NCBI GenBank assembly: GCA_017541025.1
Contig: JAFXZY010000002.1
Location: 1 to 64,000, forward strand
Reading direction: 5' to 3'
Source of the DNA: Bacteroidaceae bacterium
Lineage (GTDB): Bacteria > Bacteroidota > Bacteroidia > Bacteroidales > Bacteroidaceae
DNA: 64,000 nucleotides
Under the pieces are notes generated by a model. The model did no database searches. It was not told the DNA's origin and saw only the letters and a program-made list of their open reading frames with translations. Of this stretch, positions 1-64,000 are shown piece by piece; within the stretch, counting starts at the first letter, position 1; each line of letters begins with the position of its first letter. The translations under genes and the position numbers were made by a program.

Positions 1-99
1 ATATTTTCTACATATGGCTCCTTTTGACATGTCACTGGTCAGATACTCGCGGAGTATCGCCAAACTTTCTTCATTCGATTTCTTTACATTCATACTCAT
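1..99 (-). CDS. Partial IS transposase N-terminus (HTH, orfA-like)
   Basis: The first 33 codons of a minus-strand reading frame run off the left edge of the window. Translation from the ATG at 99 gives a short polar start, then 'ESLAILREYLTSDMSKG' and 'ICRKY'. This resembles the helix-turn-helix beginning of IS3-type OrfA transposases in Bacteroidetes. A second in-frame ATG lies at 93. The assignment is pattern recognition on a short fragment. Other HTH proteins are possible. An IS end here would fit the accessory character of the genes that follow. Confidence 0.5.
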   Translation of the reverse strand, partial: MSMNVKKSNEESLAILREYLTSDMSKGAICRKY

Positions 100-155
100 A
101 AGTTGAACTCAATTTTTGTCAACTTATTCAGTACAATACAATATCTACAATAGGC

Positions 156-1055
156 ATGCCTGTTGTGCAAGCATCGGGAACTTCAGGTGCTATTGCACGG
201 AAAGAACGTGAGGGGGACGATGGCACAGAGTTAGTTTCGGAGACACTATCGAGCGGTGTGTTGGAGAGTCATCCTTCATTTGGTGAGGTAATGATGCATA
301 CATCGCATGGTTCACACACGTCGCATGGTTCACATAGTTCACATAGTTCTCATACATCTTCTTCACACACATCGCACAGTTCCTCTAGTTCTGGCGGTGG
401 TTCTGGTGGAAGTGGAAATGGCACAAAGATAGCAGCAGCATCTTTGGGGGCTCTTGCTGGCGGAGCGGCATTGACATACCTTATACATTATATTATAAAG
501 ACTCATAAGAAGCACGTGGCCTCACGTAAGACTGAGATAAATCGGCCTTATGCTTACGCCAGCAGAGACCTTTCGGAGGGCATATTTGGCAATGATGTTG
601 ACATCATGACGGTTTTACTTGTCCAGAATGAAGTGTTGGGAAATAGGTCATTCTCTCGAAAATGGTCACACTTCAAATACAACAGTAAGGTAACGCGTTC
701 TGTAAAACGGATGCAAGCTCGCATGGGACGAAAGCGAACAGGCAAGGCTTCTACGTCCTTTCTCATAAACCTTCAACAGTGGAAAGATACTAGAAGTAAA
801 TTGATTAATACTGCTTCAAAAGATTCATTGGATATTACGGAAGACCGTAATGCACTTTTGGCTGTAGCAATTCTACTAGTTGAGAAAGGATATTTGAAGA
901 GTTATGATGCCGATGAAATCATGAATGATAATGAGAAGTCTAAGATAGTTGAAGCTTATTATGCTTTCCTCCGTCGCAATCAATTGCCAAAAACAACATT
1001 TATTGATGAACAAAAGCTGAGAATGTTAAACTCTTTGCCCAATAAGCAGAAATGA
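156..1055 (+). CDS. hxsA: His-Xaa-Ser repeat protein (HxsA-like), predicted Hxs cassette substrate
   Basis: This 299-residue protein is the likely substrate of the two radical SAM enzymes downstream. Residues 48-76 form a His-Xaa-Ser tract with His at 48, 51, 54, 57, 60, 63, 66, 71 and 74. A Ser/Gly linker follows, then a single hydrophobic segment at about 92-114, then a basic stretch and a soluble C-terminal region of about 180 residues. The basic residues after the membrane segment suggest the HXS side faces out and the C-terminus faces the cytoplasm (inference). The arrangement of repeat protein, HxsD and two radical SAM proteins matches the known hxsABCD cassette. The start at 156 is the first ATG in frame. 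ATG 291, just before the repeats, is a possible alternative. The stop overlaps hxsD (ATGA). The chemical product is not known to me. Confidence 0.75.
   Translation: MPVVQASGTSGAIARKEREGDDGTELVSETLSSGVLESHPSFGEVMMHTSHGSHTSHGSHSSHSSHTSSSHTSHSSSSSGGGSGGSGNGTKIAAASLGALAGGAALTYLIHYIIKTHKKHVASRKTEINRPYAYASRDLSEGIFGNDVDIMTVLLVQNEVLGNRSFSRKWSHFKYNSKVTRSVKRMQARMGRKRTGKASTSFLINLQQWKDTRSKLINTASKDSLDITEDRNALLAVAILLVEKGYLKSYDADEIMNDNEKSKIVEAYYAFLRRNQLPKTTFIDEQKLRMLNSLPNKQK
297..383 (+). repeat. HXS-coding repeat tract
   Basis: The 9-nt units encode His-Thr-Ser, His-Gly-Ser or His-Ser-Ser. There are seven uninterrupted units, two extra Ser codons, then two more units. The units are similar but not identical at DNA level, so copy number could vary by slippage or recombination. 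Confidence 0.8.
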
Positions 1056-1378
1056 AAACTTTTACAGTAGAGTCAGACCATAGAGTCATCGTTGAGATAG
1101 ATTCTGGTATCTATTCCAAAGATGTTGTTGCCAAAGTGGTGTATTGGCTTAGTCGCGACTTTACCATTATGCAGAGTTTAGAGAGTAGTGTTTGGACACT
1201 CTCTCTTGAAAGTCACGATATGGTGAATTGGGATGATGTCAAGGAGCGTTTGTCACAATTACTGACTGATTATCAAATGCGAGAGGTGATAACAGCAGAG
1301 ACAAAGGACATCAAGAATATCCTTTATATCAAGGCTTTTGCTAATGTTGAGGAGTTGCTGTCAAATGAGGAAGTATAA
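1052..1378 (+). CDS. hxsD: His-Xaa-Ser system protein HxsD
   Basis: This 108-residue soluble protein has no cysteines and no signal peptide. The segment 'GIYSKDVVAKVVYWLSRDF' near residues 19-37 fits the HxsD family, the small conserved partner of the two Hxs radical SAM proteins. Its biochemical role is not established to my knowledge. A leader-binding or scaffold role is inference. It overlaps hxsA by 4 nt and hxsB by 14 nt, so the four genes are almost certainly one translationally coupled operon. Confidence 0.75.
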   Translation: MKTFTVESDHRVIVEIDSGIYSKDVVAKVVYWLSRDFTIMQSLESSVWTLSLESHDMVNWDDVKERLSQLLTDYQMREVITAETKDIKNILYIKAFANVEELLSNEEV

Positions 1379-2771
1379 GCTCTTACCTTTCAAGTTCACA
1401 AGGTTCAAGAACAAGGAACTGTTGGTGAGCGAAGTGGGTGATTTCGTGCTGACTCCAAATGGTACGGTCAAAAGGATCATTGACGGCAGTATTAATCCCA
1501 AATCAGAACTCTATAAAGACTTGTTGGGAAAAAACATCATCTGCATAGATTACAATCCATTGCTTCAAGATATTTTGGCGACCCGTCTACGAACTAAGAA
1601 ATCGTTTCTCAATGGTACAGCCCTTCATATCTTTATACTTACGTTGCGTTGCAACCAAAAATGCATATATTGCCAAGCTTCAAGCCAGGACGAAGGTGTA
1701 AGCACGAAATCTATCAGTAAGGAATCACTTTGCCACGCAATCGATTTGATGCTTCAATCCCCCAATCCTTGCGTAACGATGGAATTTCAAGGTGGAGAAT
1801 CGTCATTGGTGCCAGAATTGGTGGAATATGCGATTATGGAAACAGAAAAACGTAATGCAACGCTTGGCAAGGACGTCAAATATGTGCTTTGCACGAATCT
1901 AATAAGCCTAAATCCAAAGCTGTTAGATTTGTGCAAGCAGTACCACGTATTCGTATCCACTTCTCTTGACGGGCCAGAGTTCATACATGACCATAACCGG
2001 GGAGTGAAGGGTAGTTATCAATGCTTTAAACAGAATCTGGCAATTGTTCGTGAAGAGTTGGGGCAAGGTCGAGTTTCCCCTTTGATGACAACGTCTGAAT
2101 TTTCATTGGACTATCCAAGAGAAATAGTTGATTCGTATCTTGAACTTGGATTTCGAAATATGTTCCTTCGTCCGTTGAATCCTTACGGCAGAGCTAAAGA
2201 CAATGAAAACTGGGATTTATACTATGACCACTTCATCAAATTCTATAAGGAGGCTTTGGGATATATTCTGAAACTCAATCGAGAAGGAAATTATTTCAGA
2301 GAGGATTTTACAGCGATGCTAATGAAGAAGATACTCACGCCATTTCCTATTGGTTTTGTTGATCTTCAGTCACCGGCTGGTATCATCAACAGTGTTATAG
2401 TTTATGGTTATGATGGATATGTCTATTGTTCAGACGAATCCCGTATGATGGCAGAGGCAGGGGATTACACTTTTCGACTTGGGCGTGTTGAAAGCACATA
2501 CCAAGAGTTATTCTGTGGCAAGAAAGCGCGTCAACTGTCAGAAGTTTGGGCAACAGAGTATATTGCTGGTTGCTCTGACTGTGCATACTTTCAATATTGT
2601 GGAGCAGATCCTGTTCGCAACTATTCCACGCAGGGAGACTGGTATGGTCATAGGCCAACAAGCCTATTTTGCCGTTTCCATAAAGAAGTATTTGATTACT
2701 TGTTTACGATGATTGATGAACACGGCAATGATGTTTTGCCAATATTTCTATCTTGGGCCTATGACAGATAA
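1365..2771 (+). CDS. hxsB: His-Xaa-Ser system radical SAM maturase HxsB
   Basis: This 468-residue radical SAM protein has the 4Fe-4S motif CxxxCxxC at C96, C100 and C103, followed by 'GGES', the usual SAM-contact region. The C-terminal part is SPASM/twitch-like: a Cys in 'YVYCSDE', the cluster 'CSDCAYFQYC', and a last 'FCRFH' about 25 residues later. This suggests auxiliary Fe-S clusters as in peptide-modifying enzymes. Expected role: radical modification of the HXS repeats. The frame is open upstream to a TTG at 1338. ATG 1365 gives a natural N-terminus and a 14-nt overlap with hxsD. The stop overlaps hxsC. Confidence 0.8.
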   Translation: MRKYKLLPFKFTRFKNKELLVSEVGDFVLTPNGTVKRIIDGSINPKSELYKDLLGKNIICIDYNPLLQDILATRLRTKKSFLNGTALHIFILTLRCNQKCIYCQASSQDEGVSTKSISKESLCHAIDLMLQSPNPCVTMEFQGGESSLVPELVEYAIMETEKRNATLGKDVKYVLCTNLISLNPKLLDLCKQYHVFVSTSLDGPEFIHDHNRGVKGSYQCFKQNLAIVREELGQGRVSPLMTTSEFSLDYPREIVDSYLELGFRNMFLRPLNPYGRAKDNENWDLYYDHFIKFYKEALGYILKLNREGNYFREDFTAMLMKKILTPFPIGFVDLQSPAGIINSVIVYGYDGYVYCSDESRMMAEAGDYTFRLGRVESTYQELFCGKKARQLSEVWATEYIAGCSDCAYFQYCGADPVRNYSTQGDWYGHRPTSLFCRFHKEVFDYLFTMIDEHGNDVLPIFLSWAYDR

Positions 2772-3627
2772 ATTCCAAAAAGGAGATAACGATAACACAT
2801 TGTTCATCACCTCTGCATGTACTAATCGTTGCATCATGTGCTGTCAGCCGCCTACAGACGTAGATGACTCTGATAGGTTGTTGGAACGAAATCTCCGATT
2901 GATAGAAACTGCTAATACTGACACAGATTATGTCTGTATAACAGGGGGTGAACCTACACTTATTGAAGAAAAGCTATTCTTATACATACAAGCGATAAGA
3001 AAGAGAATGCCTGATGCAACTATTCATCTGTTGACCAATGGACGGCGATTTGCTGACAATGATTATACAATTCATTTTGCAAAGATGGCAGATAGTCATT
3101 TCGTCCTTGGCATACCTCTTCATTCGGATAATCCCATTGACCATGAAAGAATAGCTGGAGCAAAAGGTTCATTTTTCGAGACAATGAAAGGGCTTCACAA
3201 TTTGGGCATACTTGGCTATGAGATTGAACTGCGTGTGATAATAATGAAAGATAACTATAAGAGGCTTCCACAGATAGCTGAGTACATAACATTGAATCTT
3301 CCGTTTGTCTCTCAGGTGTCGTTTATGGGTTTGGAGGTTACTGGCTGTGCTGATAGAAACTATCATCGTGTATGGGTTGAACCAATTGAGTTTGACCCAT
3401 ATCTAACGGATGCTATTCGTTATTTAGAATGCTGTAACTTCTCTGCAAAGGTATTCAACATTCCGCATTGCCTTCTTTCTGTTATTCTTTGGCCCTATGC
3501 CTGTAGGTCTATTTCTACATGGAAGAAAACAAATCTGCTACAATGTAAGAATTGCAGTCAGTTGATGAATTGCTGTGGCGTTTTTTGTACATCGAAAAAA
3601 TACAGTTCCTTTATTCATGCAATATGA
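2761..3627 (+). CDS. hxsC: His-Xaa-Ser system radical SAM maturase HxsC
   Basis: This 288-residue protein is the second radical SAM enzyme of the cassette. CxxxCxxC lies at C20, C24 and C27 and is followed by another Cys and 'QPP', typical of HxsC. 'TGGEPT' follows. The C-terminus has 'CKNCSQLMNCCG', a candidate auxiliary cluster site. The chosen ATG at 2761 overlaps the hxsB stop by 11 nt. ATG 2716 in the same frame would add 15 residues. With HxsB it presumably acts on the HXS protein. Why the system needs two enzymes, and whether they act in sequence or as a pair, is open. It ends the operon, and the next gene has its own promoter. Confidence 0.75.
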   Translation: MTDKFQKGDNDNTLFITSACTNRCIMCCQPPTDVDDSDRLLERNLRLIETANTDTDYVCITGGEPTLIEEKLFLYIQAIRKRMPDATIHLLTNGRRFADNDYTIHFAKMADSHFVLGIPLHSDNPIDHERIAGAKGSFFETMKGLHNLGILGYEIELRVIIMKDNYKRLPQIAEYITLNLPFVSQVSFMGLEVTGCADRNYHRVWVEPIEFDPYLTDAIRYLECCNFSAKVFNIPHCLLSVILWPYACRSISTWKKTNLLQCKNCSQLMNCCGVFCTSKKYSSFIHAI

Positions 3628-3665
3628 TCTTCCCATTATTATTCATGTATTCAGGCTCCAAACTA

Positions 3666-3763
3666 TTTGCAACTTTTTTGTGATAATTATCCAACTTAAT
3701 TCCGAGGAAAAAGTAGCTTAAATAAAAATTTTTCTAAGTTGTTTATTCCTCCTCCTGAATAAA
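3666..3763. repeat. Intergenic repeat family, copy 1
   Basis: This is the first of three similar sequences found after hxsC, after the abi gene and after rhuM. Shared features are TGATAATTAT (weak in copy 2), an inverted pair (AACTTA ... TAAGTT) around AGTAGCTTAAATAAA, and a CTCCTCCT-(A/G)AATAA end. The 3' end, CCTCCTCCTGAATAAA, recurs at about 15206-15221 as a partial fourth copy. Confidence 0.7.
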
Positions 3764-3846
3764 CCCTATTTGACGTCTGGGCTTTGAGCGTACGGGACAG
3801 ATTTTTACTAAAAATGCATATACAACTGTATTTTTCTCTAGAAAAG

Positions 3847-3878
3847 TTTGTTCTTTTTAAGAAAACTCCATACCTTTG
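3847..3878 (+). promoter_or_regulatory. Bacteroidetes-type promoter for the abi leader RNA
   Basis: The -33 TTTG is at 3847-3850 and the -7 TACCTTTG at 3871-3878, with 20 bp between them, as in the Bacteroides consensus. Transcription would start near 3885, about 60 nt before the abi start codon. Confidence 0.75.
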
Positions 3879-3884
3879 CAGTGT

Positions 3885-3934
3885 TAGTTCCAGCCGAGCC
3901 TCTTTACAATGCTTAAATAGGCTGGGCTTTTTTT
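3885..3934 (+). ncRNA. Short structured leader RNA ending in an intrinsic-terminator hairpin (abiF-motif candidate)
   Basis: Just after the promoter, AGCCGAGCCT (3892-3901) can pair with AGGCTGGGCT (3919-3928) with one G-G mismatch. A run of seven T follows (3928-3934), ending 12 nt before the abi ATG. Most transcripts would thus be about 50 nt long, with read-through needed to express abi from this promoter. Comparative genomics has described a structured RNA, the abiF motif, upstream of Abi_2 genes, and HEPN/ncRNA toxin-antitoxin roles have been proposed for such pairs. I cannot confirm a covariance-model match here. A plain transcription attenuator is the main alternative. Confidence 0.6.
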
Positions 3935-3946
3935 ATGTTATAGGAT

Positions 3947-4846
3947 ATGGCAAAAGTTCATTTTAATAAGACATACAAAAATCCAGATGAGTTAGTAAGG
4001 CTATTACAGTCTCGAGGTCTAAACATCATGGACAAAAATAGAGCAGAGCGTTACATAGAAAGCATAGGTTATTATCGTTTGTCTGCATATATGTATCCGC
4101 TTCTTGAGATACCCAAAAGCAATCATCTGTTCAAAAATGGAACAGCATTTGACAAAGTGATTATGCTTTATCGTTTCGATAAAAAACTGCGTATCTTGTT
4201 GTTTAATGAAATTGAGAAAATTGAAGTTGCTGTGCGAGAGGCTGTTATGAATTTGACCGCAGAAAGAACGGGAGATATGTTTTGGTTAACAAATCCCGTT
4301 CATTTTCACGACCAAACTATTTACGGCAATAGCATGAACTTGTTAAAGAAAGAATATGATCGTTCAACCGAGGATTTCATAGAACATTTTAAACAAACCT
4401 ACACAGAGCAATTCCCACCAGCATGGATTCTTGGTGAACTTTTGCCGATGGGTAGTGTCAATATATATTATCGTAATCTTAAGGACAAGACATTGAAAAA
4501 ACATATTGCAAAACGCTTTTATTTGCATGCGCCAGTATTTGAGTCTTGGCTTTCTGTACTTACCCTAACAAGAAATGCTTGTTGTCACCATTCTCGGGTA
4601 TGGAATAAAGTTAATAAGATTATCCCTAACGACATGAGGGGGATGACGCGTCCTTGGATAACGCTTCCATCAGATAAGCGTAAGATATACTACAACATCT
4701 GCATTATCAAATATTTTTTGGATGTTATTTCTCCCAATAACGATTTGCTTGCTAAATTGCGGTGGCTTTTTGTGGACTTTCCAGAGATTGACCTCAATGC
4801 TCTTGGCTTTCCTAAGGGGTGGGAGATGGAGCCACTTTGGAGTTGA
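3947..4846 (+). CDS. Abi_2 (AbiD/AbiF) family abortive-infection HEPN protein
   Basis: This 299-residue soluble protein is of the Abi_2 family. The N-terminal 'YYRLSAYMYPL' and the following 'LYRFDKKLR' with 'LFNEIEKIEVAVR' are characteristic of AbiD/AbiF proteins. The HEPN-type RX4H motif is R209-N-A-C-C-H214, so an RNase-like activity is expected from family knowledge. It is preceded by its own promoter and a terminator-ended leader RNA and flanked on both sides by copies of the same intergenic repeat, as a self-contained defence or toxin cassette would be. Length is normal for the family and no truncation is seen. The start at 3947 lies just after the leader terminator. An upstream small open frame over the leader is not needed. 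Confidence 0.85.
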   Translation: MAKVHFNKTYKNPDELVRLLQSRGLNIMDKNRAERYIESIGYYRLSAYMYPLLEIPKSNHLFKNGTAFDKVIMLYRFDKKLRILLFNEIEKIEVAVREAVMNLTAERTGDMFWLTNPVHFHDQTIYGNSMNLLKKEYDRSTEDFIEHFKQTYTEQFPPAWILGELLPMGSVNIYYRNLKDKTLKKHIAKRFYLHAPVFESWLSVLTLTRNACCHHSRVWNKVNKIIPNDMRGMTRPWITLPSDKRKIYYNICIIKYFLDVISPNNDLLAKLRWLFVDFPEIDLNALGFPKGWEMEPLWS

Positions 4847-4855
4847 TATTTATTT

Positions 4856-4973
4856 ATGATGGTTTTCTAACTTAATTTCGAGCAAGAAATAGCTTAAATA
4901 AAAAATTTTTTAAGTTGATTTTTCTCCTCCTAAATAAGATGATGTAAGATGTAAGAGGGAAGAAGTAAGATGT
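4856..4973. repeat. Intergenic repeat family, copy 2
   Basis: This is the second copy, starting directly after abi. It carries AACTTAATTTCGAGCAAG, TAGCTTAAATAAA, TTAAGTTGATTTTTCTCC and a tail with GATGATGTAAGATGTAAGAG that copy 3 shares almost exactly. Confidence 0.75.
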
Positions 4974-5028
4974 TTTTGGTGTGACCTATCTGACCTTTGC
5001 TTTATTTCATAACATAATGGGCTTACCT

Positions 5029-5060
5029 TTTGGTGGGCTCATAATTTATTTGTACCTTCG
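5029..5060 (+). promoter_or_regulatory. Promoter of the rhuM-like gene
   Basis: The -33 TTTG is at 5029-5032 and the -7-like TACCTTCG (one mismatch to TAnnTTTG) at 5053-5060, with a 20-bp spacer. A start site near 5067 places the ATG at 5080 a few bases downstream and argues against the upstream in-frame start at 4981. Confidence 0.6.
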
Positions 5061-5079
5061 CATATCCAAAACAAAAGAT

Positions 5080-6078
5080 ATGGCACAGAAAGATAATAAA
5101 CTGATACTATATAAAGATATTGAAGGTCAGGTTAGCATGAATGTGGTGTATGCTGATGAGGACCTGTGGTTGACGCAGGCTCAGTTGGTGGAGATATACC
5201 AATCCAGCAAATCCAACGTTAGCGAACATCTGACTAACATCTTTAAAGACAAAGAGTTAGACAAAGATTCAGTTGTTCGGAAAATCCGAACAACTGCTTC
5301 TGACGGCAAAAATTATCCCACTTTGCACTATAATTTGGATGTTGTTATAGCCTTGGGCTATCGCGTTCAGTCACAGATTGCTGTACGCTATCGTCGTTGG
5401 GCTACTCGCATTCTTCATGAGTTTATCCAAAAGGGCTTTGTGATGGATGATGAACGACTTAAGCAAGGAGGAAACCGCTACTTTAAGGAATTGCTTCAGC
5501 GCATACGTGACATCCGTAGTAGTGAACGTAATTTCTATCAGCAGGTAACGGATATCTATGCTACGTCTACTGATTATGACCCTCGCTCCAAGATGACAAA
5601 ACTCTTCTTTGCCACCGTTCAGAACAAGATGCATTATGCTGTTCACGAACATACGGCAGCAGAGTTGATTTACCAACGCGTGGATAACGAGAAGCCTTTT
5701 GTGGGTATGACTAATTTTAAGGGGAATTATGTGACGCGCGACGATGTAAAAGTTGCCAAGAACTACCTTACGGAGATAGAGTTACAACGTTTGAACTTAC
5801 TCACCTCACAGTTCTTAGATTATGCAGAGTTTCAGGCCCTTGAGCAGAATCCTATGAGAATGGTGGACTGGATTCAGGCTTTAGACGATCAAATCTTGCG
5901 ACTGCGCAAAAATATCCTTGAGGGTAATGGTAGCATCTCACATCAGGAGGCTATAGAAAAGGCGGAACGCGAGTTTGAAATTTACCGCGAACGTGAAATG
6001 CGCTTGTTGGAAAGCGACTTTGACAAAGCTGTGAAAGCGTTGATGCAGAAGGAAACCGACGATGGTGATAAAACCTGA
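5080..6078 (+). CDS. RhuM family protein (virulence RhuM, DNA-binding-like)
   Basis: This 332-residue cytoplasmic protein is of the RhuM family. Landmarks are the N-terminal 'LWLTQAQLVEIYQSSKSN', an HTH-like segment followed by 'VSEHLTNIF'; 'YNLDVVIALGYRVQS' and 'RYRRWATRILHEFI' in the middle; and a C-terminal acidic and basic helical tail. Proteins of this type are common on genomic islands and prophages, next to restriction and defence genes. The Salmonella namesake was linked to virulence, and the molecular function is not firmly known. The frame extends upstream to 4981, but that part would encode a hydrophobic stretch crossing the promoter, so I chose ATG 5080. It is flanked by repeat copies 2 and 3. 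Confidence 0.8.
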   Translation: MAQKDNKLILYKDIEGQVSMNVVYADEDLWLTQAQLVEIYQSSKSNVSEHLTNIFKDKELDKDSVVRKIRTTASDGKNYPTLHYNLDVVIALGYRVQSQIAVRYRRWATRILHEFIQKGFVMDDERLKQGGNRYFKELLQRIRDIRSSERNFYQQVTDIYATSTDYDPRSKMTKLFFATVQNKMHYAVHEHTAAELIYQRVDNEKPFVGMTNFKGNYVTRDDVKVAKNYLTEIELQRLNLLTSQFLDYAEFQALEQNPMRMVDWIQALDDQILRLRKNILEGNGSISHQEAIEKAEREFEIYREREMRLLESDFDKAVKALMQKETDDGDKT

Positions 6079-6177
6079 ATTGTCCTTCGCTTCATTCCCC
6101 TTTTCTGAATGATTCGTGGAGATGGGGAAATGGATCATGGGGATTATCTGAATGAAAGAAAGGTGAGCAAGCCAATT

Positions 6178-6310
6178 TTTGCAGCTTATTTGTGATAATT
6201 ATTTAAGTTGTTTCCGAGCAAGAAATAGCTTAAATAAAATATTTTTCAAGTTGATTTTTCTCCTCCTAAATAAGATGATGTAAGATGTAAGAGGGAAGAA
6301 GGAAGATGTT
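6178..6310. repeat. Intergenic repeat family, copy 3
   Basis: This is the third copy, about 100 bp after rhuM. It matches copy 1 at its left end (TTTGCAGCTTATTTGTGATA) and copy 2 through its right end (AAGTTGATTTTTCTCCTCC, then the GATGTAAGATGTAAGAGGG tail). The three copies bracket abi and rhuM. Confidence 0.75.
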
Positions 6311-6380
6311 TATTACTCTAGAAAATTCAGGCTTCAAACTCAAGTGATATTTTTAGTGCCTTTTAGGGTATGCCCAAAAT

Positions 6381-6434
6381 GGCTCGAGCCATTGCCCCTT
6401 TTGGCTAGAGCCAATGCCCTATTTGGCTCTAGCC
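6381..6434. repeat. Three palindromic 10-mers at exact 22-bp spacing
   Basis: GGCTCGAGCC starts at 6381, GGCTAGAGCC at 6403 and GGCTCTAGCC at 6425. Each is a perfect or near-perfect palindrome, and they are joined by similar 12-bp spacers rich in T and C. The period of 22 bp is close to two helical turns. Confidence 0.7.
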
Positions 6435-6453
6435 AGCTTTTTGGAGACCTTAA

Positions 6454-6516
6454 TGACAATTGACAATTGATAATTGACAATTGACAATTGATAATGAATA
6501 ATTAATAATTGGCAAC
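6454..6516. repeat. Simple tandem repeat of the TGACAAT/TTGATAAT type
   Basis: Overlapping units of GACAATTGA and GATAATTGA repeat several times in this AT-rich stretch. It resembles the short tandem arrays found in other gene gaps of this window. Confidence 0.7.
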
Positions 6517-6601
6517 TGAAAATCGTTATTGAATAACGTGATTGAAGCGAAAATTCTTTCCAAAAATCAATTCACCAAAAATGGGGGCAAAAACAGGGGA
6601 C

Positions 6602-6652
6602 TTAACTCGATACATGTAATGAATTAACTCGATACATGTCATGAGTTAACTC
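6602..6652. repeat. Second 22-bp-period array, unit TTAACTCGATACATGT
   Basis: The units begin at 6602, 6624 and 6646. The first two share TTAACTCGATACATGT exactly, and the third keeps only TTAACTCA. The period equals that of the array at 6381-6434 although the sequences differ. The rest of the gap at 6079-6842 includes a duplicated block: GTGGAGATGGGG with GATTATCTG near 6115-6151, and a similar version near 6683-6716. Confidence 0.7.
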
Positions 6653-6766
6653 ACCGCATTATACACGTAAATTCACATTACGTGGAGATAGGGAATAAAT
6701 CATGAAGATTATCTGGATAAAGTTAAAGTGACTATAGTCAAAGCTAAACCTTTTTTGAGAAATATT

Positions 6767-6796
6767 TTTGTGTTTTACAATTATTTCCTAAATTTG
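6767..6796 (+). promoter_or_regulatory. Promoter of the first BspA-like gene cluster
   Basis: TTTG is at 6767-6770 and TAAATTTG at 6789-6796, with an 18-bp spacer, slightly shorter than usual. It lies about 45 bp before the ATG at 6843. The next two genes are close behind and probably share it. Confidence 0.65.
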
Positions 6797-6842
6797 CAGC
6801 ATTAAACCTCTTTCAATGAGAAATACTAATACTTAAAACAAT

Positions 6843-9800
6843 ATGAAACATTTTATCTTAACGGTTTTGGCCTTGTTTGCCGGGGTTTTGGCAACAAAGG
6901 CACAAACATTGGAGTACTATCTTGACGAGGAGAACCAGATAGTTTATCAGTACCATCCAGGGACAGGATATGCTGAGGTCGCTCACGGAGGAAGTTATGA
7001 AAGTGATTACTTTCCTCAGTCGTATGTGCATCATAACAAGTTAGGGGAAGTGCTCAGGATTATCGAGGGTTTCGAGGTGGATGGTCAGTGGTATACGGTA
7101 CAGAAAATTGGCGGTCATGCATTCTTTGGATGCTCGCATGTCAAGACCATTTACATACCGGAAACCATTCGTAGCATCGGCAGCATTACGTTTGCAGGAT
7201 GCACGGAAGTTGAGGATGTTTACTGTTACGTGAATCCCCGCAAACTGACTTGGGAAACAGGCAGTTATTATGATATTTATTCGTTTAAAAAACAACGAGG
7301 AACACGGTGGCATGTCCATGAGTTTTATGCCGAATATTATGCGGAAAAATTCCTGAACAACAATGTGACTTTCGTCGGGGATTTGGTGTATGATGCGGAG
7401 CCTCTTCCGCAGGGAATCGAGTCGGTTTTCCGTGCATATGATGCTGAGAATGGTATACTGATTGCGGGCGGAAACCAGAACTGGAAGCTGTCGTTAGCCT
7501 ATAACGATGGCAGCACGATTAGTTATGTTGGTGACTCATATTGGGATCAGCAGGCGCTTTACTTCAGGCTCGGGAGTGGCACCAGCAGTTGGAAGGATTT
7601 GTTGTTGACATCCGACTACGTTGTGCATGGCACTGTCCGTAAGATTCTGGTCGTTGGAGCTGGGGGTATTCACATGCTTCGCTGCCAGCTTCCTGATGGC
7701 ACTTGGATCGAGAAAGAGTACTATGCTGACGGGGATTATCAGGAGTATGAGATAGTGTTTCCTAAACCGCAAAGGTACGACGGTCCGGTCGAATTTCACG
7801 TGTATTCCGAGACACCTTTCGTACTGCAAAGCATCTTCGTTGTCATGGAAGAAGAGAATGAAGATGTGGTGTATTCTACGTTCAAAGGCTACGATGAACA
7901 GGAGGTGAATCCGGGGGTAAACCGTTGGGGAAATGTACTGACTGAGGAGGGAAACATCTGGTGGATTAATGTTACGAATTCCGCAGTAAGCATAACCTTT
8001 TCTTCGGTGGAATTTGATGGCACAAACAGTACTCCTTGCATCGTGACTTACCACCAAAATGAGCCGTATAATATATGGTTTACGAGCCGCTTCAAGTACG
8101 AGGGCCCAGTCAAGAAAGTCTTGGTACATTCGGCGGGAAACATTCAGGGAATGCAGGTGACAATCCAGGACAAGAAGGCCGGGAAATCCTATAGTTCTTC
8201 GACCGAAGCACACCCGACGGACTACTTCGGAGACTATGTATTTGAGTTCGCGGAATGCCCGGAAATCGAGGATGGACAGTTTACAGTTCACGTCTATGGA
8301 GAAGGTGCTATTTTCATCAATAGTATCACGATTGTCAAGCGTGAAGAGACACCGGAACTGCCACAGGGAAAGTGTGGTGACAACCTCACATATCAGCTGA
8401 GTTATATTCCTGGAGAGACGACGCTTTCGGAGGACATGATGTCCCAGATTCCTGCCATGAAACTCACGATAAGCGGGTCGGGAAACATGTGGGATTTCGA
8501 TGACGAATGGAGCGGAAGTGACAACATGGTTCCATGGCTTCCGTACCGCCAAAACATAACTGTTCTTGACCTGCCTTCCGGACTGAAGTCGGTAGGAAAT
8601 AATGCCTTTTCGCGGATGTGGAACTGTGAATTTCCCGCCCTTCCTTCGGGGATTGAGCGGATAGGACAGTCTGCATTTTACAACGATTATTTCGGTGGAG
8701 ACCTGGTGCTTCCTTCGGGGCTTTTGCGGATAGAATCCAATGCATTTAAGGCCGTGAATGGTGCGACAAACGTGTACATAGGTCCGAAGGTTTCTGTGAT
8801 ACAAACCGGTGCATTGAACAGCATGTATTTCACGGATTGCTACTACGTAGATAAAGGGAATCCGACCTACAGTAGTGAGGGGAATTGTGTCTATGAAGTG
8901 GCGACAAAGACGGTCATAGCCGGCGGAAAGAAGAGCACGATTCCCACGGATGCCAAGTGCATAGGTCCGCGAGCCTTCGAGGGCGTTCACCGTGCCACTC
9001 TTGACCTTCCTTCCACGCTTTTAGAGATAGGAATGAATGCTTTTTATAACTGCGACATCACCGAGATTCGCATCCCAGACAAGGTGACTTCCATAGGGCA
9101 TTCTGCACTGTCGAGGTGTCAAAAACTGTTAACTGTTTATGTCGGGAAGTCCATGAAAAGTATAGGACGGACGGTATTCTATGACAGTTCGAATATCCTT
9201 GATATTTCACTGGCGTGTGACCCGGAAAACCTGACATGGGAGAAGGCGTCAAGTTATGATGATGAATCCTTTGGACCTAATGGCAAGACTACGGCGCATG
9301 TCCGTGCGGAAATGTTAGATGGTTGGGTTACGAAATTCGCGTATTTGAATCTGACTTTCAAGGGAGATTTGGGTGACGAGATTCAGCCGATTGAGGAGGA
9401 GAAACGTGTGGATATTGCGGCGCTGAAGGGGCAAGATTTGACCAACAATACCGTGGATAATGTGTATTATAATCTACCGGCTTCGACTGGCAGCGGGTTG
9501 ATCAATGATGCTATAGTTATCGGGGCTGTTACGGACATGAGCCTTGTCGGGAGTGGTGAACCTGGCTCGGCAGAAGTGGCGGAAAACTTTAAAGGAGTTA
9601 TCCTCAAAGTCAACGGAAAGGGCACCATCACCATTGACTCAGGTGCCTTTGGAAACCGCCTGCGGTTGGCTGTACGCATAGGCAATGGTACGCCAGTCAT
9701 CATACGGGAAACGGGTCGGCAATCCAATATGATTTCATACAATGTTCAGACCGAAACCTTCGTATACATCTATGCAGTACCTGCCTCGGCCTCTGTACGA

Positions 9801-10019
9801 GGCTGGATGTACCGTGCAGAGGGTGTAGATGAGGATTCTGTCGTCATTTATGGTATAACAATCGAGCCTGGAGCATACGACCCTGATAGCATCAACGCTA
9901 TCGACAACCACGATAGCCCCATAGATTCTGCGACATATGATCTCAACGGACGCAGAATTCAAGGATTGCCCCGAAAAGGTATCGTTATCCAGAACGGCAG
10001 GAAAGTGATAGTTAGATAA
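6843..10019 (+). CDS. BspA-like LRR surface protein with T9SS-type tail (paralogue 1)
   Basis: This is a 1058-residue exported protein. Residues 1-20 are a signal peptide, with cleavage predicted before Gln (TKA|Q). An LRR_5-type segment follows ('AFFGCSHVKTIYIP', 'IRSIGSITFAGC'), then two tandem modules of about 150 residues, then 'CGDNLTYQL' leading into a second LRR region. A conserved module with 'NTVDNVYYNL' and 'GTITIDSGAFG' precedes the C-terminal 'YDLNGRRI...KGIVI...K' tail, which resembles a T9SS type A sorting signal. BspA-family proteins act as adhesins or surface binding proteins; the ligand here is unknown. It heads a tandem of three paralogues. The last 50 nt or so of coding sequence are essentially identical to those of paralogue 2. 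Confidence 0.85.
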   Translation: MKHFILTVLALFAGVLATKAQTLEYYLDEENQIVYQYHPGTGYAEVAHGGSYESDYFPQSYVHHNKLGEVLRIIEGFEVDGQWYTVQKIGGHAFFGCSHVKTIYIPETIRSIGSITFAGCTEVEDVYCYVNPRKLTWETGSYYDIYSFKKQRGTRWHVHEFYAEYYAEKFLNNNVTFVGDLVYDAEPLPQGIESVFRAYDAENGILIAGGNQNWKLSLAYNDGSTISYVGDSYWDQQALYFRLGSGTSSWKDLLLTSDYVVHGTVRKILVVGAGGIHMLRCQLPDGTWIEKEYYADGDYQEYEIVFPKPQRYDGPVEFHVYSETPFVLQSIFVVMEEENEDVVYSTFKGYDEQEVNPGVNRWGNVLTEEGNIWWINVTNSAVSITFSSVEFDGTNSTPCIVTYHQNEPYNIWFTSRFKYEGPVKKVLVHSAGNIQGMQVTIQDKKAGKSYSSSTEAHPTDYFGDYVFEFAECPEIEDGQFTVHVYGEGAIFINSITIVKREETPELPQGKCGDNLTYQLSYIPGETTLSEDMMSQIPAMKLTISGSGNMWDFDDEWSGSDNMVPWLPYRQNITVLDLPSGLKSVGNNAFSRMWNCEFPALPSGIERIGQSAFYNDYFGGDLVLPSGLLRIESNAFKAVNGATNVYIGPKVSVIQTGALNSMYFTDCYYVDKGNPTYSSEGNCVYEVATKTVIAGGKKSTIPTDAKCIGPRAFEGVHRATLDLPSTLLEIGMNAFYNCDITEIRIPDKVTSIGHSALSRCQKLLTVYVGKSMKSIGRTVFYDSSNILDISLACDPENLTWEKASSYDDESFGPNGKTTAHVRAEMLDGWVTKFAYLNLTFKGDLGDEIQPIEEEKRVDIAALKGQDLTNNTVDNVYYNLPASTGSGLINDAIVIGAVTDMSLVGSGEPGSAEVAENFKGVILKVNGKGTITIDSGAFGNRLRLAVRIGNGTPVIIRETGRQSNMISYNVQTETFVYIYAVPASASVRGWMYRAEGVDEDSVVIYGITIEPGAYDPDSINAIDNHDSPIDSATYDLNGRRIQGLPRKGIVIQNGRKVIVR

Positions 10020-10058
10020 TACCGTTTTCAATATAATAGAAATAAATATAAAAAGAAT

Positions 10059-12728
10059 ATGAAACAGTTGAAAGTCATTTTAACAGTGCTATGTGCACTG
10101 GTAATTACTGCCGTAAATGCCCAGAAAAAGACATGGGATTTTGTCGCGTTCGATGAGCAGAAATCGACGCTTGTTAGTTATGGAGGCGTCGAGAACTGGC
10201 ACCTGCAAGCCCCAAATGACGGGAGCACAATCGGTGTGACGGCTTATGAGTATATGCACGAGAAGTGTATCCTTCTTGCAGTGAGAAACAGCACGACAAA
10301 TGTGCAGGAACTGAGGTTGACCTCCGACTTCACATTGCAAGGAAAGGTGCGGCAGATTATCTTGAAAGCCGGCGGATGGTTGCAGTTCATTGCTTATCTG
10401 ATGCCGAACAACATGATGAAAGAAAGCAACCGCAACACAAGCGGCAGTTGGGACGAATATGTCATAGATTTCGAGGAGCCAGTCGAACTGGACGGACCAC
10501 TGCAACTGTTCCTCGTTACAGCCTCTCCTGTCGCGCTTCAGAGCCTGACAATCGTAATGGGTGATGGCGATGATTCCGTGACTTCTACGTTCAATGCTTG
10601 GCAGAATCCGCAGCCCACTTCCGACGGAGGAATATATGGAATGATGAGGACAAACGAGAGCAATGATTGGGAGGGATTCCTCAACAATACCGACGTAAGC
10701 GTGCAGTATACCTCGATAGGTTCGGAAACCGGTAGCGGTACGAGTTGCATCATGACATACTTGCAAAACGGGAACTATTTCCTAAACATGTCGAACAATT
10801 TTCCCTACGAAGGAACGGTTGAGAAAATCATTGTTCGTGCAGCAGGAAATCTGATGGGAATAGAAGCCGTCATCAGCGAAGGGTACAGCACGGATGCCTA
10901 CCATGCTGGCACGCAAGCTTGGTCTACAGCCGAGTTCACGGACTACGTAATTTGGTGCACGAACTGCCCCGAATTCGAGGAAGCAGCTATCCAGCTTACT
11001 ATCTACGGAGAAGGGGCAATGTATATCCATAGTGTCAAGATCGTTCGCCATGAAAACTTGCCGGAACTGCCCAGCGGAAAGTGCGGCGATAACCTCGAAT
11101 GGGCCCTGGAATACTTACCCGGAGAGACGACTGATGACCACGACAACAACACCTCGATTCCAGCCGTGAAACTGGTGATAACCGGTACAGGGGATATGTA
11201 CGACTACCAAAGCGAATATGCCGAATCACCCAATGCGGCTCCTTGGGCAAAGTACAAATGGAACATTACCCATGTTGACCTGAGCGACGATATCACTCAT
11301 ATCGGAGCTTATTCCTTCCCGAGGTACTGGAACCTAAACATTTACGACCCACTTCCTTCCCAACTCCATAGCATAGGAGCCTGGGCTTTCTATAACATAT
11401 ATATAGGAAGAGAACTCCGCATTCCCGATGGAGTTATCAGCGTTGGAGCAGGGGCATTCGAGGCGGTAAACGGGGTGACAGACATATATATTCCTGCTGG
11501 ACTGACCGACATAGGTTCCGAGGGATTCGCGGGTATGTATAATGCGGAATACTTCCATGTAGATGCCGAAAATCCGGTCTTTACGGACGAGGGATATGCA
11601 CTGTCAAACCGTCAGACAAAGACTCTCATCGCCAGTACACGAAAAAGTGAGATTCCCGATTGGATTGAGACTATCGGTCCGCGAGGTGCGAACAACGTTT
11701 ATCGCGAAACTATTACCTTGCCCGACGGGCTGAAGTCCATAGGACAATACGCGTTTTGGTATGCCAAAATCACCGAGATCCGCATCCCGAACTCCGTGGA
11801 AACCATCTCAAGCTATGTCTTCCAAGGATGCAGCAGCCTCCTCACCGTATATATCGGAAAAGGGGTAAAAAGTATAGGTCGCGATGCCTTTGAATATTGC
11901 CGCAATATCCTCGACATCTATTGCGAAGCCGATCCCGAACATCTGGCATGGAGTCATGGAAATTATGAGAATCAAGCCTTCATGGCCGATGGCAAGACAC
12001 TGATGCATGTCAGGGCAGAAGACCTGGAAACTTGGCAGACAAAGTTCGACTTCCTGAATGTCACGTTTGTGGGCGACCTCGCAACGGGAATTGAGCCGAT
12101 TTATGATATGAAGACCATAGATGTTGAAAGCCTTCAGTCAGAGGATTTGAGCGATAACACCGTGGATAATGTGTACTACAATCTGAACCCAGAACGCGGC
12201 TGTTTCTACCAGGACGGCGGACTGGTTATCGGCCAGAGAACCGACATGTCTGCCATAGGAAACGGCACACCTGGTTCGGCAGAAGTGGCAGAGAACTTCA
12301 ACGGAATCATTCTGAAAGTCATGGGAAAGGGTACCATAACCATTGACTCACGTGTGTTCGGACGTGACCTGAGACTCGCAGTGAGAATTGGCAACGGTAC
12401 GCCTGTAATCTCGCCGGATTGGGACCGCAGAGACCGCCAGATTTCATACAACGTCTCGCAGGAAACCTACGTTTATATCTATGCTGTTGGCCAAGGTGCC
12501 TTGGTACGGGCTTTCGGTAACAGTGAACCGGAAGTGGGTGACGATTATGTTGCCATTTATGGCATAACAATCGAACCAGAAGCATACGACCCTGATAGTA
12601 TCAACGCTATCGAAAACCATGACAGCCCCACAGACTCTGCGACATATGACCTAAATGGACGTAGAATTCAAGGATTGCCCCGAAAAGGTATCGTTATCCA
12701 GAACGGCAGGAAAGTACTTATTCGATAA
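10059..12728 (+). CDS. BspA-like LRR surface protein with T9SS-type tail (paralogue 2)
   Basis: This 889-residue paralogue of the preceding gene starts 39 bp after it and is probably co-transcribed. The signal peptide ends VNA|Q. It lacks the N-terminal LRR block of paralogue 1 and begins directly with the two roughly 150-residue modules. 'CGDNLEWALEY' then introduces LRR units such as 'IRIPNSVETISSYVFQGC', followed by the 'NTVDNVYYNL' module and the 'YDLNGRRIQGLPRKGIVI' tail. The 3' end of the gene is nearly identical to paralogue 1 at DNA level while the middle has diverged. This points to recombination or gene conversion of the sorting-tail region. Confidence 0.85.
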   Translation: MKQLKVILTVLCALVITAVNAQKKTWDFVAFDEQKSTLVSYGGVENWHLQAPNDGSTIGVTAYEYMHEKCILLAVRNSTTNVQELRLTSDFTLQGKVRQIILKAGGWLQFIAYLMPNNMMKESNRNTSGSWDEYVIDFEEPVELDGPLQLFLVTASPVALQSLTIVMGDGDDSVTSTFNAWQNPQPTSDGGIYGMMRTNESNDWEGFLNNTDVSVQYTSIGSETGSGTSCIMTYLQNGNYFLNMSNNFPYEGTVEKIIVRAAGNLMGIEAVISEGYSTDAYHAGTQAWSTAEFTDYVIWCTNCPEFEEAAIQLTIYGEGAMYIHSVKIVRHENLPELPSGKCGDNLEWALEYLPGETTDDHDNNTSIPAVKLVITGTGDMYDYQSEYAESPNAAPWAKYKWNITHVDLSDDITHIGAYSFPRYWNLNIYDPLPSQLHSIGAWAFYNIYIGRELRIPDGVISVGAGAFEAVNGVTDIYIPAGLTDIGSEGFAGMYNAEYFHVDAENPVFTDEGYALSNRQTKTLIASTRKSEIPDWIETIGPRGANNVYRETITLPDGLKSIGQYAFWYAKITEIRIPNSVETISSYVFQGCSSLLTVYIGKGVKSIGRDAFEYCRNILDIYCEADPEHLAWSHGNYENQAFMADGKTLMHVRAEDLETWQTKFDFLNVTFVGDLATGIEPIYDMKTIDVESLQSEDLSDNTVDNVYYNLNPERGCFYQDGGLVIGQRTDMSAIGNGTPGSAEVAENFNGIILKVMGKGTITIDSRVFGRDLRLAVRIGNGTPVISPDWDRRDRQISYNVSQETYVYIYAVGQGALVRAFGNSEPEVGDDYVAIYGITIEPEAYDPDSINAIENHDSPTDSATYDLNGRRIQGLPRKGIVIQNGRKVLIR

Positions 12729-12748
12729 GTAACCTTATTATAAAAGAA

Positions 12749-15130
12749 ATGAGATATTTCAGACAAAACATTATTCTTCTGCTGATAGCAGTTGTTCTGC
12801 CATCAGTTGCTGTTGCTCAAGGAAGTGGAGATGTAAAGACTATCACTTCTACGTTTACAAACGTGAGTAATTATTTCCAGGGGGAGTCGTATTGTTATGG
12901 CTACATCCAAACACAGGAGGGCAGACAATGGCATTTTTTTGGTCCAGGAAATCCTGACTGGCCATCATTCAAAAAGACTACCGTCGGTGGTATGGACTGC
13001 CTTGAAGTCGCCTTGCGTCGTTACTGGTCATGGGGGATGACTTTGGATGAGCCTCTATGTGGAAGAATCAAGTCTGTTCATGTGCTGGCTGGGGGCAATC
13101 TTGGTCAGATACAATTATCTTTGGGCAATTATATTGAGAGGGATTATAATGTGAATTCCTCGGGTGGGTTGAATGGCTATACGTTCGACTTTTCGGACGA
13201 AGATATCAAGTTGTATGACGAACCACTAACGGTTGGGTTTGCATTGGAAGCAGAGGAGTATTATAACCCGTTTTACGTGGCAAGCGTGACGGTTGAGTAC
13301 TGGGACTTGGACCGCATCGAGTGGGATATTACGAACTCGTTTTGCGCGTATGAACGGGGTGAATCTACAGGGGATTTGGAGCAGGGTACACTTAGAACTC
13401 GTGAGGGGAATGACTGGGAAATGGTGATCCCTGGTCCTTCGGTGGATGTTATCCATGATGTTTTGAACAATAATGGCATGGAGGAAGAGGTGCTTGTGTT
13501 TGTGCGTTACGATGAAAATCCGCTCGAGATTACTATCCATAATACCGCCCCTTTATTCCATGGAAATGTGAAGAAATTGTTGGTGAAGGCAAGTGGTACT
13601 TTGGGTAAGATTGAGGCGAGGATTTGGGATGGTGTCAATGGGAATAATATGCAGATAGTCACGAGTTATCCATCGGGTGAAGGAGAGCTTCAAAACATAG
13701 AAATCCCCATGAATCCTGACTTGGAATACGAGGAAGGCATGGTGCAAATCACATTGTATGGTTTGGGGGGACTCTTGTTCCTTCATGGTGTCACGATTGT
13801 GCAGGATGTAGTGAACAAACCTGTACTGAGAGGCGAGTGCGGTGAGCATGTCTTCTTTACTATATGGCAACTACCTTATACATCGAAAGTTTGGGATAGT
13901 ACGATAAGCGATTACAAGCAGGAACGTGCCTTGAAACTGGTGATAAGCGGGACTGGTAAGATGGACGATATTAACGCATGGTCGCCTAAGCCTTGGGAAG
14001 CGGATGGTATGAAAAACATCTGTGAGGTGGTACTGGAAGAGGGAGTGGAAAACCTTGGAGAGAGTGCCTTGAATCAAATGGATTATGTGACGAAGGTAAC
14101 GTTGCCTGAGAGTTTGAAAATGATAGGGGCTTTTGCTATGCAACGTACGGGAATCGAGGATATAAACATACCTGATGGAGTGGAGAGTATCGGAGAATGT
14201 GCGTTCCTGAACTGCAGGAGTCTCCGCACGGTTCGCATAGGCCGAGGAGTGAAAAACATTGGGGAAAGGGTATTCTTGAAGAGTACGAATATCGACAATG
14301 TTTACGCATATTGTAATCCAAACAACCTAACGTGGGAGGCCTATCCTGTCAATGAACCTGAGTCGTTCAAACCTAACAAAGCCACACTTTTCCATGTTGT
14401 TCCAGGCACCAAGGACACGTGGGAAAGCAAGTTCGGATTCCTTAACGTGACGTTCGTCGACGACTTAGGAGACGTTATGGCAAGTATCACGGAAAAGAAG
14501 ACCGTAAGTCCTATGGATCTTGCTTCGAAAGACCTGAAAGATAATGTCGTCGACGACATCTATTATAACCTTGATCCAAGTACGGGAAGCGGGTACCGTG
14601 ACGGCTACCTTCAGATAGGTAAAACCACTGATATTTCGGCCATAGGAACCGGTACACCTGGCAGCATAGAGGTTAGAAATAACTTCACAGGAATCATTCT
14701 GATGATAGGTCCAGGAAGTGGAATCATTTCACTCAATGTAGCAGGAACTTCAAGTATGAAGCTCGCCGTATCGTTCAACGGAAAAACCACGACTTACGAC
14801 CTGACAAACAGGCCAGAAGAGGTACACATCAGCTACGACCTAGATGCTACAAAATTCGTGTATATCTACGCAGTCGGCTCTGGTGCCCTTGTACGGGCTT
14901 TCGGCAACAGTGAAACGAAAGCGGGTGACGATTATGTTGCCATTTACAGCATAACTATCGAACCCGAAGCTGGTAATCCAGATGGCATCATTACGGTTGA
15001 CAAACACGACAATCGCGTTACAGAGTCTCCGATATACGACCTTAATGGACGTCGTCTCTTTGCTCCCCGAAAGGGTTTCAACATAATCCGTTTGAGTGAT
15101 GGAACGAGCCGCAAGGTTTTGATTAAGTAA
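12749..15130 (+). CDS. BspA-like LRR surface protein with T9SS-type tail (paralogue 3)
   Basis: This 793-residue paralogue starts 20 bp after paralogue 2, and a terminator follows it. The signal peptide ends VAVA|Q. Two N-terminal modules have 'VHVLAGGNLGQI' and 'LLVKASGTLGKI' as equivalent positions. Only about four LRR units remain ('VTLPESLKMIGAFAM', 'INIPDGVESIGECAFLNC'). The 'VDDIYYNL' module and a longer sorting tail ending 'RKVLIK' follow. The LRR array is shorter than in its neighbours, so the family varies by repeat number. Function is inferred as a surface adhesin or ligand-binding protein. Confidence 0.85.
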   Translation: MRYFRQNIILLLIAVVLPSVAVAQGSGDVKTITSTFTNVSNYFQGESYCYGYIQTQEGRQWHFFGPGNPDWPSFKKTTVGGMDCLEVALRRYWSWGMTLDEPLCGRIKSVHVLAGGNLGQIQLSLGNYIERDYNVNSSGGLNGYTFDFSDEDIKLYDEPLTVGFALEAEEYYNPFYVASVTVEYWDLDRIEWDITNSFCAYERGESTGDLEQGTLRTREGNDWEMVIPGPSVDVIHDVLNNNGMEEEVLVFVRYDENPLEITIHNTAPLFHGNVKKLLVKASGTLGKIEARIWDGVNGNNMQIVTSYPSGEGELQNIEIPMNPDLEYEEGMVQITLYGLGGLLFLHGVTIVQDVVNKPVLRGECGEHVFFTIWQLPYTSKVWDSTISDYKQERALKLVISGTGKMDDINAWSPKPWEADGMKNICEVVLEEGVENLGESALNQMDYVTKVTLPESLKMIGAFAMQRTGIEDINIPDGVESIGECAFLNCRSLRTVRIGRGVKNIGERVFLKSTNIDNVYAYCNPNNLTWEAYPVNEPESFKPNKATLFHVVPGTKDTWESKFGFLNVTFVDDLGDVMASITEKKTVSPMDLASKDLKDNVVDDIYYNLDPSTGSGYRDGYLQIGKTTDISAIGTGTPGSIEVRNNFTGIILMIGPGSGIISLNVAGTSSMKLAVSFNGKTTTYDLTNRPEEVHISYDLDATKFVYIYAVGSGALVRAFGNSETKAGDDYVAIYSITIEPEAGNPDGIITVDKHDNRVTESPIYDLNGRRLFAPRKGFNIIRLSDGTSRKVLIK

Positions 15131-15153
15131 CAACTATTGCGCTTGAAAGGAAT

Positions 15154-15187
15154 AAGGTGGAACCTTCGGGTTTCACCTTTATCTTTA
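15154..15187 (+). terminator. Intrinsic terminator after the BspA-like trio
   Basis: AAGGTGGAA pairs with TTTCACCTT around a CCTTCGGG loop, followed by a T-rich run. It lies 24 bp after the stop of paralogue 3. Confidence 0.65.
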
Positions 15188-15306
15188 TGTGGGTTGATTA
15201 CCCCCTCCTCCTGAATAAAGCTGATTTTGCGTCTCGTTTCTTTGAAAATACTGCCCGAGAACTTAGATTTTTTATGTATTCGTGCGTTTTTTTGTGAGGG
15301 ATTCTG

Positions 15307-15314
15307 TATATTTG
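15307..15314 (+). promoter_or_regulatory. -7 element before the sialidase gene
   Basis: TATATTTG matches TAnnTTTG and lies 28 bp before the ATG. No TTTG is found at the usual 19-21 bp distance upstream, so the promoter may be weak or activator-dependent. The gap before it carries the partial fourth copy of the intergenic repeat (15206-15221). Confidence 0.5.
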
Positions 15315-15342
15315 CACTCAGAAAACAAAAACAAGGAATATC

Positions 15343-18063
15343 ATGAAAAAGAAAGCTCTTCTTACCTTTTTGACTCTATTGGGGTTGCTAACCGGAGCGT
15401 ATGCCCAGGAAACCGTTACTTATACAATAGATAAGCAGAACGGCAAATTCACCGCCACGAATGCGAGCGGCACTTGGGCCTCGGTGTGGACAAGCGCCAA
15501 TGGGCAACTGACATTGCGTTCTAATGCAAATAATATGCAATGGAACGGCAACAACATAGATGCGCGCTCTGGGACCGCAAAAAAAGCGACCTATACCGTT
15601 ACTGCACCATCTGGTTACGAAATAGAAAGCTACACGTTTCAGGCAAAGGCACTGAGCAACAACCAGACGCTGACCGTAGATGGCGGCTCAGCAAAGACTA
15701 TTACTTCGTCGGCTGCCACAAGGATTAGTGCAGATGGGCTGGCAGTGAGTAGTTTCTCGTTTGTGATAACGGGAGACAATACAGGTACGCTGCTATCAGA
15801 ATTCATCGTTACTGTTAAGGGAGATCCTATAGCCCACCTTTCTGTCACTAAGGTGGAGCAGGGAAAGGTTACAACGGGTATTGGCAATACAGATGTGGCC
15901 ATCTTGCGTAGCACACTTACCATTGGTGGACTTTCGGGGGTAGTAAACCTGAAAGGAGTAACGGGTAAGATTAATGCTTCCAATCTGAAGGACGTAAAAG
16001 CTGTGCGGGCTTACTTTGCCACCAATGCCCAGGAACTTTTTATCGATAAAGAGAATTTGATGAAATGGCGCGAGAATAACGGAACACTGTTTGCCGAAGG
16101 CAATTTAGCGGAAGACGGCACATATACCATTACTGGAAACAAGAGCCTTACAATAGGTACACACTACTTGTGGATAGCCTTGGACATTGCGGAAACAGCA
16201 CAGGAAGGTAATACGGTAGATGCTACCATCACATCGTACACCATAGACGATAAAGAAAAGGCAGAGGCAAACGGAAATCCTGCTAACGTAGCTACCATCT
16301 TCCTGACAGAAAGCAGTGTTCTGATGCCTATGGATAAGGGAAGCCTCTATTACCGCATCCCGGCCATCTGTACCAGCGCAGACGGCAAACGCTTGGTGGT
16401 ACTAACCGACGATCGCAAAGATCATAATGTGGACCTTCCTACGCATTGCTACGTGGTAGCGCAATATTCCGAGGATAACGGACGGACTTGGACCAATCCC
16501 GTTACCGTTGCCGGTACAGCAGAGACAGGTGGCGACTATGGCCACGGAGATGCCTCGTTGATTACGAACCGTATCAATGGCGATATCATCGGTATTATGA
16601 CCAGTTCGCCCAATGGAACGGGCTTCTTTGCCTCTACACCCGATAAACCACAGTGTTGGAAGACTATCGTCAGTCATGATGGCGGAAAAACGTGGGAAGC
16701 ACCCATTGACCATACCAAGGAGTTGTACGCTGCGGGTAGCCCACATCCCAACTGGCTGGGTGGTTTCACGGGTTCGGGAGCCGGATTGCAGAAACGCGAC
16801 GGCACGTTGGTGTCACCATTTGTGAATCGCGAATCGCCCGATGGCTCCAACAATAATGTTACGCAGAACTATTACAACTTTATGTCAAAAGACGGCGGAA
16901 AGACTTGGTACGTTAGTGGTAAGAGCGGTACTACAGCAGCCGACGAGCCAAAGATTATAGAACGCAACAATGGTGACCTTGCCATCAGCGTTCGCGCCAG
17001 CGGCTATAATTATTATAATGTAACATCGGATGATGGAGAATCGTGGAAGAATGCCCCACAGACACGCTTTAAGACTGGAATTAGCGGTAATGCATGCGAT
17101 GGCGAATATATGTATTGGTGCTCAACCATTGACGGCAATCCTTGGAATATTGTATTTCAGACTGGCCCTAATAATTCAGCCCGCCAGAACGTTTCCATCG
17201 CCCTTTCTACCGATGAAGGTGAAACCTTCGGTACACCTAAGACTATCTGTCCGTGTGGTTCGGCTTACAGCGCTGCTACCGTTCTTCCTGACGGCACCTT
17301 GGGTGTTTACTACGAGGAGGAAGGAGTTTTTGGCGGCTACACTATGCGTTTTGTCCGCTTTAGCCTCAAATGGGCCAGTAATGGCAAGTATTCCTTTACG
17401 GAGGAGACACCCTTCCATCCAATTCAGACTAGCGTGACCACCAAGATACCTGCTCATGGTGTTCAGACTCTGGTGCTCCCTTTTGAGTATGAGGTGCCGC
17501 AAGGAATGAAGGCTTATGAATGTACCCCAGATACAGTTATCTTTATGGATAACAGCGTGCAGCGCATTGGCACCGTGTTGCAAGAAATCGACGCTGCTAC
17601 CCTACAACCTTTTCATCCTTATGTAGTTATGGCCAAGGGTGGAACAAGCTTTACCTTTCTGCGCCTCATCGCCGAATGGCAGGCGCAGGAAATGCCAGAA
17701 AACTGCCTCTGGAAAAGTGGTCCGCTGATGGGCTGTGCTGTCAACAAATTGGTTACGTTTGACGGAAAGACCGTTTATACTGATCCGCGCAATGTGGCAA
17801 ACAAAGGTGGCCTTGTGTTTAACCGGATGAGCAAAGGCAGCAAGATGAACCTTTCTGCTTATTCCGCTAATTACGAGAACAACTTTGGCGAGAAATCCCC
17901 TTCCTCCATCTGCATCCTTACAGAAGCAGAATATGCAGATGCCATAATAAATGTTCAATCCGAAAACAAATCCCAATTTATTTACGACCTTTCTGGTCGC
18001 AAAATCCCAGTCTCATCCAAAAAAGGCATATATATTTGGGAAAACAAATTGAGGATTGATTAG
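15343..18063 (+). CDS. nanH: Secreted exo-alpha-sialidase (GH33-type) with T9SS-type tail
   Basis: This 906-residue sialidase releases terminal sialic acids from glycoconjugates such as mucins. The signal peptide ends YA|Q. An N-terminal beta-rich domain is followed by a sialidase-associated domain ('HLSVTKVEQG' onward). The catalytic propeller starts with the arginine motif YRIP near residue 336. Asp-boxes follow: 'SEDNGRTW' (about 376), 'SHDGGKTW' (about 445), 'SKDGGKTW' (about 516), 'SDDGESW' and 'STDEGETF'. 'YYEE' near 660 is in the expected catalytic Tyr/Glu region. A further C-terminal beta domain precedes the tail 'YDLSGRKI...KKGIYI'. It has its own promoter region and a convergent terminator shared with secDF. 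No sialic-acid uptake genes lie nearby. Confidence 0.92.
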   Translation: MKKKALLTFLTLLGLLTGAYAQETVTYTIDKQNGKFTATNASGTWASVWTSANGQLTLRSNANNMQWNGNNIDARSGTAKKATYTVTAPSGYEIESYTFQAKALSNNQTLTVDGGSAKTITSSAATRISADGLAVSSFSFVITGDNTGTLLSEFIVTVKGDPIAHLSVTKVEQGKVTTGIGNTDVAILRSTLTIGGLSGVVNLKGVTGKINASNLKDVKAVRAYFATNAQELFIDKENLMKWRENNGTLFAEGNLAEDGTYTITGNKSLTIGTHYLWIALDIAETAQEGNTVDATITSYTIDDKEKAEANGNPANVATIFLTESSVLMPMDKGSLYYRIPAICTSADGKRLVVLTDDRKDHNVDLPTHCYVVAQYSEDNGRTWTNPVTVAGTAETGGDYGHGDASLITNRINGDIIGIMTSSPNGTGFFASTPDKPQCWKTIVSHDGGKTWEAPIDHTKELYAAGSPHPNWLGGFTGSGAGLQKRDGTLVSPFVNRESPDGSNNNVTQNYYNFMSKDGGKTWYVSGKSGTTAADEPKIIERNNGDLAISVRASGYNYYNVTSDDGESWKNAPQTRFKTGISGNACDGEYMYWCSTIDGNPWNIVFQTGPNNSARQNVSIALSTDEGETFGTPKTICPCGSAYSAATVLPDGTLGVYYEEEGVFGGYTMRFVRFSLKWASNGKYSFTEETPFHPIQTSVTTKIPAHGVQTLVLPFEYEVPQGMKAYECTPDTVIFMDNSVQRIGTVLQEIDAATLQPFHPYVVMAKGGTSFTFLRLIAEWQAQEMPENCLWKSGPLMGCAVNKLVTFDGKTVYTDPRNVANKGGLVFNRMSKGSKMNLSAYSANYENNFGEKSPSSICILTEAEYADAIINVQSENKSQFIYDLSGRKIPVSSKKGIYIWENKLRID

Positions 18064-18098
18064 TAAGGCATAACATCTATAGGTGATAGTATAAAACA

Positions 18099-18127
18099 AA
18101 TAGGACCCAGAATTTCTGAGTCCTATT
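18099..18127. terminator. Bidirectional hairpin between sialidase and secDF
   Basis: AATAGGAC and GTCCTATT form a stem around CCAGAATTTCTGA, with A-rich sequence on one side and T-containing sequence on the other. It lies between two convergent genes. Confidence 0.6.
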
Positions 18128-18149
18128 ATAGTTTGATTGTATTTCTTCC

Positions 18150-18164
18150 CTCCCCAAAGGGGAG
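18150..18164. repeat. REP-like palindrome CTCCCCAAAGGGGAG
   Basis: This is a perfect 15-bp palindrome just beyond the 3' end of secDF. Related CCCC/GGGG palindromes occur at 31714-31741, 40536-40564, 40643-40677 and inside three BspA-like genes. Confidence 0.6.
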
Positions 18165-18174
18165 TGGAGCAATC

Positions 18175-21100
18175 TTACTTTTCCTCGTTCTCCTTGATGG
18201 TCTTACCCATAGTAAGGTAAGCGGTAGGAGCAGCAATGAAGATTGAAGACAGGGTACCGAAGATAACACCCAGAATCATGGCGAAGGCGAAGCTGCGGAT
18301 GCTGGCACCACCCAAGCAGAAGATTACGGCCAGTACGATGAACGTAGAGACAGAGGTATTAATGGTACGATTCAACGTGCTGTTCAGTGAAGTATTGAAG
18401 AGTTCCTGACGTTCACGCTTGGGATACAAGCCGATAAACTCACGGATACGGTCGAAGACTACCACCTTGTCGTTGATAGAGTAACCGATAGCAGTAAGCA
18501 CGGCACCGATGAAAGTCTGGTCGATCTCGAGTGAGAAGGGCAGGATACCCCACCAGATAGCATACATACCCAGAATCAGCACGATGTCTATAATCAAAGC
18601 GGTGATAGCACCTACTGAGAAGGCAAGGTTGCGGAAACGTACAAAGATGTATGCAAAGATGGCTATGAAGGCCAGGATAACGCTCCAGAAAGCACCACGT
18701 GTAATGTCCTCGGCAACAGAAGGACCAACCTTCTGGCTACTGATGATAGAACCGCCGGCACGCTCATCTCGGTTGATGAAGTTTTCCAATGTAAGATCAG
18801 CAGTAAGGAGATTACCTGCCTTCAGCGTCTCATACAACTTCTGTTCAATTTCGCTATCCACCTCGATGCCATCCTCCTGAATGCGGTAGTTGGTAGAGAT
18901 ACGTAAGGTCTTGCCGCCTGTACCCAAGGCAATAACACTGGTGTTACTCTCGGGGAAGGCCTCAGCCAGCATAGGACGTACGGTCTCGGGCTGAACCTCG
19001 TTCTCTAACATTACCACGAAGTTACGTCCGCCGGTGAAGTCGATACTCTTGCTGAAACCACGACCCAGCATGAAGCCGATGCTGATAACAGCCAGGATGC
19101 CAAAGATAGCAAAGCTTCTCTTGTAAGCGCTCATGAACTTAAATGCAGGATTCTGGAAAGAAATCTTATCACCGATAGAAGTGCGGAAAGTCAGATTCAA
19201 CCACTTATCCTTAGCCATAACCTGAGAATATACAACACGTGTCAGGAATACTGCAGTAAAGAAGCTTACGCAGATACCGATGAACAGTGTGGTAGCAAAT
19301 CCGCGGATAGGTCCTGTACCAAAGTAGTAAAGGATAACCGCGGTGATGATAGAAGTCAGGTTAGAGTCGAAGATAGCACTGAAGGCATTGCTGTAACCAG
19401 CAGAAAGAGCCTCACGTACTTTCTTGCCAGCCTTCATCTCTTCCTTGGTACGCTCGTAGATAAGCACGTTGGCGTCCACAGCCATACCTAATGTCAGTAC
19501 CATACCGGCAATACCGCTCATGGTAAGAGCAGCCTGGAAGCTGGTGAGAATACCAACGGTAAAGAAGAGGTTCAGCAACAGGGCACAGTTAGCAACCATA
19601 CCAGGAATGAAGCCGTACATCACAATCATGTAAATCATCAGGATTACAAAAGCGATGATACAGCTTAAGATACCCTGCTGGATAGACTCTGCACCCAGTG
19701 AGGGACCAACGATTTCCTCGCTCACAATCTTGGCGGGAGCTGGCATCTTACCAGACTTCAGCACGTTGGCCAAGTCACGAGTATCCTCTGTAGTGAAACG
19801 GCCGGTAATCTGTGAGTTACCACCGGTAATCTCGCTCTGTACGGTAGGAGCACTGTACACATTATCATCCAAAACGATAGCAACGCTGCGCTTCAGGTTG
19901 GCTTTTGTAAGAGCAGCCCAACGACGAGCTCCGTCAACGTTCATCTTCATGCTTACGCAGGGCTGACCGTTCTGGTCGAACTCGTCCTTGGCATCGGTGA
20001 TAACATCACCCTCCAAAGGAGCACGTCCGTTACGTTCTGTTACCTTAATTGCATAGAGCTCATAGATGTTAGAAGACTCACCTTCGCCAACACCCTTAAC
20101 GCCCCACTTCAGACGAACGTCAGAAGGCAGGACTTCTTTAGCTTCAGGTGAATTCAGTAACTCGTCAATGGCAGACATATCACGCTTGTTGGCATAACCA
20201 ACCACGCAACCATAAGCGCCCTGAGTCAACTGTAAACGGCTCAGCAAAGGATGCTGCTTGCGAATTTTCTCAATGTCGGCAGCGTTGGCTGTGGTCTCTG
20301 TCTTCTCATCGGCGTTACCACCAACAACAGCAGCAAGATCCTTCTTTGCAGCAGCAGAATCAACAGCTGTAGTGTCGGCTGGTGTAGCTTCTGCAACAAC
20401 AGAAGAATCAGCAGGAGCCTCATCCTTCATGTTGCTCATAACGGCAGCCAATTTGCTGTCCAAAGTAGCAAGGAAAGGAACAATCTCCTGTGAGTTGTAG
20501 GTCTCCCAAAACTCCAGGTTGGCACTTCCTTGCAAAAGCTTACGTACACGCTCGGGTTCCTTTACACCTGGCATTTCTACCATGATGCGGCCTTCCTGAC
20601 CCTCAAGGGCCTGAATGTTAGGCTGAACCACACCAAAGCGGTCAATACGGGTACGCAGTACGTTGTAAGAGTTGTCTATAGCACTCTTTACTTCTTCACG
20701 GAGTACTTTTTCAACTTCTTTGTCGGAACTCTTGGTTGTTACCTTATCACGCAACTGCTGGGTAGCAAAAAGCTCAGCCAGAGCCTTGTTGGGCTCCAAA
20801 ACCTTGTAGTCTTTAATAAATAAGGTAATAAAATCACTCTGGCTGTTTGCAGCCTCGCTGGTCGCCTGCTCGACGGCCTTGCGGAAGTTTTCGTCAGTCT
20901 CCTCTTTGTGGTCAGCCAAAGCCTTTACCACGTCAGGTACACTTACCTCAAGGATGACGTTCATACCACCCTTCAGGTCCAGACCCAAACCGATTCCCAT
21001 TTCACGGCACTCCTTCAATGTCCAAACATTGCAGTACACCTTGTTGTTGAGCAAGGAATCCAGATAACGGTCGGCTGCTTCCTGTCCTTCTGTCTGTGCC

Positions 21101-21213
21101 AACTTCTCGGCCTTGTTTTCAAAGTGGTTGGTAACCACTGAGAAACTCAGGTAGAAGAGGCAAACCAGAGTAAGCAGGACTGCGAAAACCTTTACAAATC
21201 CTTTGTTTTGCAT
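18175..21213 (-). CDS. secDF: Protein translocase SecDF fusion
   Basis: This 1012-residue inner-membrane protein uses the proton gradient to aid Sec export. One chain carries the SecD part (first membrane helix near residue 10, a large periplasmic region with 'GLGLDLKGGMNVILEV', then a five-helix block with 'GMAVDANVLIYERTKEEM') and the SecF part ('SIDFTGGRNFVV', 'IGYSINDKVVVFDRIRE'). The fused form is normal in Bacteroidetes. A low-complexity Ala/Asp/Thr insert at about residues 265-320 lies in the periplasmic domain. The many exported proteins in this window depend on this pathway. The gene is transcribed alone from a promoter in the 120-bp gap upstream. Confidence 0.95.
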   Translation of the reverse strand: MQNKGFVKVFAVLLTLVCLFYLSFSVVTNHFENKAEKLAQTEGQEAADRYLDSLLNNKVYCNVWTLKECREMGIGLGLDLKGGMNVILEVSVPDVVKALADHKEETDENFRKAVEQATSEAANSQSDFITLFIKDYKVLEPNKALAELFATQQLRDKVTTKSSDKEVEKVLREEVKSAIDNSYNVLRTRIDRFGVVQPNIQALEGQEGRIMVEMPGVKEPERVRKLLQGSANLEFWETYNSQEIVPFLATLDSKLAAVMSNMKDEAPADSSVVAEATPADTTAVDSAAAKKDLAAVVGGNADEKTETTANAADIEKIRKQHPLLSRLQLTQGAYGCVVGYANKRDMSAIDELLNSPEAKEVLPSDVRLKWGVKGVGEGESSNIYELYAIKVTERNGRAPLEGDVITDAKDEFDQNGQPCVSMKMNVDGARRWAALTKANLKRSVAIVLDDNVYSAPTVQSEITGGNSQITGRFTTEDTRDLANVLKSGKMPAPAKIVSEEIVGPSLGAESIQQGILSCIIAFVILMIYMIVMYGFIPGMVANCALLLNLFFTVGILTSFQAALTMSGIAGMVLTLGMAVDANVLIYERTKEEMKAGKKVREALSAGYSNAFSAIFDSNLTSIITAVILYYFGTGPIRGFATTLFIGICVSFFTAVFLTRVVYSQVMAKDKWLNLTFRTSIGDKISFQNPAFKFMSAYKRSFAIFGILAVISIGFMLGRGFSKSIDFTGGRNFVVMLENEVQPETVRPMLAEAFPESNTSVIALGTGGKTLRISTNYRIQEDGIEVDSEIEQKLYETLKAGNLLTADLTLENFINRDERAGGSIISSQKVGPSVAEDITRGAFWSVILAFIAIFAYIFVRFRNLAFSVGAITALIIDIVLILGMYAIWWGILPFSLEIDQTFIGAVLTAIGYSINDKVVVFDRIREFIGLYPKRERQELFNTSLNSTLNRTINTSVSTFIVLAVIFCLGGASIRSFAFAMILGVIFGTLSSIFIAAPTAYLTMGKTIKENEEK

Positions 21214-21270
21214 TTTGTTAATTAATTATTTTTGTTGTTTATAAGTTTCGTTCAGTCACAAAATAGTGCG

Positions 21271-21278
21271 CAAAGATA
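21271..21278 (-). promoter_or_regulatory. -7 element of secDF
   Basis: On the minus strand this reads TATCTTTG, matching TAnnTTTG, 58 bp before the secDF ATG. A clear -33 TTTG at the standard distance is not seen. Confidence 0.5.
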
Positions 21279-21333
21279 CACATTTTTCCTTTACGAAACA
21301 GATTTTATGCTAAATTTTATGCATTAAAGGCAT

Positions 21334-22419
21334 TTATTGGTGTTTTTTCTGCATATAGGCAACTACAGGATAGTGGTCCGAAGCTTTTATTTTGTCATCA
21401 ACGTAGCATTTCAGACATTGCCAGTCCTTAGACATAAATATGTGGTCAATCCTAACATATATGCCGTTTCGTTTATATGTAAAGCCCGCTCCTCGTCCCG
21501 TTTCGCGAAAAGCGCAGTCCAGCCTTTTGGTTAGTTTCTGGTAGGTGTAGGAGATGGGGGTGTCGTTAAAGTCGCCGCACAAAATAATACTCTTCTTAGG
21601 ATTTTTATCTACCAAGGCACATAGGGTATCCGTTTGAGCTCCACGATAATATGCTGCGTTGCTCAGTTTGCGTTTCAGCAGGCGTCCACCCTGTTCTACC
21701 CGCTCGCGTTCGGGCTCCAGAATCATATCTTTGTATTCCGTTTTGTCAGAGTCGTTCAACGAATTACTCTCCAGATGGTTGCTTACCAGCAGAAGGCTGT
21801 CACCTTGACAGTAAATCCAGCAGGCTGTACTATTGTTGGTACGAACGGGATTCGTGGGATAGTCTATATGTATGGTGTCACCCAGCAACTTAAAGCGAGT
21901 TAGAATATATTTTCCTGTTCCTTTCACCTTATAGTAATGCATGGAATCTACAAACTGCAGGAACTCTGGCATATTCATCATGCTGCCAGTCATCTCTTGG
22001 AAACAGGCAATATCCGGCTTCTTCTCCTTAAGGAAACGCACCACTTCCTGCTGATCCTCGTCGGTCTGCACACCACCTAAGTTGTAGGTTACAACGCAAA
22101 TTGCGCTGTCTGAGTGGTACTTCTTGGTGTTAATTGGGCAGTAATCCATAGCGTAACTTGATACCACTGCCAGTCCAAGTATGGGAACCCATACCAACGA
22201 AAAGTGGAAAATGAGCCAAAAGAAAATAAAAGCAACGTCTATGACCACAAGAATTGGGAAGAAAAGTCCCAACAAAGATAGAGACGGATACTCGCTAGGC
22301 GACACAAATGTACTGATCACCGTCAGCCAAAGTAGCAACACGGTGCAAATGTTAGCTCCAAGAAATATGCCTGTAAGCAAACGTGTCAGACCATGGTTTA
22401 TTTTTTCTCTTTTAGACAT
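21334..22419 (-). CDS. Endonuclease/exonuclease/phosphatase family membrane protein
   Basis: This 361-residue protein has three hydrophobic segments in the first 110 residues and a C-terminal EEP-fold domain. Catalytic landmarks are 'YNLGG' (metal-binding Asn), 'ACFQEM' (catalytic Glu), 'LCGDFNDTP', 'IDHIFMS' and 'ASDHYPVVA'. EEP proteins hydrolyse phosphodiester or phosphomonoester bonds, and the substrate cannot be read from the sequence. This membrane-anchored form is common next to rhomboid genes in Bacteroidales. It begins 2 bp after the rhomboid stop codon and is certainly in the same operon. Confidence 0.85.
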   Translation of the reverse strand: MSKREKINHGLTRLLTGIFLGANICTVLLLWLTVISTFVSPSEYPSLSLLGLFFPILVVIDVAFIFFWLIFHFSLVWVPILGLAVVSSYAMDYCPINTKKYHSDSAICVVTYNLGGVQTDEDQQEVVRFLKEKKPDIACFQEMTGSMMNMPEFLQFVDSMHYYKVKGTGKYILTRFKLLGDTIHIDYPTNPVRTNNSTACWIYCQGDSLLLVSNHLESNSLNDSDKTEYKDMILEPERERVEQGGRLLKRKLSNAAYYRGAQTDTLCALVDKNPKKSIILCGDFNDTPISYTYQKLTKRLDCAFRETGRGAGFTYKRNGIYVRIDHIFMSKDWQCLKCYVDDKIKASDHYPVVAYMQKKHQ

Positions 22420-22421
22420 AG

Positions 22422-23375
22422 TTATTTTTGGCTCATGTCAAACAGGCGTCGTTTCTCTTCATCAGTCAGATTGGCATATCCGCTTTTCTTAACCTTATCC
22501 AAAATACGATCCAGTTCAGCCTCTTCCTGCTGTTTTCGTTGTTGGTAAGTAAAATCCTTATCATATTTGCTACCCCAGGAAACCTTAATATCAGGGTTCT
22601 TTTTGCCGAACTTCTTGGAAAACCATTGGCGAAAGTTAAATCCGCCCCCTTGACCTCGGTCGTAATAGGTGCGGTCGTAATAATTATTTTGGCTGCTTCT
22701 TCCATTACGTCCGCCTCCGTTTCTCCAATATAGCAAAAGCATCAGACCCACCAGCATACCGCCCAAATGGGCGAAATGGGCCACACCATCGCCTGGCCTG
22801 CCAAAGGCTGACAACAATTCAATCACAGCATATCCCACCACAAAATATTTAGCCTTTATGGGAACGGGCAATGGGAAGATAAACATTCTCTCGTTGGGGA
22901 ATGTCATACCAAAAGACAAAAGAATACCATACACGGCACCACTAGCACCGACGGTAGTCCATCTGTTCAGAAACTCACCCATGGGCACTATGATACCACC
23001 CAGATTTACCTGCTCGTAGGCATTCAGTCCCTCAATCCAGTAATTGGCATACTGCACAAGTTCCTGCATCAAACCTGCACCAAGACCGCAGGTTAAATAG
23101 TAGAACAGGAAGCGCTTGCTACCCATAGTCTGCTCCATAATACGGCCAAACATCCACACCGCAAACATATTAAAGAAAAGGTGAGAGAAGCTGGCATGCA
23201 TAAACATATAGGTAAAGATCTGGTAGAAGTAAAAGTGACTGGCCAAAAAGAAGTGCAGCCCCAGTACATCATCTAAGTCTATACCATAGGCCGGAAGCGA
23301 AGCTGCCCATCGAGCTGCAAAGAACAGCACGTTAATAATAAGCAGATTCTTAGTTACAGGAGGCATATTATTCAT
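22422..23375 (-). CDS. Rhomboid family intramembrane serine protease
   Basis: This 317-residue multi-pass protease has the catalytic Ser in 'GASGAVYG' and the catalytic His in 'HFAHLGG', with 'HASFSHLFFNMFAVW' as the conserved HxxxHxxxN-like helix. A C-terminal cytoplasmic tail of about 100 residues is basic and ends in 'LTDEEKRRLFDMSQ', a tail often seen in Bacteroidetes rhomboids. The frame is open to 23435, but a TAATTTTG -7 element at 23403-23410 lies inside that extension. I therefore placed the start at ATG 23375, which gives 'MNNMPPVTKNLL'. It is first in the operon with the EEP protein. Confidence 0.88.
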   Translation of the reverse strand: MNNMPPVTKNLLIINVLFFAARWAASLPAYGIDLDDVLGLHFFLASHFYFYQIFTYMFMHASFSHLFFNMFAVWMFGRIMEQTMGSKRFLFYYLTCGLGAGLMQELVQYANYWIEGLNAYEQVNLGGIIVPMGEFLNRWTTVGASGAVYGILLSFGMTFPNERMFIFPLPVPIKAKYFVVGYAVIELLSAFGRPGDGVAHFAHLGGMLVGLMLLLYWRNGGGRNGRSSQNNYYDRTYYDRGQGGGFNFRQWFSKKFGKKNPDIKVSWGSKYDKDFTYQQRKQQEEAELDRILDKVKKSGYANLTDEEKRRLFDMSQK

Positions 23376-23402
23376 ATCTTCGGGTAAATCTAAAATATGG
23401 CG

Positions 23403-23410
23403 CAAAATTA
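23403..23410 (-). promoter_or_regulatory. -7 element of the rhomboid operon
   Basis: TAATTTTG is read on the minus strand, 28 bp before the chosen ATG. Upstream is a T-rich run without a clear TTTG at standard spacing. It helps decide the rhomboid start. Confidence 0.5.
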
Positions 23411-23491
23411 CAAAAAAAAACAAAAGAGAGCCCATTCAGTCCTTCCTAAAAGTTTTTTTTTCGCATTTTCTTGCTTTTTTTTACAAAAAAA

Positions 23492-23523
23492 CTTGTGATG
23501 TATGGCAAGATTCCCTATTTTTG
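23492..23523 (+). promoter_or_regulatory. Promoter of the HU gene
   Basis: CTTG (23492-23495) and TATTTTTG (23516-23523) are separated by 20 bp. The leader of about 50 nt before the ATG is A-rich, as usual for strongly translated Bacteroidetes genes. Confidence 0.6.
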
Positions 23524-23576
23524 TGTTAGAAATAATTGATATTAACTGATTTATAAACATCTAAAAACACAAAATC

Positions 23577-23840
23577 ATGAACAAAACTGATTTGGTTGCA
23601 AAAATTGCCGAAGGTGCAGGTTTGAGTAAGGTTGATGCAAAGAAGGCTCTCGAAGCTACTTTGGATGCTATCACAAGTGCAGTAAAGAAGGACGACAAGG
23701 TTGTTCTTATTGGCTTTGGTACATTCGCTGTTCAGAAGCGTGCAGCTCGTAAGGGTATCAACGTTCTCACCAAGAAGCCTATTAACATCCCTGCAAAGAA
23801 GGTTGTTAAATTTAAGGCAGGTGCAGACCTAAAGTTCTAA
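23577..23840 (+). CDS. hup: HU family DNA-binding protein
   Basis: This 87-residue histone-like protein has the whole HU fold: 'MNKTDLVAKIAEGAGLSK' as the dimer helices, 'GFGTF' in the beta-turn, and a DNA-binding arm with 'INIPAKKVVKFKAG'. The arm motif usually reads 'GRNPQTG...IPA' and is replaced here by 'GINVLTKKPINIPA', as in other Bacteroidetes HU proteins. It bends and compacts DNA as a dimer. It is monocistronic, with a promoter and a strong terminator. Confidence 0.93.
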   Translation: MNKTDLVAKIAEGAGLSKVDAKKALEATLDAITSAVKKDDKVVLIGFGTFAVQKRAARKGINVLTKKPINIPAKKVVKFKAGADLKF

Positions 23841-23862
23841 TCCTCACATCTTGCAAAAAAGT

Positions 23863-23898
23863 AGCGCACCGTCTCAATTCCGAGCAGTGCGCTTTTTG
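23863..23898 (+). terminator. Intrinsic terminator of the HU gene
   Basis: AGCGCAC (23863-23869) pairs with GTGCGCT (23887-23893), followed by TTTTT. It also faces the end of the convergent comM gene. Confidence 0.8.
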
Positions 23899-23907
23899 TT
23901 GTGGTTT

Positions 23908-25446
23908 TTATTCTCCCCAAGAACTTCTGTCAAGATTGCGGTAGCCAATAGCCTCTTGCAGATGATGCGTCAGAATTCGTTCGGAAGCTTCAAGGTCGGC
24001 AATAGTTCGGGCAACCCTGAGAATACGGTCGTAGGCACGTGCTGATAGTTGTAAGCGGTTCATGGCCTCGCGCAACATATCCAGATCCTCTTGAGCCGGC
24101 TCAGCATATCGGTGCATAAGCCTGCTTGTCATTTGAGCATTGCAGTGTACACCGGGTTCATCCTTGAAACGTTCTTCCTGTATTTTTCTGGCACGTACCA
24201 CTCGCTCACGGATGGTGGCACTGCTTTCACCTGGAGCGGTTCTGCTGAGCTCTTCAAAAGAAAGGGGTGTAATCTCGCATTGGATATCAATACGGTCAAG
24301 CAGAGGGCCGGATATCTTATTCAGATATTTAACAATCTGCCCTGGCGTACAGCAGCATTGCTTGGTAGGATGATTATAATAACCGCAAGGGCAAGGGTTC
24401 ATGCTGGCCACAAACATAAAAGAGCAAGGATAAGAAATGCTGTACTTAGCTCTGGAGATGTTTATCACCCTGTCTTCCAACGGTTGGCGAAGAACTTCCA
24501 AAGTGCTTCTTTGGAATTCAGGCAATTCATCACAAAAAAGGACACCGTTATGGGCTAAGCTAATCTCACCTGGTTGTGGATTTGTGCCTCCGCCCACGAG
24601 AGCCACCTGCGAAACAGTATGATGGGGCGAACGGAAAGGTCGGTGTGCAATCAAAGAACAGTTACCTGGCAGCTTGCCTGCTACGGAATGTATCTGGGTG
24701 GTCTCCAAACTCTCTTGTAACGATAAGGGAGGAAGAATGCTGGGCAAGCGTTTTGCCATCATACTCTTACCACTTCCCGGAGGGCCTATCATAATAAGGT
24801 TATGACCGCCTGCGGCAGCAATCTCCATTGCCCGTTTTACATGTTCCTGACCTTTGACATCCGAAAAGTCCAGTTCAAAATTATTCTGCTGAGCATAAAA
24901 CTCAGAACGAGTATTTATTATGGTAGGTTCTAAAGGATGCATGCCATTGAGATGACCTATTACCTGATTGATATGCCGAACGCCATATACTTTGAGTTTG
25001 TTGACTACTGCAGCCTCGCGTATATTATCTTCAGGGACAAAAAGGCCTTCATATCCCATCTCTCTGGCTTTGATAGCAATGGGTAGAGCACCCTTAATTG
25101 GCATCAGCGAGCCATCCAGGCTCAGCTCACCCACCATCATATAGCGGTTCAGCAAATTTATATCCACCTCGCCTTCTGTTGCCATGATTCCAATAGCCAA
25201 AGGAAGGTCCAGGCCAGATCCCTCCTTGCGTATGTCGGCAGGAGCCAAATTCACAGTAATCTGTCGTGTTGGAAATCTATAGCCGCTGTTTTCCAAAGCC
25301 GCCATGATGCGTTCATGACTCTCTTTAACAGCATTGTCGGGTAATCCAACCATAACAAAGCGACAGCCTCTGGTAGCGTTAACCTCAATGGTTACAGCTA
25401 CTGCTTGTAACCCTTGGACTGTTGCACCATATACCTTTACAAGCAT
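23908..25446 (-). CDS. comM: YifB/ComM family Mg-chelatase-like AAA+ ATPase
   Basis: This 512-residue ATPase is of the ComM family, helicases that promote branch migration during recombination and natural transformation. Features are an N-terminal Lon-like domain ('RFVMVGLPDNAVKESHER'), Walker A 'GPPGSGKSMMAKRL', Walker B region 'FCDELPEF', and the zinc-binding-like 'NPCPCGYY' with 'CCCTPGQI'. The frame is open upstream to 25554, but that part overlaps the preceding gene. ATG 25446 gives the standard start 'MLVKVYGATVQG'. It starts 2 bp after the stop of the upstream lipoprotein gene, so the two are coupled. Confidence 0.93.
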   Translation of the reverse strand: MLVKVYGATVQGLQAVAVTIEVNATRGCRFVMVGLPDNAVKESHERIMAALENSGYRFPTRQITVNLAPADIRKEGSGLDLPLAIGIMATEGEVDINLLNRYMMVGELSLDGSLMPIKGALPIAIKAREMGYEGLFVPEDNIREAAVVNKLKVYGVRHINQVIGHLNGMHPLEPTIINTRSEFYAQQNNFELDFSDVKGQEHVKRAMEIAAAGGHNLIMIGPPGSGKSMMAKRLPSILPPLSLQESLETTQIHSVAGKLPGNCSLIAHRPFRSPHHTVSQVALVGGGTNPQPGEISLAHNGVLFCDELPEFQRSTLEVLRQPLEDRVINISRAKYSISYPCSFMFVASMNPCPCGYYNHPTKQCCCTPGQIVKYLNKISGPLLDRIDIQCEITPLSFEELSRTAPGESSATIRERVVRARKIQEERFKDEPGVHCNAQMTSRLMHRYAEPAQEDLDMLREAMNRLQLSARAYDRILRVARTIADLEASERILTHHLQEAIGYRNLDRSSWGE

Positions 25447-25448
25447 AC

Positions 25449-26489
25449 TTAATTGATTTTCGGTTCGATATCTTTGACCCAGTCTGAGCCTGAGGCTATG
25501 ATTTTCTGGTCGGGACCTACGAGAACAAAGAACGGAAGATCTGTAATGCCCCATTTTTGAACCAACGGGCTGTTGAAGGATTGGAAATCGCAGAATGAAT
25601 GATAATCTATACTATCGTTCTTTTCTATTCTTTTTAACTCTCTTTCATCAGCATCCAGACTATAACTAATGGCATTGACCTCAAGGTCCTTTCCTTTCAT
25701 CTCCCTGCGGAAACGACGGACTCTATACAGAGCACTTTGGGAGCCACTCTTCCAACTGCCCCAAAAAGCTATAAGCAGATAGGTTCCCTTAAACTGCTTG
25801 GCAGTTATCTCTCCTCCCTCTTCGCCCCCAAAGGTTGAGGTTCGGGTCTTGAGTTTAAAATCTGGCAGGGGTTGTCCCTTACGCAGAACACCATAGGCTT
25901 TAACCCGACGGGCAAGTTTGCTCAGTTCCAAGTTATCGGGGTTAGCACGGCAGAGACTGTCATAGATGCCAACAACTAGGTTGTTATCCAGGGTGTCGGT
26001 CTGCAAAAAGTATGTCTGAAACAAATATTTGCTGACGGCTTGTTTGGGATGCTTCAGAATATACATGTGGGCGATATCGAGTATCTTAACAGGGGAAAGC
26101 TCGGTAATATCCTCACGAAACTCAGTATACAACTCATTATCACTGGTTCCATCCACATCCACAGCATTCAGGTTTTGGGCATCGCCTTCTATCTCTATTT
26201 CGTCACCAGGACTGGCAAAAATAGTGAGTTCCGAGAAATTGGGATACAAAAGGCGGAATATTTCCTCTCCCTCTATTTGGGCGATGTACTCAAACTCTCC
26301 ACCTTCTATCTTTATGGTATCCAACCTGTCTATAGCTCCACTGGGGCTATAGATGTAGAACTCGGCCTGCTCCAAATTCGCAAAATTACCTGTAATTATC
26401 ACCTGATTGGGATTGCCATTACAGGAACTAAAAATGAAGAGAGAAAAATGAAGAATTATAAGGTATAAGAAATAGCCTTTTGTTTTCAT
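25449..26489 (-). CDS. Lipoprotein with DUF4369-like and thioredoxin-fold domains, lacking the CxxC motif
   Basis: This is a 346-residue predicted lipoprotein with signal 'LFIFSSC' and lipobox Cys at residue 23. The N-terminal beta domain resembles DUF4369 (about residues 28-115). The C-terminal part is TlpA/AhpC-like: 'FKGTYLLIAFWGSWKSGSQ' aligns with the usual 'FWASWCPPC' site, and both redox cysteines are replaced (W-K-S-G-S). 'TDLPFFVLVGPDQKII' keeps the cis-Pro region. It therefore probably does not perform disulfide exchange and may have a structural or binding role. It lies directly upstream of comM in one operon, a surprising pairing for an envelope protein. Confidence 0.75.
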   Translation of the reverse strand: MKTKGYFLYLIILHFSLFIFSSCNGNPNQVIITGNFANLEQAEFYIYSPSGAIDRLDTIKIEGGEFEYIAQIEGEEIFRLLYPNFSELTIFASPGDEIEIEGDAQNLNAVDVDGTSDNELYTEFREDITELSPVKILDIAHMYILKHPKQAVSKYLFQTYFLQTDTLDNNLVVGIYDSLCRANPDNLELSKLARRVKAYGVLRKGQPLPDFKLKTRTSTFGGEEGGEITAKQFKGTYLLIAFWGSWKSGSQSALYRVRRFRREMKGKDLEVNAISYSLDADERELKRIEKNDSIDYHSFCDFQSFNSPLVQKWGITDLPFFVLVGPDQKIIASGSDWVKDIEPKIN

Positions 26490-26558
26490 TATTCTAAGCT
26501 GTTACTCAATTCTTATAGTCTAATAATAATTCTTAATTCTTCTCTCTTAATTCTTCTT

Positions 26559-28247
26559 TTATTTAATGATGCTCTTAATAGTAGAGGCGAACTTAGCGAA
26601 CTCCAGGTCTTTGGCAGCACGGGCAGCTAAGGTGCCGTCCTGCTGAATTGCACTCTTAAGAGCTGTAGCCAAGGTGTTGGCATCGCCAGTTCGGGCTGCA
26701 AGGATAGCCTGCAGATAGCTGGTGATGGCATCTGCATTCTTGATAGCAGCAAGGGTCTTCTTGGCTGCAGTGTAATCCTTAGCCAGAATCTGAGCCAATG
26801 CTGCACTATTGGAGCTAACACCAGCCAGGTCGTTAGCCGCCTGTGTGTAGTTACCTTTGGCTATATTCAGGTTACCCAAAATTTCCTTAAAGGTGTCTGA
26901 TCCGCTACCCTTAGCCAGATATGTCTCGGCAGCATTTACATCTCCGTCCTTCAGAGCCAGAAGTGCCAGGTTGGTATTCACTTCAGGAGCATTCTTGCTA
27001 ACATTGGCAGCCTGCTTCAGGTAATTGTTGGCAGCAGCCACATTTCCCTCGGCAATAGCCTGCTGAGCCATATTGTTCAGAGATCGATAATCACTGGGAT
27101 ACTGCTTGGCAATAGCTTCGTTCCACTGCTTGCGCTCACCTTCGTCCTTGGTGAGTTTGTTGGCACCATATATCATCTCCTCTACGCTGAGTTTGCTGGG
27201 ATCCTGCTGGAACTGAGCTAAAATCTGGTCGTCAGAACGACCGATAACCTCATAGTTGACAATCAGACGGGCACGACGCAACTCAGGCAGGATGCTCTCC
27301 TTGATGTCTGTGTAAACCTCACTCATGTTGCTAATCTGCTGCTCGCGCTCTTCGGGCTCTTGATACATAGAGAGGACGCGGAGGATAATTTCCTTGTCCT
27401 GTAGGTTGCTCTTGGATATGAGTTCCTGGAAGCCGTCCCAGTCCTCGGCTGTGTATTTGGTATCTACATCGGCCTTCATTTGAATCTTATTCAACTCGCC
27501 CTTCAGGTAGTCGCTGCTGACATCCTGACGCTTCTGAGCTAACTTCTCGTTCAGTTCATATCTGCCATCGGGACTAGCATAGGCGCTTACTTCAATGTTT
27601 TGTAAAGCACGTGTCTCCGCATTGTCGTTAATCTCCTTTAGAATCTTACCAAGGTCCTTGATGCTTACGCTATTCAACTCGCTGGCACGCAGGTTAGCCT
27701 GGTTGATAAGGAACTTAATGTTAGCCTCCTGCTTCTGGGCAATGATGCGCTGGTATGCATCGGGGGCGGTAGAACCGTTCATATTGCAACGGTCCAGCAA
27801 CTGGGCGGTTGCCAATACACCGTAACCAATCTTGACCTCAGGGATAGAAACAGTTTTCTTACCCAGTTTGGCATCAAAGCGGGCATACAACTCGCTTGAC
27901 AGCATTGGCTCTATGTAGGCAAAGTTTGTCTTCATGGTGTAAGTACCGCCAACCTTGTACTGAATGGTAGTGGCATTACCCTCAACCTTCTCGCCCTGGA
28001 ATGTAGCACCCTGACCTTCAGCCTCGCCACCCTGATACTTCAGTACGGGGGTAACGGTCACCACGGCTTTCTTCTTCATATACTTAACGGGGAAAGTTCC
28101 GTTGATGGTAGCGGGAACCTGCCCACCTATGGCCTCCAAAGGAGTAGGGGTTACAGTAAAGTTATCTGAACTGAGCTTTCCAAGCTTACTACAAGACGAC
28201 AGCGCAACAACGGCTGCTGCCATCAGAACAATCTGTGATTTCTGCAT
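26559..28247 (-). CDS. Outer-membrane-type lipoprotein with OmpA-like segment and TPR-like repeats
   Basis: This 562-residue lipoprotein has signal 'VVALSSC' with the lipid-accepting Cys near residue 19. A beta-rich N-terminal half ends in an OmpA-like segment ('IEVSAYASPDGRYELNEKLAQKR', residues about 225-247) that may bind peptidoglycan. The C-terminal half is Ala-rich helical with TPR-like units ('AAANNYLKQAANVSKNAPEVN', 'GDVNAAETYLAKG'). Similar proteins are abundant in Bacteroidales and have no assigned function that I can name with confidence. The frame extends to 28307, but the promoter at 28278-28308 fixes the start at ATG 28247. Confidence 0.75.
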   Translation of the reverse strand: MQKSQIVLMAAAVVALSSCSKLGKLSSDNFTVTPTPLEAIGGQVPATINGTFPVKYMKKKAVVTVTPVLKYQGGEAEGQGATFQGEKVEGNATTIQYKVGGTYTMKTNFAYIEPMLSSELYARFDAKLGKKTVSIPEVKIGYGVLATAQLLDRCNMNGSTAPDAYQRIIAQKQEANIKFLINQANLRASELNSVSIKDLGKILKEINDNAETRALQNIEVSAYASPDGRYELNEKLAQKRQDVSSDYLKGELNKIQMKADVDTKYTAEDWDGFQELISKSNLQDKEIILRVLSMYQEPEEREQQISNMSEVYTDIKESILPELRRARLIVNYEVIGRSDDQILAQFQQDPSKLSVEEMIYGANKLTKDEGERKQWNEAIAKQYPSDYRSLNNMAQQAIAEGNVAAANNYLKQAANVSKNAPEVNTNLALLALKDGDVNAAETYLAKGSGSDTFKEILGNLNIAKGNYTQAANDLAGVSSNSAALAQILAKDYTAAKKTLAAIKNADAITSYLQAILAARTGDANTLATALKSAIQQDGTLAARAAKDLEFAKFASTIKSIIK

Positions 28248-28277
28248 AATTCTTATACCTGTTTTATAATTTTGCCG

Positions 28278-28308
28278 CAAAGGTACAAATAAGCGAGAAC
28301 AATACAAA
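28278..28308 (-). promoter_or_regulatory. Promoter of the OmpA/TPR lipoprotein gene
   Basis: On the minus strand the -33 TTTG (28305-28308) and the -7 TACCTTTG (28278-28285) are 19 bp apart. It matches the consensus and decides the start codon at 28247. Confidence 0.75.
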
Positions 28309-28442
28309 ATATAAATCGTTTTATTTTTATTGTCTAGCGAAAGTACCTTTGGTTATTGACATAGATGGTGCAAACCAAGAGAACTATCAAATTTTATTTG
28401 ATTTTTTGCGAGGTGCCGCCTATCTTATGTCTATGTTTGCTT

Positions 28443-31400
28443 TTAGAAAAGAACGACTCTACCTTTTATGATATTGAAGCCTTTTTGTGTCTTAGCTAAG
28501 TTCTGTCCGGAAAGAGAATAAATGAGTTGAGAGTTGATGGAAGATAGTTGTGAGTTGGCTGATGATTGCAGAATCTCATTTAAGCTCGTTACATCTTCCT
28601 TAACAGTTACGGTATTGGTGCTTTGGGCCAGATTTTCCAAGGGAGCCTCATCGCTGAGGGGAACGTAGATTTCGAGGCTCGACTTCAGCATCTTGCCGTT
28701 GCAGTGGGCTGTTACCTCGTCGGGTGTCATAGCGGAACGCCAGAAGGTCAGTTCTGAGGCGTCGCGTTCCGATCCGCCAAACTCCACCTCCTTGATTTCT
28801 CCCAACCGGACAGCAAGCTCTCCGGCACTGGTCTTGTCGAGATAGAGAAGTGTACGTTTCTGGGCATAATAGCTGGTAAGGGTGATGTTGTGCCAGTTGG
28901 TATCCGTGATGGCTCTGGTGCTGGTAAGGGTTTTGCCTGTGGGAGTAGTCAGAACAACCTTTCCCTCGGCATCTACAACGACTGTTGCATAGCCGCCAGT
29001 GCAGCGAACACGCAGAACTTGCCCTTCGCCACCCTTTACGCGAACGGTGACCGTAAAGGGATGCGTCGTACCTTCTGGAGTAAAATGAATGGTTTTGCCT
29101 GTATAAAGCTTCATGCTCTGAGTTGTATTACGCTTGGGGAAGGGCTTGCCTGCCTTGAGTGCATCGAAAAGCGAAGGGACCATAGCGTAGAAGAACTCGT
29201 AGTGGCCCTCTGTATTCTGGTGGTAGGTATCGGAAACGTAGCCGTCTGCCCACTGACCATTTCCTTTATCTATCGAACCTAAGCAGTTGAAGGAAGGTAC
29301 ATCCCATTCGTGGATGAGCAAGTTGAGTTTCTTGACGTAGCTGTAATCGCTGGCATTATAGTCACCACGCGTGTAGTTGTTCATCACAACAGGTATCTTA
29401 CCGTCGGCACGCACCTTCTTGATGAGCTTGAGCATATTGTCGCGCCACTGCGTAAAGATGGCATTCTGGTCGGCGGCATCGTGAATACCCTCGTTGCCCA
29501 AGGAAAGTCCGAAAATGACGTAGCGGCCGAAGTCACGAATAAGATCGTCGTAACGGTCCAAGAGATTCTTGGTGGTATTGCCGCCAATAGATACATTGGT
29601 GGTATAGAAGCGTGTATCGGACAAACCTTTGGTATATCGTTGAATCAGGTGCTGGCCATAGAGATAGCGGTAGCCCTTGTAATCGGTTGCTCCCTGTCCG
29701 TTGGCCACGCTGGAGCCAAAGACAGAGATGCGGTTCTCGTCGATGGGAGCAGAGATATCATATACATTGTTCACCATATCTACCGTGATGGTATAGGTGC
29801 CTGCATTCTGGTAGATATTCTCTGTATCCTGTCCATTGGAAGCCATACCCAGGACATAGCGCGAGGAGGCATTCCTGAGTCGCTTGATAGCAAGATCATC
29901 GGAATTGTTCAGGGCAAAATACATGGTCTTATCCACCCATTGCTGCGAGGAAGTCTCCTTGAGCGTTACCTCTGACTCCCATACACCATTCCCCTTGTAG
30001 GCTATCTGGGGATTTCCTGCTCCCATATTCCCCCTTATGTGCATGGTTACGGGTAACACGTCTATGCTCTTTGCGCCGGCATCGACAGTGATAAGCGCCA
30101 CACAGTCGTTATCGACAGAACCGTTGAGATTGACTTCGCCATCGGTTGTCTTACCTGTAAGAAGGAAGGTTCCTCTTGTCAGTCGGGCAAATGCCTGATA
30201 GCGGTTAGCGCCCACCGGCTTGAACGTTGCTTCCTCGGCATTGCCGGAGAGGGTGAGTTCTGAGAACTCCCAAGGCTCTTCGGGACGAACACCACCCGTG
30301 TATTCCTCGATCTTCATTGCACTGATATGTGCCATTCCCGTCACACGCTGGAAATTCACAACGATTTCCCCGTTTCGGTTGGGATAGATATAGTCGGTAA
30401 CGAGGATGTTGCGCACATTACCATTGTTACCCTCACCGCCAACATTGTTGCCGGAGGTAACCTGTCCGCCGCTCCACGTGCGCTGTCCCTCTATGGTGTA
30501 CTGAGTGATGCGGTTATCGGTATGGTTACGCGTACCATATATATATAGCCTGTAGCAGTTGTCCTTATTGAGGTTGGTAAACTTGAACGGGCGAAGGTCG
30601 CCGTTATCTATGAACATATAGTCCTCTGTAGCTGTCTGGACAGCCAGGTCGCCCAGCATTTCTTCCGACGGACTGTTATTGCCGCCTGCATTGATGCCAT
30701 TGGTATATTGGGTGCAGGTGGTTACAAGCTTGTATTTAGACACCATGCTATTTTCCGAATTCTTCATGGTTACCGTCTTTGCTGCAATAGCATTGCTTGT
30801 ACTAACACCTGAAGTAAGGTTATTCCAATAGTTGCCGTTCTTGTCTCTGGCAGTAGTCTGACGACCGCGTGAGGTGTTGCTGGTTTCGCCAAAGTCGATA
30901 TAGAATTTCTGCGCTAACTGCAGTTCTTGATTGGGGCGCTCCAAACCGGAGAGCTCCTCAATCTTCATGCAGTTCAGATACGCCATCGCACCCTTTGTCT
31001 TCTTGCAGATATTCAGGTCGATATTTCCGTTACGGTCGGGGAAAACGGGTTCTGATACAAGAATTTTGTTGTTGTTCCCGTTATAGCCTCCGTCGCCTAT
31101 TTTGGAACCGCCCATTTGCATCTCGCCCGTCCATACATTCTCACCGCTGAAGGTGAACCAGGCGGTACGTGCATCGTCCGATGTCCGGCTACCGAAGCTA
31201 TGGAACCGGTAGGCTTTTTCCGGGTCGAGGCCGGTAAAGTGCAGCACACCATAGTCTTGCGACCCTTCCAGGAAAATGTAGTCCTGTGTAGCCGTCTGAA
31301 TGGCAAGGTCGCCCAACAAGGTCTTCTTAGGCGACTGCAACCCTCCATTGCTATATCCGTTGGTAGAGAAGGTGGTTCCCGCTTCCAATTGTAGGTCGGT

Positions 31401-31646
31401 GGCTGTACCATCGGCACAGACAAGGTCAACCTTTGTCAGTGCATACGCCTTATCTGGTGCTCCCTTTCCCTTCCCGTGCAGATTGTTCCATTTGTTACCA
31501 TTGGTATCTGTATTGGTAAGGGAACCTTGATTGGTCACGTTGTTCTGACCGAAATCAATATAAAAACTCCGTTCTACTGTCTGGGCCATCACAATGTTCA
31601 CAAACAACAGGAGTAAAAAAGACAGCAATTTAGTTCTCTTTGTCAT
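28443..31646 (-). CDS. Secreted multi-domain SGNH/GDSL hydrolase with T9SS-type tail
   Basis: This is a 1067-residue exported protein. The signal peptide ends VMA|Q. Two similar N-terminal modules of about 210 residues each start 'FYIDFGQ' / 'FYIDFGE' and end 'CMKIEELSG' / 'AMKIEEYTG'. A linker domain precedes the SGNH hydrolase at about residues 635-860: block I 'FGSSVANG' (nucleophile Ser), block III 'GLSLGNEG' (Asn), block V 'DTYHQNTEGH' (Asp-His). A LamG-like region follows, then a sorting tail 'YSLSGQNLAKTQKGFNII'. SGNH enzymes of this type often deacetylate glycans. An esterase acting on host or plant glycans is inference. The linker before the tail encodes 'NSQLSSINSQL' from simple repeat DNA. 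Confidence 0.8.
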   Translation of the reverse strand: MTKRTKLLSFLLLLFVNIVMAQTVERSFYIDFGQNNVTNQGSLTNTDTNGNKWNNLHGKGKGAPDKAYALTKVDLVCADGTATDLQLEAGTTFSTNGYSNGGLQSPKKTLLGDLAIQTATQDYIFLEGSQDYGVLHFTGLDPEKAYRFHSFGSRTSDDARTAWFTFSGENVWTGEMQMGGSKIGDGGYNGNNNKILVSEPVFPDRNGNIDLNICKKTKGAMAYLNCMKIEELSGLERPNQELQLAQKFYIDFGETSNTSRGRQTTARDKNGNYWNNLTSGVSTSNAIAAKTVTMKNSENSMVSKYKLVTTCTQYTNGINAGGNNSPSEEMLGDLAVQTATEDYMFIDNGDLRPFKFTNLNKDNCYRLYIYGTRNHTDNRITQYTIEGQRTWSGGQVTSGNNVGGEGNNGNVRNILVTDYIYPNRNGEIVVNFQRVTGMAHISAMKIEEYTGGVRPEEPWEFSELTLSGNAEEATFKPVGANRYQAFARLTRGTFLLTGKTTDGEVNLNGSVDNDCVALITVDAGAKSIDVLPVTMHIRGNMGAGNPQIAYKGNGVWESEVTLKETSSQQWVDKTMYFALNNSDDLAIKRLRNASSRYVLGMASNGQDTENIYQNAGTYTITVDMVNNVYDISAPIDENRISVFGSSVANGQGATDYKGYRYLYGQHLIQRYTKGLSDTRFYTTNVSIGGNTTKNLLDRYDDLIRDFGRYVIFGLSLGNEGIHDAADQNAIFTQWRDNMLKLIKKVRADGKIPVVMNNYTRGDYNASDYSYVKKLNLLIHEWDVPSFNCLGSIDKGNGQWADGYVSDTYHQNTEGHYEFFYAMVPSLFDALKAGKPFPKRNTTQSMKLYTGKTIHFTPEGTTHPFTVTVRVKGGEGQVLRVRCTGGYATVVVDAEGKVVLTTPTGKTLTSTRAITDTNWHNITLTSYYAQKRTLLYLDKTSAGELAVRLGEIKEVEFGGSERDASELTFWRSAMTPDEVTAHCNGKMLKSSLEIYVPLSDEAPLENLAQSTNTVTVKEDVTSLNEILQSSANSQLSSINSQLIYSLSGQNLAKTQKGFNIIKGRVVLF

Positions 31647-31665
31647 AATGAATATGGTTTTTTCT

Positions 31666-31741
31666 AGTTGAGAATTGAAAGTTGAAAGTTGAGAATTGAA
31701 AGTTGAGACTCCACCCCATTCCCTTTGGAAGGGGTCGGGGG
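31666..31741. repeat. Simple tandem repeat plus CCCC/GGGG palindrome
   Basis: AGTTGAGAATTGAAAGTTGA-type units run from 31666 to 31708. The imperfect palindrome CCCCATTCCCTTTGGAAGGG follows at 31714. The stretch lies between the SGNH hydrolase start and the nucleoside kinase stop on the minus strand. Confidence 0.6.
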
Positions 31742-31748
31742 TAGGCTT

Positions 31749-33461
31749 TTAATACTTAAACGAACTGCCGCCAGCGAATTCACGCAACAGAGAGGTTGGT
31801 GGCACCTGATTACTGGGAACACTACGGAAATACATCAAAAACTTGCGCAGGCGTGTTGCCTCGGCATATTCCTCAGTACGCTCAGGAACCTGTTCCAGTA
31901 TGGGCAGCACCCTGTCACGGATAACCCCCAGCTCATATAACAGGGCGCTGTTGAAAGTGGCATCGGCCAACTCCTGGTAGGGGAAAATCCATTTTTCCTC
32001 ACCAGCTTTCACGCTGGGGCAACGCCTGATGGTTTCTACCGGAGAGAATCCGCGGAATCGGAAGTCGCGAAGGATACGGCGTACCAGTCGGATATCTACA
32101 GTTGGAATGTGGTTGTGGTCGTCAAGTTGTATGGTGGTAAGTGCAGAAACAAACATACGGTATTTCTGGTCCTCGGGAATCTGTTGTGTAAGGATTGGAT
32201 TTAGTGCATGATTGCCCTCCAGGATGATAACTTCGTTCGGTCCAATCTTCAACTTGCGACCTTCGAACACACGCTTACCTGTAGGGAAGTCATATCTGGG
32301 CAGCTCAACTTCTTCGCCACGTAGGATGGCATTCATTTGTTCGTTGAAGAGTTTGGAGTCCAAAGCCTCTATACACTCGAAATCGTACTCGCCGTTTTCG
32401 TCCTTAGGGGTATCCTCGCGATTTACAAAGTAATCATCTGTACTCAGCGTATAGGGTCGCATGCCGCAAGCCATCAGCAGAATGGCCAGACGTTTGGCTG
32501 TTGTAGTCTTTCCGCTACTGCTTGGACCAGCAATAAGTACCAAGCGAGCTTTCCGACTGGTAATATCGTCGGCTATATCAGACAGTTTTTTTGCCTGGAG
32601 CGCCTCGCTGACATTTATCAAGTCGGTAGCGTAACCGGCTAAGATCGCTTTGTTGAATTCTCCAACAGTTCGTACTCGCAAGATATCTTGCCACTGATGG
32701 TGCTCGCGTATTACACCCAGCATTTTCTTCTGTTCCACATATTCCTCTAACACAGAAGGGTCTTTTTCGCTGGGAATGCGCAACAGAAGTCCATCGTAGA
32801 AAGGCATCAGAGCAAAGAGGTGCAGCATTCCAGTGCGAGTCAGCAACGGTCCATAGAAGTAGTCTATGCTGGTATCCAGTTTATAGTAATATGTGTACAA
32901 ATCATCCTGACTCTCCAGAAGTTGTACCTTACTGGTCATACCTCTTTTCTGGAACATAGCTATGGCATCTTCTATGGGGCACTGAATACGGTGAATGGGC
33001 ATATTGGCATCAATGATTTCCTGCATACGGTTACTGATGCGTGTAACGTCAGCCTCCTGAATTTCACGACCGATATTCAGTTCGCAGTAATATCCCCGAC
33101 TGACGGGAGCACCGATAATCAGCTGCCCGCTTGGGAAAAGGTCTTCTACAGCCTTTGCCAGCACAAAGAACAATGTTCGGGTATAAGTGCGCATGCCACT
33201 GGGATGGTGCAAACCTAGGAATTTTACATCTTTATTGTTATAAAAGCGATAGTTCATACCTTGTGTCTTATTATTGACATAGGCACAAACGGGACCAAAT
33301 GGCATCTCAAAGGCCGCTGCACGGAAAATCTCAAAGAGTGTGCACCCAAAAGGAGCCGTAATGGTCTTACTGGTATTCTTGCAGCGGATACGTACCATTC
33401 GGCTTTTCTGCTCGTCGTCTTCCTTATATGTTGAACTGTTTGTTGTCATGTATCTTATCAT
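31749..33461 (-). CDS. Nucleoside (uridine-like) kinase with TGS/ThrRS-like N-terminus
   Basis: This 570-residue cytoplasmic protein has an N-terminal TGS-like part ('VRIRCKNTSKTITAPFGCTL') and a second domain resembling the threonyl-tRNA synthetase editing region ('HHPSGMRTYTRTLFFVLAKA'). The C-terminal P-loop kinase is of the uridine-kinase family: Walker A 'GPSSSGKTT', 'LSTDDYFVN' and 'EGNHALNP'. Family knowledge supports phosphorylation of a nucleoside, but the substrate is untested here. It starts 3 bp after the stop of the sirtuin gene. ATG 33449 is an alternative start four codons in. Confidence 0.88.
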   Translation of the reverse strand: MIRYMTTNSSTYKEDDEQKSRMVRIRCKNTSKTITAPFGCTLFEIFRAAAFEMPFGPVCAYVNNKTQGMNYRFYNNKDVKFLGLHHPSGMRTYTRTLFFVLAKAVEDLFPSGQLIIGAPVSRGYYCELNIGREIQEADVTRISNRMQEIIDANMPIHRIQCPIEDAIAMFQKRGMTSKVQLLESQDDLYTYYYKLDTSIDYFYGPLLTRTGMLHLFALMPFYDGLLLRIPSEKDPSVLEEYVEQKKMLGVIREHHQWQDILRVRTVGEFNKAILAGYATDLINVSEALQAKKLSDIADDITSRKARLVLIAGPSSSGKTTTAKRLAILLMACGMRPYTLSTDDYFVNREDTPKDENGEYDFECIEALDSKLFNEQMNAILRGEEVELPRYDFPTGKRVFEGRKLKIGPNEVIILEGNHALNPILTQQIPEDQKYRMFVSALTTIQLDDHNHIPTVDIRLVRRILRDFRFRGFSPVETIRRCPSVKAGEEKWIFPYQELADATFNSALLYELGVIRDRVLPILEQVPERTEEYAEATRLRKFLMYFRSVPSNQVPPTSLLREFAGGSSFKY

Positions 33462-33464
33462 CCT

Positions 33465-34172
33465 TTATTTTTTCACTCCATTTCCTATTTCTGCCATAAG
33501 TTCTTTCATGCCTTCGCTGGCCCCCTTCATGATATGGCGGAAGTTCCTGATTGAATTCCATTGTACAGGCTTGGGGTCTATCAGATAGATAGGCGTTGTT
33601 GGTGGAACGTACTGGGTAAGCCCGGCAGCAGGATAAACATTCAAGCTAGTACCTATAATAATAAAGATGTCGGCCTCCATACATTCTGTTGCTGCCCGTT
33701 CAATCTCTGGAACAGGCTCACCAAACCACACAATGAAGGGACGCAGCTGACTACCGTCTTCGGCACAATCGCCCATTTTGACAAGAAGGTGCTCCTTATC
33801 CAGAGTTTGGATGTAGCGTGGGTCGTTTGGATTACGACTACTGGTAACCTTCATTAGTTCGCCGTGCAGATGAATGACATTCGTGCTGCCTGCCCGCTCG
33901 TGAAGGTCGTCAACATTCTGCGTAACAACGGTAACTTCGTATTGTTTCTCAAGTTCTGCTACTAACTTGTGTCCCAAACATGGTTCCTTCTGCAGAATCT
34001 GAGTTCGCAGATTGTTATAAAAATCTGTTACCAACTGTGGATTCCGTGCCCACCCTTTCGGCGTAGCCACATCCTCCACATTATATTTTTCCCATAGTCC
34101 GTCACTGTCACGGAACGTACTTACACCACTTTCGGCACTCATACCTGCACCAGTCAATACAACAACTTTCAT
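33465..34172 (-). CDS. cobB: NAD-dependent protein deacylase, SIR2 family
   Basis: This 235-residue sirtuin has 'LTGAGMSAESGVSTFRD' (NAD binding), 'TQNVDDLHERAG', the catalytic His in 'HLHGEL', 'IVWFGEPVP' and 'IIGTSLNVYPAAGL'. It removes acyl groups from lysines, consuming NAD. The usual four zinc-binding cysteines are not present between 'HLHGE' and 'RPFIVWFGE' (one Cys only, in 'GDCAEDG'). Zinc-less variants are common in Bacteroidetes. It is first in an operon with the nucleoside kinase, which may link it to nucleotide/NAD metabolism (inference). Confidence 0.9.
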   Translation of the reverse strand: MKVVVLTGAGMSAESGVSTFRDSDGLWEKYNVEDVATPKGWARNPQLVTDFYNNLRTQILQKEPCLGHKLVAELEKQYEVTVVTQNVDDLHERAGSTNVIHLHGELMKVTSSRNPNDPRYIQTLDKEHLLVKMGDCAEDGSQLRPFIVWFGEPVPEIERAATECMEADIFIIIGTSLNVYPAAGLTQYVPPTTPIYLIDPKPVQWNSIRNFRHIMKGASEGMKELMAEIGNGVKK

Positions 34173-34203
34173 ATTTTAGCAATATTATAAAGTCACAAAC
34201 TTG

Positions 34204-34211
34204 CAAAGATA
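34204..34211 (-). promoter_or_regulatory. -7 element of the cobB operon
   Basis: TATCTTTG is read on the minus strand, 32 bp before the cobB ATG. The -33 position is unclear: TTTG copies lie at 14 and 23 bp. Confidence 0.5.
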
Positions 34212-34250
34212 TATATAATAATGTGCAAAAATAGCAAAAAAAATGTAATG

Positions 34251-34285
34251 TTTGACTTTTGGATAAATAAAATGTATTAATTTTG
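34251..34285 (+). promoter_or_regulatory. Promoter of the FKBP gene cluster
   Basis: The -7 TAATTTTG is at 34278-34285. Possible -33 TTTG copies are at 34251-34254 and 34258-34261, with spacers of 23 and 16 bp. It is divergent from the cobB promoter. Confidence 0.5.
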
Positions 34286-34314
34286 CGCCGCATAATAGTA
34301 ATTGTATTCAAAGA

Positions 34315-34899
34315 ATGAACAAAATTAGCTACGCTTTGGGCCTTGGCATTGGTCAACAGCTCAAGAGTATGAACATTGAAGATTTCAGCATTGAGGATTT
34401 CACAAAGAGCATCAGTGAAGTGATGGCGGGTAAGGAAACAGTCATCAGTAGCAGAGAGGCTCAAGTAATGCTGAACGAGTATTTCCAGAAGAAAGAGAAA
34501 GAACAGGCACAGACAGCCATTGCAGAAGGCAAGGTATATCTTGAACAGAATGCCAAGCGTGATGGCGTAACCCAGACCAAGAGCGGATTGCAGTACGAAG
34601 TACTTACAGAAGGTACAGGTAAGAGTCCCAAGGCTACGGACACAGTACGTTGTCATTACGAGGGTCGCCTGTTGGACGGTACTGTATTTGACAGCAGCTA
34701 TAAGCGCGGTGAGCCTGCAGACTTCGGACTGAATCAGGTTATTCCCGGTTGGACCGAGGGTGTTCAGCTGATGAAGGAAGGTGCCAAGTTCCGTTTCCAT
34801 ATTCCTTATTTGCTGGCTTACGGCGAGCGTGGCGCAGGAGCACAGATTCCTCCCTATAGTACGCTTGTCTTCGATGTAGAACTGATTAAGGTGCTGTAA
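34315..34899 (+). CDS. FKBP-type peptidyl-prolyl isomerase, cytoplasmic FklB-like
   Basis: This 194-residue isomerase has no signal peptide and is predicted cytoplasmic. An N-terminal helical dimerisation domain ('SYALGLGIGQQLKSM') is followed by an FKBP domain with 'VRCHYEGRLLDGTVFDSSY', 'QVIPGWTEGVQLM', 'IPYLLAYGERG' and 'IPPYSTLVFDVELIKV'. It catalyses cis-trans isomerisation of Xaa-Pro bonds. It is the first of three consecutive FKBP genes with different predicted locations. Short simple repeats separate it from the second. Confidence 0.93.
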   Translation: MNKISYALGLGIGQQLKSMNIEDFSIEDFTKSISEVMAGKETVISSREAQVMLNEYFQKKEKEQAQTAIAEGKVYLEQNAKRDGVTQTKSGLQYEVLTEGTGKSPKATDTVRCHYEGRLLDGTVFDSSYKRGEPADFGLNQVIPGWTEGVQLMKEGAKFRFHIPYLLAYGERGAGAQIPPYSTLVFDVELIKVL

Positions 34900-34954
34900 A
34901 ATTGAGAGTTGAGAATTGAAAACACATAGATTAACATAAAAAAAACAAAAAGCA

Positions 34955-35824
34955 ATGAAAAAGATTTCTATTATTGCAGCTGTTGTTCTGGCTGCTATTA
35001 TGGCCTCTTGTGGTAACGGTACTCCCAAGGCTAATTTGAAAACTGATGTTGATACACTGAGTTATGCATTCGGTATGTCTCAGACTCAGGGTCTGAAGGA
35101 CTATTTGGCTCAGCGTGAAGGCGTAGACACCACCTTCATGAATGAGTTCGTAAAGGGTTTAAACGACGGCGCCAATGCTGGCGACGACAAGAAGAAGAGT
35201 GCTTACTTTGCAGGTCTTCGTATTGGTCAGATGATTAGCCAGCAGTGGGTTAAGGGTATCAATTATGAACTGTTTGGCGAGGATAGCACTCAGACTATCA
35301 GCCTTAATAATCTTTTGGCAGGTTTCGTTGCCGGAACACTTGGCAAAGGCGGTTTGATGTCTGTTGATGAGGCTACTTCAACCCGTGAGAATCTGATGCA
35401 GAGCATTAAGGCTGCTCAGACAGAGAAGAAGTACGGTGAGTGGAAGGCAGAGTGCGAGGAGTTCATGAAGAAGATTGCCAAGAAGGACGGTATCAAGAAG
35501 CTGGATAAGGGCGTTTACTATGAGGTCCTCACCGAAGGTACTGGTGATATTCCTGCAGACTCTAGCCGTGTAAAGGTTAACTATGAGGGTAAACTCATCA
35601 ACGACACTATCTTTGATAGCAGCTACCAGCGTGGCGAGCCCACAACCTTCCGTTGCAATCAGGTTATTGCTGGATGGACTGAGGCTCTTACTCACATGCC
35701 TGTAGGTTCAACGTGGATGGTTTATATTCCTCAAGATCAGGCTTATGCAGAGCGTGAGGCTGGTAAGATTAAGCCATTCTCTTGCCTGATCTTCAAGATT
35801 GAGTTGGTTGGCATCGAGAAGTAA
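34955..35824 (+). CDS. FKBP-type peptidyl-prolyl isomerase, lipoprotein
   Basis: This 289-residue FKBP has a lipoprotein signal ('IMASCGN', Cys at residue 19). It has an N-terminal Mip/FkpA-like helical domain ('LSYAFGMSQTQGLKDYL') and a C-terminal FKBP domain ('VNYEGKLINDTIFDSSY', 'QVIAGWTEALTHM', 'IPQDQAYAERE'). It is probably anchored in the outer or inner membrane and folds exported proteins. Some aromatic active-site positions differ from the cytoplasmic paralogue (for example 'RCNQVIAGW'), but the domain is complete. Confidence 0.92.
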   Translation: MKKISIIAAVVLAAIMASCGNGTPKANLKTDVDTLSYAFGMSQTQGLKDYLAQREGVDTTFMNEFVKGLNDGANAGDDKKKSAYFAGLRIGQMISQQWVKGINYELFGEDSTQTISLNNLLAGFVAGTLGKGGLMSVDEATSTRENLMQSIKAAQTEKKYGEWKAECEEFMKKIAKKDGIKKLDKGVYYEVLTEGTGDIPADSSRVKVNYEGKLINDTIFDSSYQRGEPTTFRCNQVIAGWTEALTHMPVGSTWMVYIPQDQAYAEREAGKIKPFSCLIFKIELVGIEK

Positions 35825-35825
35825 T

Positions 35826-35864
35826 TGGATTAGAGATTAAGGATTAGGGATTAGAGATTAGGGA
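35826..35864. repeat. Tandem repeat of GGATTAG/AGATTA units
   Basis: GGATTAGAGATTAAGGATTA and similar units fill the 48-bp gap between the second and third FKBP genes. The array does not overlap coding sequence. Confidence 0.7.
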
Positions 35865-35872
35865 AGAAAAAA

Positions 35873-36766
35873 ATGAAGAAGATATTTCTTTTTTCTCTTT
35901 GCGCCCTTTTGGCTTTAGGCACATCTGCAGCAAGTAAGAAGAAGACAAACAAGAAGGCTGCCAAAGCACCCGTCGAGGTGGTTGACACCGTATCGGTTGA
36001 TACCTTCAGTTACCTGTTTGGTAAGGCTAACACCAATGGTCTGACAAACTATCTGACTCAGCGTATGGGTGTTGATGTTGCTTATCTTGAGGATTTTGTA
36101 AAAGGCTTTCAGCAGACTGCGCTCACAGAAGCCGACAAGAGAGAGAAGGCTCGTCTGGCCGGTATTGAAATCCGTTCTCAGGTAGAGAATCAGGTGATTG
36201 CTCAAGCCAACAAGCAGATTAATGATAGTGTTGACATCCTAAATAAGGCTCTTTTTGTGAAGGGTTTCCAGGATGGTATTACACAGTCTAACATGACCAT
36301 CAGCATGGATAGTATTCAGACTGTGGTTAAAAAACAGATGGATTACTATCATAAGGTAAAAATGGAGAAGAAGTATGGTGCCAATCGTATTGCCGGTGAG
36401 GAATTCCTGAAGAAGAACGTTAAGGCTGACAGTGTTCAGACTACCGCCAGTGGTCTTCAGTACAAGATTCTCACCAAGGGAACCGGCGAGATTCCTCAGG
36501 CTACCGACAAGGTTAAGGTGCACTATGAAGGCCACCTTATTGACGGTACTGAGTTCGACAGTTCTTATAAGCGAAACAACCCTGCAACTTTCGCTGCTAA
36601 TCAGGTGATTAAGGGCTGGACTGAGGCACTTACTATGATGCCCGTAGGCAGTAAATGGATGCTTTACATTCCCCAGGAATTAGCTTATGGAGATAGAGAG
36701 CAGAATAAGATTCCCCCTTTCTCTACGCTAATATTTACTGTTGAATTACTGGAGATTGTGAAATAA
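35873..36766 (+). CDS. FKBP-type peptidyl-prolyl isomerase, periplasmic
   Basis: This 297-residue FKBP has a cleavable signal peptide (ends 'LGTSAAS'). A Lys-rich start of the mature protein is followed by the helical domain ('FSYLFGKANTNGLTNYL') and an FKBP domain ('VHYEGHLIDGTEFDSSY', 'QVIKGWTEALTMMPVG', 'IPQELAYGDRE', 'IPPFSTLIFTVELLEI'). It is clearly a paralogue of the two genes before it. A strong terminator follows, closing the cluster. Confidence 0.92.
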   Translation: MKKIFLFSLCALLALGTSAASKKKTNKKAAKAPVEVVDTVSVDTFSYLFGKANTNGLTNYLTQRMGVDVAYLEDFVKGFQQTALTEADKREKARLAGIEIRSQVENQVIAQANKQINDSVDILNKALFVKGFQDGITQSNMTISMDSIQTVVKKQMDYYHKVKMEKKYGANRIAGEEFLKKNVKADSVQTTASGLQYKILTKGTGEIPQATDKVKVHYEGHLIDGTEFDSSYKRNNPATFAANQVIKGWTEALTMMPVGSKWMLYIPQELAYGDREQNKIPPFSTLIFTVELLEIVK

Positions 36767-36783
36767 AGCATCACATAACAAGC

Positions 36784-36821
36784 AAAAAGACACCAAAATC
36801 ATCATTTGGTGTCTTTTTTTT
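36784..36821 (+). terminator. Strong intrinsic terminator of the FKBP cluster
   Basis: AAAAAGACACCAAA pairs with TTTGGTGTCTTTTT around a short loop, and eight T follow. Confidence 0.9.
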
Positions 36822-36831
36822 GCCCTTTTTC

Positions 36832-36862
36832 TTTCAAGAATTACATAAAAGTCGTATTTTTG
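36832..36862 (+). promoter_or_regulatory. Promoter of the Lrp/AsnC operon
   Basis: TATTTTTG (36855-36862) is a full -7 match. TTTC at 36832-36835 is a weak -33, 19 bp upstream. The ATG follows 31 bp later. Confidence 0.6.
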
Positions 36863-36893
36863 CTATCAAATTATTACAGTTCAATATTATTTT

Positions 36894-37391
36894 ATGGAAA
36901 AGATTGACAACCTCGACAAGAAAATTCTTGAGATTATTTCAAACAATGCCAGAATTCCCTTTAAGGATGTAGCCGCTGAATGTGGCGTCAGTAGAGCTGC
37001 CGTTCACCAGCGCGTACAGCGCCTTATTGATATGGGTGTTATCGTTGGATCCGGATACCATGTAAATCCTTGTAGTTTAGGTTATAACACTTGCACCTAT
37101 GTAGGTATCAAACTGGAAAAAGGTTCTATGTATAAGGGCGTAGTTCAGGAATTCATTAAGATTCCCGAGATTGTGGAATGCCATTTTACAACAGGTCCTT
37201 ACACCATGCTGGTTAAGTTGTATGCTCGCGACAATGCTCATCTGATGGAGTTGCTGAACAACCGCCTTCAGGAGATTGCCGGTGTTGTTTCTACCGAAAC
37301 ACTTATCTCGCTGAAGCAGAGTATCAAGAAAGAAGTGCCCATTGGTTTGCAGCGTGAAGAGACAAAACCCATTTCATTGGACGAGGAATAG
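36894..37391 (+). CDS. Lrp/AsnC family transcriptional regulator
   Basis: This 165-residue regulator has an N-terminal winged HTH ('LDKKILEIISNNARIPFKDV', then 'CGVSRAAVHQRVQRL') and a C-terminal RAM/AsnC effector domain ('VECHFTTGPYTMLVKLYARD'). Members sense amino acids and act as dimers or octamers. It lies 6 bp before a gene for a fused amidohydrolase/dipeptidase, so control of peptide or amino-acid use is a reasonable inference. The tail of about 15 residues after the RAM domain is acidic. Confidence 0.9.
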   Translation: MEKIDNLDKKILEIISNNARIPFKDVAAECGVSRAAVHQRVQRLIDMGVIVGSGYHVNPCSLGYNTCTYVGIKLEKGSMYKGVVQEFIKIPEIVECHFTTGPYTMLVKLYARDNAHLMELLNNRLQEIAGVVSTETLISLKQSIKKEVPIGLQREETKPISLDEE

Positions 37392-37397
37392 CCTGAT

Positions 37398-39113
37398 ATG
37401 CAGACAGCACGCCCTATAATAGGCATTACAGGCAATTTTGGAGCCAAAGGATGTGAGTTGGCACAGGGCTACTACGAGTCGGTTCTGCAGGCAGGAGGCA
37501 TACCTATGGTACTACCACCTTATGATGATGCCGCCGCTCTCTGTCAAACGCTCGATAAGGTGGATGGGATCCTTCTCTCTGGAGGAGGTGACATCAATCC
37601 ACTTCTGTTAGGCGAAGAACCTATCCCTGGGCTGCACGGCATTTGTCCGCAGAGAGACGAAATGGAACTTCTCTTGGTTCGAGAGGCTTATAACCGACAG
37701 ATACCTATCTTAGGCATCTGCCGTGGCATCCAAGTCTTGGTGGCCGCCCTCGGAGGAACCCTTTATCAAGACCTCAATACACAGTATTCTGAGGCTCCTT
37801 TGATAAAGCACGACCAAGATTTGGACCGTGCCTACGCCTCTCACTCTGTCAAACTGGAAGCAAAAAGCACGCTTGCCCAACTCTTCCCGGAAGTTGCAGA
37901 AAAAGGTCTGCCCGTCAACTCCTTCCATCATCAGGCTGTACGAACACCAGGCCCACTTCTGCGCATTTCAGCAAGGGCCACAGACGGTGTGATTGAAGCC
38001 GTTGAGAGCAACGAGTTCAAGAGCATCATAGGTGTTCAGTGGCATCCGGAATGCTTTATCACCAGAGGCGACCGCTGCATGATGCCGCTCTTTGACTGGC
38101 TCGTATCAGAAGCCTCATCCTTTGCCGAAGCCAAGCATATTCATCGTAGGATTATCACCCTCGACAGTCATTGCGATACGCCCATGTTCTTCTCGGAAGG
38201 CTATACAGCCGATATGTTTGCTAGGCGAACAGATAAGGTGCTGGTTGACCTTCCTAAAATGAGAGAAGGCTTTCTGGATGCTTCCATTATGGTAGCATAT
38301 CTGAAGCAGGGCGAACGAGATGTCGAATCTCTCTTGGCTGCAACAGCGAAAGCCAACCGTATCCTTACTCAAATAGAGGAAATGGTGGCAGCTAACTGTA
38401 CAGCCGTTGATATTGCCTATACACCTTCAGATATTGCCCGATTGAAGCATGTTGGCAAGAAAGCTATTATGCTGGGTATAGAAAACGGTTATGCCATAGG
38501 AAAGGACCTTAGTCTGCTGGAACATTTTGCCAAACGCGGCATTGTCTATATGACACTTTGCCACAATGGCGATAACGATATCTGCGATTCAGCCAAGGGA
38601 AATGCAGAACATGGCGGTTTGAGTCCGTTTGGTGAGCAGGTGGTTCTGGAGATGAACCGCCTGGGTATTATGGTGGATTTGAGCCATGCTGCCGAATCCA
38701 GTTTCTACGATGCCCTCGAGGTTAGTAAGAAACCCATCGTTTGCAGTCATAGCAGTGCCCGTGCCCTTTGTGACCATCCTCGCAACCTTACTGACGAACA
38801 GATGAAGGCGTTGGCACAGAAGGGAGGTGTCGCACAAGTTACCATGTATAATGGTTTCTTGCGTTCTGACGGTAAAGCTACTATTCTGGATGCCGTAGAG
38901 CACTTGAATCACATGGTGAACATTATGGGTATAGAACACGTGGGCATAGGTACCGACTTTGATGGAGATGGTGGCATTCCTGGTATGGCCAATGCATCTG
39001 AGGTTATCAACTTTACCCGTCGTCTCCTACAGGAACGTTATTCCGAGGAGCAGATTCAGATGATTTGGGGAGGAAACTTCCTCCGTGTGATGGAGCAAAT
39101 AAAGAACATTTAA
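37398..39113 (+). CDS. Fusion: class C26 gamma-glutamyl hydrolase and M19 membrane-dipeptidase-like
   Basis: This 571-residue two-domain protein has no signal peptide. Residues 1-235 form a class I glutamine amidotransferase-like C26 domain: 'ITGNFG', 'LSGGGDINP', the nucleophile Cys in 'GICRGIQ', and 'FHHQAV' and 'QWHPE' for the His and Glu. Residues about 248-571 form an M19 dipeptidase: 'LDSHCDTP' (metal ligands), 'IENGY', 'DLSHAAE', 'CSHSSAR', 'GIGTDFDGDGG'. The pair suggests sequential cleavage of gamma-glutamyl and dipeptide bonds, for example in glutathione-like or peptidoglycan peptides. The substrate is inference. Cys at GICRG is intact, so both halves look active. Confidence 0.88.
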   Translation: MQTARPIIGITGNFGAKGCELAQGYYESVLQAGGIPMVLPPYDDAAALCQTLDKVDGILLSGGGDINPLLLGEEPIPGLHGICPQRDEMELLLVREAYNRQIPILGICRGIQVLVAALGGTLYQDLNTQYSEAPLIKHDQDLDRAYASHSVKLEAKSTLAQLFPEVAEKGLPVNSFHHQAVRTPGPLLRISARATDGVIEAVESNEFKSIIGVQWHPECFITRGDRCMMPLFDWLVSEASSFAEAKHIHRRIITLDSHCDTPMFFSEGYTADMFARRTDKVLVDLPKMREGFLDASIMVAYLKQGERDVESLLAATAKANRILTQIEEMVAANCTAVDIAYTPSDIARLKHVGKKAIMLGIENGYAIGKDLSLLEHFAKRGIVYMTLCHNGDNDICDSAKGNAEHGGLSPFGEQVVLEMNRLGIMVDLSHAAESSFYDALEVSKKPIVCSHSSARALCDHPRNLTDEQMKALAQKGGVAQVTMYNGFLRSDGKATILDAVEHLNHMVNIMGIEHVGIGTDFDGDGGIPGMANASEVINFTRRLLQERYSEEQIQMIWGGNFLRVMEQIKNI

Positions 39114-39131
39114 GCTTATACATTATTTATA

Positions 39132-40124
39132 ATGAGATACATTCTTTTAACCGCTTTGGCTTGTTTACTTTCAGCCTGTGGCGGAAAAACCAAGAGTAAG
39201 GCAGGAGGGGCTGACACCATTGCTTTGGCGCCTTGCCCAACTTTCAATACAGACACTTGCATGAAGTACATTCAGGAGCAATGCGACTTTGGTCCTCGTG
39301 TAACGGGTTCCAAGGAATCTGTTCTATGCAAGCAGTATATTGTTGACCAGTTTAATCGTTTGGGTGCAGTAGTTGAGGAACAGCCTTGCGAGGTTACCAT
39401 TTGGGACAACTCTAAACTTCCTGCCTGTAATATTATAGCCAAGTTAAACCCAGAGAATACTGACCGCATCCTCTTTTGTGCCCATTGGGACAGTCGTCCT
39501 TGGGCTGATAACGACGAGGATGAGAAGAATCACCAAAAGCCCGTTCTGGCAGCCAACGATGGAGCCAGCGGTGTGGCAGTAATGATGGAACTCTGCCGTC
39601 TTTTGCAGCAGAAACCTGTAAAGGTGGGCATCGATTTTGTTTGCTTTGATGCCGAAGACTTAGGAACTCCCCAGTGGGCCGAGACAGAGGAGTCCGACAG
39701 CCACACTTGGTGTTTGGGCTCCAAGTATTGGGCTGAGAAGGCACGCGAGGATGGCTATCGTGCCCGTTATGGGGTACTCTTGGATATGGTTGGCGGCAGA
39801 GGCAGCGTATTTCCTGCTGAGAGGGTAAGTCAGGAATTTGCCCAACCCATAGTAAGCCTGATTTGGCGTTTGGGAAATCAGATTGGTTACGGACATTATT
39901 TCCCTCTGAACAGGGAAGGCGGTTTCCTGATGGATGACCATGTAAATGTGAACCGCTATGCCCGTATTCCCTGCATCGACATTGTGCCCTACTTTACAGA
40001 TGGTCCAAGCAGCTTCGGACCAACCTGGCATACGGTTAATGATACACCAGAGAACATAGACCCCAACGTCTTGGAGGCTGTAGGTCAGACACTTACACAA
40101 CTTATTTATAACGAGGAACTATGA
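39132..40124 (+). CDS. Glutaminyl-peptide cyclotransferase-like M28-family lipoprotein
   Basis: This 330-residue lipoprotein (lipobox 'LLSAC', Cys 16) has an M28-type fold like bacterial and animal glutaminyl cyclases. Landmarks are 'HWDSRPWAD' (zinc His/Asp region), 'ANDGASGVAVMMEL', 'DAEDLG', 'LDMVGG' and 'PTWHTVNDT' (distal His). The single-zinc cyclase type is supported by the wording of these motifs, but an aminopeptidase cannot be ruled out by eye. It would convert N-terminal Gln to pyroglutamate in the periplasm. That fits the many signal peptides here followed by Gln. Its stop overlaps the sufE start (ATGA). Confidence 0.85.
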   Translation: MRYILLTALACLLSACGGKTKSKAGGADTIALAPCPTFNTDTCMKYIQEQCDFGPRVTGSKESVLCKQYIVDQFNRLGAVVEEQPCEVTIWDNSKLPACNIIAKLNPENTDRILFCAHWDSRPWADNDEDEKNHQKPVLAANDGASGVAVMMELCRLLQQKPVKVGIDFVCFDAEDLGTPQWAETEESDSHTWCLGSKYWAEKAREDGYRARYGVLLDMVGGRGSVFPAERVSQEFAQPIVSLIWRLGNQIGYGHYFPLNREGGFLMDDHVNVNRYARIPCIDIVPYFTDGPSSFGPTWHTVNDTPENIDPNVLEAVGQTLTQLIYNEEL

Positions 40125-40567
40125 CAATAAACGAGATACAAGACGAGATTATAGAGGAATTCGCTGATTTTGACGATTGGATGGACCGTTACCAGCTGCT
40201 CATAGACTTGGGTAGCGAACAGCAGCCTCTCGATAACAAATACAAAACGGAACAGAACCTGATAGATGGCTGTCAGAGTCGTGTCTGGTTGCAGGCCGAC
40301 ATGCGGGACGGACTGGTTCACTTTCAAGCTGAGAGCGATGCCCTTATAGTAAAAGGTATAGTGGCGCTGCTCATTAGGGTGCTGAGCGACCACACTCCGC
40401 AGGAGATTTTGGATGCCGACCTCTACTTCATCGAGAAGATTGGTCTGAGAGAGCATCTCTCTCCCACACGTAGCAACGGCCTTTTGGCTATGCTGAAGCA
40501 AATGAAGCTTTACGCTTTAGCGTTTAAAGTAAAAGCTCCCTCCATCTCCCCCAAAGGAGGAGAGTAA
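40121..40567 (+). CDS. sufE: SufE family Fe-S cluster assembly protein
   Basis: This 148-residue cytoplasmic protein accepts sulfur from a cysteine desulfurase. The active Cys is in 'DGCQSRVWL' (residue about 50), with 'KGIVALLIRVLSDHTP' and 'GLREHLSPTRSNGL' as family motifs. The last 12 residues or so ('KAPSISPKGGE') are encoded by a CCCC/GGGG palindrome that also provides sequence up to the stop, so the natural C-terminus was probably altered by this repeat. It overlaps the preceding cyclase gene by 4 nt. Confidence 0.9.
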   Translation: MTINEIQDEIIEEFADFDDWMDRYQLLIDLGSEQQPLDNKYKTEQNLIDGCQSRVWLQADMRDGLVHFQAESDALIVKGIVALLIRVLSDHTPQEILDADLYFIEKIGLREHLSPTRSNGLLAMLKQMKLYALAFKVKAPSISPKGGE

Positions 40568-40677
40568 AGAATAGGAGAGATAAAAATTAAAAGAGAAAAG
40601 TTATATTCAAAAAGCTAAAATCAAAAAACAGGCAACCCAATTCTCCCTCTCCTTTGGGGAAGGACGTGGTGGGGCTG
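40536..40677. repeat. Pair of REP-like CCCC/GGGG palindromic elements
   Basis: The first is CTCCCTCCATCTCCCCCAAA then GGAGGAGAG (40536-40564), partly inside sufE. The second is CTCCCTCTCCTTTGGGGAAG (from 40643) followed by GACGTGGTGGGGCTGC. An A-rich stretch separates them. They are similar to elements at 18150 and 31714. Confidence 0.6.
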
Positions 40678-40687
40678 CTAATATATC

Positions 40688-41689
40688 GTGAACATTGGAA
40701 ACGTTAATCTCGGAGAGCGCCCCGTTCTGTTAGCACCTATGGAGGATGTTACAGACATAGGGTTCCGTTTGCTTTGTCGGCAGATGGGAGCCGCCATGGT
40801 GTATTCCGAGTTCGTTTCAAGCGATGCGCTCATACGTCTTGTCAACAAAAGTCTGCAGAAACTGCAGGTATGTCCCGATGAACGACCTGTGGCCATCCAG
40901 ATATATGGTCGTGATGTAGATTCTGTTCGTGAAGCAGCTAAGATTGTGGTCGATCAGGCTCATCCCGATGTTCTGGATCTTAACTTCGGCTGTCCTGTTA
41001 AGAAGGTGGCCGGCAAGGGAGCAGGAAGTGGTATGCTGAAGAATATTCCTCTTCTGTTGGATATCACTCGTGCCGTAGTAGAGGCTGTTCCTGATACGCC
41101 TGTAACGGTAAAGACCCGTTTGGCCTGGGATGAGAAATCGCTCTATCTGCCTTCGGGAACGCCTTTTATTGTGGACCTCGCAGAACGTCTTCAGGATTGT
41201 GGCATTCAAGCACTTACCCTGCACGGAAGAACACGTGCCCAGATGTACACCGGCGAGGCCGACTGGGCCCTCATAGGTGCTGTAAAGCAGAACCCCCGTA
41301 TGCACATACCTATTATTGGAAACGGAGACATCACCACAGCAGAAGGTGCCCGTGAATGCTTTGAACGTTACGGTGTAGATGCTGTTATGATAGGCAGGGC
41401 CACCTTTGGCCGCCCTTGGATATTCCATGAGATTGCTCATCCGGAGGCTCCGCTCTCTTTGGATGAAAAGATTGACATTCTCAAGCAGCAGGTGCAGACT
41501 TCCGTAGAGCGTATCGATGAATACAGGGGCATTTTGCATATTCGTCGGCATTTGGCTGCAACGCCCATCTTCAAGGGCATTCCCAACTTCCGCGAGACAC
41601 GTATTCGTATGCTCAGGGCAGAGACTGTAGAGGAGCTCTTTTCCATCATAGAAGACATCCGCAAGCTGTTACAAATAGGAAACACTTAA
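40688..41689 (+). CDS. dusB: tRNA-dihydrouridine synthase (DusB-like)
   Basis: This 333-residue FMN enzyme reduces uridine to dihydrouridine in tRNA. 'APMEDVTDIGFR' starts the barrel, 'NFGCPVKKVAGKGAGSGM' contains the catalytic Cys, and 'LHGRTRAQMYTG', 'GNGDI' and 'MIGRATFGRPWIF' follow. The frame begins with GTG at 40688 just before 'NIGNVNLGERPVLLAP'. No in-frame ATG lies between it and the barrel except inside 'APMEDV', so GTG is the likely start. It is preceded by the REP-like elements and followed 18 bp later by an FMN-binding protein gene. Confidence 0.92.
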   Translation: MNIGNVNLGERPVLLAPMEDVTDIGFRLLCRQMGAAMVYSEFVSSDALIRLVNKSLQKLQVCPDERPVAIQIYGRDVDSVREAAKIVVDQAHPDVLDLNFGCPVKKVAGKGAGSGMLKNIPLLLDITRAVVEAVPDTPVTVKTRLAWDEKSLYLPSGTPFIVDLAERLQDCGIQALTLHGRTRAQMYTGEADWALIGAVKQNPRMHIPIIGNGDITTAEGARECFERYGVDAVMIGRATFGRPWIFHEIAHPEAPLSLDEKIDILKQQVQTSVERIDEYRGILHIRRHLAATPIFKGIPNFRETRIRMLRAETVEELFSIIEDIRKLLQIGNT

Positions 41690-41707
41690 CTATATTGCAG
41701 GAATAGT

Positions 41708-42109
41708 ATGAAAAAGATATTGATAAAAAGACTGTTAATTTTACCCATCCTAACGCTCACGCTTATGAGTTTTGTTCAGGACGACTCTCCCATTTCAGAA
41801 GAGCAGGGCATGATGGTGGTCAATACCACTTCGCTCTGTGCAAATGTTACGGGATATATGGATGCCGTTCCCGTTAAGATTTACATCAAGGGTGGTAATA
41901 TCGAGAAGGTAAAGCCCTTTCCCAACGCAGAGACACCCAAATACTGGGCTATGGTTAAGAAGCAGATGCTACCCAAATGGGAAGGTATGGACGTCAAGAA
42001 GGCGGCAAAATCCAAGGTCGATGCGGTAACAGGGGCGACCTTCTCCAGCAAGGCCCTGCTTAAGAATGTACAAACTGGTTGTGAATATTACGTAAAGAAC
42101 AAAAAATGA
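41708..42109 (+). CDS. Exported FMN-binding domain protein
   Basis: This 133-residue protein has an N-terminal signal or anchor ('LLILPILTLTLMSFV') and an FMN-binding domain of the RnfG/NqrC type. 'DAVTGATFSSKALL' contains the TGAT flavinylation site, where FMN is attached to the second Thr by ApbE-type transferases. It probably carries electrons outside the inner membrane. No ApbE or NADH dehydrogenase gene is adjacent. It overlaps the next gene by 4 nt (ATGA). Confidence 0.85.
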   Translation: MKKILIKRLLILPILTLTLMSFVQDDSPISEEQGMMVVNTTSLCANVTGYMDAVPVKIYIKGGNIEKVKPFPNAETPKYWAMVKKQMLPKWEGMDVKKAAKSKVDAVTGATFSSKALLKNVQTGCEYYVKNKK

Positions 42110-43278
42110 CTTACAATTTCTCTGAAATAGTACCACGTGTCGGTACTGATTGTATGAAGTACGACAAGGTTGACTGGTGTTGTGGCCGCAAGGATGTAAT
42201 ACCCATGTGGGTGGCTGATATGGACTTCCGTACCCCACCCTTTGTCTTGGAAGCCATGCAACGACGTTTGCAGCAGGGTATCTTAGGCTATACCTGTAGT
42301 CATGATGCCTATTGGGACAATATCTGTCGCTGGAACAAAGAGCAATTCGGTATGGACCTAAAACGTGAAGAGGTTACCTACATTCCAGGTGTGGTCTGTG
42401 GCATTTATCTTTGCGTCCAGTGTTTTACCAACGAAGGCGATAAGATTCTTATTCAGGAACCCGTATATCATCCCTTTCGTATTGTTCCTGAACACAGCGG
42501 AAGAGAGATTGTATTCAATTCGCTGGTACGTACCAAGGACAGCTTTACGATGGATATGGACAGCCTGCGACGTGATATTAAAGGCTGTCGCATGATGATT
42601 CTCTGCAACCCCCACAACCCTGCAGGTATCTGTTGGTCGCGTGAGCAACTACAAGAGGTGGCTCATATTTGTGCCGAAGAAGGTGTTCTGGTGGTAAGCG
42701 ACGAGATTCACTGCGATATGCTCCTTGGGGGGCGCAAACATATTCCCTTTGCCAGTGTCAGTGAGGAAGCCCGTCTGAACAGCATTACCCTACAGGCACC
42801 CAGCAAGACCTTCAATATGCCTGGTATTGTGGCATCTCAGACCATTGTCTATGAGCCCAGGAAGCGTAGTAAGTTCTTTACATACATCGAGGGGAACGAC
42901 TTTGACCTCGGCAATGTCTTTGCCTACGACTGCGTTGCTGCTTGCTACAGCCCACAGGGACTGGAGTGGAAGACTCAGATGCTGGATTATGTACAAGGCA
43001 ACATCGATTTGCTCTGTGAGCGCTTGCAGAAAGAATGTCCGCAGATTGTGCCCATCCGTCCTGAAGCCAGTTTCCTTGTCTTCTTGGATTGTCGTGGATT
43101 AGGCTACGAGACGCAGGAGGAGTTGGACGATTTCTTTGCTAACAAGGCTAAGGTTGGCCTCAATTCCGGAGCTATGTTCGGTCCAGGTGGAAAAGGTTAC
43201 ATGCGCATGAATGTTGGTTGTCCCCGCTCAGTAGTCAATCAAGCCATCGACCAGATTGTTGCAGCGCTGGAAAAGTAA
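42106..43278 (+). CDS. patB: MalY/PatB family PLP-dependent C-S lyase/aminotransferase
   Basis: This 390-residue class I/II fold enzyme has 'WVADMDFRTPPFVLEAM' near the N-terminus, 'LCNPHNPAGICW', 'VVSDEIHCDML' (PLP Asp) and the Schiff-base Lys in 'APSKTFNMPG'. 'MRMNVGCPRSVV' is the carboxylate-binding Arg region. The family cleaves cystathionine or cysteine to pyruvate, ammonia and thiol, and is annotated as cystathionine beta-lyase. Length and motifs are complete. It shares an operon with the FMN-binding protein gene. Confidence 0.92.
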   Translation: MTYNFSEIVPRVGTDCMKYDKVDWCCGRKDVIPMWVADMDFRTPPFVLEAMQRRLQQGILGYTCSHDAYWDNICRWNKEQFGMDLKREEVTYIPGVVCGIYLCVQCFTNEGDKILIQEPVYHPFRIVPEHSGREIVFNSLVRTKDSFTMDMDSLRRDIKGCRMMILCNPHNPAGICWSREQLQEVAHICAEEGVLVVSDEIHCDMLLGGRKHIPFASVSEEARLNSITLQAPSKTFNMPGIVASQTIVYEPRKRSKFFTYIEGNDFDLGNVFAYDCVAACYSPQGLEWKTQMLDYVQGNIDLLCERLQKECPQIVPIRPEASFLVFLDCRGLGYETQEELDDFFANKAKVGLNSGAMFGPGGKGYMRMNVGCPRSVVNQAIDQIVAALEK

Positions 43279-43306
43279 GTCGCTGTAGGCAATAAAGTTT
43301 AATAAT

Positions 43307-46267
43307 ATGAAAAAAAAGCACCTCTTTGGAAATTTTGTACTCTTTCTGCTGTGTTGTCCATCTATCACTTGGGCACAGAGTGAGTATAAGGAAGTTAAGG
43401 ATGTTACGACGGCTCTGCTGAAAGCCGAAAAGGAGAGGCAGGTGCTGCTGATCGGGAATCCCAGGGCAGACTCGGTCTGTATTGCCAAGAAGACTATGCA
43501 CATTTTCTGCAACGATAATGCGGCATACCTTTCTTTTCGGGAAGAGAACGTGCAACGCATCTATGCCGAACTGAAGCAGCAGCTTCCTGCGAAGTTCCGG
43601 AAATACAAGATTCAGATTTGGGCCGATGGCCGACCCATAGAAAAGCATATTCCTGCATACTACGGAACGGGAAAGGATAAAGCATTGAAGTGGGCTCCTC
43701 ATGTGGATGTTCCCCTCAAGAAGGATACCGATAAGCCTTACATCCTGAAGGCTGGTTTGAAGGACAGGCATATCGCCCTCTGGCAGAGTCACGGCTGGTA
43801 CTACGAGGAAAAGCTGGACCGCTGGGAATGGCAGCGAGGCCGCCTCATGCAGACCGTCGAGGACCTTTATACGCAGAGCTATGTGCTCCCATTCCTGGTT
43901 CCCATGTTGGAGAATGCAGGAGCCAATGTGCTGTTGCCTCGTGAACGGGATGTCAACAGGCAGGAATATATTATTGATAATGATGAGGCTTCCGGTTATG
44001 CCGAGACCGTTGGTCAGGAGGCTTGGGAAACAGGCAACGGGGCTGGCTTTGCACACAAGCAACAGGTATATCGCGACTTCCAGAATCCCTTCCTCGATGG
44101 AACTTTCCGTCAGGCAGAAACTCAGACAAAGGGAACGGAAAGCATTGCCGAATGGCAGACGGTTATCAGGGAGAGGGGCGAATATGCTGTTTATGTTTCC
44201 TATCAGACGGTAAAGAAAAGCAGCAAGGATGCCCTCTATACCGTCCATCATGCTGGAGGCGAGACCCATTTCCGCATCAACCAGCAGATGATGGGCGGCA
44301 CTTGGGTTTATCTGGGGACTTTCCTCTTTACAGAAGGGCAGACGGCAAGGGTCACGCTGAGCAATCTTTCCGATAAGGCCGGACAGTTGGTAACAGCCGA
44401 TGCCGTGAAGATTGGCGGTGGAATGGGCAATATCGAGCGTGCAGGTCTCCTTAGCGGCTATCCAAGGTTTACCGAAGGCTCCCGTTATTGGTTGCAATGG
44501 GCAGGTGCTCCGGACAGTGTATATAGCATGAAGCACGGCGAGGATGATTATACCGATGATTATGTGAGCCGTCCGCGCTGGGTCAACTGGCTGGCAGGCG
44601 GTTCGGCTGCGTTGCCCAAGCGTAAAGGCCTGAATGTGCCCATCGACCTCAGTATGGCCTTTCATTCCGATGCCGGAGTTACCAAGGACGATGGCATCAT
44701 TGGTACCTTAGTGATTCATAAGACCATCGTGGAGGGCCGCGATACGTATGCCAATGGTGCTTCGCGTTATCTGGCTGCCGAGTTGGCCGACTTGATACAG
44801 ACGCAGATTGTGAACGATGTCAGGGCAACCTGCGCTCCCGAGTGGAGCAGACGCGGCAAGTGGAATTCTTCCTACGCCGAAGCTCGTGTTCCTGAGGTTC
44901 CAGCTATCCTGCTGGAGCTCCTTTCGCATCAGAACTTTGCCGATATGCGCTATGGCCTCGATCCCCGTTTCCGCTTCACCGTCTCGCGTGCCATATATAA
45001 AGGTATGCTCAAGTTCCTCTGCAGTCAGCGTGGCACCCCGTATGTGGTGCAGCCGCTGCCGGTCAGCAATATGCGTGTAGGGCTCAGCGGCAACGAAGCT
45101 ACCTTGCAATGGCAGGCTGTAGCAGATTCGCTGGAGCCTTCTGCAACACCCCATTCCTATATGGTTTATACCCGTATGGATGGGGGTGGTTGGGACAACG
45201 GCCAACTGGTTACGGAGCCTTCTTACAAAACCACCTTGCAGCGTGGTCATATCTACAGTTGGAAGGTTTCTGCCGTGAACGATGGCGGCTGCAGCTTCGA
45301 CAGCGAAATCCTTTCGGCTGGCTTGGCTACGGAACCCGGAAAAGACATCGGTACTGTATTGGTTATCAACGGCTTCGACCGTGTGAGTGCTCCGGCCGAC
45401 TTTGACTATACCTTGGATAACGGTATGCAGTTGGCGGGTTTCAACGACGAATACGACCACGGCGTTCCCTATCTGCGCGACATCAGTTATATCGGTAAAC
45501 AGAAGGAATTCCGTCGTACCATTCCCTGGATGGACGATGATGCCTCCGGGTTTGGTGACAGCTATAGCGACCAGGAAGACCGTGTGATAGCCGGTAATAT
45601 CTTTGATTATCCGTTCATTCACGGTCAGGCGCTGATGGCCTTGGGGTGTAGTTTCACTTCTTGTAGTAACGAAGCTGTAGAGGAAGGGCAAACCCGTCTT
45701 TCCGACTATAAGATGGTAGATCTGATTCTGGGCAAGCAATGTCAGACAAAGATGGGCAATGGTAAGAACCTTCCCTTAGCGTATAAGACATTCAGTGCAT
45801 CCATGCAGCAGCAGATAACACAATACCTGCAAGAGGCAGGCGGCCGTTTTTTTGTCAGCGGAGCCTACGTAGGCACCGACCTTTGGGACAATCCGCTGGC
45901 CAAGCCCATAGATTCGGATAAGAAATTTGCCACCGATGTGCTCAAGTTCCAGTGGCGAGCCAACCAGGCAGCTAAAAGCGAAGGAATAAAGCAGGTGCGG
46001 TCAGCCTTCGGACCTGCCGGTAGTCACTACAGTTATTCCGACACACTGAATGCCCAATGCTACATTGTGGAGTCGCCCGATGCCATAGAACCCGCCAATG
46101 CCAAAGCCCATACCGTTTTCCGTTATGCGCAGAACAACCTGAGTGCTGCCGTCGGTTATAAGGGCGACAAGTATGCCACCTTCATCATGGGCGTTCCTTT
46201 CGAAACCATCACCGGTGCAGATAAGCGTAAAGAACTGATGCAGACCGTCCTGCAGTGTCTGTTCTGA
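43307..46267 (+). CDS. Exported amidase-like protein with inserted golvesin-type domain and FN3
   Basis: This is a 986-residue secreted protein with the signal peptide ending TWA|Q. The N-terminal region (about 120-215) with 'SHGWYY' and 'FLVPMLENAGANVLLPRERD' and a later part ('FHSDAG', then 'VPEVPAILLELLSHQNF') look like the two halves of an N-acetylmuramoyl-L-alanine amidase (Amidase_3) domain. Between them, residues about 230-375 form a golvesin-C-like beta domain ('YAVYVSYQT', 'WVYLGTFLF'). An FN3-like domain ('VSNMRVGLSG...YSWKVSAVND') and a C-terminal domain of about 300 residues follow. Similar proteins are sometimes labelled xanthan lyase in databases, with little support. No T9SS tail is seen. 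Confidence 0.75.
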   Translation: MKKKHLFGNFVLFLLCCPSITWAQSEYKEVKDVTTALLKAEKERQVLLIGNPRADSVCIAKKTMHIFCNDNAAYLSFREENVQRIYAELKQQLPAKFRKYKIQIWADGRPIEKHIPAYYGTGKDKALKWAPHVDVPLKKDTDKPYILKAGLKDRHIALWQSHGWYYEEKLDRWEWQRGRLMQTVEDLYTQSYVLPFLVPMLENAGANVLLPRERDVNRQEYIIDNDEASGYAETVGQEAWETGNGAGFAHKQQVYRDFQNPFLDGTFRQAETQTKGTESIAEWQTVIRERGEYAVYVSYQTVKKSSKDALYTVHHAGGETHFRINQQMMGGTWVYLGTFLFTEGQTARVTLSNLSDKAGQLVTADAVKIGGGMGNIERAGLLSGYPRFTEGSRYWLQWAGAPDSVYSMKHGEDDYTDDYVSRPRWVNWLAGGSAALPKRKGLNVPIDLSMAFHSDAGVTKDDGIIGTLVIHKTIVEGRDTYANGASRYLAAELADLIQTQIVNDVRATCAPEWSRRGKWNSSYAEARVPEVPAILLELLSHQNFADMRYGLDPRFRFTVSRAIYKGMLKFLCSQRGTPYVVQPLPVSNMRVGLSGNEATLQWQAVADSLEPSATPHSYMVYTRMDGGGWDNGQLVTEPSYKTTLQRGHIYSWKVSAVNDGGCSFDSEILSAGLATEPGKDIGTVLVINGFDRVSAPADFDYTLDNGMQLAGFNDEYDHGVPYLRDISYIGKQKEFRRTIPWMDDDASGFGDSYSDQEDRVIAGNIFDYPFIHGQALMALGCSFTSCSNEAVEEGQTRLSDYKMVDLILGKQCQTKMGNGKNLPLAYKTFSASMQQQITQYLQEAGGRFFVSGAYVGTDLWDNPLAKPIDSDKKFATDVLKFQWRANQAAKSEGIKQVRSAFGPAGSHYSYSDTLNAQCYIVESPDAIEPANAKAHTVFRYAQNNLSAAVGYKGDKYATFIMGVPFETITGADKRKELMQTVLQCLF

Positions 46268-46279
46268 CCGAAAGCGGTC
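46266..46279. terminator. Short hairpin between convergent genes
   Basis: GACCG AAAG CGGTC forms a 5-bp stem with a tetraloop at the stop codon of the amidase-like gene, 4 bp before the convergent gene end. It is weak, without a T-run. Confidence 0.35.
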
Positions 46280-46282
46280 TCC

Positions 46283-47872
46283 TTAGACGCTTAGCAAGTC
46301 GCCGCAGATTTCCTCGGCACGTTTCACACGGTTCCAAACCGTCTGCATCTTTGCGTCCATAACTTTTGTTATCTGAACTGGTTTCAGGCCAATCTTCATC
46401 AGACATATTGTGCGGAGCAACGGCTCGCGCATCTGTCGGTTCATTCGTCCCTGCACAGCTTCCAGGAATCCCGGGTACAGGGTTTCTATTGCCACCATAA
46501 GTGCATCCCACGAATCATTGTTCAGAGCAGACCTGCCTGCGGCAATTTCCTGAAAGTGTGCAATGACATCTTCTGCCTTGGTCGTCGCATTGTTCATCAA
46601 GGCGATACGAGTCAGTTCCCTGTTAATCATTTTCCTTTGCTCCAGCAACTTGTCTTTCCCGAATATCTCCTCCGCAAATTTCTTCCTTCTGAAGTAATAA
46701 TATGCCAACAGCGCCAATAAAATACTTAACAGGGTAAGGACACTTATTACAGAGATGAATATGATACGTTCGTCTCGCAGAATCAGAGACCGTTCTTTCT
46801 CTCTGTCGCGGTAGTAGATATAGGCATCCTTGGCTCTTCTTGTCTGTTCAAACGCCCGCTGGGCGATGATAGAATCATTGGTTTCATACAGTCGGCAACC
46901 CCACAAAGCCGCATCGTGGAAGTTTCCCTGCTGCAAATAACAACGCTGAAGTCCGGCAGATGCCTCATACCTTCCGGATAGCGTTTTTACCTTATCTATA
47001 TATGTCTTATAGTGGGAAATTGCCGAATCCGTCTGATTTGCATACTCATGGTATTTGGCCAGACACAATTCGTAGTTGTTGGGTCGCTGGTTTTCAGGGA
47101 GTCGCCTTAGGTGTTGCAGCATAACATCCACCTTTTTGTAACAGTTGTATTTCAGATATATTGTCAGCATATAGGCATAGCTGCTACCGTATTTTAGCGG
47201 AAACAGTTCCTTTTGGAAAGCCTGAAAAGCCTGATCGCAATATTGCAGACACAGCAGCGAGTCGCCCAGATGTTCGTATGCGGCAGCAACATCCACCAGA
47301 TACCATCCCAGCTTTATACCCGATTGTCTGGCCAGTTCTACTGCCTGAAGCCCTGCATGCAACTCATCCTCGTAATTCAGTTGCAGCATATAGAGGTTTC
47401 GTAATTGGGAAAGAGCGTTTTGCCACACAAGGGTATCGGCATCCTGACATTCAGCGGCTATCTCTACAGTTTCCAGGAAACAGCTAACGGCTCTGGGATA
47501 ATCTTTCAGGTCGCGATAGGCACTACCCAGGTAGTAGCAGGCACGTTCTTTGTCGATGGCGTTCTTCTGTTTTCCGAAATAGGCCATTATCTGCAGGGCG
47601 GAGTCGGGATTCGAAGGAACCATATCGTTTTTGTCACGCAAGCGGATGGTCAGCAGATTATACTTCTGCCGGACATAGGCAGAGGACTTCCCGACAGAAT
47701 CCCTCAGGGCCTCGGCACGCAACTGAGCCTTTGGCAGAGAGAACTCGCATTCCTGCCACGTTTGCTCTATGCTCTCCAACAACTGTTGTGCCCCTTCATC
47801 TTCTTTGCAAGAAAACAAAGACAGCACGCAGAATACCACAAGTAACCATCTGTCTTTCCCCATAATCCACAT
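46283..47872 (-). CDS. TPR-transmembrane-HTH regulator (membrane-bound, lipoprotein-like start)
   Basis: This 529-residue protein has an N-terminal signal with lipobox-like 'LSLFSC' followed by helical TPR-like repeats (about 25-340; for example 'RACYYLGSAYRDLKDYPRAV'). One transmembrane segment ('ISVLTLLSILLALLAYYYF', about 375-393) and a coiled region come next, then a C-terminal HTH-like domain of about 60 residues ('MREPLLRTICLMKIGLKPVQ', 'VMDAKMQTVWNRVKRAEEI'). The layout fits the Bacteroidales family of periplasmic-TPR sensors with cytoplasmic DNA-binding ends. It is divergent from a BspA-like gene. A 16-bp motif occurs upstream of both promoters, so control of itself and its neighbour is a strong inference. 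ATG 47863 is an alternative start. Confidence 0.78.
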   Translation of the reverse strand: MWIMGKDRWLLVVFCVLSLFSCKEDEGAQQLLESIEQTWQECEFSLPKAQLRAEALRDSVGKSSAYVRQKYNLLTIRLRDKNDMVPSNPDSALQIMAYFGKQKNAIDKERACYYLGSAYRDLKDYPRAVSCFLETVEIAAECQDADTLVWQNALSQLRNLYMLQLNYEDELHAGLQAVELARQSGIKLGWYLVDVAAAYEHLGDSLLCLQYCDQAFQAFQKELFPLKYGSSYAYMLTIYLKYNCYKKVDVMLQHLRRLPENQRPNNYELCLAKYHEYANQTDSAISHYKTYIDKVKTLSGRYEASAGLQRCYLQQGNFHDAALWGCRLYETNDSIIAQRAFEQTRRAKDAYIYYRDREKERSLILRDERIIFISVISVLTLLSILLALLAYYYFRRKKFAEEIFGKDKLLEQRKMINRELTRIALMNNATTKAEDVIAHFQEIAAGRSALNNDSWDALMVAIETLYPGFLEAVQGRMNRQMREPLLRTICLMKIGLKPVQITKVMDAKMQTVWNRVKRAEEICGDLLSV

Positions 47873-47903
47873 AAATTATATGTTTCGGTATTATTTCTCG
47901 CGG

Positions 47904-47935
47904 CAAAGTTAGAGGTTTTTTATCATTCAGACAAA
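47904..47935 (-). promoter_or_regulatory. Promoter of the TPR-HTH regulator gene
   Basis: On the minus strand, -33 TTTG (47932-47935) and -7 TAACTTTG (47904-47911) have 20 bp between them. The 16-bp motif copy lies 9 bp upstream of the -33 box. Confidence 0.75.
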
Positions 47936-47944
47936 CAAATTCAG

Positions 47945-47960
47945 TCCCAAGTAATCCCAA
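47945..47960 (-). promoter_or_regulatory. Putative operator TTGGGATTACTTGGGA (regulator side)
   Basis: Read on the minus strand, this copy of TTGGGAnTACTTGGGA ends 9 bp before the -33 TTTG of the regulator promoter. It contains two direct TTGGGA half-sites 10 bp apart. Confidence 0.65.
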
Positions 47961-48060
47961 AAATGCTATCTAACATACAAAATCCGGCTTTACACTTAAA
48001 AAGCTAAAACACAATTAGTTATAAGACATTATTCTGGTTTTAAGAAAAAATCACAAAAAG

Positions 48061-48076
48061 TTGGGACTACTTGGGA
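48061..48076 (+). promoter_or_regulatory. Putative operator TTGGGACTACTTGGGA (BspA side)
   Basis: This copy on the plus strand ends 9 bp before the -33 TTTG of the BspA-like gene promoter. It differs at one base from the regulator-side copy and has the same position relative to its promoter. Confidence 0.7.
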
Positions 48077-48085
48077 GCAGTTTTT

Positions 48086-48117
48086 TTTGGAGCAAATACA
48101 GAAACGGAGTAATTTTG
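48086..48117 (+). promoter_or_regulatory. Promoter of the BspA-like gene at 48145
   Basis: TTTG (48086-48089) and TAATTTTG (48110-48117) are spaced by 20 bp. The upstream in-frame start at 48061 would overlap this promoter, which supports ATG 48145. Confidence 0.75.
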
Positions 48118-48144
48118 CAACAAAAACTTGAAAATTTATGGCTT

Positions 48145-51135
48145 ATGAAAACTAGGATTTTTATAGGATTGGCAGTTATGCTGATGACATTGTTTGGCAT
48201 AACGGCGTATGCCAATGAGAATAACGACAACCCTACGGCAGAGGCGAATATTGATGGTCTAAACTATTTCCTGGACTTCACGACTCACGAGGCTACTATT
48301 ACTACTGATCATACAGTCTCTGGCGAGTTGAACATTCCCTCTGAGATTAATTACAAGGGGGAAACGTTTGTTGTGAAAGGTATGGCTTGGTGTTCTTTCT
48401 ATAACAATCAGAAGTTAACAAAGGTGATGATCCCCAAGACAGTTGAGGGTATTCTTAATTATGTACCTCATGATCCAGAAGATGGGACAGGCGGCGCAGT
48501 CGCTCCTATTTATTTGAATCCATTTGAGGGATGCACCGCTCTTGAATCAATAGAAGTGGACGAGGAGAATCCAAGTTTTAAGTCCGTTGATGGTGTGCTT
48601 TTCAGCCAAGATGGAGTAGGACAATACTATTATCATACAAATAATTACAAAGGAACCGGACTATATTGTTATCCTGAGGGGAAACAACAGAATGCTTACA
48701 CCATTCCTGATGGCGTGGAATGGATAGGTGGAGATGCTGTTAGCAATAACAAATATCTTACTACATTGACAATACCTAACAGCATGAAACATATATGTAC
48801 TAGTGCTTTTGAAGGTTGTAGCAATTTGAAAGATCTCTATTGCAAAGCTGATAATGTCCCTGTAGTATGGGAATCTGTATTTAAGAATGTTCTCATTGCT
48901 TCCGCAACACTTCATGTTCCAGCAGGTTCTATAGAGAAGTACAAAACAACTTCGCCTTGGAAGGATTTTGGGAATATCGTTCCAATAACAGCTAATGTTC
49001 AGCACAGCGGCTGCCTGAGGGAAACAAGAGATGATGCAGAAGAGTATAAACGCGCTATTATCCTGACCAAAGAGGGAAGCGTTCTGACTGTACAACTGCT
49101 TAACTATGAGAGTAATTGTGGCACAACGGACTTCGACGTTACTCATGCTATGAGTTGGTCCAGCACAGGTATACCTTATTCCATTTATGTTACTGTTAAG
49201 CCTATATGTGAAAACGAGGAGGATTGCATTTGCCCTTACAACGTAACTTTTACCATAGAAAATGTGACTGACAACAGTTTCCGCTTTGTATGCTGGTGGT
49301 ATGACGGTCTGGTCAATCTAACAGATGGCAAGTCTTTGGTACTAAAAGAAGACGTAAATATAAACGTAGAAGGTTTGATTTATAATTTAGATGATGAGTC
49401 GTTTACTGCAAAATTGATTAACGGGAAAACATGGGAAGGAGAGTTGAGTATACCATCTGAAATAGAGTGGAAAGGACAGAAATACGTTGTAAACAGCATC
49501 GGCCAAAAAGCCTTTGAAGACTGTAAGGGTTTGACCAGCATCTCAATCCCAAAAAGTATTACAACTATTGGCAGCAATGCATTTTACGGTTGCACAGGTC
49601 TGAGTACCATCACAATTCCAGATGACATCACTATCATCGAAAGTGGTCTCTTCAAAGACTGCGTCAACTTAACATCTGTCATTATCCCGGAAGGCATAAC
49701 AACTATTGGAGGGGATAGTTTCTTTGGATGCAAGAGTTTGGCCAGCATTATGATTCCAGAAAGTGTGACGTCTATTGGTAACAATGCTTTTGCAAGGTGC
49801 ACGAGTTTGACATCTTTCATTATCCCAAATGGTGTTACAAGCATCTCGCAGTGTACTTTCTCTGGGTGTACAAACCTAACGTTTGTTACTATCCCAAATG
49901 GTGTCACGAGTATCGGGTGGGCCGCTTTCAAGGAGTGTTACAGTCTGACTAACATCTCTATTCCAGATGGAGTGACAACTATTGGAGATATGGCTTTTGC
50001 CAATTCTGCATTAACCACTATTATTATTCCCAATAGTGTGCAAAGCATGGGTAAATCTGTGTTTTTTAGCTGTAAACATCTGACTTCTGTCGTTTTATCT
50101 GAAAACCTGACCAGCATCAACGAGGAAACTTTTGAAGACTGCATTAGTTTGACTAATATTAATATCCCCAATGGCGTGACTACAATTGGTTATGGGGCTT
50201 TTTATACTTGTCGCAATCTGCCCAAAATCACAATCCCCAATAGTGTGACAAACATTGGGAGTTCAGCTTTCTCTGGCTGTCTCGGTTTGTTGACTTTATC
50301 CATTGGCAAAAATGTCACTCATATTGGCATGAGTGCATTCCAAAATTGTACAAATCTGACAGATGTCTATTGCTATACAGACTCTGTTCCCATTATAGAA
50401 AATGTTGCATTTACTTTTAACAAACGCAAACCCATTGCTTCTGCTACTCTCCATGTGCCAGTCAATTCTGTTGACTTGTACAAGGCAGATTCACGTTGGA
50501 ATGGTTTTGGAAATATTGTAGCTTTGGAGGAAGAAACCGTTTCCTACACTAAGGATCAGATGGCAACGATAATATTGCCCATAATGCCAGATGCCAGCAA
50601 GGGAAAATATTACGGACTTGACAGATGCGAAGAGGGGAAGATAATCTTCACGGAAGAGCGTGAGCCCAAAGCCAGAACACCTTATATTATAGTGCCGAAT
50701 GAGGACTTCAGCATAGATTTGGACAAACTGGAATTGGAAAGTTTATTGAGTGACACCGTTTCCGTAAAGGGCGCTATGTTCATTGGCTCATATAGTAGCG
50801 CAGAAATGAACTGTCAGGAAGGTTTCTATATTGACATTATAGATGCTACACCAGACAGTCAGATTATTGGCACAGACCAAAGAAAAGCCGCAGTAGGCGC
50901 TTTAAGAGCCTATCTGGTGGCTCCTTGGGATGACCCATACGCTCAGGGTGGTTCCAGAGGCGTGACAGTAAAGAGGGAAATCGTACTGAAAGACAATCCA
51001 AATGGCATTGAAAGCCTCATACCTAACCCCTCTCTGAGAGAGGGGAGCATCTATGACCTCCAAGGTCGCCGCCTCTCTGGCAAACCTTCACGAGGCATCT
51101 ATATAAAAGACCATAGAAAGGTGGCGATTAAGTAA
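48145..51135 (+). CDS. BspA-like LRR surface protein with T9SS-type tail (regulator-linked)
   Basis: This is a 996-residue exported protein with a signal peptide ending 'AYAN'. It has an N-terminal LRR part, then a module with 'QHSGCLRETRDD' and 'CICPYNVTFTIENV'. About fourteen tandem LRR_5 units of roughly 23 residues follow, of the type 'LTSVIIPEGITTIGGDSFFGC'. A closing 'ATLHVPVNSVDLYK' segment, a 'DQMATIILPIMPDASKGKYY' module and a 'YDLQGRRLSGKPSRGIYI' tail end the protein. Before the tail the linker reads 'SLIPNPSLREGS', encoded by a CTCTCTGAGAGAG palindrome. Surface binding or adhesion is inferred from the family. It is transcribed away from the TPR-HTH regulator and probably controlled by it. 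Confidence 0.85.
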   Translation: MKTRIFIGLAVMLMTLFGITAYANENNDNPTAEANIDGLNYFLDFTTHEATITTDHTVSGELNIPSEINYKGETFVVKGMAWCSFYNNQKLTKVMIPKTVEGILNYVPHDPEDGTGGAVAPIYLNPFEGCTALESIEVDEENPSFKSVDGVLFSQDGVGQYYYHTNNYKGTGLYCYPEGKQQNAYTIPDGVEWIGGDAVSNNKYLTTLTIPNSMKHICTSAFEGCSNLKDLYCKADNVPVVWESVFKNVLIASATLHVPAGSIEKYKTTSPWKDFGNIVPITANVQHSGCLRETRDDAEEYKRAIILTKEGSVLTVQLLNYESNCGTTDFDVTHAMSWSSTGIPYSIYVTVKPICENEEDCICPYNVTFTIENVTDNSFRFVCWWYDGLVNLTDGKSLVLKEDVNINVEGLIYNLDDESFTAKLINGKTWEGELSIPSEIEWKGQKYVVNSIGQKAFEDCKGLTSISIPKSITTIGSNAFYGCTGLSTITIPDDITIIESGLFKDCVNLTSVIIPEGITTIGGDSFFGCKSLASIMIPESVTSIGNNAFARCTSLTSFIIPNGVTSISQCTFSGCTNLTFVTIPNGVTSIGWAAFKECYSLTNISIPDGVTTIGDMAFANSALTTIIIPNSVQSMGKSVFFSCKHLTSVVLSENLTSINEETFEDCISLTNINIPNGVTTIGYGAFYTCRNLPKITIPNSVTNIGSSAFSGCLGLLTLSIGKNVTHIGMSAFQNCTNLTDVYCYTDSVPIIENVAFTFNKRKPIASATLHVPVNSVDLYKADSRWNGFGNIVALEEETVSYTKDQMATIILPIMPDASKGKYYGLDRCEEGKIIFTEEREPKARTPYIIVPNEDFSIDLDKLELESLLSDTVSVKGAMFIGSYSSAEMNCQEGFYIDIIDATPDSQIIGTDQRKAAVGALRAYLVAPWDDPYAQGGSRGVTVKREIVLKDNPNGIESLIPNPSLREGSIYDLQGRRLSGKPSRGIYIKDHRKVAIK

Positions 51136-51159
51136 TGGAACAGCCAACCCCTTTTTGTT

Positions 51160-51229
51160 TTGGGCTCCTGAGAATAAGATTATCAAATAAAAGTTGTAGA
51201 TTTGCAAAAATATAAAGCCATTTGTTATG
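51160..51229 (+). promoter_or_regulatory. Duplicated promoter/leader block before the serpin gene
   Basis: The block begins TTGGGCTCCTGAGAATA, then GATTATCAAATAAAAGTTGT, and includes the -7 element TAGATTTG (51197-51204) before the ATG. Nearly the same block precedes the gene at 53291. No TTTG is at the usual -33 distance. Confidence 0.65.
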
Positions 51230-53107
51230 AAAAGAATCGTTTTACTGTTGATATTGGTTTGCCCCTTGGTGGCAAGCGCCAAGACTGATTCCCGTCCCAT
51301 GCTTGTTGATGGCAAGACGTGGTGTTATATTTATCATCATTTTGAGATGAAAGAGGACTTGACAGGCGAGGAGGAGTATCGCGATATGTTCAACGAGACC
51401 AAATGGCCAGTCGAATATACGTTGCGAGGTGATACGGCCATTGAAGGACGCCAATACATGAAAATGTATCGTAGGGACGATAAAACGGGGAAAAATTATT
51501 ATTACGGAGCTTTCCGTGAAGACGAGAAAGGAAGGGTTTGGCAGTACGACTACGAGGACGACAAACAGGACTTTATGATTTGCGACTTTACATTAGATGA
51601 GCATATTGATGCGACAAATCTTCCAATAATCGACTTAGTAAACATTAACAGAAAGCTATTGCAACGCTATCACAGGTTCGGGTTAATAGGCGTAGAGGGT
51701 GTCGGTATAATAAATAAGGGCCTGGTGCATTATGTGTATGAAGGTGAACCTGACTGTATTTGCGACTATGAATCGTTCAGCTATGTTGCAGGCGACGGCC
51801 TATACTTTACCAATGCAGATTTTACAGCTCCAACCTATATTGAACTGACTGATGAGGAAAAGGCCTATGTGGAGAAGAACAACGATTTTGCCTTCCGTCT
51901 GTTTAATAAGGTACGTACTGAAGAGAGCAATGTTATCTCGCCCCTGAGCATTACATACGCCTTGGGAATGCTCAACAATGGTGCTGTTGGGCAGACTCAG
52001 CAAGAGATATACAATGTGCTTGGGTTTGACAATGCTGATGCACAGAACGAGTTCTGCCTTAAGTTGATAGACCAATTGGCATTAGCCGGTAGGATGGACG
52101 AAACCACCAAAGCCCTTATCGCCAACACTATCTTTGTAAACCAAGGTTTGGGATATCAGTTACAGAACGATTTCGCGCATACCGTCAACCAGTATTATTA
52201 TGCCTATCCTGAGGCTCGCGACTTTAACGATGGCGAAACTCGGGATGTAATCAATAAATGGGCCAGCGACAATACCAACAAGATGATTGAGGAAATACTG
52301 ACTGAAGATGAGTTTAACCCCTTTGCAGTAAGTTACCTGCTGAATGCCATTTACTTTAAGGGAATATGGAAGACTCCGTTTAATGCTGCTAATACACAGG
52401 AAGAATCCTTCAACGAAACGGGCAGCGTGCCCATGATGCATCATGAGTATATGGATGCAAGGTATGAGGATAACGACCTCTATCAGACCGTTAGCCTACC
52501 CTTTGGCAACGGCACCTACAATCTGCAAGTGTTCCTGCCTCGTGTGGGAAAGACGATTGACGATCTGTTGGAGAATCTGAATAGTAAAAACTGGCAGATG
52601 CGTGGCTACACTCACGAAGTGGACCTGAAACTGCCTCGCTTCGAGATTTCAACCAATCAGCAGTTGGGGAACGAAATGGCCGAGTTAGGTATGCCTTCGG
52701 CATTCGACCCCGAGACTGCAGACTTCTCGAAAATGTGTAACACTCAGATTTACATTGGGCTGATGAAACAGGTGGCTAAGATAAAACTTGACGAGCAGGG
52801 AGCGGAGGCAGCAGCAGTTACCATTATTGATGTTGCTGGAGGAATACCCGACTATGCCACTTTCCACGCCAATCGTCCGTTCCTGTATATCATCAGTGAG
52901 CAGAGCACAGGCGTTATCCTCTTTATGGGCCAGTTTACTGGCGGCAAGCCATCGGCAATAGAAGCACCCATTGCTGAAGTGAAAAAAGAAGGAGTGAAGA
53001 GTGAAAAATACGATGATGCCCTCTACGACCTCCAAGGTCGCCGCCTCTCAGGTAAACCAGCCAAGGGATTGTACATTCAGAATGGGGTTAAACGGGTGGT
53101 TAGGTAA
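51227..53107 (+). CDS. Secreted serpin (serine protease inhibitor) with T9SS-type tail
   Basis: This 626-residue protein has a signal peptide 'IVLLLILVCPLVASA'. Residues about 20-205 form an N-terminal Bacteroidetes domain ('MLVDGKTWCYIYHHFE', 'YMKMYRRDD'). Residues about 215-595 form a serpin: 'NVISPLSITYALGMLNNGAV', 'NAIYFKGIWKTPF' and 'TYNLQVFLP'. The hinge 'DEQGAEAAAVTI' is intact with small residues, as in inhibitory serpins. The reactive loop continues through 'IDVAGGIPDYATF' to 'ANRPFLYII'. The exact P1 residue is uncertain. A sorting tail 'YDLQGRRLSGKPAKGLYI' ends the protein. Surface display suggests defence against host or rival proteases (inference). Bacterial inhibitory serpins are known, for example miropin of Tannerella. 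Confidence 0.9.
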   Translation: MKRIVLLLILVCPLVASAKTDSRPMLVDGKTWCYIYHHFEMKEDLTGEEEYRDMFNETKWPVEYTLRGDTAIEGRQYMKMYRRDDKTGKNYYYGAFREDEKGRVWQYDYEDDKQDFMICDFTLDEHIDATNLPIIDLVNINRKLLQRYHRFGLIGVEGVGIINKGLVHYVYEGEPDCICDYESFSYVAGDGLYFTNADFTAPTYIELTDEEKAYVEKNNDFAFRLFNKVRTEESNVISPLSITYALGMLNNGAVGQTQQEIYNVLGFDNADAQNEFCLKLIDQLALAGRMDETTKALIANTIFVNQGLGYQLQNDFAHTVNQYYYAYPEARDFNDGETRDVINKWASDNTNKMIEEILTEDEFNPFAVSYLLNAIYFKGIWKTPFNAANTQEESFNETGSVPMMHHEYMDARYEDNDLYQTVSLPFGNGTYNLQVFLPRVGKTIDDLLENLNSKNWQMRGYTHEVDLKLPRFEISTNQQLGNEMAELGMPSAFDPETADFSKMCNTQIYIGLMKQVAKIKLDEQGAEAAAVTIIDVAGGIPDYATFHANRPFLYIISEQSTGVILFMGQFTGGKPSAIEAPIAEVKKEGVKSEKYDDALYDLQGRRLSGKPAKGLYIQNGVKRVVR

Positions 53108-53152
53108 TGGAAGAAGTCTGCTTTGTAAAGGTTATAGGTTAGGGGTCCCAAA

Positions 53153-53182
53153 CGGTTAGCGGTTAGTGGTTAGCGGTTAGCG
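53153..53182. repeat. Tandem GGTTAGC repeat
   Basis: GGTTAGCGGTTAGTGGTTAG continues with GGTTAGC units in the serpin-to-LRR gap. It is one of several short-unit arrays in gene gaps of this window. Confidence 0.7.
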
Positions 53183-53215
53183 AAGCCAATGGCCAACAGC
53201 CAAAGGTCAAAGTTC

Positions 53216-53293
53216 TTGGGCTCCTGAGAACCTGAGAATAGGATTATCAAATAAAAGTTGTAAATTTGCAAAAAAATAAAACCATTGGTTATG
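53216..53293 (+). promoter_or_regulatory. Second copy of the promoter/leader block
   Basis: TTGGGCTCCTGAG is followed by an extra AACCTGAG, then GATTATCAAATAAAAGTTGT and the -7 TAAATTTG (53261-53268). It aligns with the block at 51160-51229 up to the start codon. Confidence 0.65.
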
Positions 53294-55357
53294 AAGAGAT
53301 ATCTATTCCTTATGTTGTTTTTGTTCCTGATAGGAGCACAATATAATGTTAATGCTCAGGGACTGACAGTAAGCGATATTCAGAATAGCGGATGTCTGAG
53401 TGAAACAAGAGAGACTCGGGCTGGTGATGACGACGAATATGAAGAAAACAGATCGATTATCCTGACCAAAGAAGGTAACACCCTAAAAGTTCAACTGCTT
53501 AACTACATAGACAATTGTGGCATTTGGGGATTTGATGTAATTCCTTATGTGAGTGGTGGTAGCAACGGAGAACCTTATACGGTGTCTATCAGTGTAAATC
53601 CTATTCTGGGATTAGACCAAGCGGCTTGTGTATGTCCGTACGACGTTTCTTTCACCCTAAATGGGTTAGAAACCAATAGTTTTAACTTTTCTTGCTATTG
53701 GTGCGAGGGAGTTGTTAGCCTGACCGATGGTGAGCCATTAGTTATAGAGAATTCCTGGGATGACATTGGCGTGAACGGCCTGAATTACAAGATACACAAG
53801 GTGATGCATTCAGCCAAACTGTCAGACGGGAAAGCGTGGGAAGGCGAATTGAGTATACCATCAGAACTAAACTACGAGGGACAAAAATACACAGTAACCA
53901 GCATTGAAAGTAGTGCGTTTGGAAACAATACGAAATTAACCTCAGTAACTATTCCAAGTAGTGTGATTAGCATCGACTATGGGGCATTTTCCGGTTGCAG
54001 CAATCTGGCCAATATCACCATTCCTAATAGTGTTATCCGGATTGAAAATAATGCTTTCAGTAATACGGCTTGGTATAACAACCAGCCTGACGGAGTGGTT
54101 TATGCTGGCAGAATTGCCTACAAATGTAAAGGAGCTTTACCCGAGGGAACTGACATTACTATCAAAGACGGGACTTACGCCATAACCAGTGAGGCTTTTA
54201 ATAGTTGTAGCGGACTGGCTTCTGTCACTATCCCAGGTAGCGTAACTATAATTGGAGATAGATCATTTCGTAACTGCAGCAATCTGAAATCTGTTACAAT
54301 CTCAGACGGCGTAATGTACATCGGAGAAGTGGCCTTTAGAGATTGCAGCAGCCTGGAATCCATCACGATTCCCAAAAGTATAACAAAAATTGCAGACTTT
54401 GCTTTTTATGGCTGCAAAAGTCTGGCATCCGTAGTTCTTTCTGAGGGTTTAACGCGAATGGGCATATTTGTGTTTGCTGACTGTACAAGCCTAAGTTCCA
54501 TAACAATTCCCGGCAGTTTGACCAATGCCCGTGAATACACTTTCTCTGGGTGTACTAATCTGACGTCTGTTGTATTTTCAGAGGGTATTAAGTCCATTGA
54601 ACAGTCTATCTTCTTTCACTGCAACAATCTGTCCACCATTAGCATTCCCAAGAGCATAAAATCCATCTACGGTTATGTTTTCTCAGAGCTTAGCAACTTG
54701 GCTGATTTTTATTGTTTTGCAGATAGTGTTCCCAAAATTACCAAAGAGGCATTCTTCGGAACCCCAATCGCTTCTGCAACGCTTCATGTTCCAGCAGGTT
54801 CTATAGAGAAATACAAAACAACTTCACCTTGGAAGGATTTTGGGAATATTGTGGCGTTGGGAGCACAATATAGTGTTAATGCTCAGGAACTGACAGTAAG
54901 TGATATTCAGGACAGTATTTGCAAACCAATAATAGACCAGACACAGAAGCCTTTGACTATTGTTCTGACAAAAGAAGGAAGCGATTTGTTGGTTAAGTTG
55001 CTATACTATGAAAACAATCCATATACTACGGGCTTTGATATAGCCTCTAGTATGAGTTTCGGTAGCAATGAGGTCCCCGATTCTGTATCTATTGATATTG
55101 AACCCATTATTCCTGATCCTTATAAATACAATAAGTTGGGCTTGATGCCATATAACGTTTGGTTCACCGTGCATGGTTTGGAAATCAGCAGTTTCTACCT
55201 TTCATGTTGGTGGTACAAGGGATTTGTTGAATTAACGGAAGGAGAGCCATTAGTTCTGGAATACAAAATAGAAACCGCAGATATTAATGGAGCGACTTAC
55301 GACTTACTGAAAGTCATGCATAAAGCAATGCTGAAAAAGTGGCAGGGGGAAGGCTAG
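53291..55357 (+). CDS. BspA-like LRR protein, N-terminal part, ended by in-frame TAG
   Basis: This 688-residue product has a signal peptide ending VNA|Q, a module with 'CVCPYDVSFTLNGL', and about ten LRR units ('LTSVTIPSSVISIDYGAFSGC' type). 'ATLHVPAGSIEKYK' comes next, and then a second module that begins 'GAQYSVNAQELTVSDIQ'. That phrase is a near copy of the protein's own signal-peptide end and mature start. A TAG at 55355-55357 stops the frame within 'KKWQGEG', but the same frame continues with 'FRIPSEV', as in intact paralogues. The upstream part lacks the sorting tail, so if the stop is real this product is not a normal T9SS client. ATG 53285 is a minor alternative start. Confidence 0.75.
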   Translation: MKRYLFLMLFLFLIGAQYNVNAQGLTVSDIQNSGCLSETRETRAGDDDEYEENRSIILTKEGNTLKVQLLNYIDNCGIWGFDVIPYVSGGSNGEPYTVSISVNPILGLDQAACVCPYDVSFTLNGLETNSFNFSCYWCEGVVSLTDGEPLVIENSWDDIGVNGLNYKIHKVMHSAKLSDGKAWEGELSIPSELNYEGQKYTVTSIESSAFGNNTKLTSVTIPSSVISIDYGAFSGCSNLANITIPNSVIRIENNAFSNTAWYNNQPDGVVYAGRIAYKCKGALPEGTDITIKDGTYAITSEAFNSCSGLASVTIPGSVTIIGDRSFRNCSNLKSVTISDGVMYIGEVAFRDCSSLESITIPKSITKIADFAFYGCKSLASVVLSEGLTRMGIFVFADCTSLSSITIPGSLTNAREYTFSGCTNLTSVVFSEGIKSIEQSIFFHCNNLSTISIPKSIKSIYGYVFSELSNLADFYCFADSVPKITKEAFFGTPIASATLHVPAGSIEKYKTTSPWKDFGNIVALGAQYSVNAQELTVSDIQDSICKPIIDQTQKPLTIVLTKEGSDLLVKLLYYENNPYTTGFDIASSMSFGSNEVPDSVSIDIEPIIPDPYKYNKLGLMPYNVWFTVHGLEISSFYLSCWWYKGFVELTEGEPLVLEYKIETADINGATYDLLKVMHKAMLKKWQGEG

Positions 55358-55411
55358 TTTCGCATTCCATCAGAAGTATCCTTTGAAGGAGAAACTTATA
55401 AGGTAACGTGT

Positions 55412-56911
55412 TTGGACACTTATCCGTTTGGAGATAAAATGACCAAGGTTACAATCCCCAAGACAATTTGCAGCATGAGTTTCGACGATAGTAATTCCAT
55501 TTTCTTCAATCCTTTTGTCCCATGCAGATCTTTAGAATGGATCGAAGTAGAAGAAGACTGCCCGTTATTCAGTTCTGCTGACGGTGTGCTTTTCAATAAG
55601 GATAAGACAAGACTCGTAGGTTATCCTGAAGCATCACCAAGGGAATCCTATACTGTTCCTGAAAATGTGACCTATATATACGCTAATGCCTTTAATTACT
55701 TGCAGCATTTGAAGAACCTGACAATACCAGATGCTGTAAAAGAGTTGTATTCTGGCTCATTTTTGGGAAGCGTAAGTCTAGAAAAAGTAAAACTTCCTTC
55801 TAGGCTTGAGGTATTGGAGCAGTATCTCTTCAAGAATTGTCAAAATCTAAAATCTGTGGAAATACCTAAAGGTATTGCATTTATCATGAACCAAGCTTTT
55901 GAGGGTTGCAGCAGCTTGAATAATATTACGCTTCCTGAAGGTGTAACTGTTATCATGGACGAGACTTTCAAAGATTGCAGCGGTTTGACCATTATAAATC
56001 TCCCTCAAAGTTTAACCACAATCGAGAGGTCTGTTTTTATGGGTTGTTCTGCATTACAGATATTGGATATACCCGAGAGTGTCAATCATATCGGGTCTGA
56101 TGCATTTAACGGGTGCAAAATGAATTCGTTGTGTATCAGAGGAGCTCTTGAATCCTCTTGCATGATAAGAGGCTTATTTAGTGGCATGGACCAACAGACT
56201 AAGGTGTATGTACCAGCTTCGTTAATTGATCGCTACAAGAAAATATACTCAGGAGAAGTCTTGCCTTTGGAGGAATATGTAAACTCCGTTTCCTATACCA
56301 AGGACCAGATGGCGACCATCATTCTGCCTACAGAACCTGATGCCAGCAAGGGTAGATACTATAGGCTCGACAGATGCGAGAAAGGGAAGATTATTTTCGA
56401 GGAGGAGCTTTCACCCAAGGCCAGAATACCCTATATTATTGTGCCGAAGGAAGATTTCTGCATCGACCTGAACGCTTTGGATTTGGATGGCCTGCTTCGC
56501 GATACCGTATCTGTGAAGGGCGCTTCGTTCATCGGATTATACTGCCACGAAGAGCTGAGCTGCCAGGAAGGTTTCTATATCGACATCATAGACGCCACGC
56601 CCGACTGTCAGGCTGACGATTCCAACCAGAGGAAAGCTATCGTAGGAGCCTTACGTGCTTGCCTGATAGTCAACTGGGACGACCCATACAACCCGGGAGG
56701 CTCAAGAGGCATAACAGAAAAGAGGGAAATCATCCTGAATGACAATCCCAATGGCATTGAAAGCCTCACCCCAGACCCATCTCCGAGAGAGAAGGGAACC
56801 ATCTACGATCTTAGTGGCCGCAAGGTTAATTCTCAATTCTCAATTCTCAATTCTCAATTAAAACAGAAGGGCTTATATATAGTGAATGGGAAAAAGATTA
56901 TGGTTAAATAA
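55412..56911 (+). CDS. BspA-like LRR protein, C-terminal part after the in-frame TAG
   Basis: This is the same frame as the preceding gene, open from 55358. The first ATG is at 55412, but homology begins right after the stop ('FRIPSEVSFEGETYKVT'). It has LRR units ('LNNITLPEGVTVIMDETFKDC'), the 'DQMATIILPTEPDASKGRYY' module and a tail 'YDLSGRKV...KGLYI'. The linker carries 'SLTPDPSPREKG' (palindromic DNA) and 'NSQFSILNSQLK' (tandem ATTCTCA repeats, 56828-56860). It has no signal peptide of its own, so it is probably the dead 3' half of one gene (53291-56911), unless the stop is read through or is a sequencing error. Confidence 0.7.
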   Translation: MDTYPFGDKMTKVTIPKTICSMSFDDSNSIFFNPFVPCRSLEWIEVEEDCPLFSSADGVLFNKDKTRLVGYPEASPRESYTVPENVTYIYANAFNYLQHLKNLTIPDAVKELYSGSFLGSVSLEKVKLPSRLEVLEQYLFKNCQNLKSVEIPKGIAFIMNQAFEGCSSLNNITLPEGVTVIMDETFKDCSGLTIINLPQSLTTIERSVFMGCSALQILDIPESVNHIGSDAFNGCKMNSLCIRGALESSCMIRGLFSGMDQQTKVYVPASLIDRYKKIYSGEVLPLEEYVNSVSYTKDQMATIILPTEPDASKGRYYRLDRCEKGKIIFEEELSPKARIPYIIVPKEDFCIDLNALDLDGLLRDTVSVKGASFIGLYCHEELSCQEGFYIDIIDATPDCQADDSNQRKAIVGALRACLIVNWDDPYNPGGSRGITEKREIILNDNPNGIESLTPDPSPREKGTIYDLSGRKVNSQFSILNSQLKQKGLYIVNGKKIMVK

Positions 56912-56949
56912 ATCATCTTTGCGACGATAAAACATAAATCATAATTATT

Positions 56950-59214
56950 ATGAAAAAGAAAATATTCTTGTTGTCAATTATGTCAATTGTGGCACTAACA
57001 GCTGCATCTGACGAATATATCGACCCACTGACTAATGTGGTCTATACCTATGAGCCTGGGCAACCTACAGCCTCAGTAAAAGCTGGATATGAGGAGGCGG
57101 TGGCTCCTGATTATGGTTATGAAGGAGAAGTGTTCTACTATCCGGGCAGTCCTGATGCTACTGGCGATGTGGTGATTCTTGATAAATTCACCATCGGCAC
57201 GACAGAGTATGTGGTAACGAGTATCGATGAGTGTGCTTTCTGGTATAACAATAAAATCAAATCTGTCATCATTCCCAATAACGTGACTGATATAGGAGGA
57301 GGTGCCTTCGCTCATTGTAATGGTCTGACCTCTGTCACTATTGGCAATGGAATATCCAGTATCGGTATTGGAGCTTTCAATTTCTGCAGCAGACTGGCAA
57401 ATGTGTATTGTTATGCATACAATGTCCCTGAAACAAGTGGATATGCGTTTATTGATACCCCCATTGCCTCTGCTACACTTCACGTTCCAGCAGTTTCAGT
57501 TGAAAAATACAAAGCAACTGAGCCTTGGCAATATTTCGGGAATATTGTGGCAACAGCATCTGATATCCAACACAGCGGTTGCCTGAGTAGAACACGAGCC
57601 AGCAGCAAATCAACAACACAATCAATTTCCTTACTTAAGGAAGGTAACATTCTGACGGTGAACCTACGCAACTTTTGGAGCACTTGCGACACTCAGGATT
57701 TCGAAGTAACACCTTCGGTAAGCGATGGCAATAATAGCGATCCTTATACTGTTTCTGTCAGAGTCAAACCCATTGGCGAGGATATAGCTGATTGTATTTG
57801 CCCCTACAACATATCTTTTACCATACATGATGTAGAGGCCAACAGCTTCTACTTTAAATGCTGGTGGTTCAACGGTCAGGTGAATCTGACTGAGGGTGAA
57901 CCATGGTTCATGAGCAATGAATACTACCCTGAAGGAACGAAGTGGACGGAGATTAGGCTTGACACCCTGAAGTATGACAGTTGGTATTCAAAGGTGGATG
58001 ACGAGTGGGTTCCGAACTTTGAAACAGTGGAGTACTCTGTGAAAGGTGAATATACTCCCAAGTACTGGGAAGTTCCTTTCAAGTGCGTCTATACAAATAG
58101 CCAGGAATGTACAGACTCTCTTGCTCTTCTGATTTATGAAGGAAGAGATTATGGATATGATATGGGCGTGTTGGCAACTGTACCCCTTCTATTTGACGAC
58201 AACACCACTCCCTATCCTGGCGAAGCATATTTTTTTGATTGGGGCGTGGGAATGACTTTAAGATTTGTGGATATCTTAAGTAACAACACAACTGCTATTT
58301 ATCCTCCAGGTACATTTGACTTCGGCATAATTGAAGAAATAAAGGAAGGGAACTTCGGAGGGGTAAGACCGCTGAAATACACTGATGTAAATGGTGTCCG
58401 AATCATTCGGGGAATCGGTGTAACAACTTGGAATGACGGCGAATGTCTATTCGGACCAGTTAAGCCGTATCGTGCTTGGTCACTCTTCAAAGAAGATTAT
58501 ACACGCGATGAACGTCACTACCGTTCTATGCTTGTTCATTTCGAGCGTAATGGCGAAGTGCTGTATGATGTTTGGCCTGCAAAAGAGACCGTTTCCTTTA
58601 CCAAGGACCAGATGGCGACCATCATTCTGCCGACAGAGCCTGATGCCAGCAAGGGTAAGTACTATAGGCTCGACAGATGCGAGAAAGGGAAGATTATATT
58701 CGAGGAGGAGCTTTCTCCCAAGGCCAGAATACCCTATATTATTGTGCCGAAGGAAGATTTCTGCATTGATGTAAGCACATTGGATTTGGATGGCCTGCTT
58801 CGCGATACCGTATCTGTGAAGGGCGCGTCGTTCATCGGATCATACTGCCACGAAGAGCTGAGCTGCCAAGACGGTTTCTACATCGACATCGTAGACGCCA
58901 CGCCCGACTGTCAGGCTGACGATTCCAACCAGAGGAAAGCTATCGTAGGAGCCCTACGTGCTTGCCTGATAGTCAACTGGGACGATCCATACAACCCAGG
59001 AGGCTCTAAGGGTATAACAGGAAAGAGGGAACTCGTACTGAATGACAATCCGAATGGCATTGAAAGCCTCATACCTAACCCCTCTCCCTCGGAGAAGGGA
59101 ACCATCTACGATCTCAGTGGCCGCAAGGTTAATTCTCAATTCTCAATTCTCAATTCTCAATTAAAACAGAAGGGCCTTTACATAAAAGACGGGAAAAAGA
59201 TTTTGATAAAATAA
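56950..59214 (+). CDS. BspA-like protein with short LRR region and T9SS-type tail
   Basis: This is a 754-residue exported protein with signal peptide 'KIFLLSIMSIVALTAAS'. Only two or three LRR units are present ('IKSVIIPNNVTDIGGGAFAHC', 'LTSVTIGNGISSIGIGAFNFC'). The 'ATLHVPAVSVEKYK' closure follows, then the 'CICPYNISFTIHDV' module, a distinct beta-rich region (about 330-545), the 'DQMATIILPTEPDASKGKYY' module and the sorting tail. Roughly 600 bp at the 3' end are almost identical to 56290-56911 of the split gene, including the in-frame palindrome ('SLIPNPSPSEKG') and the tandem ATTCTCA repeats (59131-59162). This suggests recent exchange. Confidence 0.85.
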   Translation: MKKKIFLLSIMSIVALTAASDEYIDPLTNVVYTYEPGQPTASVKAGYEEAVAPDYGYEGEVFYYPGSPDATGDVVILDKFTIGTTEYVVTSIDECAFWYNNKIKSVIIPNNVTDIGGGAFAHCNGLTSVTIGNGISSIGIGAFNFCSRLANVYCYAYNVPETSGYAFIDTPIASATLHVPAVSVEKYKATEPWQYFGNIVATASDIQHSGCLSRTRASSKSTTQSISLLKEGNILTVNLRNFWSTCDTQDFEVTPSVSDGNNSDPYTVSVRVKPIGEDIADCICPYNISFTIHDVEANSFYFKCWWFNGQVNLTEGEPWFMSNEYYPEGTKWTEIRLDTLKYDSWYSKVDDEWVPNFETVEYSVKGEYTPKYWEVPFKCVYTNSQECTDSLALLIYEGRDYGYDMGVLATVPLLFDDNTTPYPGEAYFFDWGVGMTLRFVDILSNNTTAIYPPGTFDFGIIEEIKEGNFGGVRPLKYTDVNGVRIIRGIGVTTWNDGECLFGPVKPYRAWSLFKEDYTRDERHYRSMLVHFERNGEVLYDVWPAKETVSFTKDQMATIILPTEPDASKGKYYRLDRCEKGKIIFEEELSPKARIPYIIVPKEDFCIDVSTLDLDGLLRDTVSVKGASFIGSYCHEELSCQDGFYIDIVDATPDCQADDSNQRKAIVGALRACLIVNWDDPYNPGGSKGITGKRELVLNDNPNGIESLIPNPSPSEKGTIYDLSGRKVNSQFSILNSQLKQKGLYIKDGKKILIK

Positions 59215-59218
59215 AAAT

Positions 59219-60565
59219 ATGATGAGGAGTTTTGTTATTCTTGTCGCATCAGTTCTGGTGTTGTCGGTTGCCGCTAAAGACTCTATTTGTATCGGTACAT
59301 TAGCAGACGGCACAGAATTTTTGGCAGAGAAACATTTCTTTGGGAAGCGCATAGAGCGTTTCGACCGCGTTCCGGATAAACTCCAGCTTTGCTTAAGGTT
59401 TGTGGAGACAATTCCTCCGCTACGGCAAGAGTTGGCACTCTATGATGTTTCAGAACACCGCATGAAGTGGAGAACAGAAGTGGACTTCACAAAAGACTAT
59501 TATATTCCCACGAGTCAAGGTGTTGTTTTACAAAGTGGGAAAAGCACTCTCCTATTGGACGAGAAAGGCTCCATTTGTTGGGAGATGAAAAAGTTCCGTC
59601 CTGTTTACGCCGACGTACGGAACGGCGTGGTATTGGGCTATCCTAAGAAGAAGTCAAATGAGTTGATGGGCGTATCCTTAACCAAAGGACAGAATCTGTG
59701 GACAAGTATCCTGTCCCACAAGGGCGGTTGGAGTGAAATGATATCGTTGGAAGACGGCCGCCTGCTAATATCTGCTGACATGATTTGCGTACTGGATCCA
59801 CTTACGGGAAAGATGCTTACTAAGACTGTAGATAACTATCGTTCGAGCAGTAGGCAGGCACTTATCAATGCAGGGGTAGAAGTGGTGATAGGAGGCATTC
59901 TCGCAGGACTATTAGGCGTTACTGTCGCTACTGCCATTACCTGTTCTATACCAGCAGAAAGCCACTACCTGCATCACTTGAATTCCAACTTCTATGTTGA
60001 TGATGGCTATATCTACTATGCTGACCGCAACCTTATCCGCTGTATGAGTGATAAGTTAAGAATTATTTGGGAGAAGGAATTGCCCAAAAAGGCATCCATG
60101 TCACGTATATACATTCAGGAAGACACCCTTTTCTTTGAAAATACAGGTTGGGGGGAGAATTTTAAAGGTGATTTTTATGGCGATACTCGTCCCTACGTCA
60201 TGCGCTACGACCGCAGAGACGGTACAGAACTCTCCGAGAGAGAAACTTTGAAGGATGAGGAAAACTTCGTGTATTGCTATCTAAAAGAGCCAGATAAGCC
60301 TTACTTTACCCCTCGTAGGCTAACAGTTGAAGAGATGCAAAAGCAGAAGAAAAACGGAATCGGAGTTTATCAGACAGACCGTTCGCTCTCCCTTACACAT
60401 CGTGTTATATTCTGTGATAAGGATTACTGGATTGTTGATTTGGCTGGCAACGTGCTTTTACACTTTACCAAGCCCATTTTGCAGACAGAGGTCATGGATA
60501 ATGTGTTGGTGGGCTTGACTGACCAGAATGTGATCTTCCAGTTCGACCTAAGAAACTTGATTTAA
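59219..60565 (+). CDS. Exported protein with PQQ-like beta-propeller repeats
   Basis: This 448-residue protein has a signal peptide ('FVILVASVLVLSVAA'). Repeats with W-containing blades occur: 'HRMKWRTEVDF', 'GSICWEMKKF', 'GQNLWTSILS', 'LRIIWEKEL', each followed by phrases such as 'LLDEKG' or 'VLDPLTGKML'. This resembles BamB/PQQ-like propellers. An odd hydrophobic Gly/Ala-rich segment ('VVIGGILAGLLGVTVATAI', about 225-243) interrupts the propeller and may be a membrane or buried hairpin. It starts 4 bp after the preceding gene and is probably co-transcribed. The function is unknown. Confidence 0.65.
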   Translation: MMRSFVILVASVLVLSVAAKDSICIGTLADGTEFLAEKHFFGKRIERFDRVPDKLQLCLRFVETIPPLRQELALYDVSEHRMKWRTEVDFTKDYYIPTSQGVVLQSGKSTLLLDEKGSICWEMKKFRPVYADVRNGVVLGYPKKKSNELMGVSLTKGQNLWTSILSHKGGWSEMISLEDGRLLISADMICVLDPLTGKMLTKTVDNYRSSSRQALINAGVEVVIGGILAGLLGVTVATAITCSIPAESHYLHHLNSNFYVDDGYIYYADRNLIRCMSDKLRIIWEKELPKKASMSRIYIQEDTLFFENTGWGENFKGDFYGDTRPYVMRYDRRDGTELSERETLKDEENFVYCYLKEPDKPYFTPRRLTVEEMQKQKKNGIGVYQTDRSLSLTHRVIFCDKDYWIVDLAGNVLLHFTKPILQTEVMDNVLVGLTDQNVIFQFDLRNLI

Positions 60566-60630
60566 CATAAAACTAAAACAATACCCAGCAATCAGGACAA
60601 TTTTAACCCCGATTTTTGGAATCGGACTTA

Positions 60631-60663
60631 CATCGGAGGTACATCGGAGGTACATCGGAGGTA
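60631..60663. repeat. Three tandem 11-bp units CATCGGAGGTA
   Basis: Exact copies start at 60631, 60642 and 60653. The array lies directly beside the BspA-like fragment at 60664. Confidence 0.85.
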
Positions 60664-60704
60664 CTCAGGACCAGATGACGACTATTATTCTGCCGTCAGA
60701 GCTT
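60664..60704 (+). pseudogene. Fragment of a BspA-like gene (DQMATIILP region)
   Basis: CAGGACCAGATGACGACTAT followed by TATTCTGCCGTCAGAGC reads QDQMTTIILPSE. This is very close to the 'KDQMATIILPTEP' segment coded at 50555, 56310 and 58600. Only about 40 bp remain. It ends just where the truncated hepT-like gene ends on the other strand. Confidence 0.7.
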
Positions 60705-60905
60705 GCCTTCTTCTTTTAGGAGTTTGCCCACATGCTCACCAATGACCTGTAATCTCATAACGCAGGCATTGAAGGCCATCACGCGGCTTGGCGAAATCAT
60801 AAAATCATGCAATTCGGTCATCCCCTTGCTCCATTCCTGAATAAGAGTAATGGATTCAAGGATGTCTTCTAGTCTGTCTCTTATGCCTAGCGCGTCGCTA
60901 TACAT
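60696..60905 (-). CDS. Truncated HepT-like toxin (DUF86/HEPN)
   Basis: This 69-residue frame corresponds to the first half of HepT-family HEPN toxins ('ALGIRDRLEDILESITLIQEW', then 'FNACVMRLQVIGEHVGKLL'). Intact relatives are about 110-120 residues and carry the catalytic RX4HXY motif in the missing part. The stop TGA lies inside the BspA-derived fragment, so the 3' half was probably replaced by recombination. It overlaps the mntA stop by 8 nt. ATG 60914 is an alternative start. It is likely non-toxic, or a remnant retained with its antitoxin. Confidence 0.7.
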   Translation of the reverse strand: MYSDALGIRDRLEDILESITLIQEWSKGMTELHDFMISPSRVMAFNACVMRLQVIGEHVGKLLKEEGKL

Positions 60906-61191
60906 ATATAGCATCGTTTAGAATATTTGACTTGAAAAGGGGACGCAGGGTTGAGCGGAATCGGACTAAATCAACGTTGCATTTAAACAGGGCTTTTAGC
61001 GCTTCCCTCAGTTCGTACATCAGCGAAAGAGTTGGCTTTTCCACCTCTACAACGATGTCAATATCGCTGCCCTCAGTATTCTCTTGTCTTGCCACAGACC
61101 CGAAAATACCGAGTTTCTTTATTCCAAATTGCTTGCCATATTTCTGCTTAAAGGCTGCAAGTTGGGTTAGGCAATCGTTTAAAACTAGCAT
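60898..61191 (-). CDS. mntA: MntA-type nucleotidyltransferase antitoxin
   Basis: This 97-residue minimal nucleotidyltransferase has the signature GS-x10-DxD as 'GSVARQENTEGSDIDIVVE'. MntA proteins AMPylate a Tyr in HepT to neutralise it. Here the partner gene downstream is truncated and lacks the target motif, so the antitoxin seems to have lost its toxin. It has a consensus promoter upstream and overlaps hepT, as in intact hepT/mntA operons. A plain minimal nucleotidyltransferase with another target is the alternative. Confidence 0.85.
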   Translation of the reverse strand: MLVLNDCLTQLAAFKQKYGKQFGIKKLGIFGSVARQENTEGSDIDIVVEVEKPTLSLMYELREALKALFKCNVDLVRFRSTLRPLFKSNILNDAIYV

Positions 61192-61213
61192 CGTTTATTA
61201 TAAATAATCATTG

Positions 61214-61245
61214 CAAAGGTACACATTTTTCTTATACCATCCAAA
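61214..61245 (-). promoter_or_regulatory. Promoter of mntA
   Basis: On the minus strand, TTTG (61242-61245) and TACCTTTG (61214-61221) are 20 bp apart, a full consensus match, 22 bp before the ATG. Confidence 0.75.
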
Positions 61246-61429
61246 CATTTCATAAGAAAGAATCTGGTTCGGATGTTATGAGGTCCAAATAAATTAAGGT
61301 AAGACGTTAAGACAATCTACCGGCTCCTACGTTAAAAAAATTCGAGTTTGCAGATTATTTTTGAAAGAAGCTCTTAAACAATATTCCAAACGTCCGAAAT
61401 GATGGTGTTTAAAGTTTTTTAACAGAAAG

Positions 61430-61458
61430 TTGGGAGTACTTGGGAGTGGATTTATTTG
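61430..61458 (+). promoter_or_regulatory. Orphan operator copy with -33 box but degraded -7
   Basis: TTGGGAGTACTTGGGA (61430-61445) is followed 9 bp later by TTTG (61455-61458), exactly as before the BspA gene at 48145. Where TAnnTTTG is expected there is TAGAGGAG. No gene starts nearby. Confidence 0.6.
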
Positions 61459-61876
61459 GAGGGATTTTCTGCCTTGTAGAGGAGTAAGGTAATCACGTTC
61501 GTTCTGTTCCAGTTCCAATTGTCCAACCTCATAGAGGCTATTATGCGCTCGTTTCGTGACCACGTATTGTCATTTTCAGACTCTCCGAAGCAACACGTGT
61601 AGACTCCCGGGACCAACACGTGCAGCCTCTATGTTCTATTGGTTAGCGAACTTCAGGCATTAGACGTTAGAATGTAACTTTAAACATTAAACTTTATTAC
61701 ATCGGTAGCTCATCGTTTTTGGAAGTTCTAGAACCTAGACTTAACCATGAGGTAACCATGAGGTACTCCTGCCTTGTTTGGTTCACGGTTCATGGTTCAG
61801 GATTCATGGTTCATTGTACCTTTGGCATTCACCGAAAGTACTTTCGTTCGGGAATAAAAATAAATCTTCGTTTTAT

Positions 61877-61907
61877 TTTGTATTCCGCTCACTTATTCGT
61901 ACCTTTG
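61877..61907 (+). promoter_or_regulatory. Promoter of the last gene
   Basis: TTTG (61877-61880) and TACCTTTG (61900-61907) are 19 bp apart. The perfect 14-bp palindrome CGAAAGTACTTTCG lies about 30 bp upstream and could be an operator. Confidence 0.75.
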
Positions 61908-61948
61908 TGGCACAAAACTAACAAACATAATAATCTAAAACATCTATT

Positions 61949-64000
61949 ATGAACAAAATTTTACGCCTTTTCTTCGTCGCATTTATGGCTTTGGTAGGCA
62001 GCACGGCTTTTGCTGATGACCAAGTCGATGAGTTGGTATGGGATGCTATGGGGCTTGATGGCACCAGCAATAACTATGTTGACTTCTCAGGAATTAAGTT
62101 CACTTCATCTGCAGTTTATGCCGGCAATGCAAGTACTGGTACTGGAAAGTACATTCAGCTTCGTTCAAAGAATAATAATTCAGGTGTAGTTACCACTTCG
62201 TCTGGCGGCAAACTGAAATCAGTAACTATTGCTTATAACGAAGCAACTACTGGCGACAGAACAGTGGACATCTATGGCTCCAATACGCCCTATCAGTCTG
62301 CGGCTGATTTGTACGGCGATGCTGCGGGTGAAAAAGTTGGTTCTATTGCCTTGGGAGCTGCAAACATGACCCTTAACGTAGAGGGTGAATATGCGTATGT
62401 AGGTCTTCGTTCAAACAGTGGAGCCGTATTCATTGACAAGATTACCATCGTATGGGACGGTGAAGGTGGTGAAACCAAGACGGCAACAGCTATTGAACTG
62501 GGTGAATATCTTACTCGCTTTACTCCTGGAAAAGATGGCGATGAGACTAATCTGCCCAATGTCGTCGTTACATCAGGTGATGCTATTGTAGAGGGTGCCG
62601 AGGTTAAGTGGAGCCTGAAGATGGGCAACAACTGGATAATGGGCGAAGAGGAACCCAGCATTGGCGACGGCAAGATTTATATTCCTAACCATAGTTGCGG
62701 CGACTTGACCCTCACCGCTAAGTATGAAGGCAATGACCAGTATGAGGGCAGCAGCAAGAGCTACACGCTGAAGGTTTATAAGGGGTACATGAGAATTCAG
62801 TCTATCCTGGAAGACTTCCCCGAGGTAGGCGGCGATACTTGGGCTGCCAAGGAAGCTGAATGGAACAAGGGCTATCAGGCTTCTTACTGGCAGGTGGATG
62901 AGCAATTTTCTCCCAAGACCGCTATTGTTACCTATGCTAACGGTTCCTATACCTATATTAAAGACGACTACGGCAGCCTCTTGCTTTATGGTAGTGGTTT
63001 AGGCTTTAAGAAAGGTGACGAAGTCGCTCTTGACATGGCCCCAAGTATTCCTCCCCATTATTCGGGTGTTTATGGTACCCTGAAGTCTTACAACGGTCTG
63101 CTGGAGTTGGCTGTAAACAAGGATGATGTGGAGTTGTATGTTAAGTCGAGCGACAACCCCGTTGAACCTAAGACCATCACGCTGGATGAACTGAACCAGA
63201 CCAATATGAACGAGTTTGTACGCATTGAGGATGCTGAGTTCGTAGAGGCTAATGGCAAGAACCTGACCTTCAAGGTAGGCGATGAGACGTTGGCCGTTTA
63301 CAACCAGTTCGGTATTAAAGTAGCTGATGACGAAGGCAAGTCTTTATTGGAACCTGGCACCAAGTACAACTTGGAAGGTATGGGCGATGTTTACTGGAAG
63401 AACCAGACGCTTACCAACCAGCTGTACCTCATCAACTTTGAGGAGGCGGTAGAAGAAGTAGCCATCAAGAGCTTCAAGATGACCATTAATTGCGATGGCG
63501 AAGAGTTCACAGAGGAATTCCCCGCATCTGATTGGCAGAATAAAGTCATAGAAGGAAAGACCTCTTCCATTAAGATTAAGCAAATAGTGGTAGAAACTGG
63601 CAAACCCATGAAGTATGTGGGATTCATTGCTACCATGTATAAGACAGAAGATGGCTGGCAGCATGATGAAGAAGCTTGGCACACCACTAATTTAGAGAAA
63701 CGTGACGACGGCACTTGGGCTGTTGATCTGGGCGATGACTATGAGCTGATACCAGACATCGATGGCGGAGATGGTAGTAGCTATCAAGAGACCTTCGAGT
63801 TCTTCATTTACGCAGAGGACGAGGCAGGCACCCCAATACATTACAATAACGGCGGACAGGACAAAAACTATAAGGTAACCTTCACTCCTCGCGAAGACCC
63901 CACTGCTATAGGGAACGTCAACGTTAACGATAACGTCAACACTAAACTTTATAACATGAGCGGTCAGCCTGTAACCCGCACTTACAGAGGTGTAGTAATT
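61949..64000 (+). CDS. Exported multi-domain protein with T9SS-type tail, cut by the window edge
   Basis: The frame is open for 684 codons to the right edge. The ATG at 61949 gives a signal peptide ('LFFVAFMALVGSTAFA') followed by 'DDQVDELVWDAMGL'. An N-terminal beta domain ends in 'AVFIDKITIVWDG', a form seen in Bacteroidetes surface proteins. An Ig-like repeat ('LTAKYEGNDQYEGSSKSYTL') and an OB-fold-like region ('LDELNQTNMNEFVRIEDAEF', then 'TLTNQLYLINF') follow. The last codons read 'LYNMSGQPVTRTYRGVVI', the start of a sorting tail, so only a few residues are missing. The function is unknown. It is probably a surface-attached binding protein. Confidence 0.75.
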   Translation, partial: MNKILRLFFVAFMALVGSTAFADDQVDELVWDAMGLDGTSNNYVDFSGIKFTSSAVYAGNASTGTGKYIQLRSKNNNSGVVTTSSGGKLKSVTIAYNEATTGDRTVDIYGSNTPYQSAADLYGDAAGEKVGSIALGAANMTLNVEGEYAYVGLRSNSGAVFIDKITIVWDGEGGETKTATAIELGEYLTRFTPGKDGDETNLPNVVVTSGDAIVEGAEVKWSLKMGNNWIMGEEEPSIGDGKIYIPNHSCGDLTLTAKYEGNDQYEGSSKSYTLKVYKGYMRIQSILEDFPEVGGDTWAAKEAEWNKGYQASYWQVDEQFSPKTAIVTYANGSYTYIKDDYGSLLLYGSGLGFKKGDEVALDMAPSIPPHYSGVYGTLKSYNGLLELAVNKDDVELYVKSSDNPVEPKTITLDELNQTNMNEFVRIEDAEFVEANGKNLTFKVGDETLAVYNQFGIKVADDEGKSLLEPGTKYNLEGMGDVYWKNQTLTNQLYLINFEEAVEEVAIKSFKMTINCDGEEFTEEFPASDWQNKVIEGKTSSIKIKQIVVETGKPMKYVGFIATMYKTEDGWQHDEEAWHTTNLEKRDDGTWAVDLGDDYELIPDIDGGDGSSYQETFEFFIYAEDEAGTPIHYNNGGQDKNYKVTFTPREDPTAIGNVNVNDNVNTKLYNMSGQPVTRTYRGVVI

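Follow-up and report, generated by a model that had tools for sequence, protein, structure and literature searches.

A probable AbiF RNA-antitoxin/HEPN-toxin pair located between repeats in a Bacteroidaceae genome

A 64,000-nucleotide stretch of DNA from a Bacteroidaceae bacterium (contig JAFXZY010000002.1, positions 1 to 64,000; hereafter the window) contains an Abi_2 gene that follows a short promoter-bearing leader and is flanked by repeats. The question raised by this locus is whether the leader encodes an RNA that restrains the Abi_2 protein, and whether the unit moves as a cassette, as a preliminary description of the sequence had proposed. The source genome (3.28 Mb in 95 contigs) is fragmented and about 84% complete, and its near relatives are mainly gut and rumen Bacteroidales. 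The features of the locus are as follows.

3674-3762 (+), flanking repeat, upstream copy (core)
3847-3878 (+), promoter of Bacteroidales type (TTTG, 20 nt, TACCTTTG), from the sequence pattern, with the -7 box conserved in leaders
3883-3934 (+), predicted antitoxin RNA of about 50 nt, its start placed by the promoter and its end by the T-run
3890-3926 (+), abiF RNA motif RF03085 (47.8 bits, cut-off 37)
3889-3895/3920-3926 (+), P1 of the abiF RNA, from pair counts
3897-3899/3911-3913 (+), P2 of the abiF RNA, from pair counts
3903-3904/3908-3909 (+), P3, possible apical mini-stem, from pair counts with thinner evidence
3928-3934 (+), T-run 3' of P1, seven T, a T-rich stretch being found also in aligned leaders
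3947-4846 (+), abiF-type Abi_2 HEPN toxin gene, 299 aa, RX4H motif R209-H214
4850-4975 (+), flanking repeat, downstream copy, 88-nt core (4850-4937) plus tail
5080-6078 (+), RhuM-family gene (PADLOC candidate PDC-S05), between repeats 2 and 3
6186-6311 (+), flanking repeat, third copy

Identification of the Abi_2 protein and of the upstream RNA

The product of the 3947-4846 gene matched PF07751 (Abi_2) with 177.6 bits (cut-off 25.6) and was labeled AbiD by PADLOC, and no NCBIfam model matched it. PDB entry 8vz6_A was aligned over residues 3-298 (E 2.7e-115) with the active-site stretch kept, R209 and H214 of the window protein being aligned with R210 and H215 of 8vz6. The RX4H motif had been read correctly in the preliminary description: a HEPN RX4-6H active site (R209-N210-A-C-C-H214) is present and is nearly invariant, with R at position 209 in 88 and H at position 214 in all of 89 aligned full-length homologues. 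According to the review PMC12737573, 8VZ6 is PbAbiF with its antitoxin RNA, one RNA being bound per monomer, and AbiF is described as an ancestor of Cas13. The PbAbiF R210A+H215A double variant is cited as inactive in PMC12373285.

Covariance-model analysis of the whole 64-kb window with cmscan and all Rfam families identified the abiF RNA (RF03085) at 3890-3926 with an E-value of 9.9e-6, exactly where such an RNA had been proposed upstream of the Abi_2 gene, and this was the only Rfam match over cut-off in the 64 kb. On a 1.4-kb stretch alone the E-value of the match was 2.2e-7. The score lies above the gathering score of the family, the P1 and P2 stems display compensatory changes, and the RNA is located upstream of an Abi_2 gene, all of which indicate membership in RF03085. 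The identification of the locus as an AbiF system follows from the Rfam match, the Abi_2 score, the PADLOC label and the match to 8vz6.

The Rfam match, the covariation described below, the similarity to PDB 8vz6 and the precedent of AbiF-Cd in Clostridioides difficile together support the proposal of a two-component RNA-protein toxin-antitoxin (TA) or defence unit, and we estimate the probability that the unit is an AbiF RNA-antitoxin/HEPN-toxin pair at roughly 0.88. By analogy with the studied relatives, the abiF RNA very probably restrains the protein encoded at 3947-4846.

Promoter, T-run and read-through

The consensus promoter that had been placed at 3847-3878 was found at exactly those positions as TTTG-N20-TACCTTTG, which we take to be the promoter form of the Bacteroidales, or of the phylum. 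The pattern TTTG-N19-21-TANNTTTG occurs seven times in the 64 kb, while 0.88 occurrences are expected, and seven occurrences were reached in none of 100 shuffles. Among 74 homologous leaders, 72 have a perfect -7 box at a similar spacing. A scan for sigma-70 promoters and terminators returned the same counts for the window as for shuffles, and a terminator at 3928 was absent from its output.

The T-run was likewise located as described earlier, ending 12 nt before the ATG at 3947. Its position directly after P1 suggests that the RNA hairpin probably serves as its own intrinsic terminator. Since 12 nt between the T-run and the ATG is too short for a second promoter, the abi gene would be reached by read-through. 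As judged from sequence only, an RNA and a toxin gene are thus placed under one promoter with a terminator between them, which is the arrangement of type III TA systems of the AbiF kind.

Conserved fold of the abiF RNA

A leader scan of 107 sources found the motif 104 times in 99 of these, giving 36 unique sequences, 35 of which were aligned (alignment A2). The insert-bearing L094 was left out of the unique motifs before A2, and L043, whose contig starts inside the gene, was left out of the leader counts. The scan pattern missed L037, L038, L041 and L158 (another motif type), L030 (contig end), and L073, L074 and L106 (inserts). A second alignment of 44 distinct RNAs (A3) was composed of A2 and nine further rows, among them L037, L038, L041 and L158, and the five insert-bearing RNAs and L030 stood outside it. 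The conclusion on the fold was the same with A3 as with A2, and one compensatory change in P2 was gained.

A 10-bp, near-perfect stem (3892-3901 with 3919-3928) had been described in the leader. This stem is real, with nine of ten positions complementary and one G-G mismatch, and it is the minimum free energy (MFE) fold of 3883-3935, with an energy of -16.6 kcal/mol (z -2.76) that was matched in 2 of 200 shuffles; the best fold of the window RNA that holds P1 and P2 (-13.0 kcal/mol) is 3.6 kcal/mol worse. It is not, however, the best-conserved fold, and the homologous leaders, in which compensatory changes are indeed present, favor P1 and P2, in another register, and, with thinner evidence, P3. 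The MFE stem of the window RNA is the best fold also in L051, and in none of the other 33 RNAs of the 35-row alignment.

In the 35 rows, 94.0% of the cells are paired in the Rfam-type fold (91.8% in P1 alone), changes on both sides are found in six of seven P1 pairs, and the covariation score is 0.281 against 0.099 in shuffles, none of 500 being as high. Slid versions of this fold reached 41.7% paired cells at most. With 44 rows, 94.5% of the cells are paired, both-side changes are found in 7 of 10 pairs, including an exchange of A-U to C-G in P2 (5 of 44 rows), and none of 500 shuffles was as high on all five measures. RNAalifold recovered the P1 and P2 stems from the 35 rows except for the P1 pair at columns 16-41, which is unpaired in 16 of them.

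By comparison, 69.8% of the pairs of the stem named earlier hold in 35 rows and 69.7% in 44, and its pair 3897-3923 is present in 3 of 35 and 8 of 44. Its covariation score (0.134 and 0.118 with 35 and 44 rows, against 0.094 and 0.084 in shuffles, none of 500 as high) does not reach half the score of the Rfam-type fold. The stem exceeds the shuffles both in this score and in paired cells, partly because columns are shared with P1. The functional fold is therefore probably, as far as the alignments indicate, the Rfam-type P1/P2 structure and not the lowest-energy stem; the latter is disfavored by the pair counts as a conserved fold and is kept as a competing or terminator fold. A conserved two-state switch was considered and rejected, as five or more P1/P2 pairs are already part of the best fold in 31 of 35 RNAs, and so was a wobble pair between P1 and P2 (columns 17-35), a standard pair being found there in just 11 of 35.

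The covariation also refines the abiF RNA by two elements that are absent from the Rfam structure line, namely a probable apical mini-stem and one additional base pair in P1. The latter covaries (AU 23, UG 9, CG 4, GC 2, UA 2 and other 4 in 44 rows). In the mini-stem P3, the U-A pair at 3903-3909 is present in 43 of 44 rows and the pair at 3904-3908 is UA in 25, CG in 17 and broken in 2 (19, 15 and 1 in 35 rows); P3 thus depends on one switching pair, and related sequences inflate these pair counts. Three bases of the apical loop are variable, and the aligned leaders also contain invariant unpaired bases.

These results bear on the possibility that the leader is a cis-acting attenuator only, in which abi expression is held down by the hairpin and T-run, perhaps until relieved by a signal, and the RNA makes no contact with the protein. 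Such a role would fit the stable alternative hairpin that immediately precedes the T-run, and RCd22, the RNA of AbiF-Cd, acts partly via premature termination according to PMC12373285. The covarying stems and the invariant unpaired bases, however, exceed what a terminator needs, and in the studied relatives the RNA binds the protein.

Linkage of RNA and toxin gene among relatives

Scanning of genome contigs found 247 relatives. Among the best 80 of these 247, 79 close homologues have DNA upstream of the gene, and each of them has an abiF RNA there; the RNA is uninterrupted in 74 leaders and bears an insert in five. The inserts are about 30 nt long and located in the apical loop in L073, L074 and L106, and about 80 nt long inside the abiF RNA in L094 and L111. 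Folding indicated that P1 and P2 are kept wholly or partly in the five insert-bearing RNAs, most weakly in L094. Four of these five loci have an open toxin frame, and the fifth, L094, has a stop in it. The insert shared by L094 and L111 is rich in hairpins, has a short duplicated stretch on both sides and by eye resembles a REP-like mobile element.

The variable loop, and the longer inserts in or near it in 5 of 79 loci, might be taken to suggest a guide-RNA system, in which AbiF would be steered to a target RNA by the abiF RNA or by the variable apical loop, in the manner of Cas13; PMC12737573 describes AbiF as an ancestor of Cas13. This explanation appears extremely unlikely: a variable loop of 3 nt would be too short to guide, and the solved relative is described in PMC12737573 as an antitoxin complex. 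The locus encodes a 299-aa Abi_2 protein, and no CRISPR-like array was found among the repeat families of window positions 1-12000, whereas Cas13/type VI systems combine two HEPN domains in one chain with a CRISPR array.

A second abiF motif precedes the single toxin gene of L067, L077, L078, L086 and L099, at a distance of up to 400 nt. In several cases each of these tandem motifs has a promoter box of its own, and an apparent start of a lost first gene was seen in L067.

Within the genus, 14 homologues are full-length (250 residues or more aligned at no less than 46% identity), and 11 of them had an RNA match in front. Of the other three, G023:C18, which corresponds to L094 in length and location, carries the insert-bearing RNA at 30 bits, below cut-off, and G553:C287 and G522:C174 start at contig ends. 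No RF03085 match at an E-value of 0.5 or better was obtained for eight divergent Abi_2 loci (33-40% identity), and three further Abi_2 loci at 36-38% identity (G053, G037 and G006) do have an abiF RNA; judged by these sequence matches, the abiF RNA marks a part of the Abi_2 family and is not universal in it. Mobile elements were considered as the home of the window gene and rejected: viral contigs yielded one relative, and 62 phage and 418 plasmid records hold distant relatives, below 60% identity except for one of each.

abiF RNAs without an intact toxin gene

In 139 genomes of the genus, 56 abiF RNA matches were found in 44 genomes. The 45 RNAs with enough DNA were classified with an HMM built from 89 toxin proteins: 14 have an intact gene directly downstream (counting G047:C11, which meets the contig end just before the end of the gene), 16 have fragments or broken genes, and 15 have no HMM match within 1.27-1.5 kb downstream, although the first toxin codons are still there in one of the latter (G547). 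Thus, no intact toxin gene accompanies 31 of the 45 RNAs that could be assessed. The other 11 of the 56 matches were left unclassified owing to a cut gene or too little downstream DNA; among these, G022, G516:C94, G043:C17, G561:C21, G026, G506 and G562 have no toxin match in the 15 to 790 nt present.

The RNA is identical to one that precedes an intact gene in 19 of the 31 loci in which the toxin is broken or missing. The sister genome G051 has the same RNA sequence as the window and has lost 515 nt of the toxin gene. The maintenance of the RNA in these 19 loci argues further against the attenuator explanation, which we regard as improbable in comparison with an RNA antitoxin.

The asymmetry between RNAs without a toxin and toxins without an RNA would be that expected of an antitoxin and its toxin. 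It is weakened by the difference in target size (37 nt versus 900 nt), by a detection bias, as only preserved RNAs are found, and by the promoter boxes, which are imperfect in 7 of the 15 loci with no toxin match. The promoter box is perfect in all 14 intact loci, in 13 of 14 assessable fragment loci (the boxes of 2 of the 16 being cut by contig ends) and in just 8 of the 15 loci with no toxin match. Selection of orphan RNAs as anti-toxins was considered; given the last count, relics explain at least part of them, and many toxin-less abiF RNAs may be relics. A literature search for orphan antitoxins gave nothing matching among the matches listed.

The window locus itself could also be a decayed, non-functional TA relic, given that decay is common nearby, as seen in the G051 deletion, in a frame break near the end of the toxin gene in the 98%-identical L043 copy, and in the broken or empty loci counted above. 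The window nevertheless retains the promoter, the RNA, the T-run, the full 299-aa frame and the intact RX4H motif, which makes decay of this copy very unlikely.

Comparison with known systems and proposed mechanism

A closely similar system is PbAbiF with its RNA, from a Prevotellaceae bacterium (PDB 8vz6; Zilberzwige-Tal et al.), with which the window locus shares full-length protein similarity and an abiF-type RNA partner. The host locus and the flanking repeats differ. The sequence comparison with PbAbiF covered the protein; the window RNA has a P1 of CCAGCC/GGCUGG and a strong alternative fold.

AbiF-Cd/RCd22 of C. difficile prophages is similar in its organization. According to PMC12373285, AbiF-Cd is toxic and is neutralized by its RNA in cis and in trans via direct binding, and the two share a promoter, with a terminator before the gene and read-through to the toxin. 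The window resembles it in the RNA placed upstream, the shared promoter, the terminator, the expected read-through and the HEPN motif. In contrast, RCd22 has two abiF motifs and a separate terminator (PMC12373285), whereas the window has one motif followed directly by the T-run, and the copies in C. difficile phages share about 30% identity with the window protein.

ToxIN and related type III TA systems also have an RNA antitoxin ahead of the toxin gene, a terminator between the two and direct neutralization of the protein by the RNA. According to PMC12373285, they differ in the structures of toxin and antitoxin, with tandem RNA repeats and pseudoknots in ToxIN; tandem antitoxin repeats of the classical ToxIN kind are not found in the window, which has a single motif.

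The following mechanism is proposed. Transcription from the one promoter would yield the short abiF RNA, and the hairpin and T-run would stop most transcripts, leaving the RNA in excess, with rare read-through producing the Abi_2 mRNA. As in PbAbiF and AbiF-Cd, AbiF would dimerize via its HEPN domains, the resulting ribonuclease having R209 and H214 at its active site, and would be bound and silenced by abiF RNA, one molecule to each monomer. A drop in the RNA supply, such as that caused by a phage shutting off host transcription, would free AbiF to cut RNA and arrest the cell. The whole unit sits between repeats where similar modules seem to be exchanged.

The window locus would represent a minimal Bacteroidales example, with a single motif, near-fixed promoter spacing and a T-run directly after the motif, of a system that has been described as an ancestor of Cas13. 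Natural variants should be useful for testing, among them RNAs with inserts, RNA units in tandem and the many RNAs that lack an intact toxin.

Repeats flanking the module

On sequence grounds, the AbiF pair itself seems ordinary, and the exchange of repeat-bounded modules seems to be the open lead. The preliminary description had suggested from repeats on both sides that the unit moves as a cassette. The repeats do exist and seem to bound exchanged modules, but no mobilizing enzyme was found. Copies at 3674, 4850 and 6186, which differ by about 10-18%, flank the abiF module and the RhuM gene. Matches at E 1e-10 or better were found in 2 of 61 genomes, nine in the genome of the window and nine in G051, and at 1e-12 in 7 of 139 genomes when up to six candidates were scored per genome.

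The context of the repeat was inspected in 16 stretches from four genomes. By raw count, TA- or defence-like genes or their remnants were found in 8 of 9 intervals between neighboring repeat copies. The intervals contain:

Window (two intervals): abiF; RhuM
L140: RhuM
L139 (two intervals): deleted abiF; AAA_14/DUF4143 ATPase with a RhuM-start remnant
L242: HTH and Gp49/HTH TA-like genes and two small unnamed frames
L243: short ATPase-like remnant, judged by eye
L244: broken RhuM
L127: no frame of 80 codons

Eight other stretches have single repeat cores, so the repeat is not confined to TA- or defence-like modules:

L125: beside a RhuM-like start
L126: transposase
L141: HTH gene
L128, L129, L142, L143, L144: beside ordinary genes

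The abiF module is located beside a His-Xaa-Ser operon in the window and, by eye, at a sigma/anti-sigma-like locus in G051 and in L043, the stretch of which is cut at the gene. The G503 contig starts with the last abiF codons and then resembles the locus of the window with two differences, a remnant being found in place of RhuM and the first large downstream gene (6843-10019) being missing. Homology between the abiF contexts stops inside the repeats. Recombination at the repeats would be the simplest reading of these differing contexts; misassembly of repeats, given that these are metagenome-derived genomes, is a real alternative, though the three copies of the window are about 10-18% divergent.

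Integrons also consist of short modules, many of them TA-like, separated by short direct repeats, and the window is similar in this respect. It differs in that the abiF module has its own promoter and that no integrase over cut-off was found in its own genome, the best match to the integron integrase model TIGR02249 having 79.3 bits against a cut-off of 265 in this about 84% complete assembly. An integron was rejected on this basis and because the symmetry of the repeat, by eye, is inconsistent between copies. A literature search for repeat-flanked cassettes gave nothing matching among the matches listed.

We put forward only tentatively, as a reading with clearly less than even odds, that the 88-126-nt repeats are joints of an undescribed cassette system in a gut Bacteroidales lineage. 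The spaces between copies would hold TA or defence modules (abiF, RhuM, AAA_14/DUF4143 ATPase and HTH-type TA pairs), which would be swapped or moved between chromosomal sites by recombination at the repeats, with no integron integrase. If true, this would suggest intragenomic movement of modules without a known integrase.

Several further observations were made around the repeats. The last about 35 nt of the repeat (window 4938-4975; also seen in L011-L021) stand alone elsewhere in the genome, which points to a composite repeat. A transposase with an integrase core (rve, HTH_21), presumably IS3-like, lies directly before one repeat copy at 2133-3814 of L126. Tandem repeats are located between the third repeat and the next gene of the window, at 6454-6509 (14-nt units) and 6599-6642 (a 22-nt pair). 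The window region 156-3627 contains a His-Xaa-Ser (Hxs) peptide-modification operon with HxsD (TIGR03976), HxsB (TIGR03978) and HxsC (TIGR03977) over their cut-offs, and a His/Ser-repeat protein encoded before the Hxs genes at 156-1055, which has no family match, is likely their substrate.
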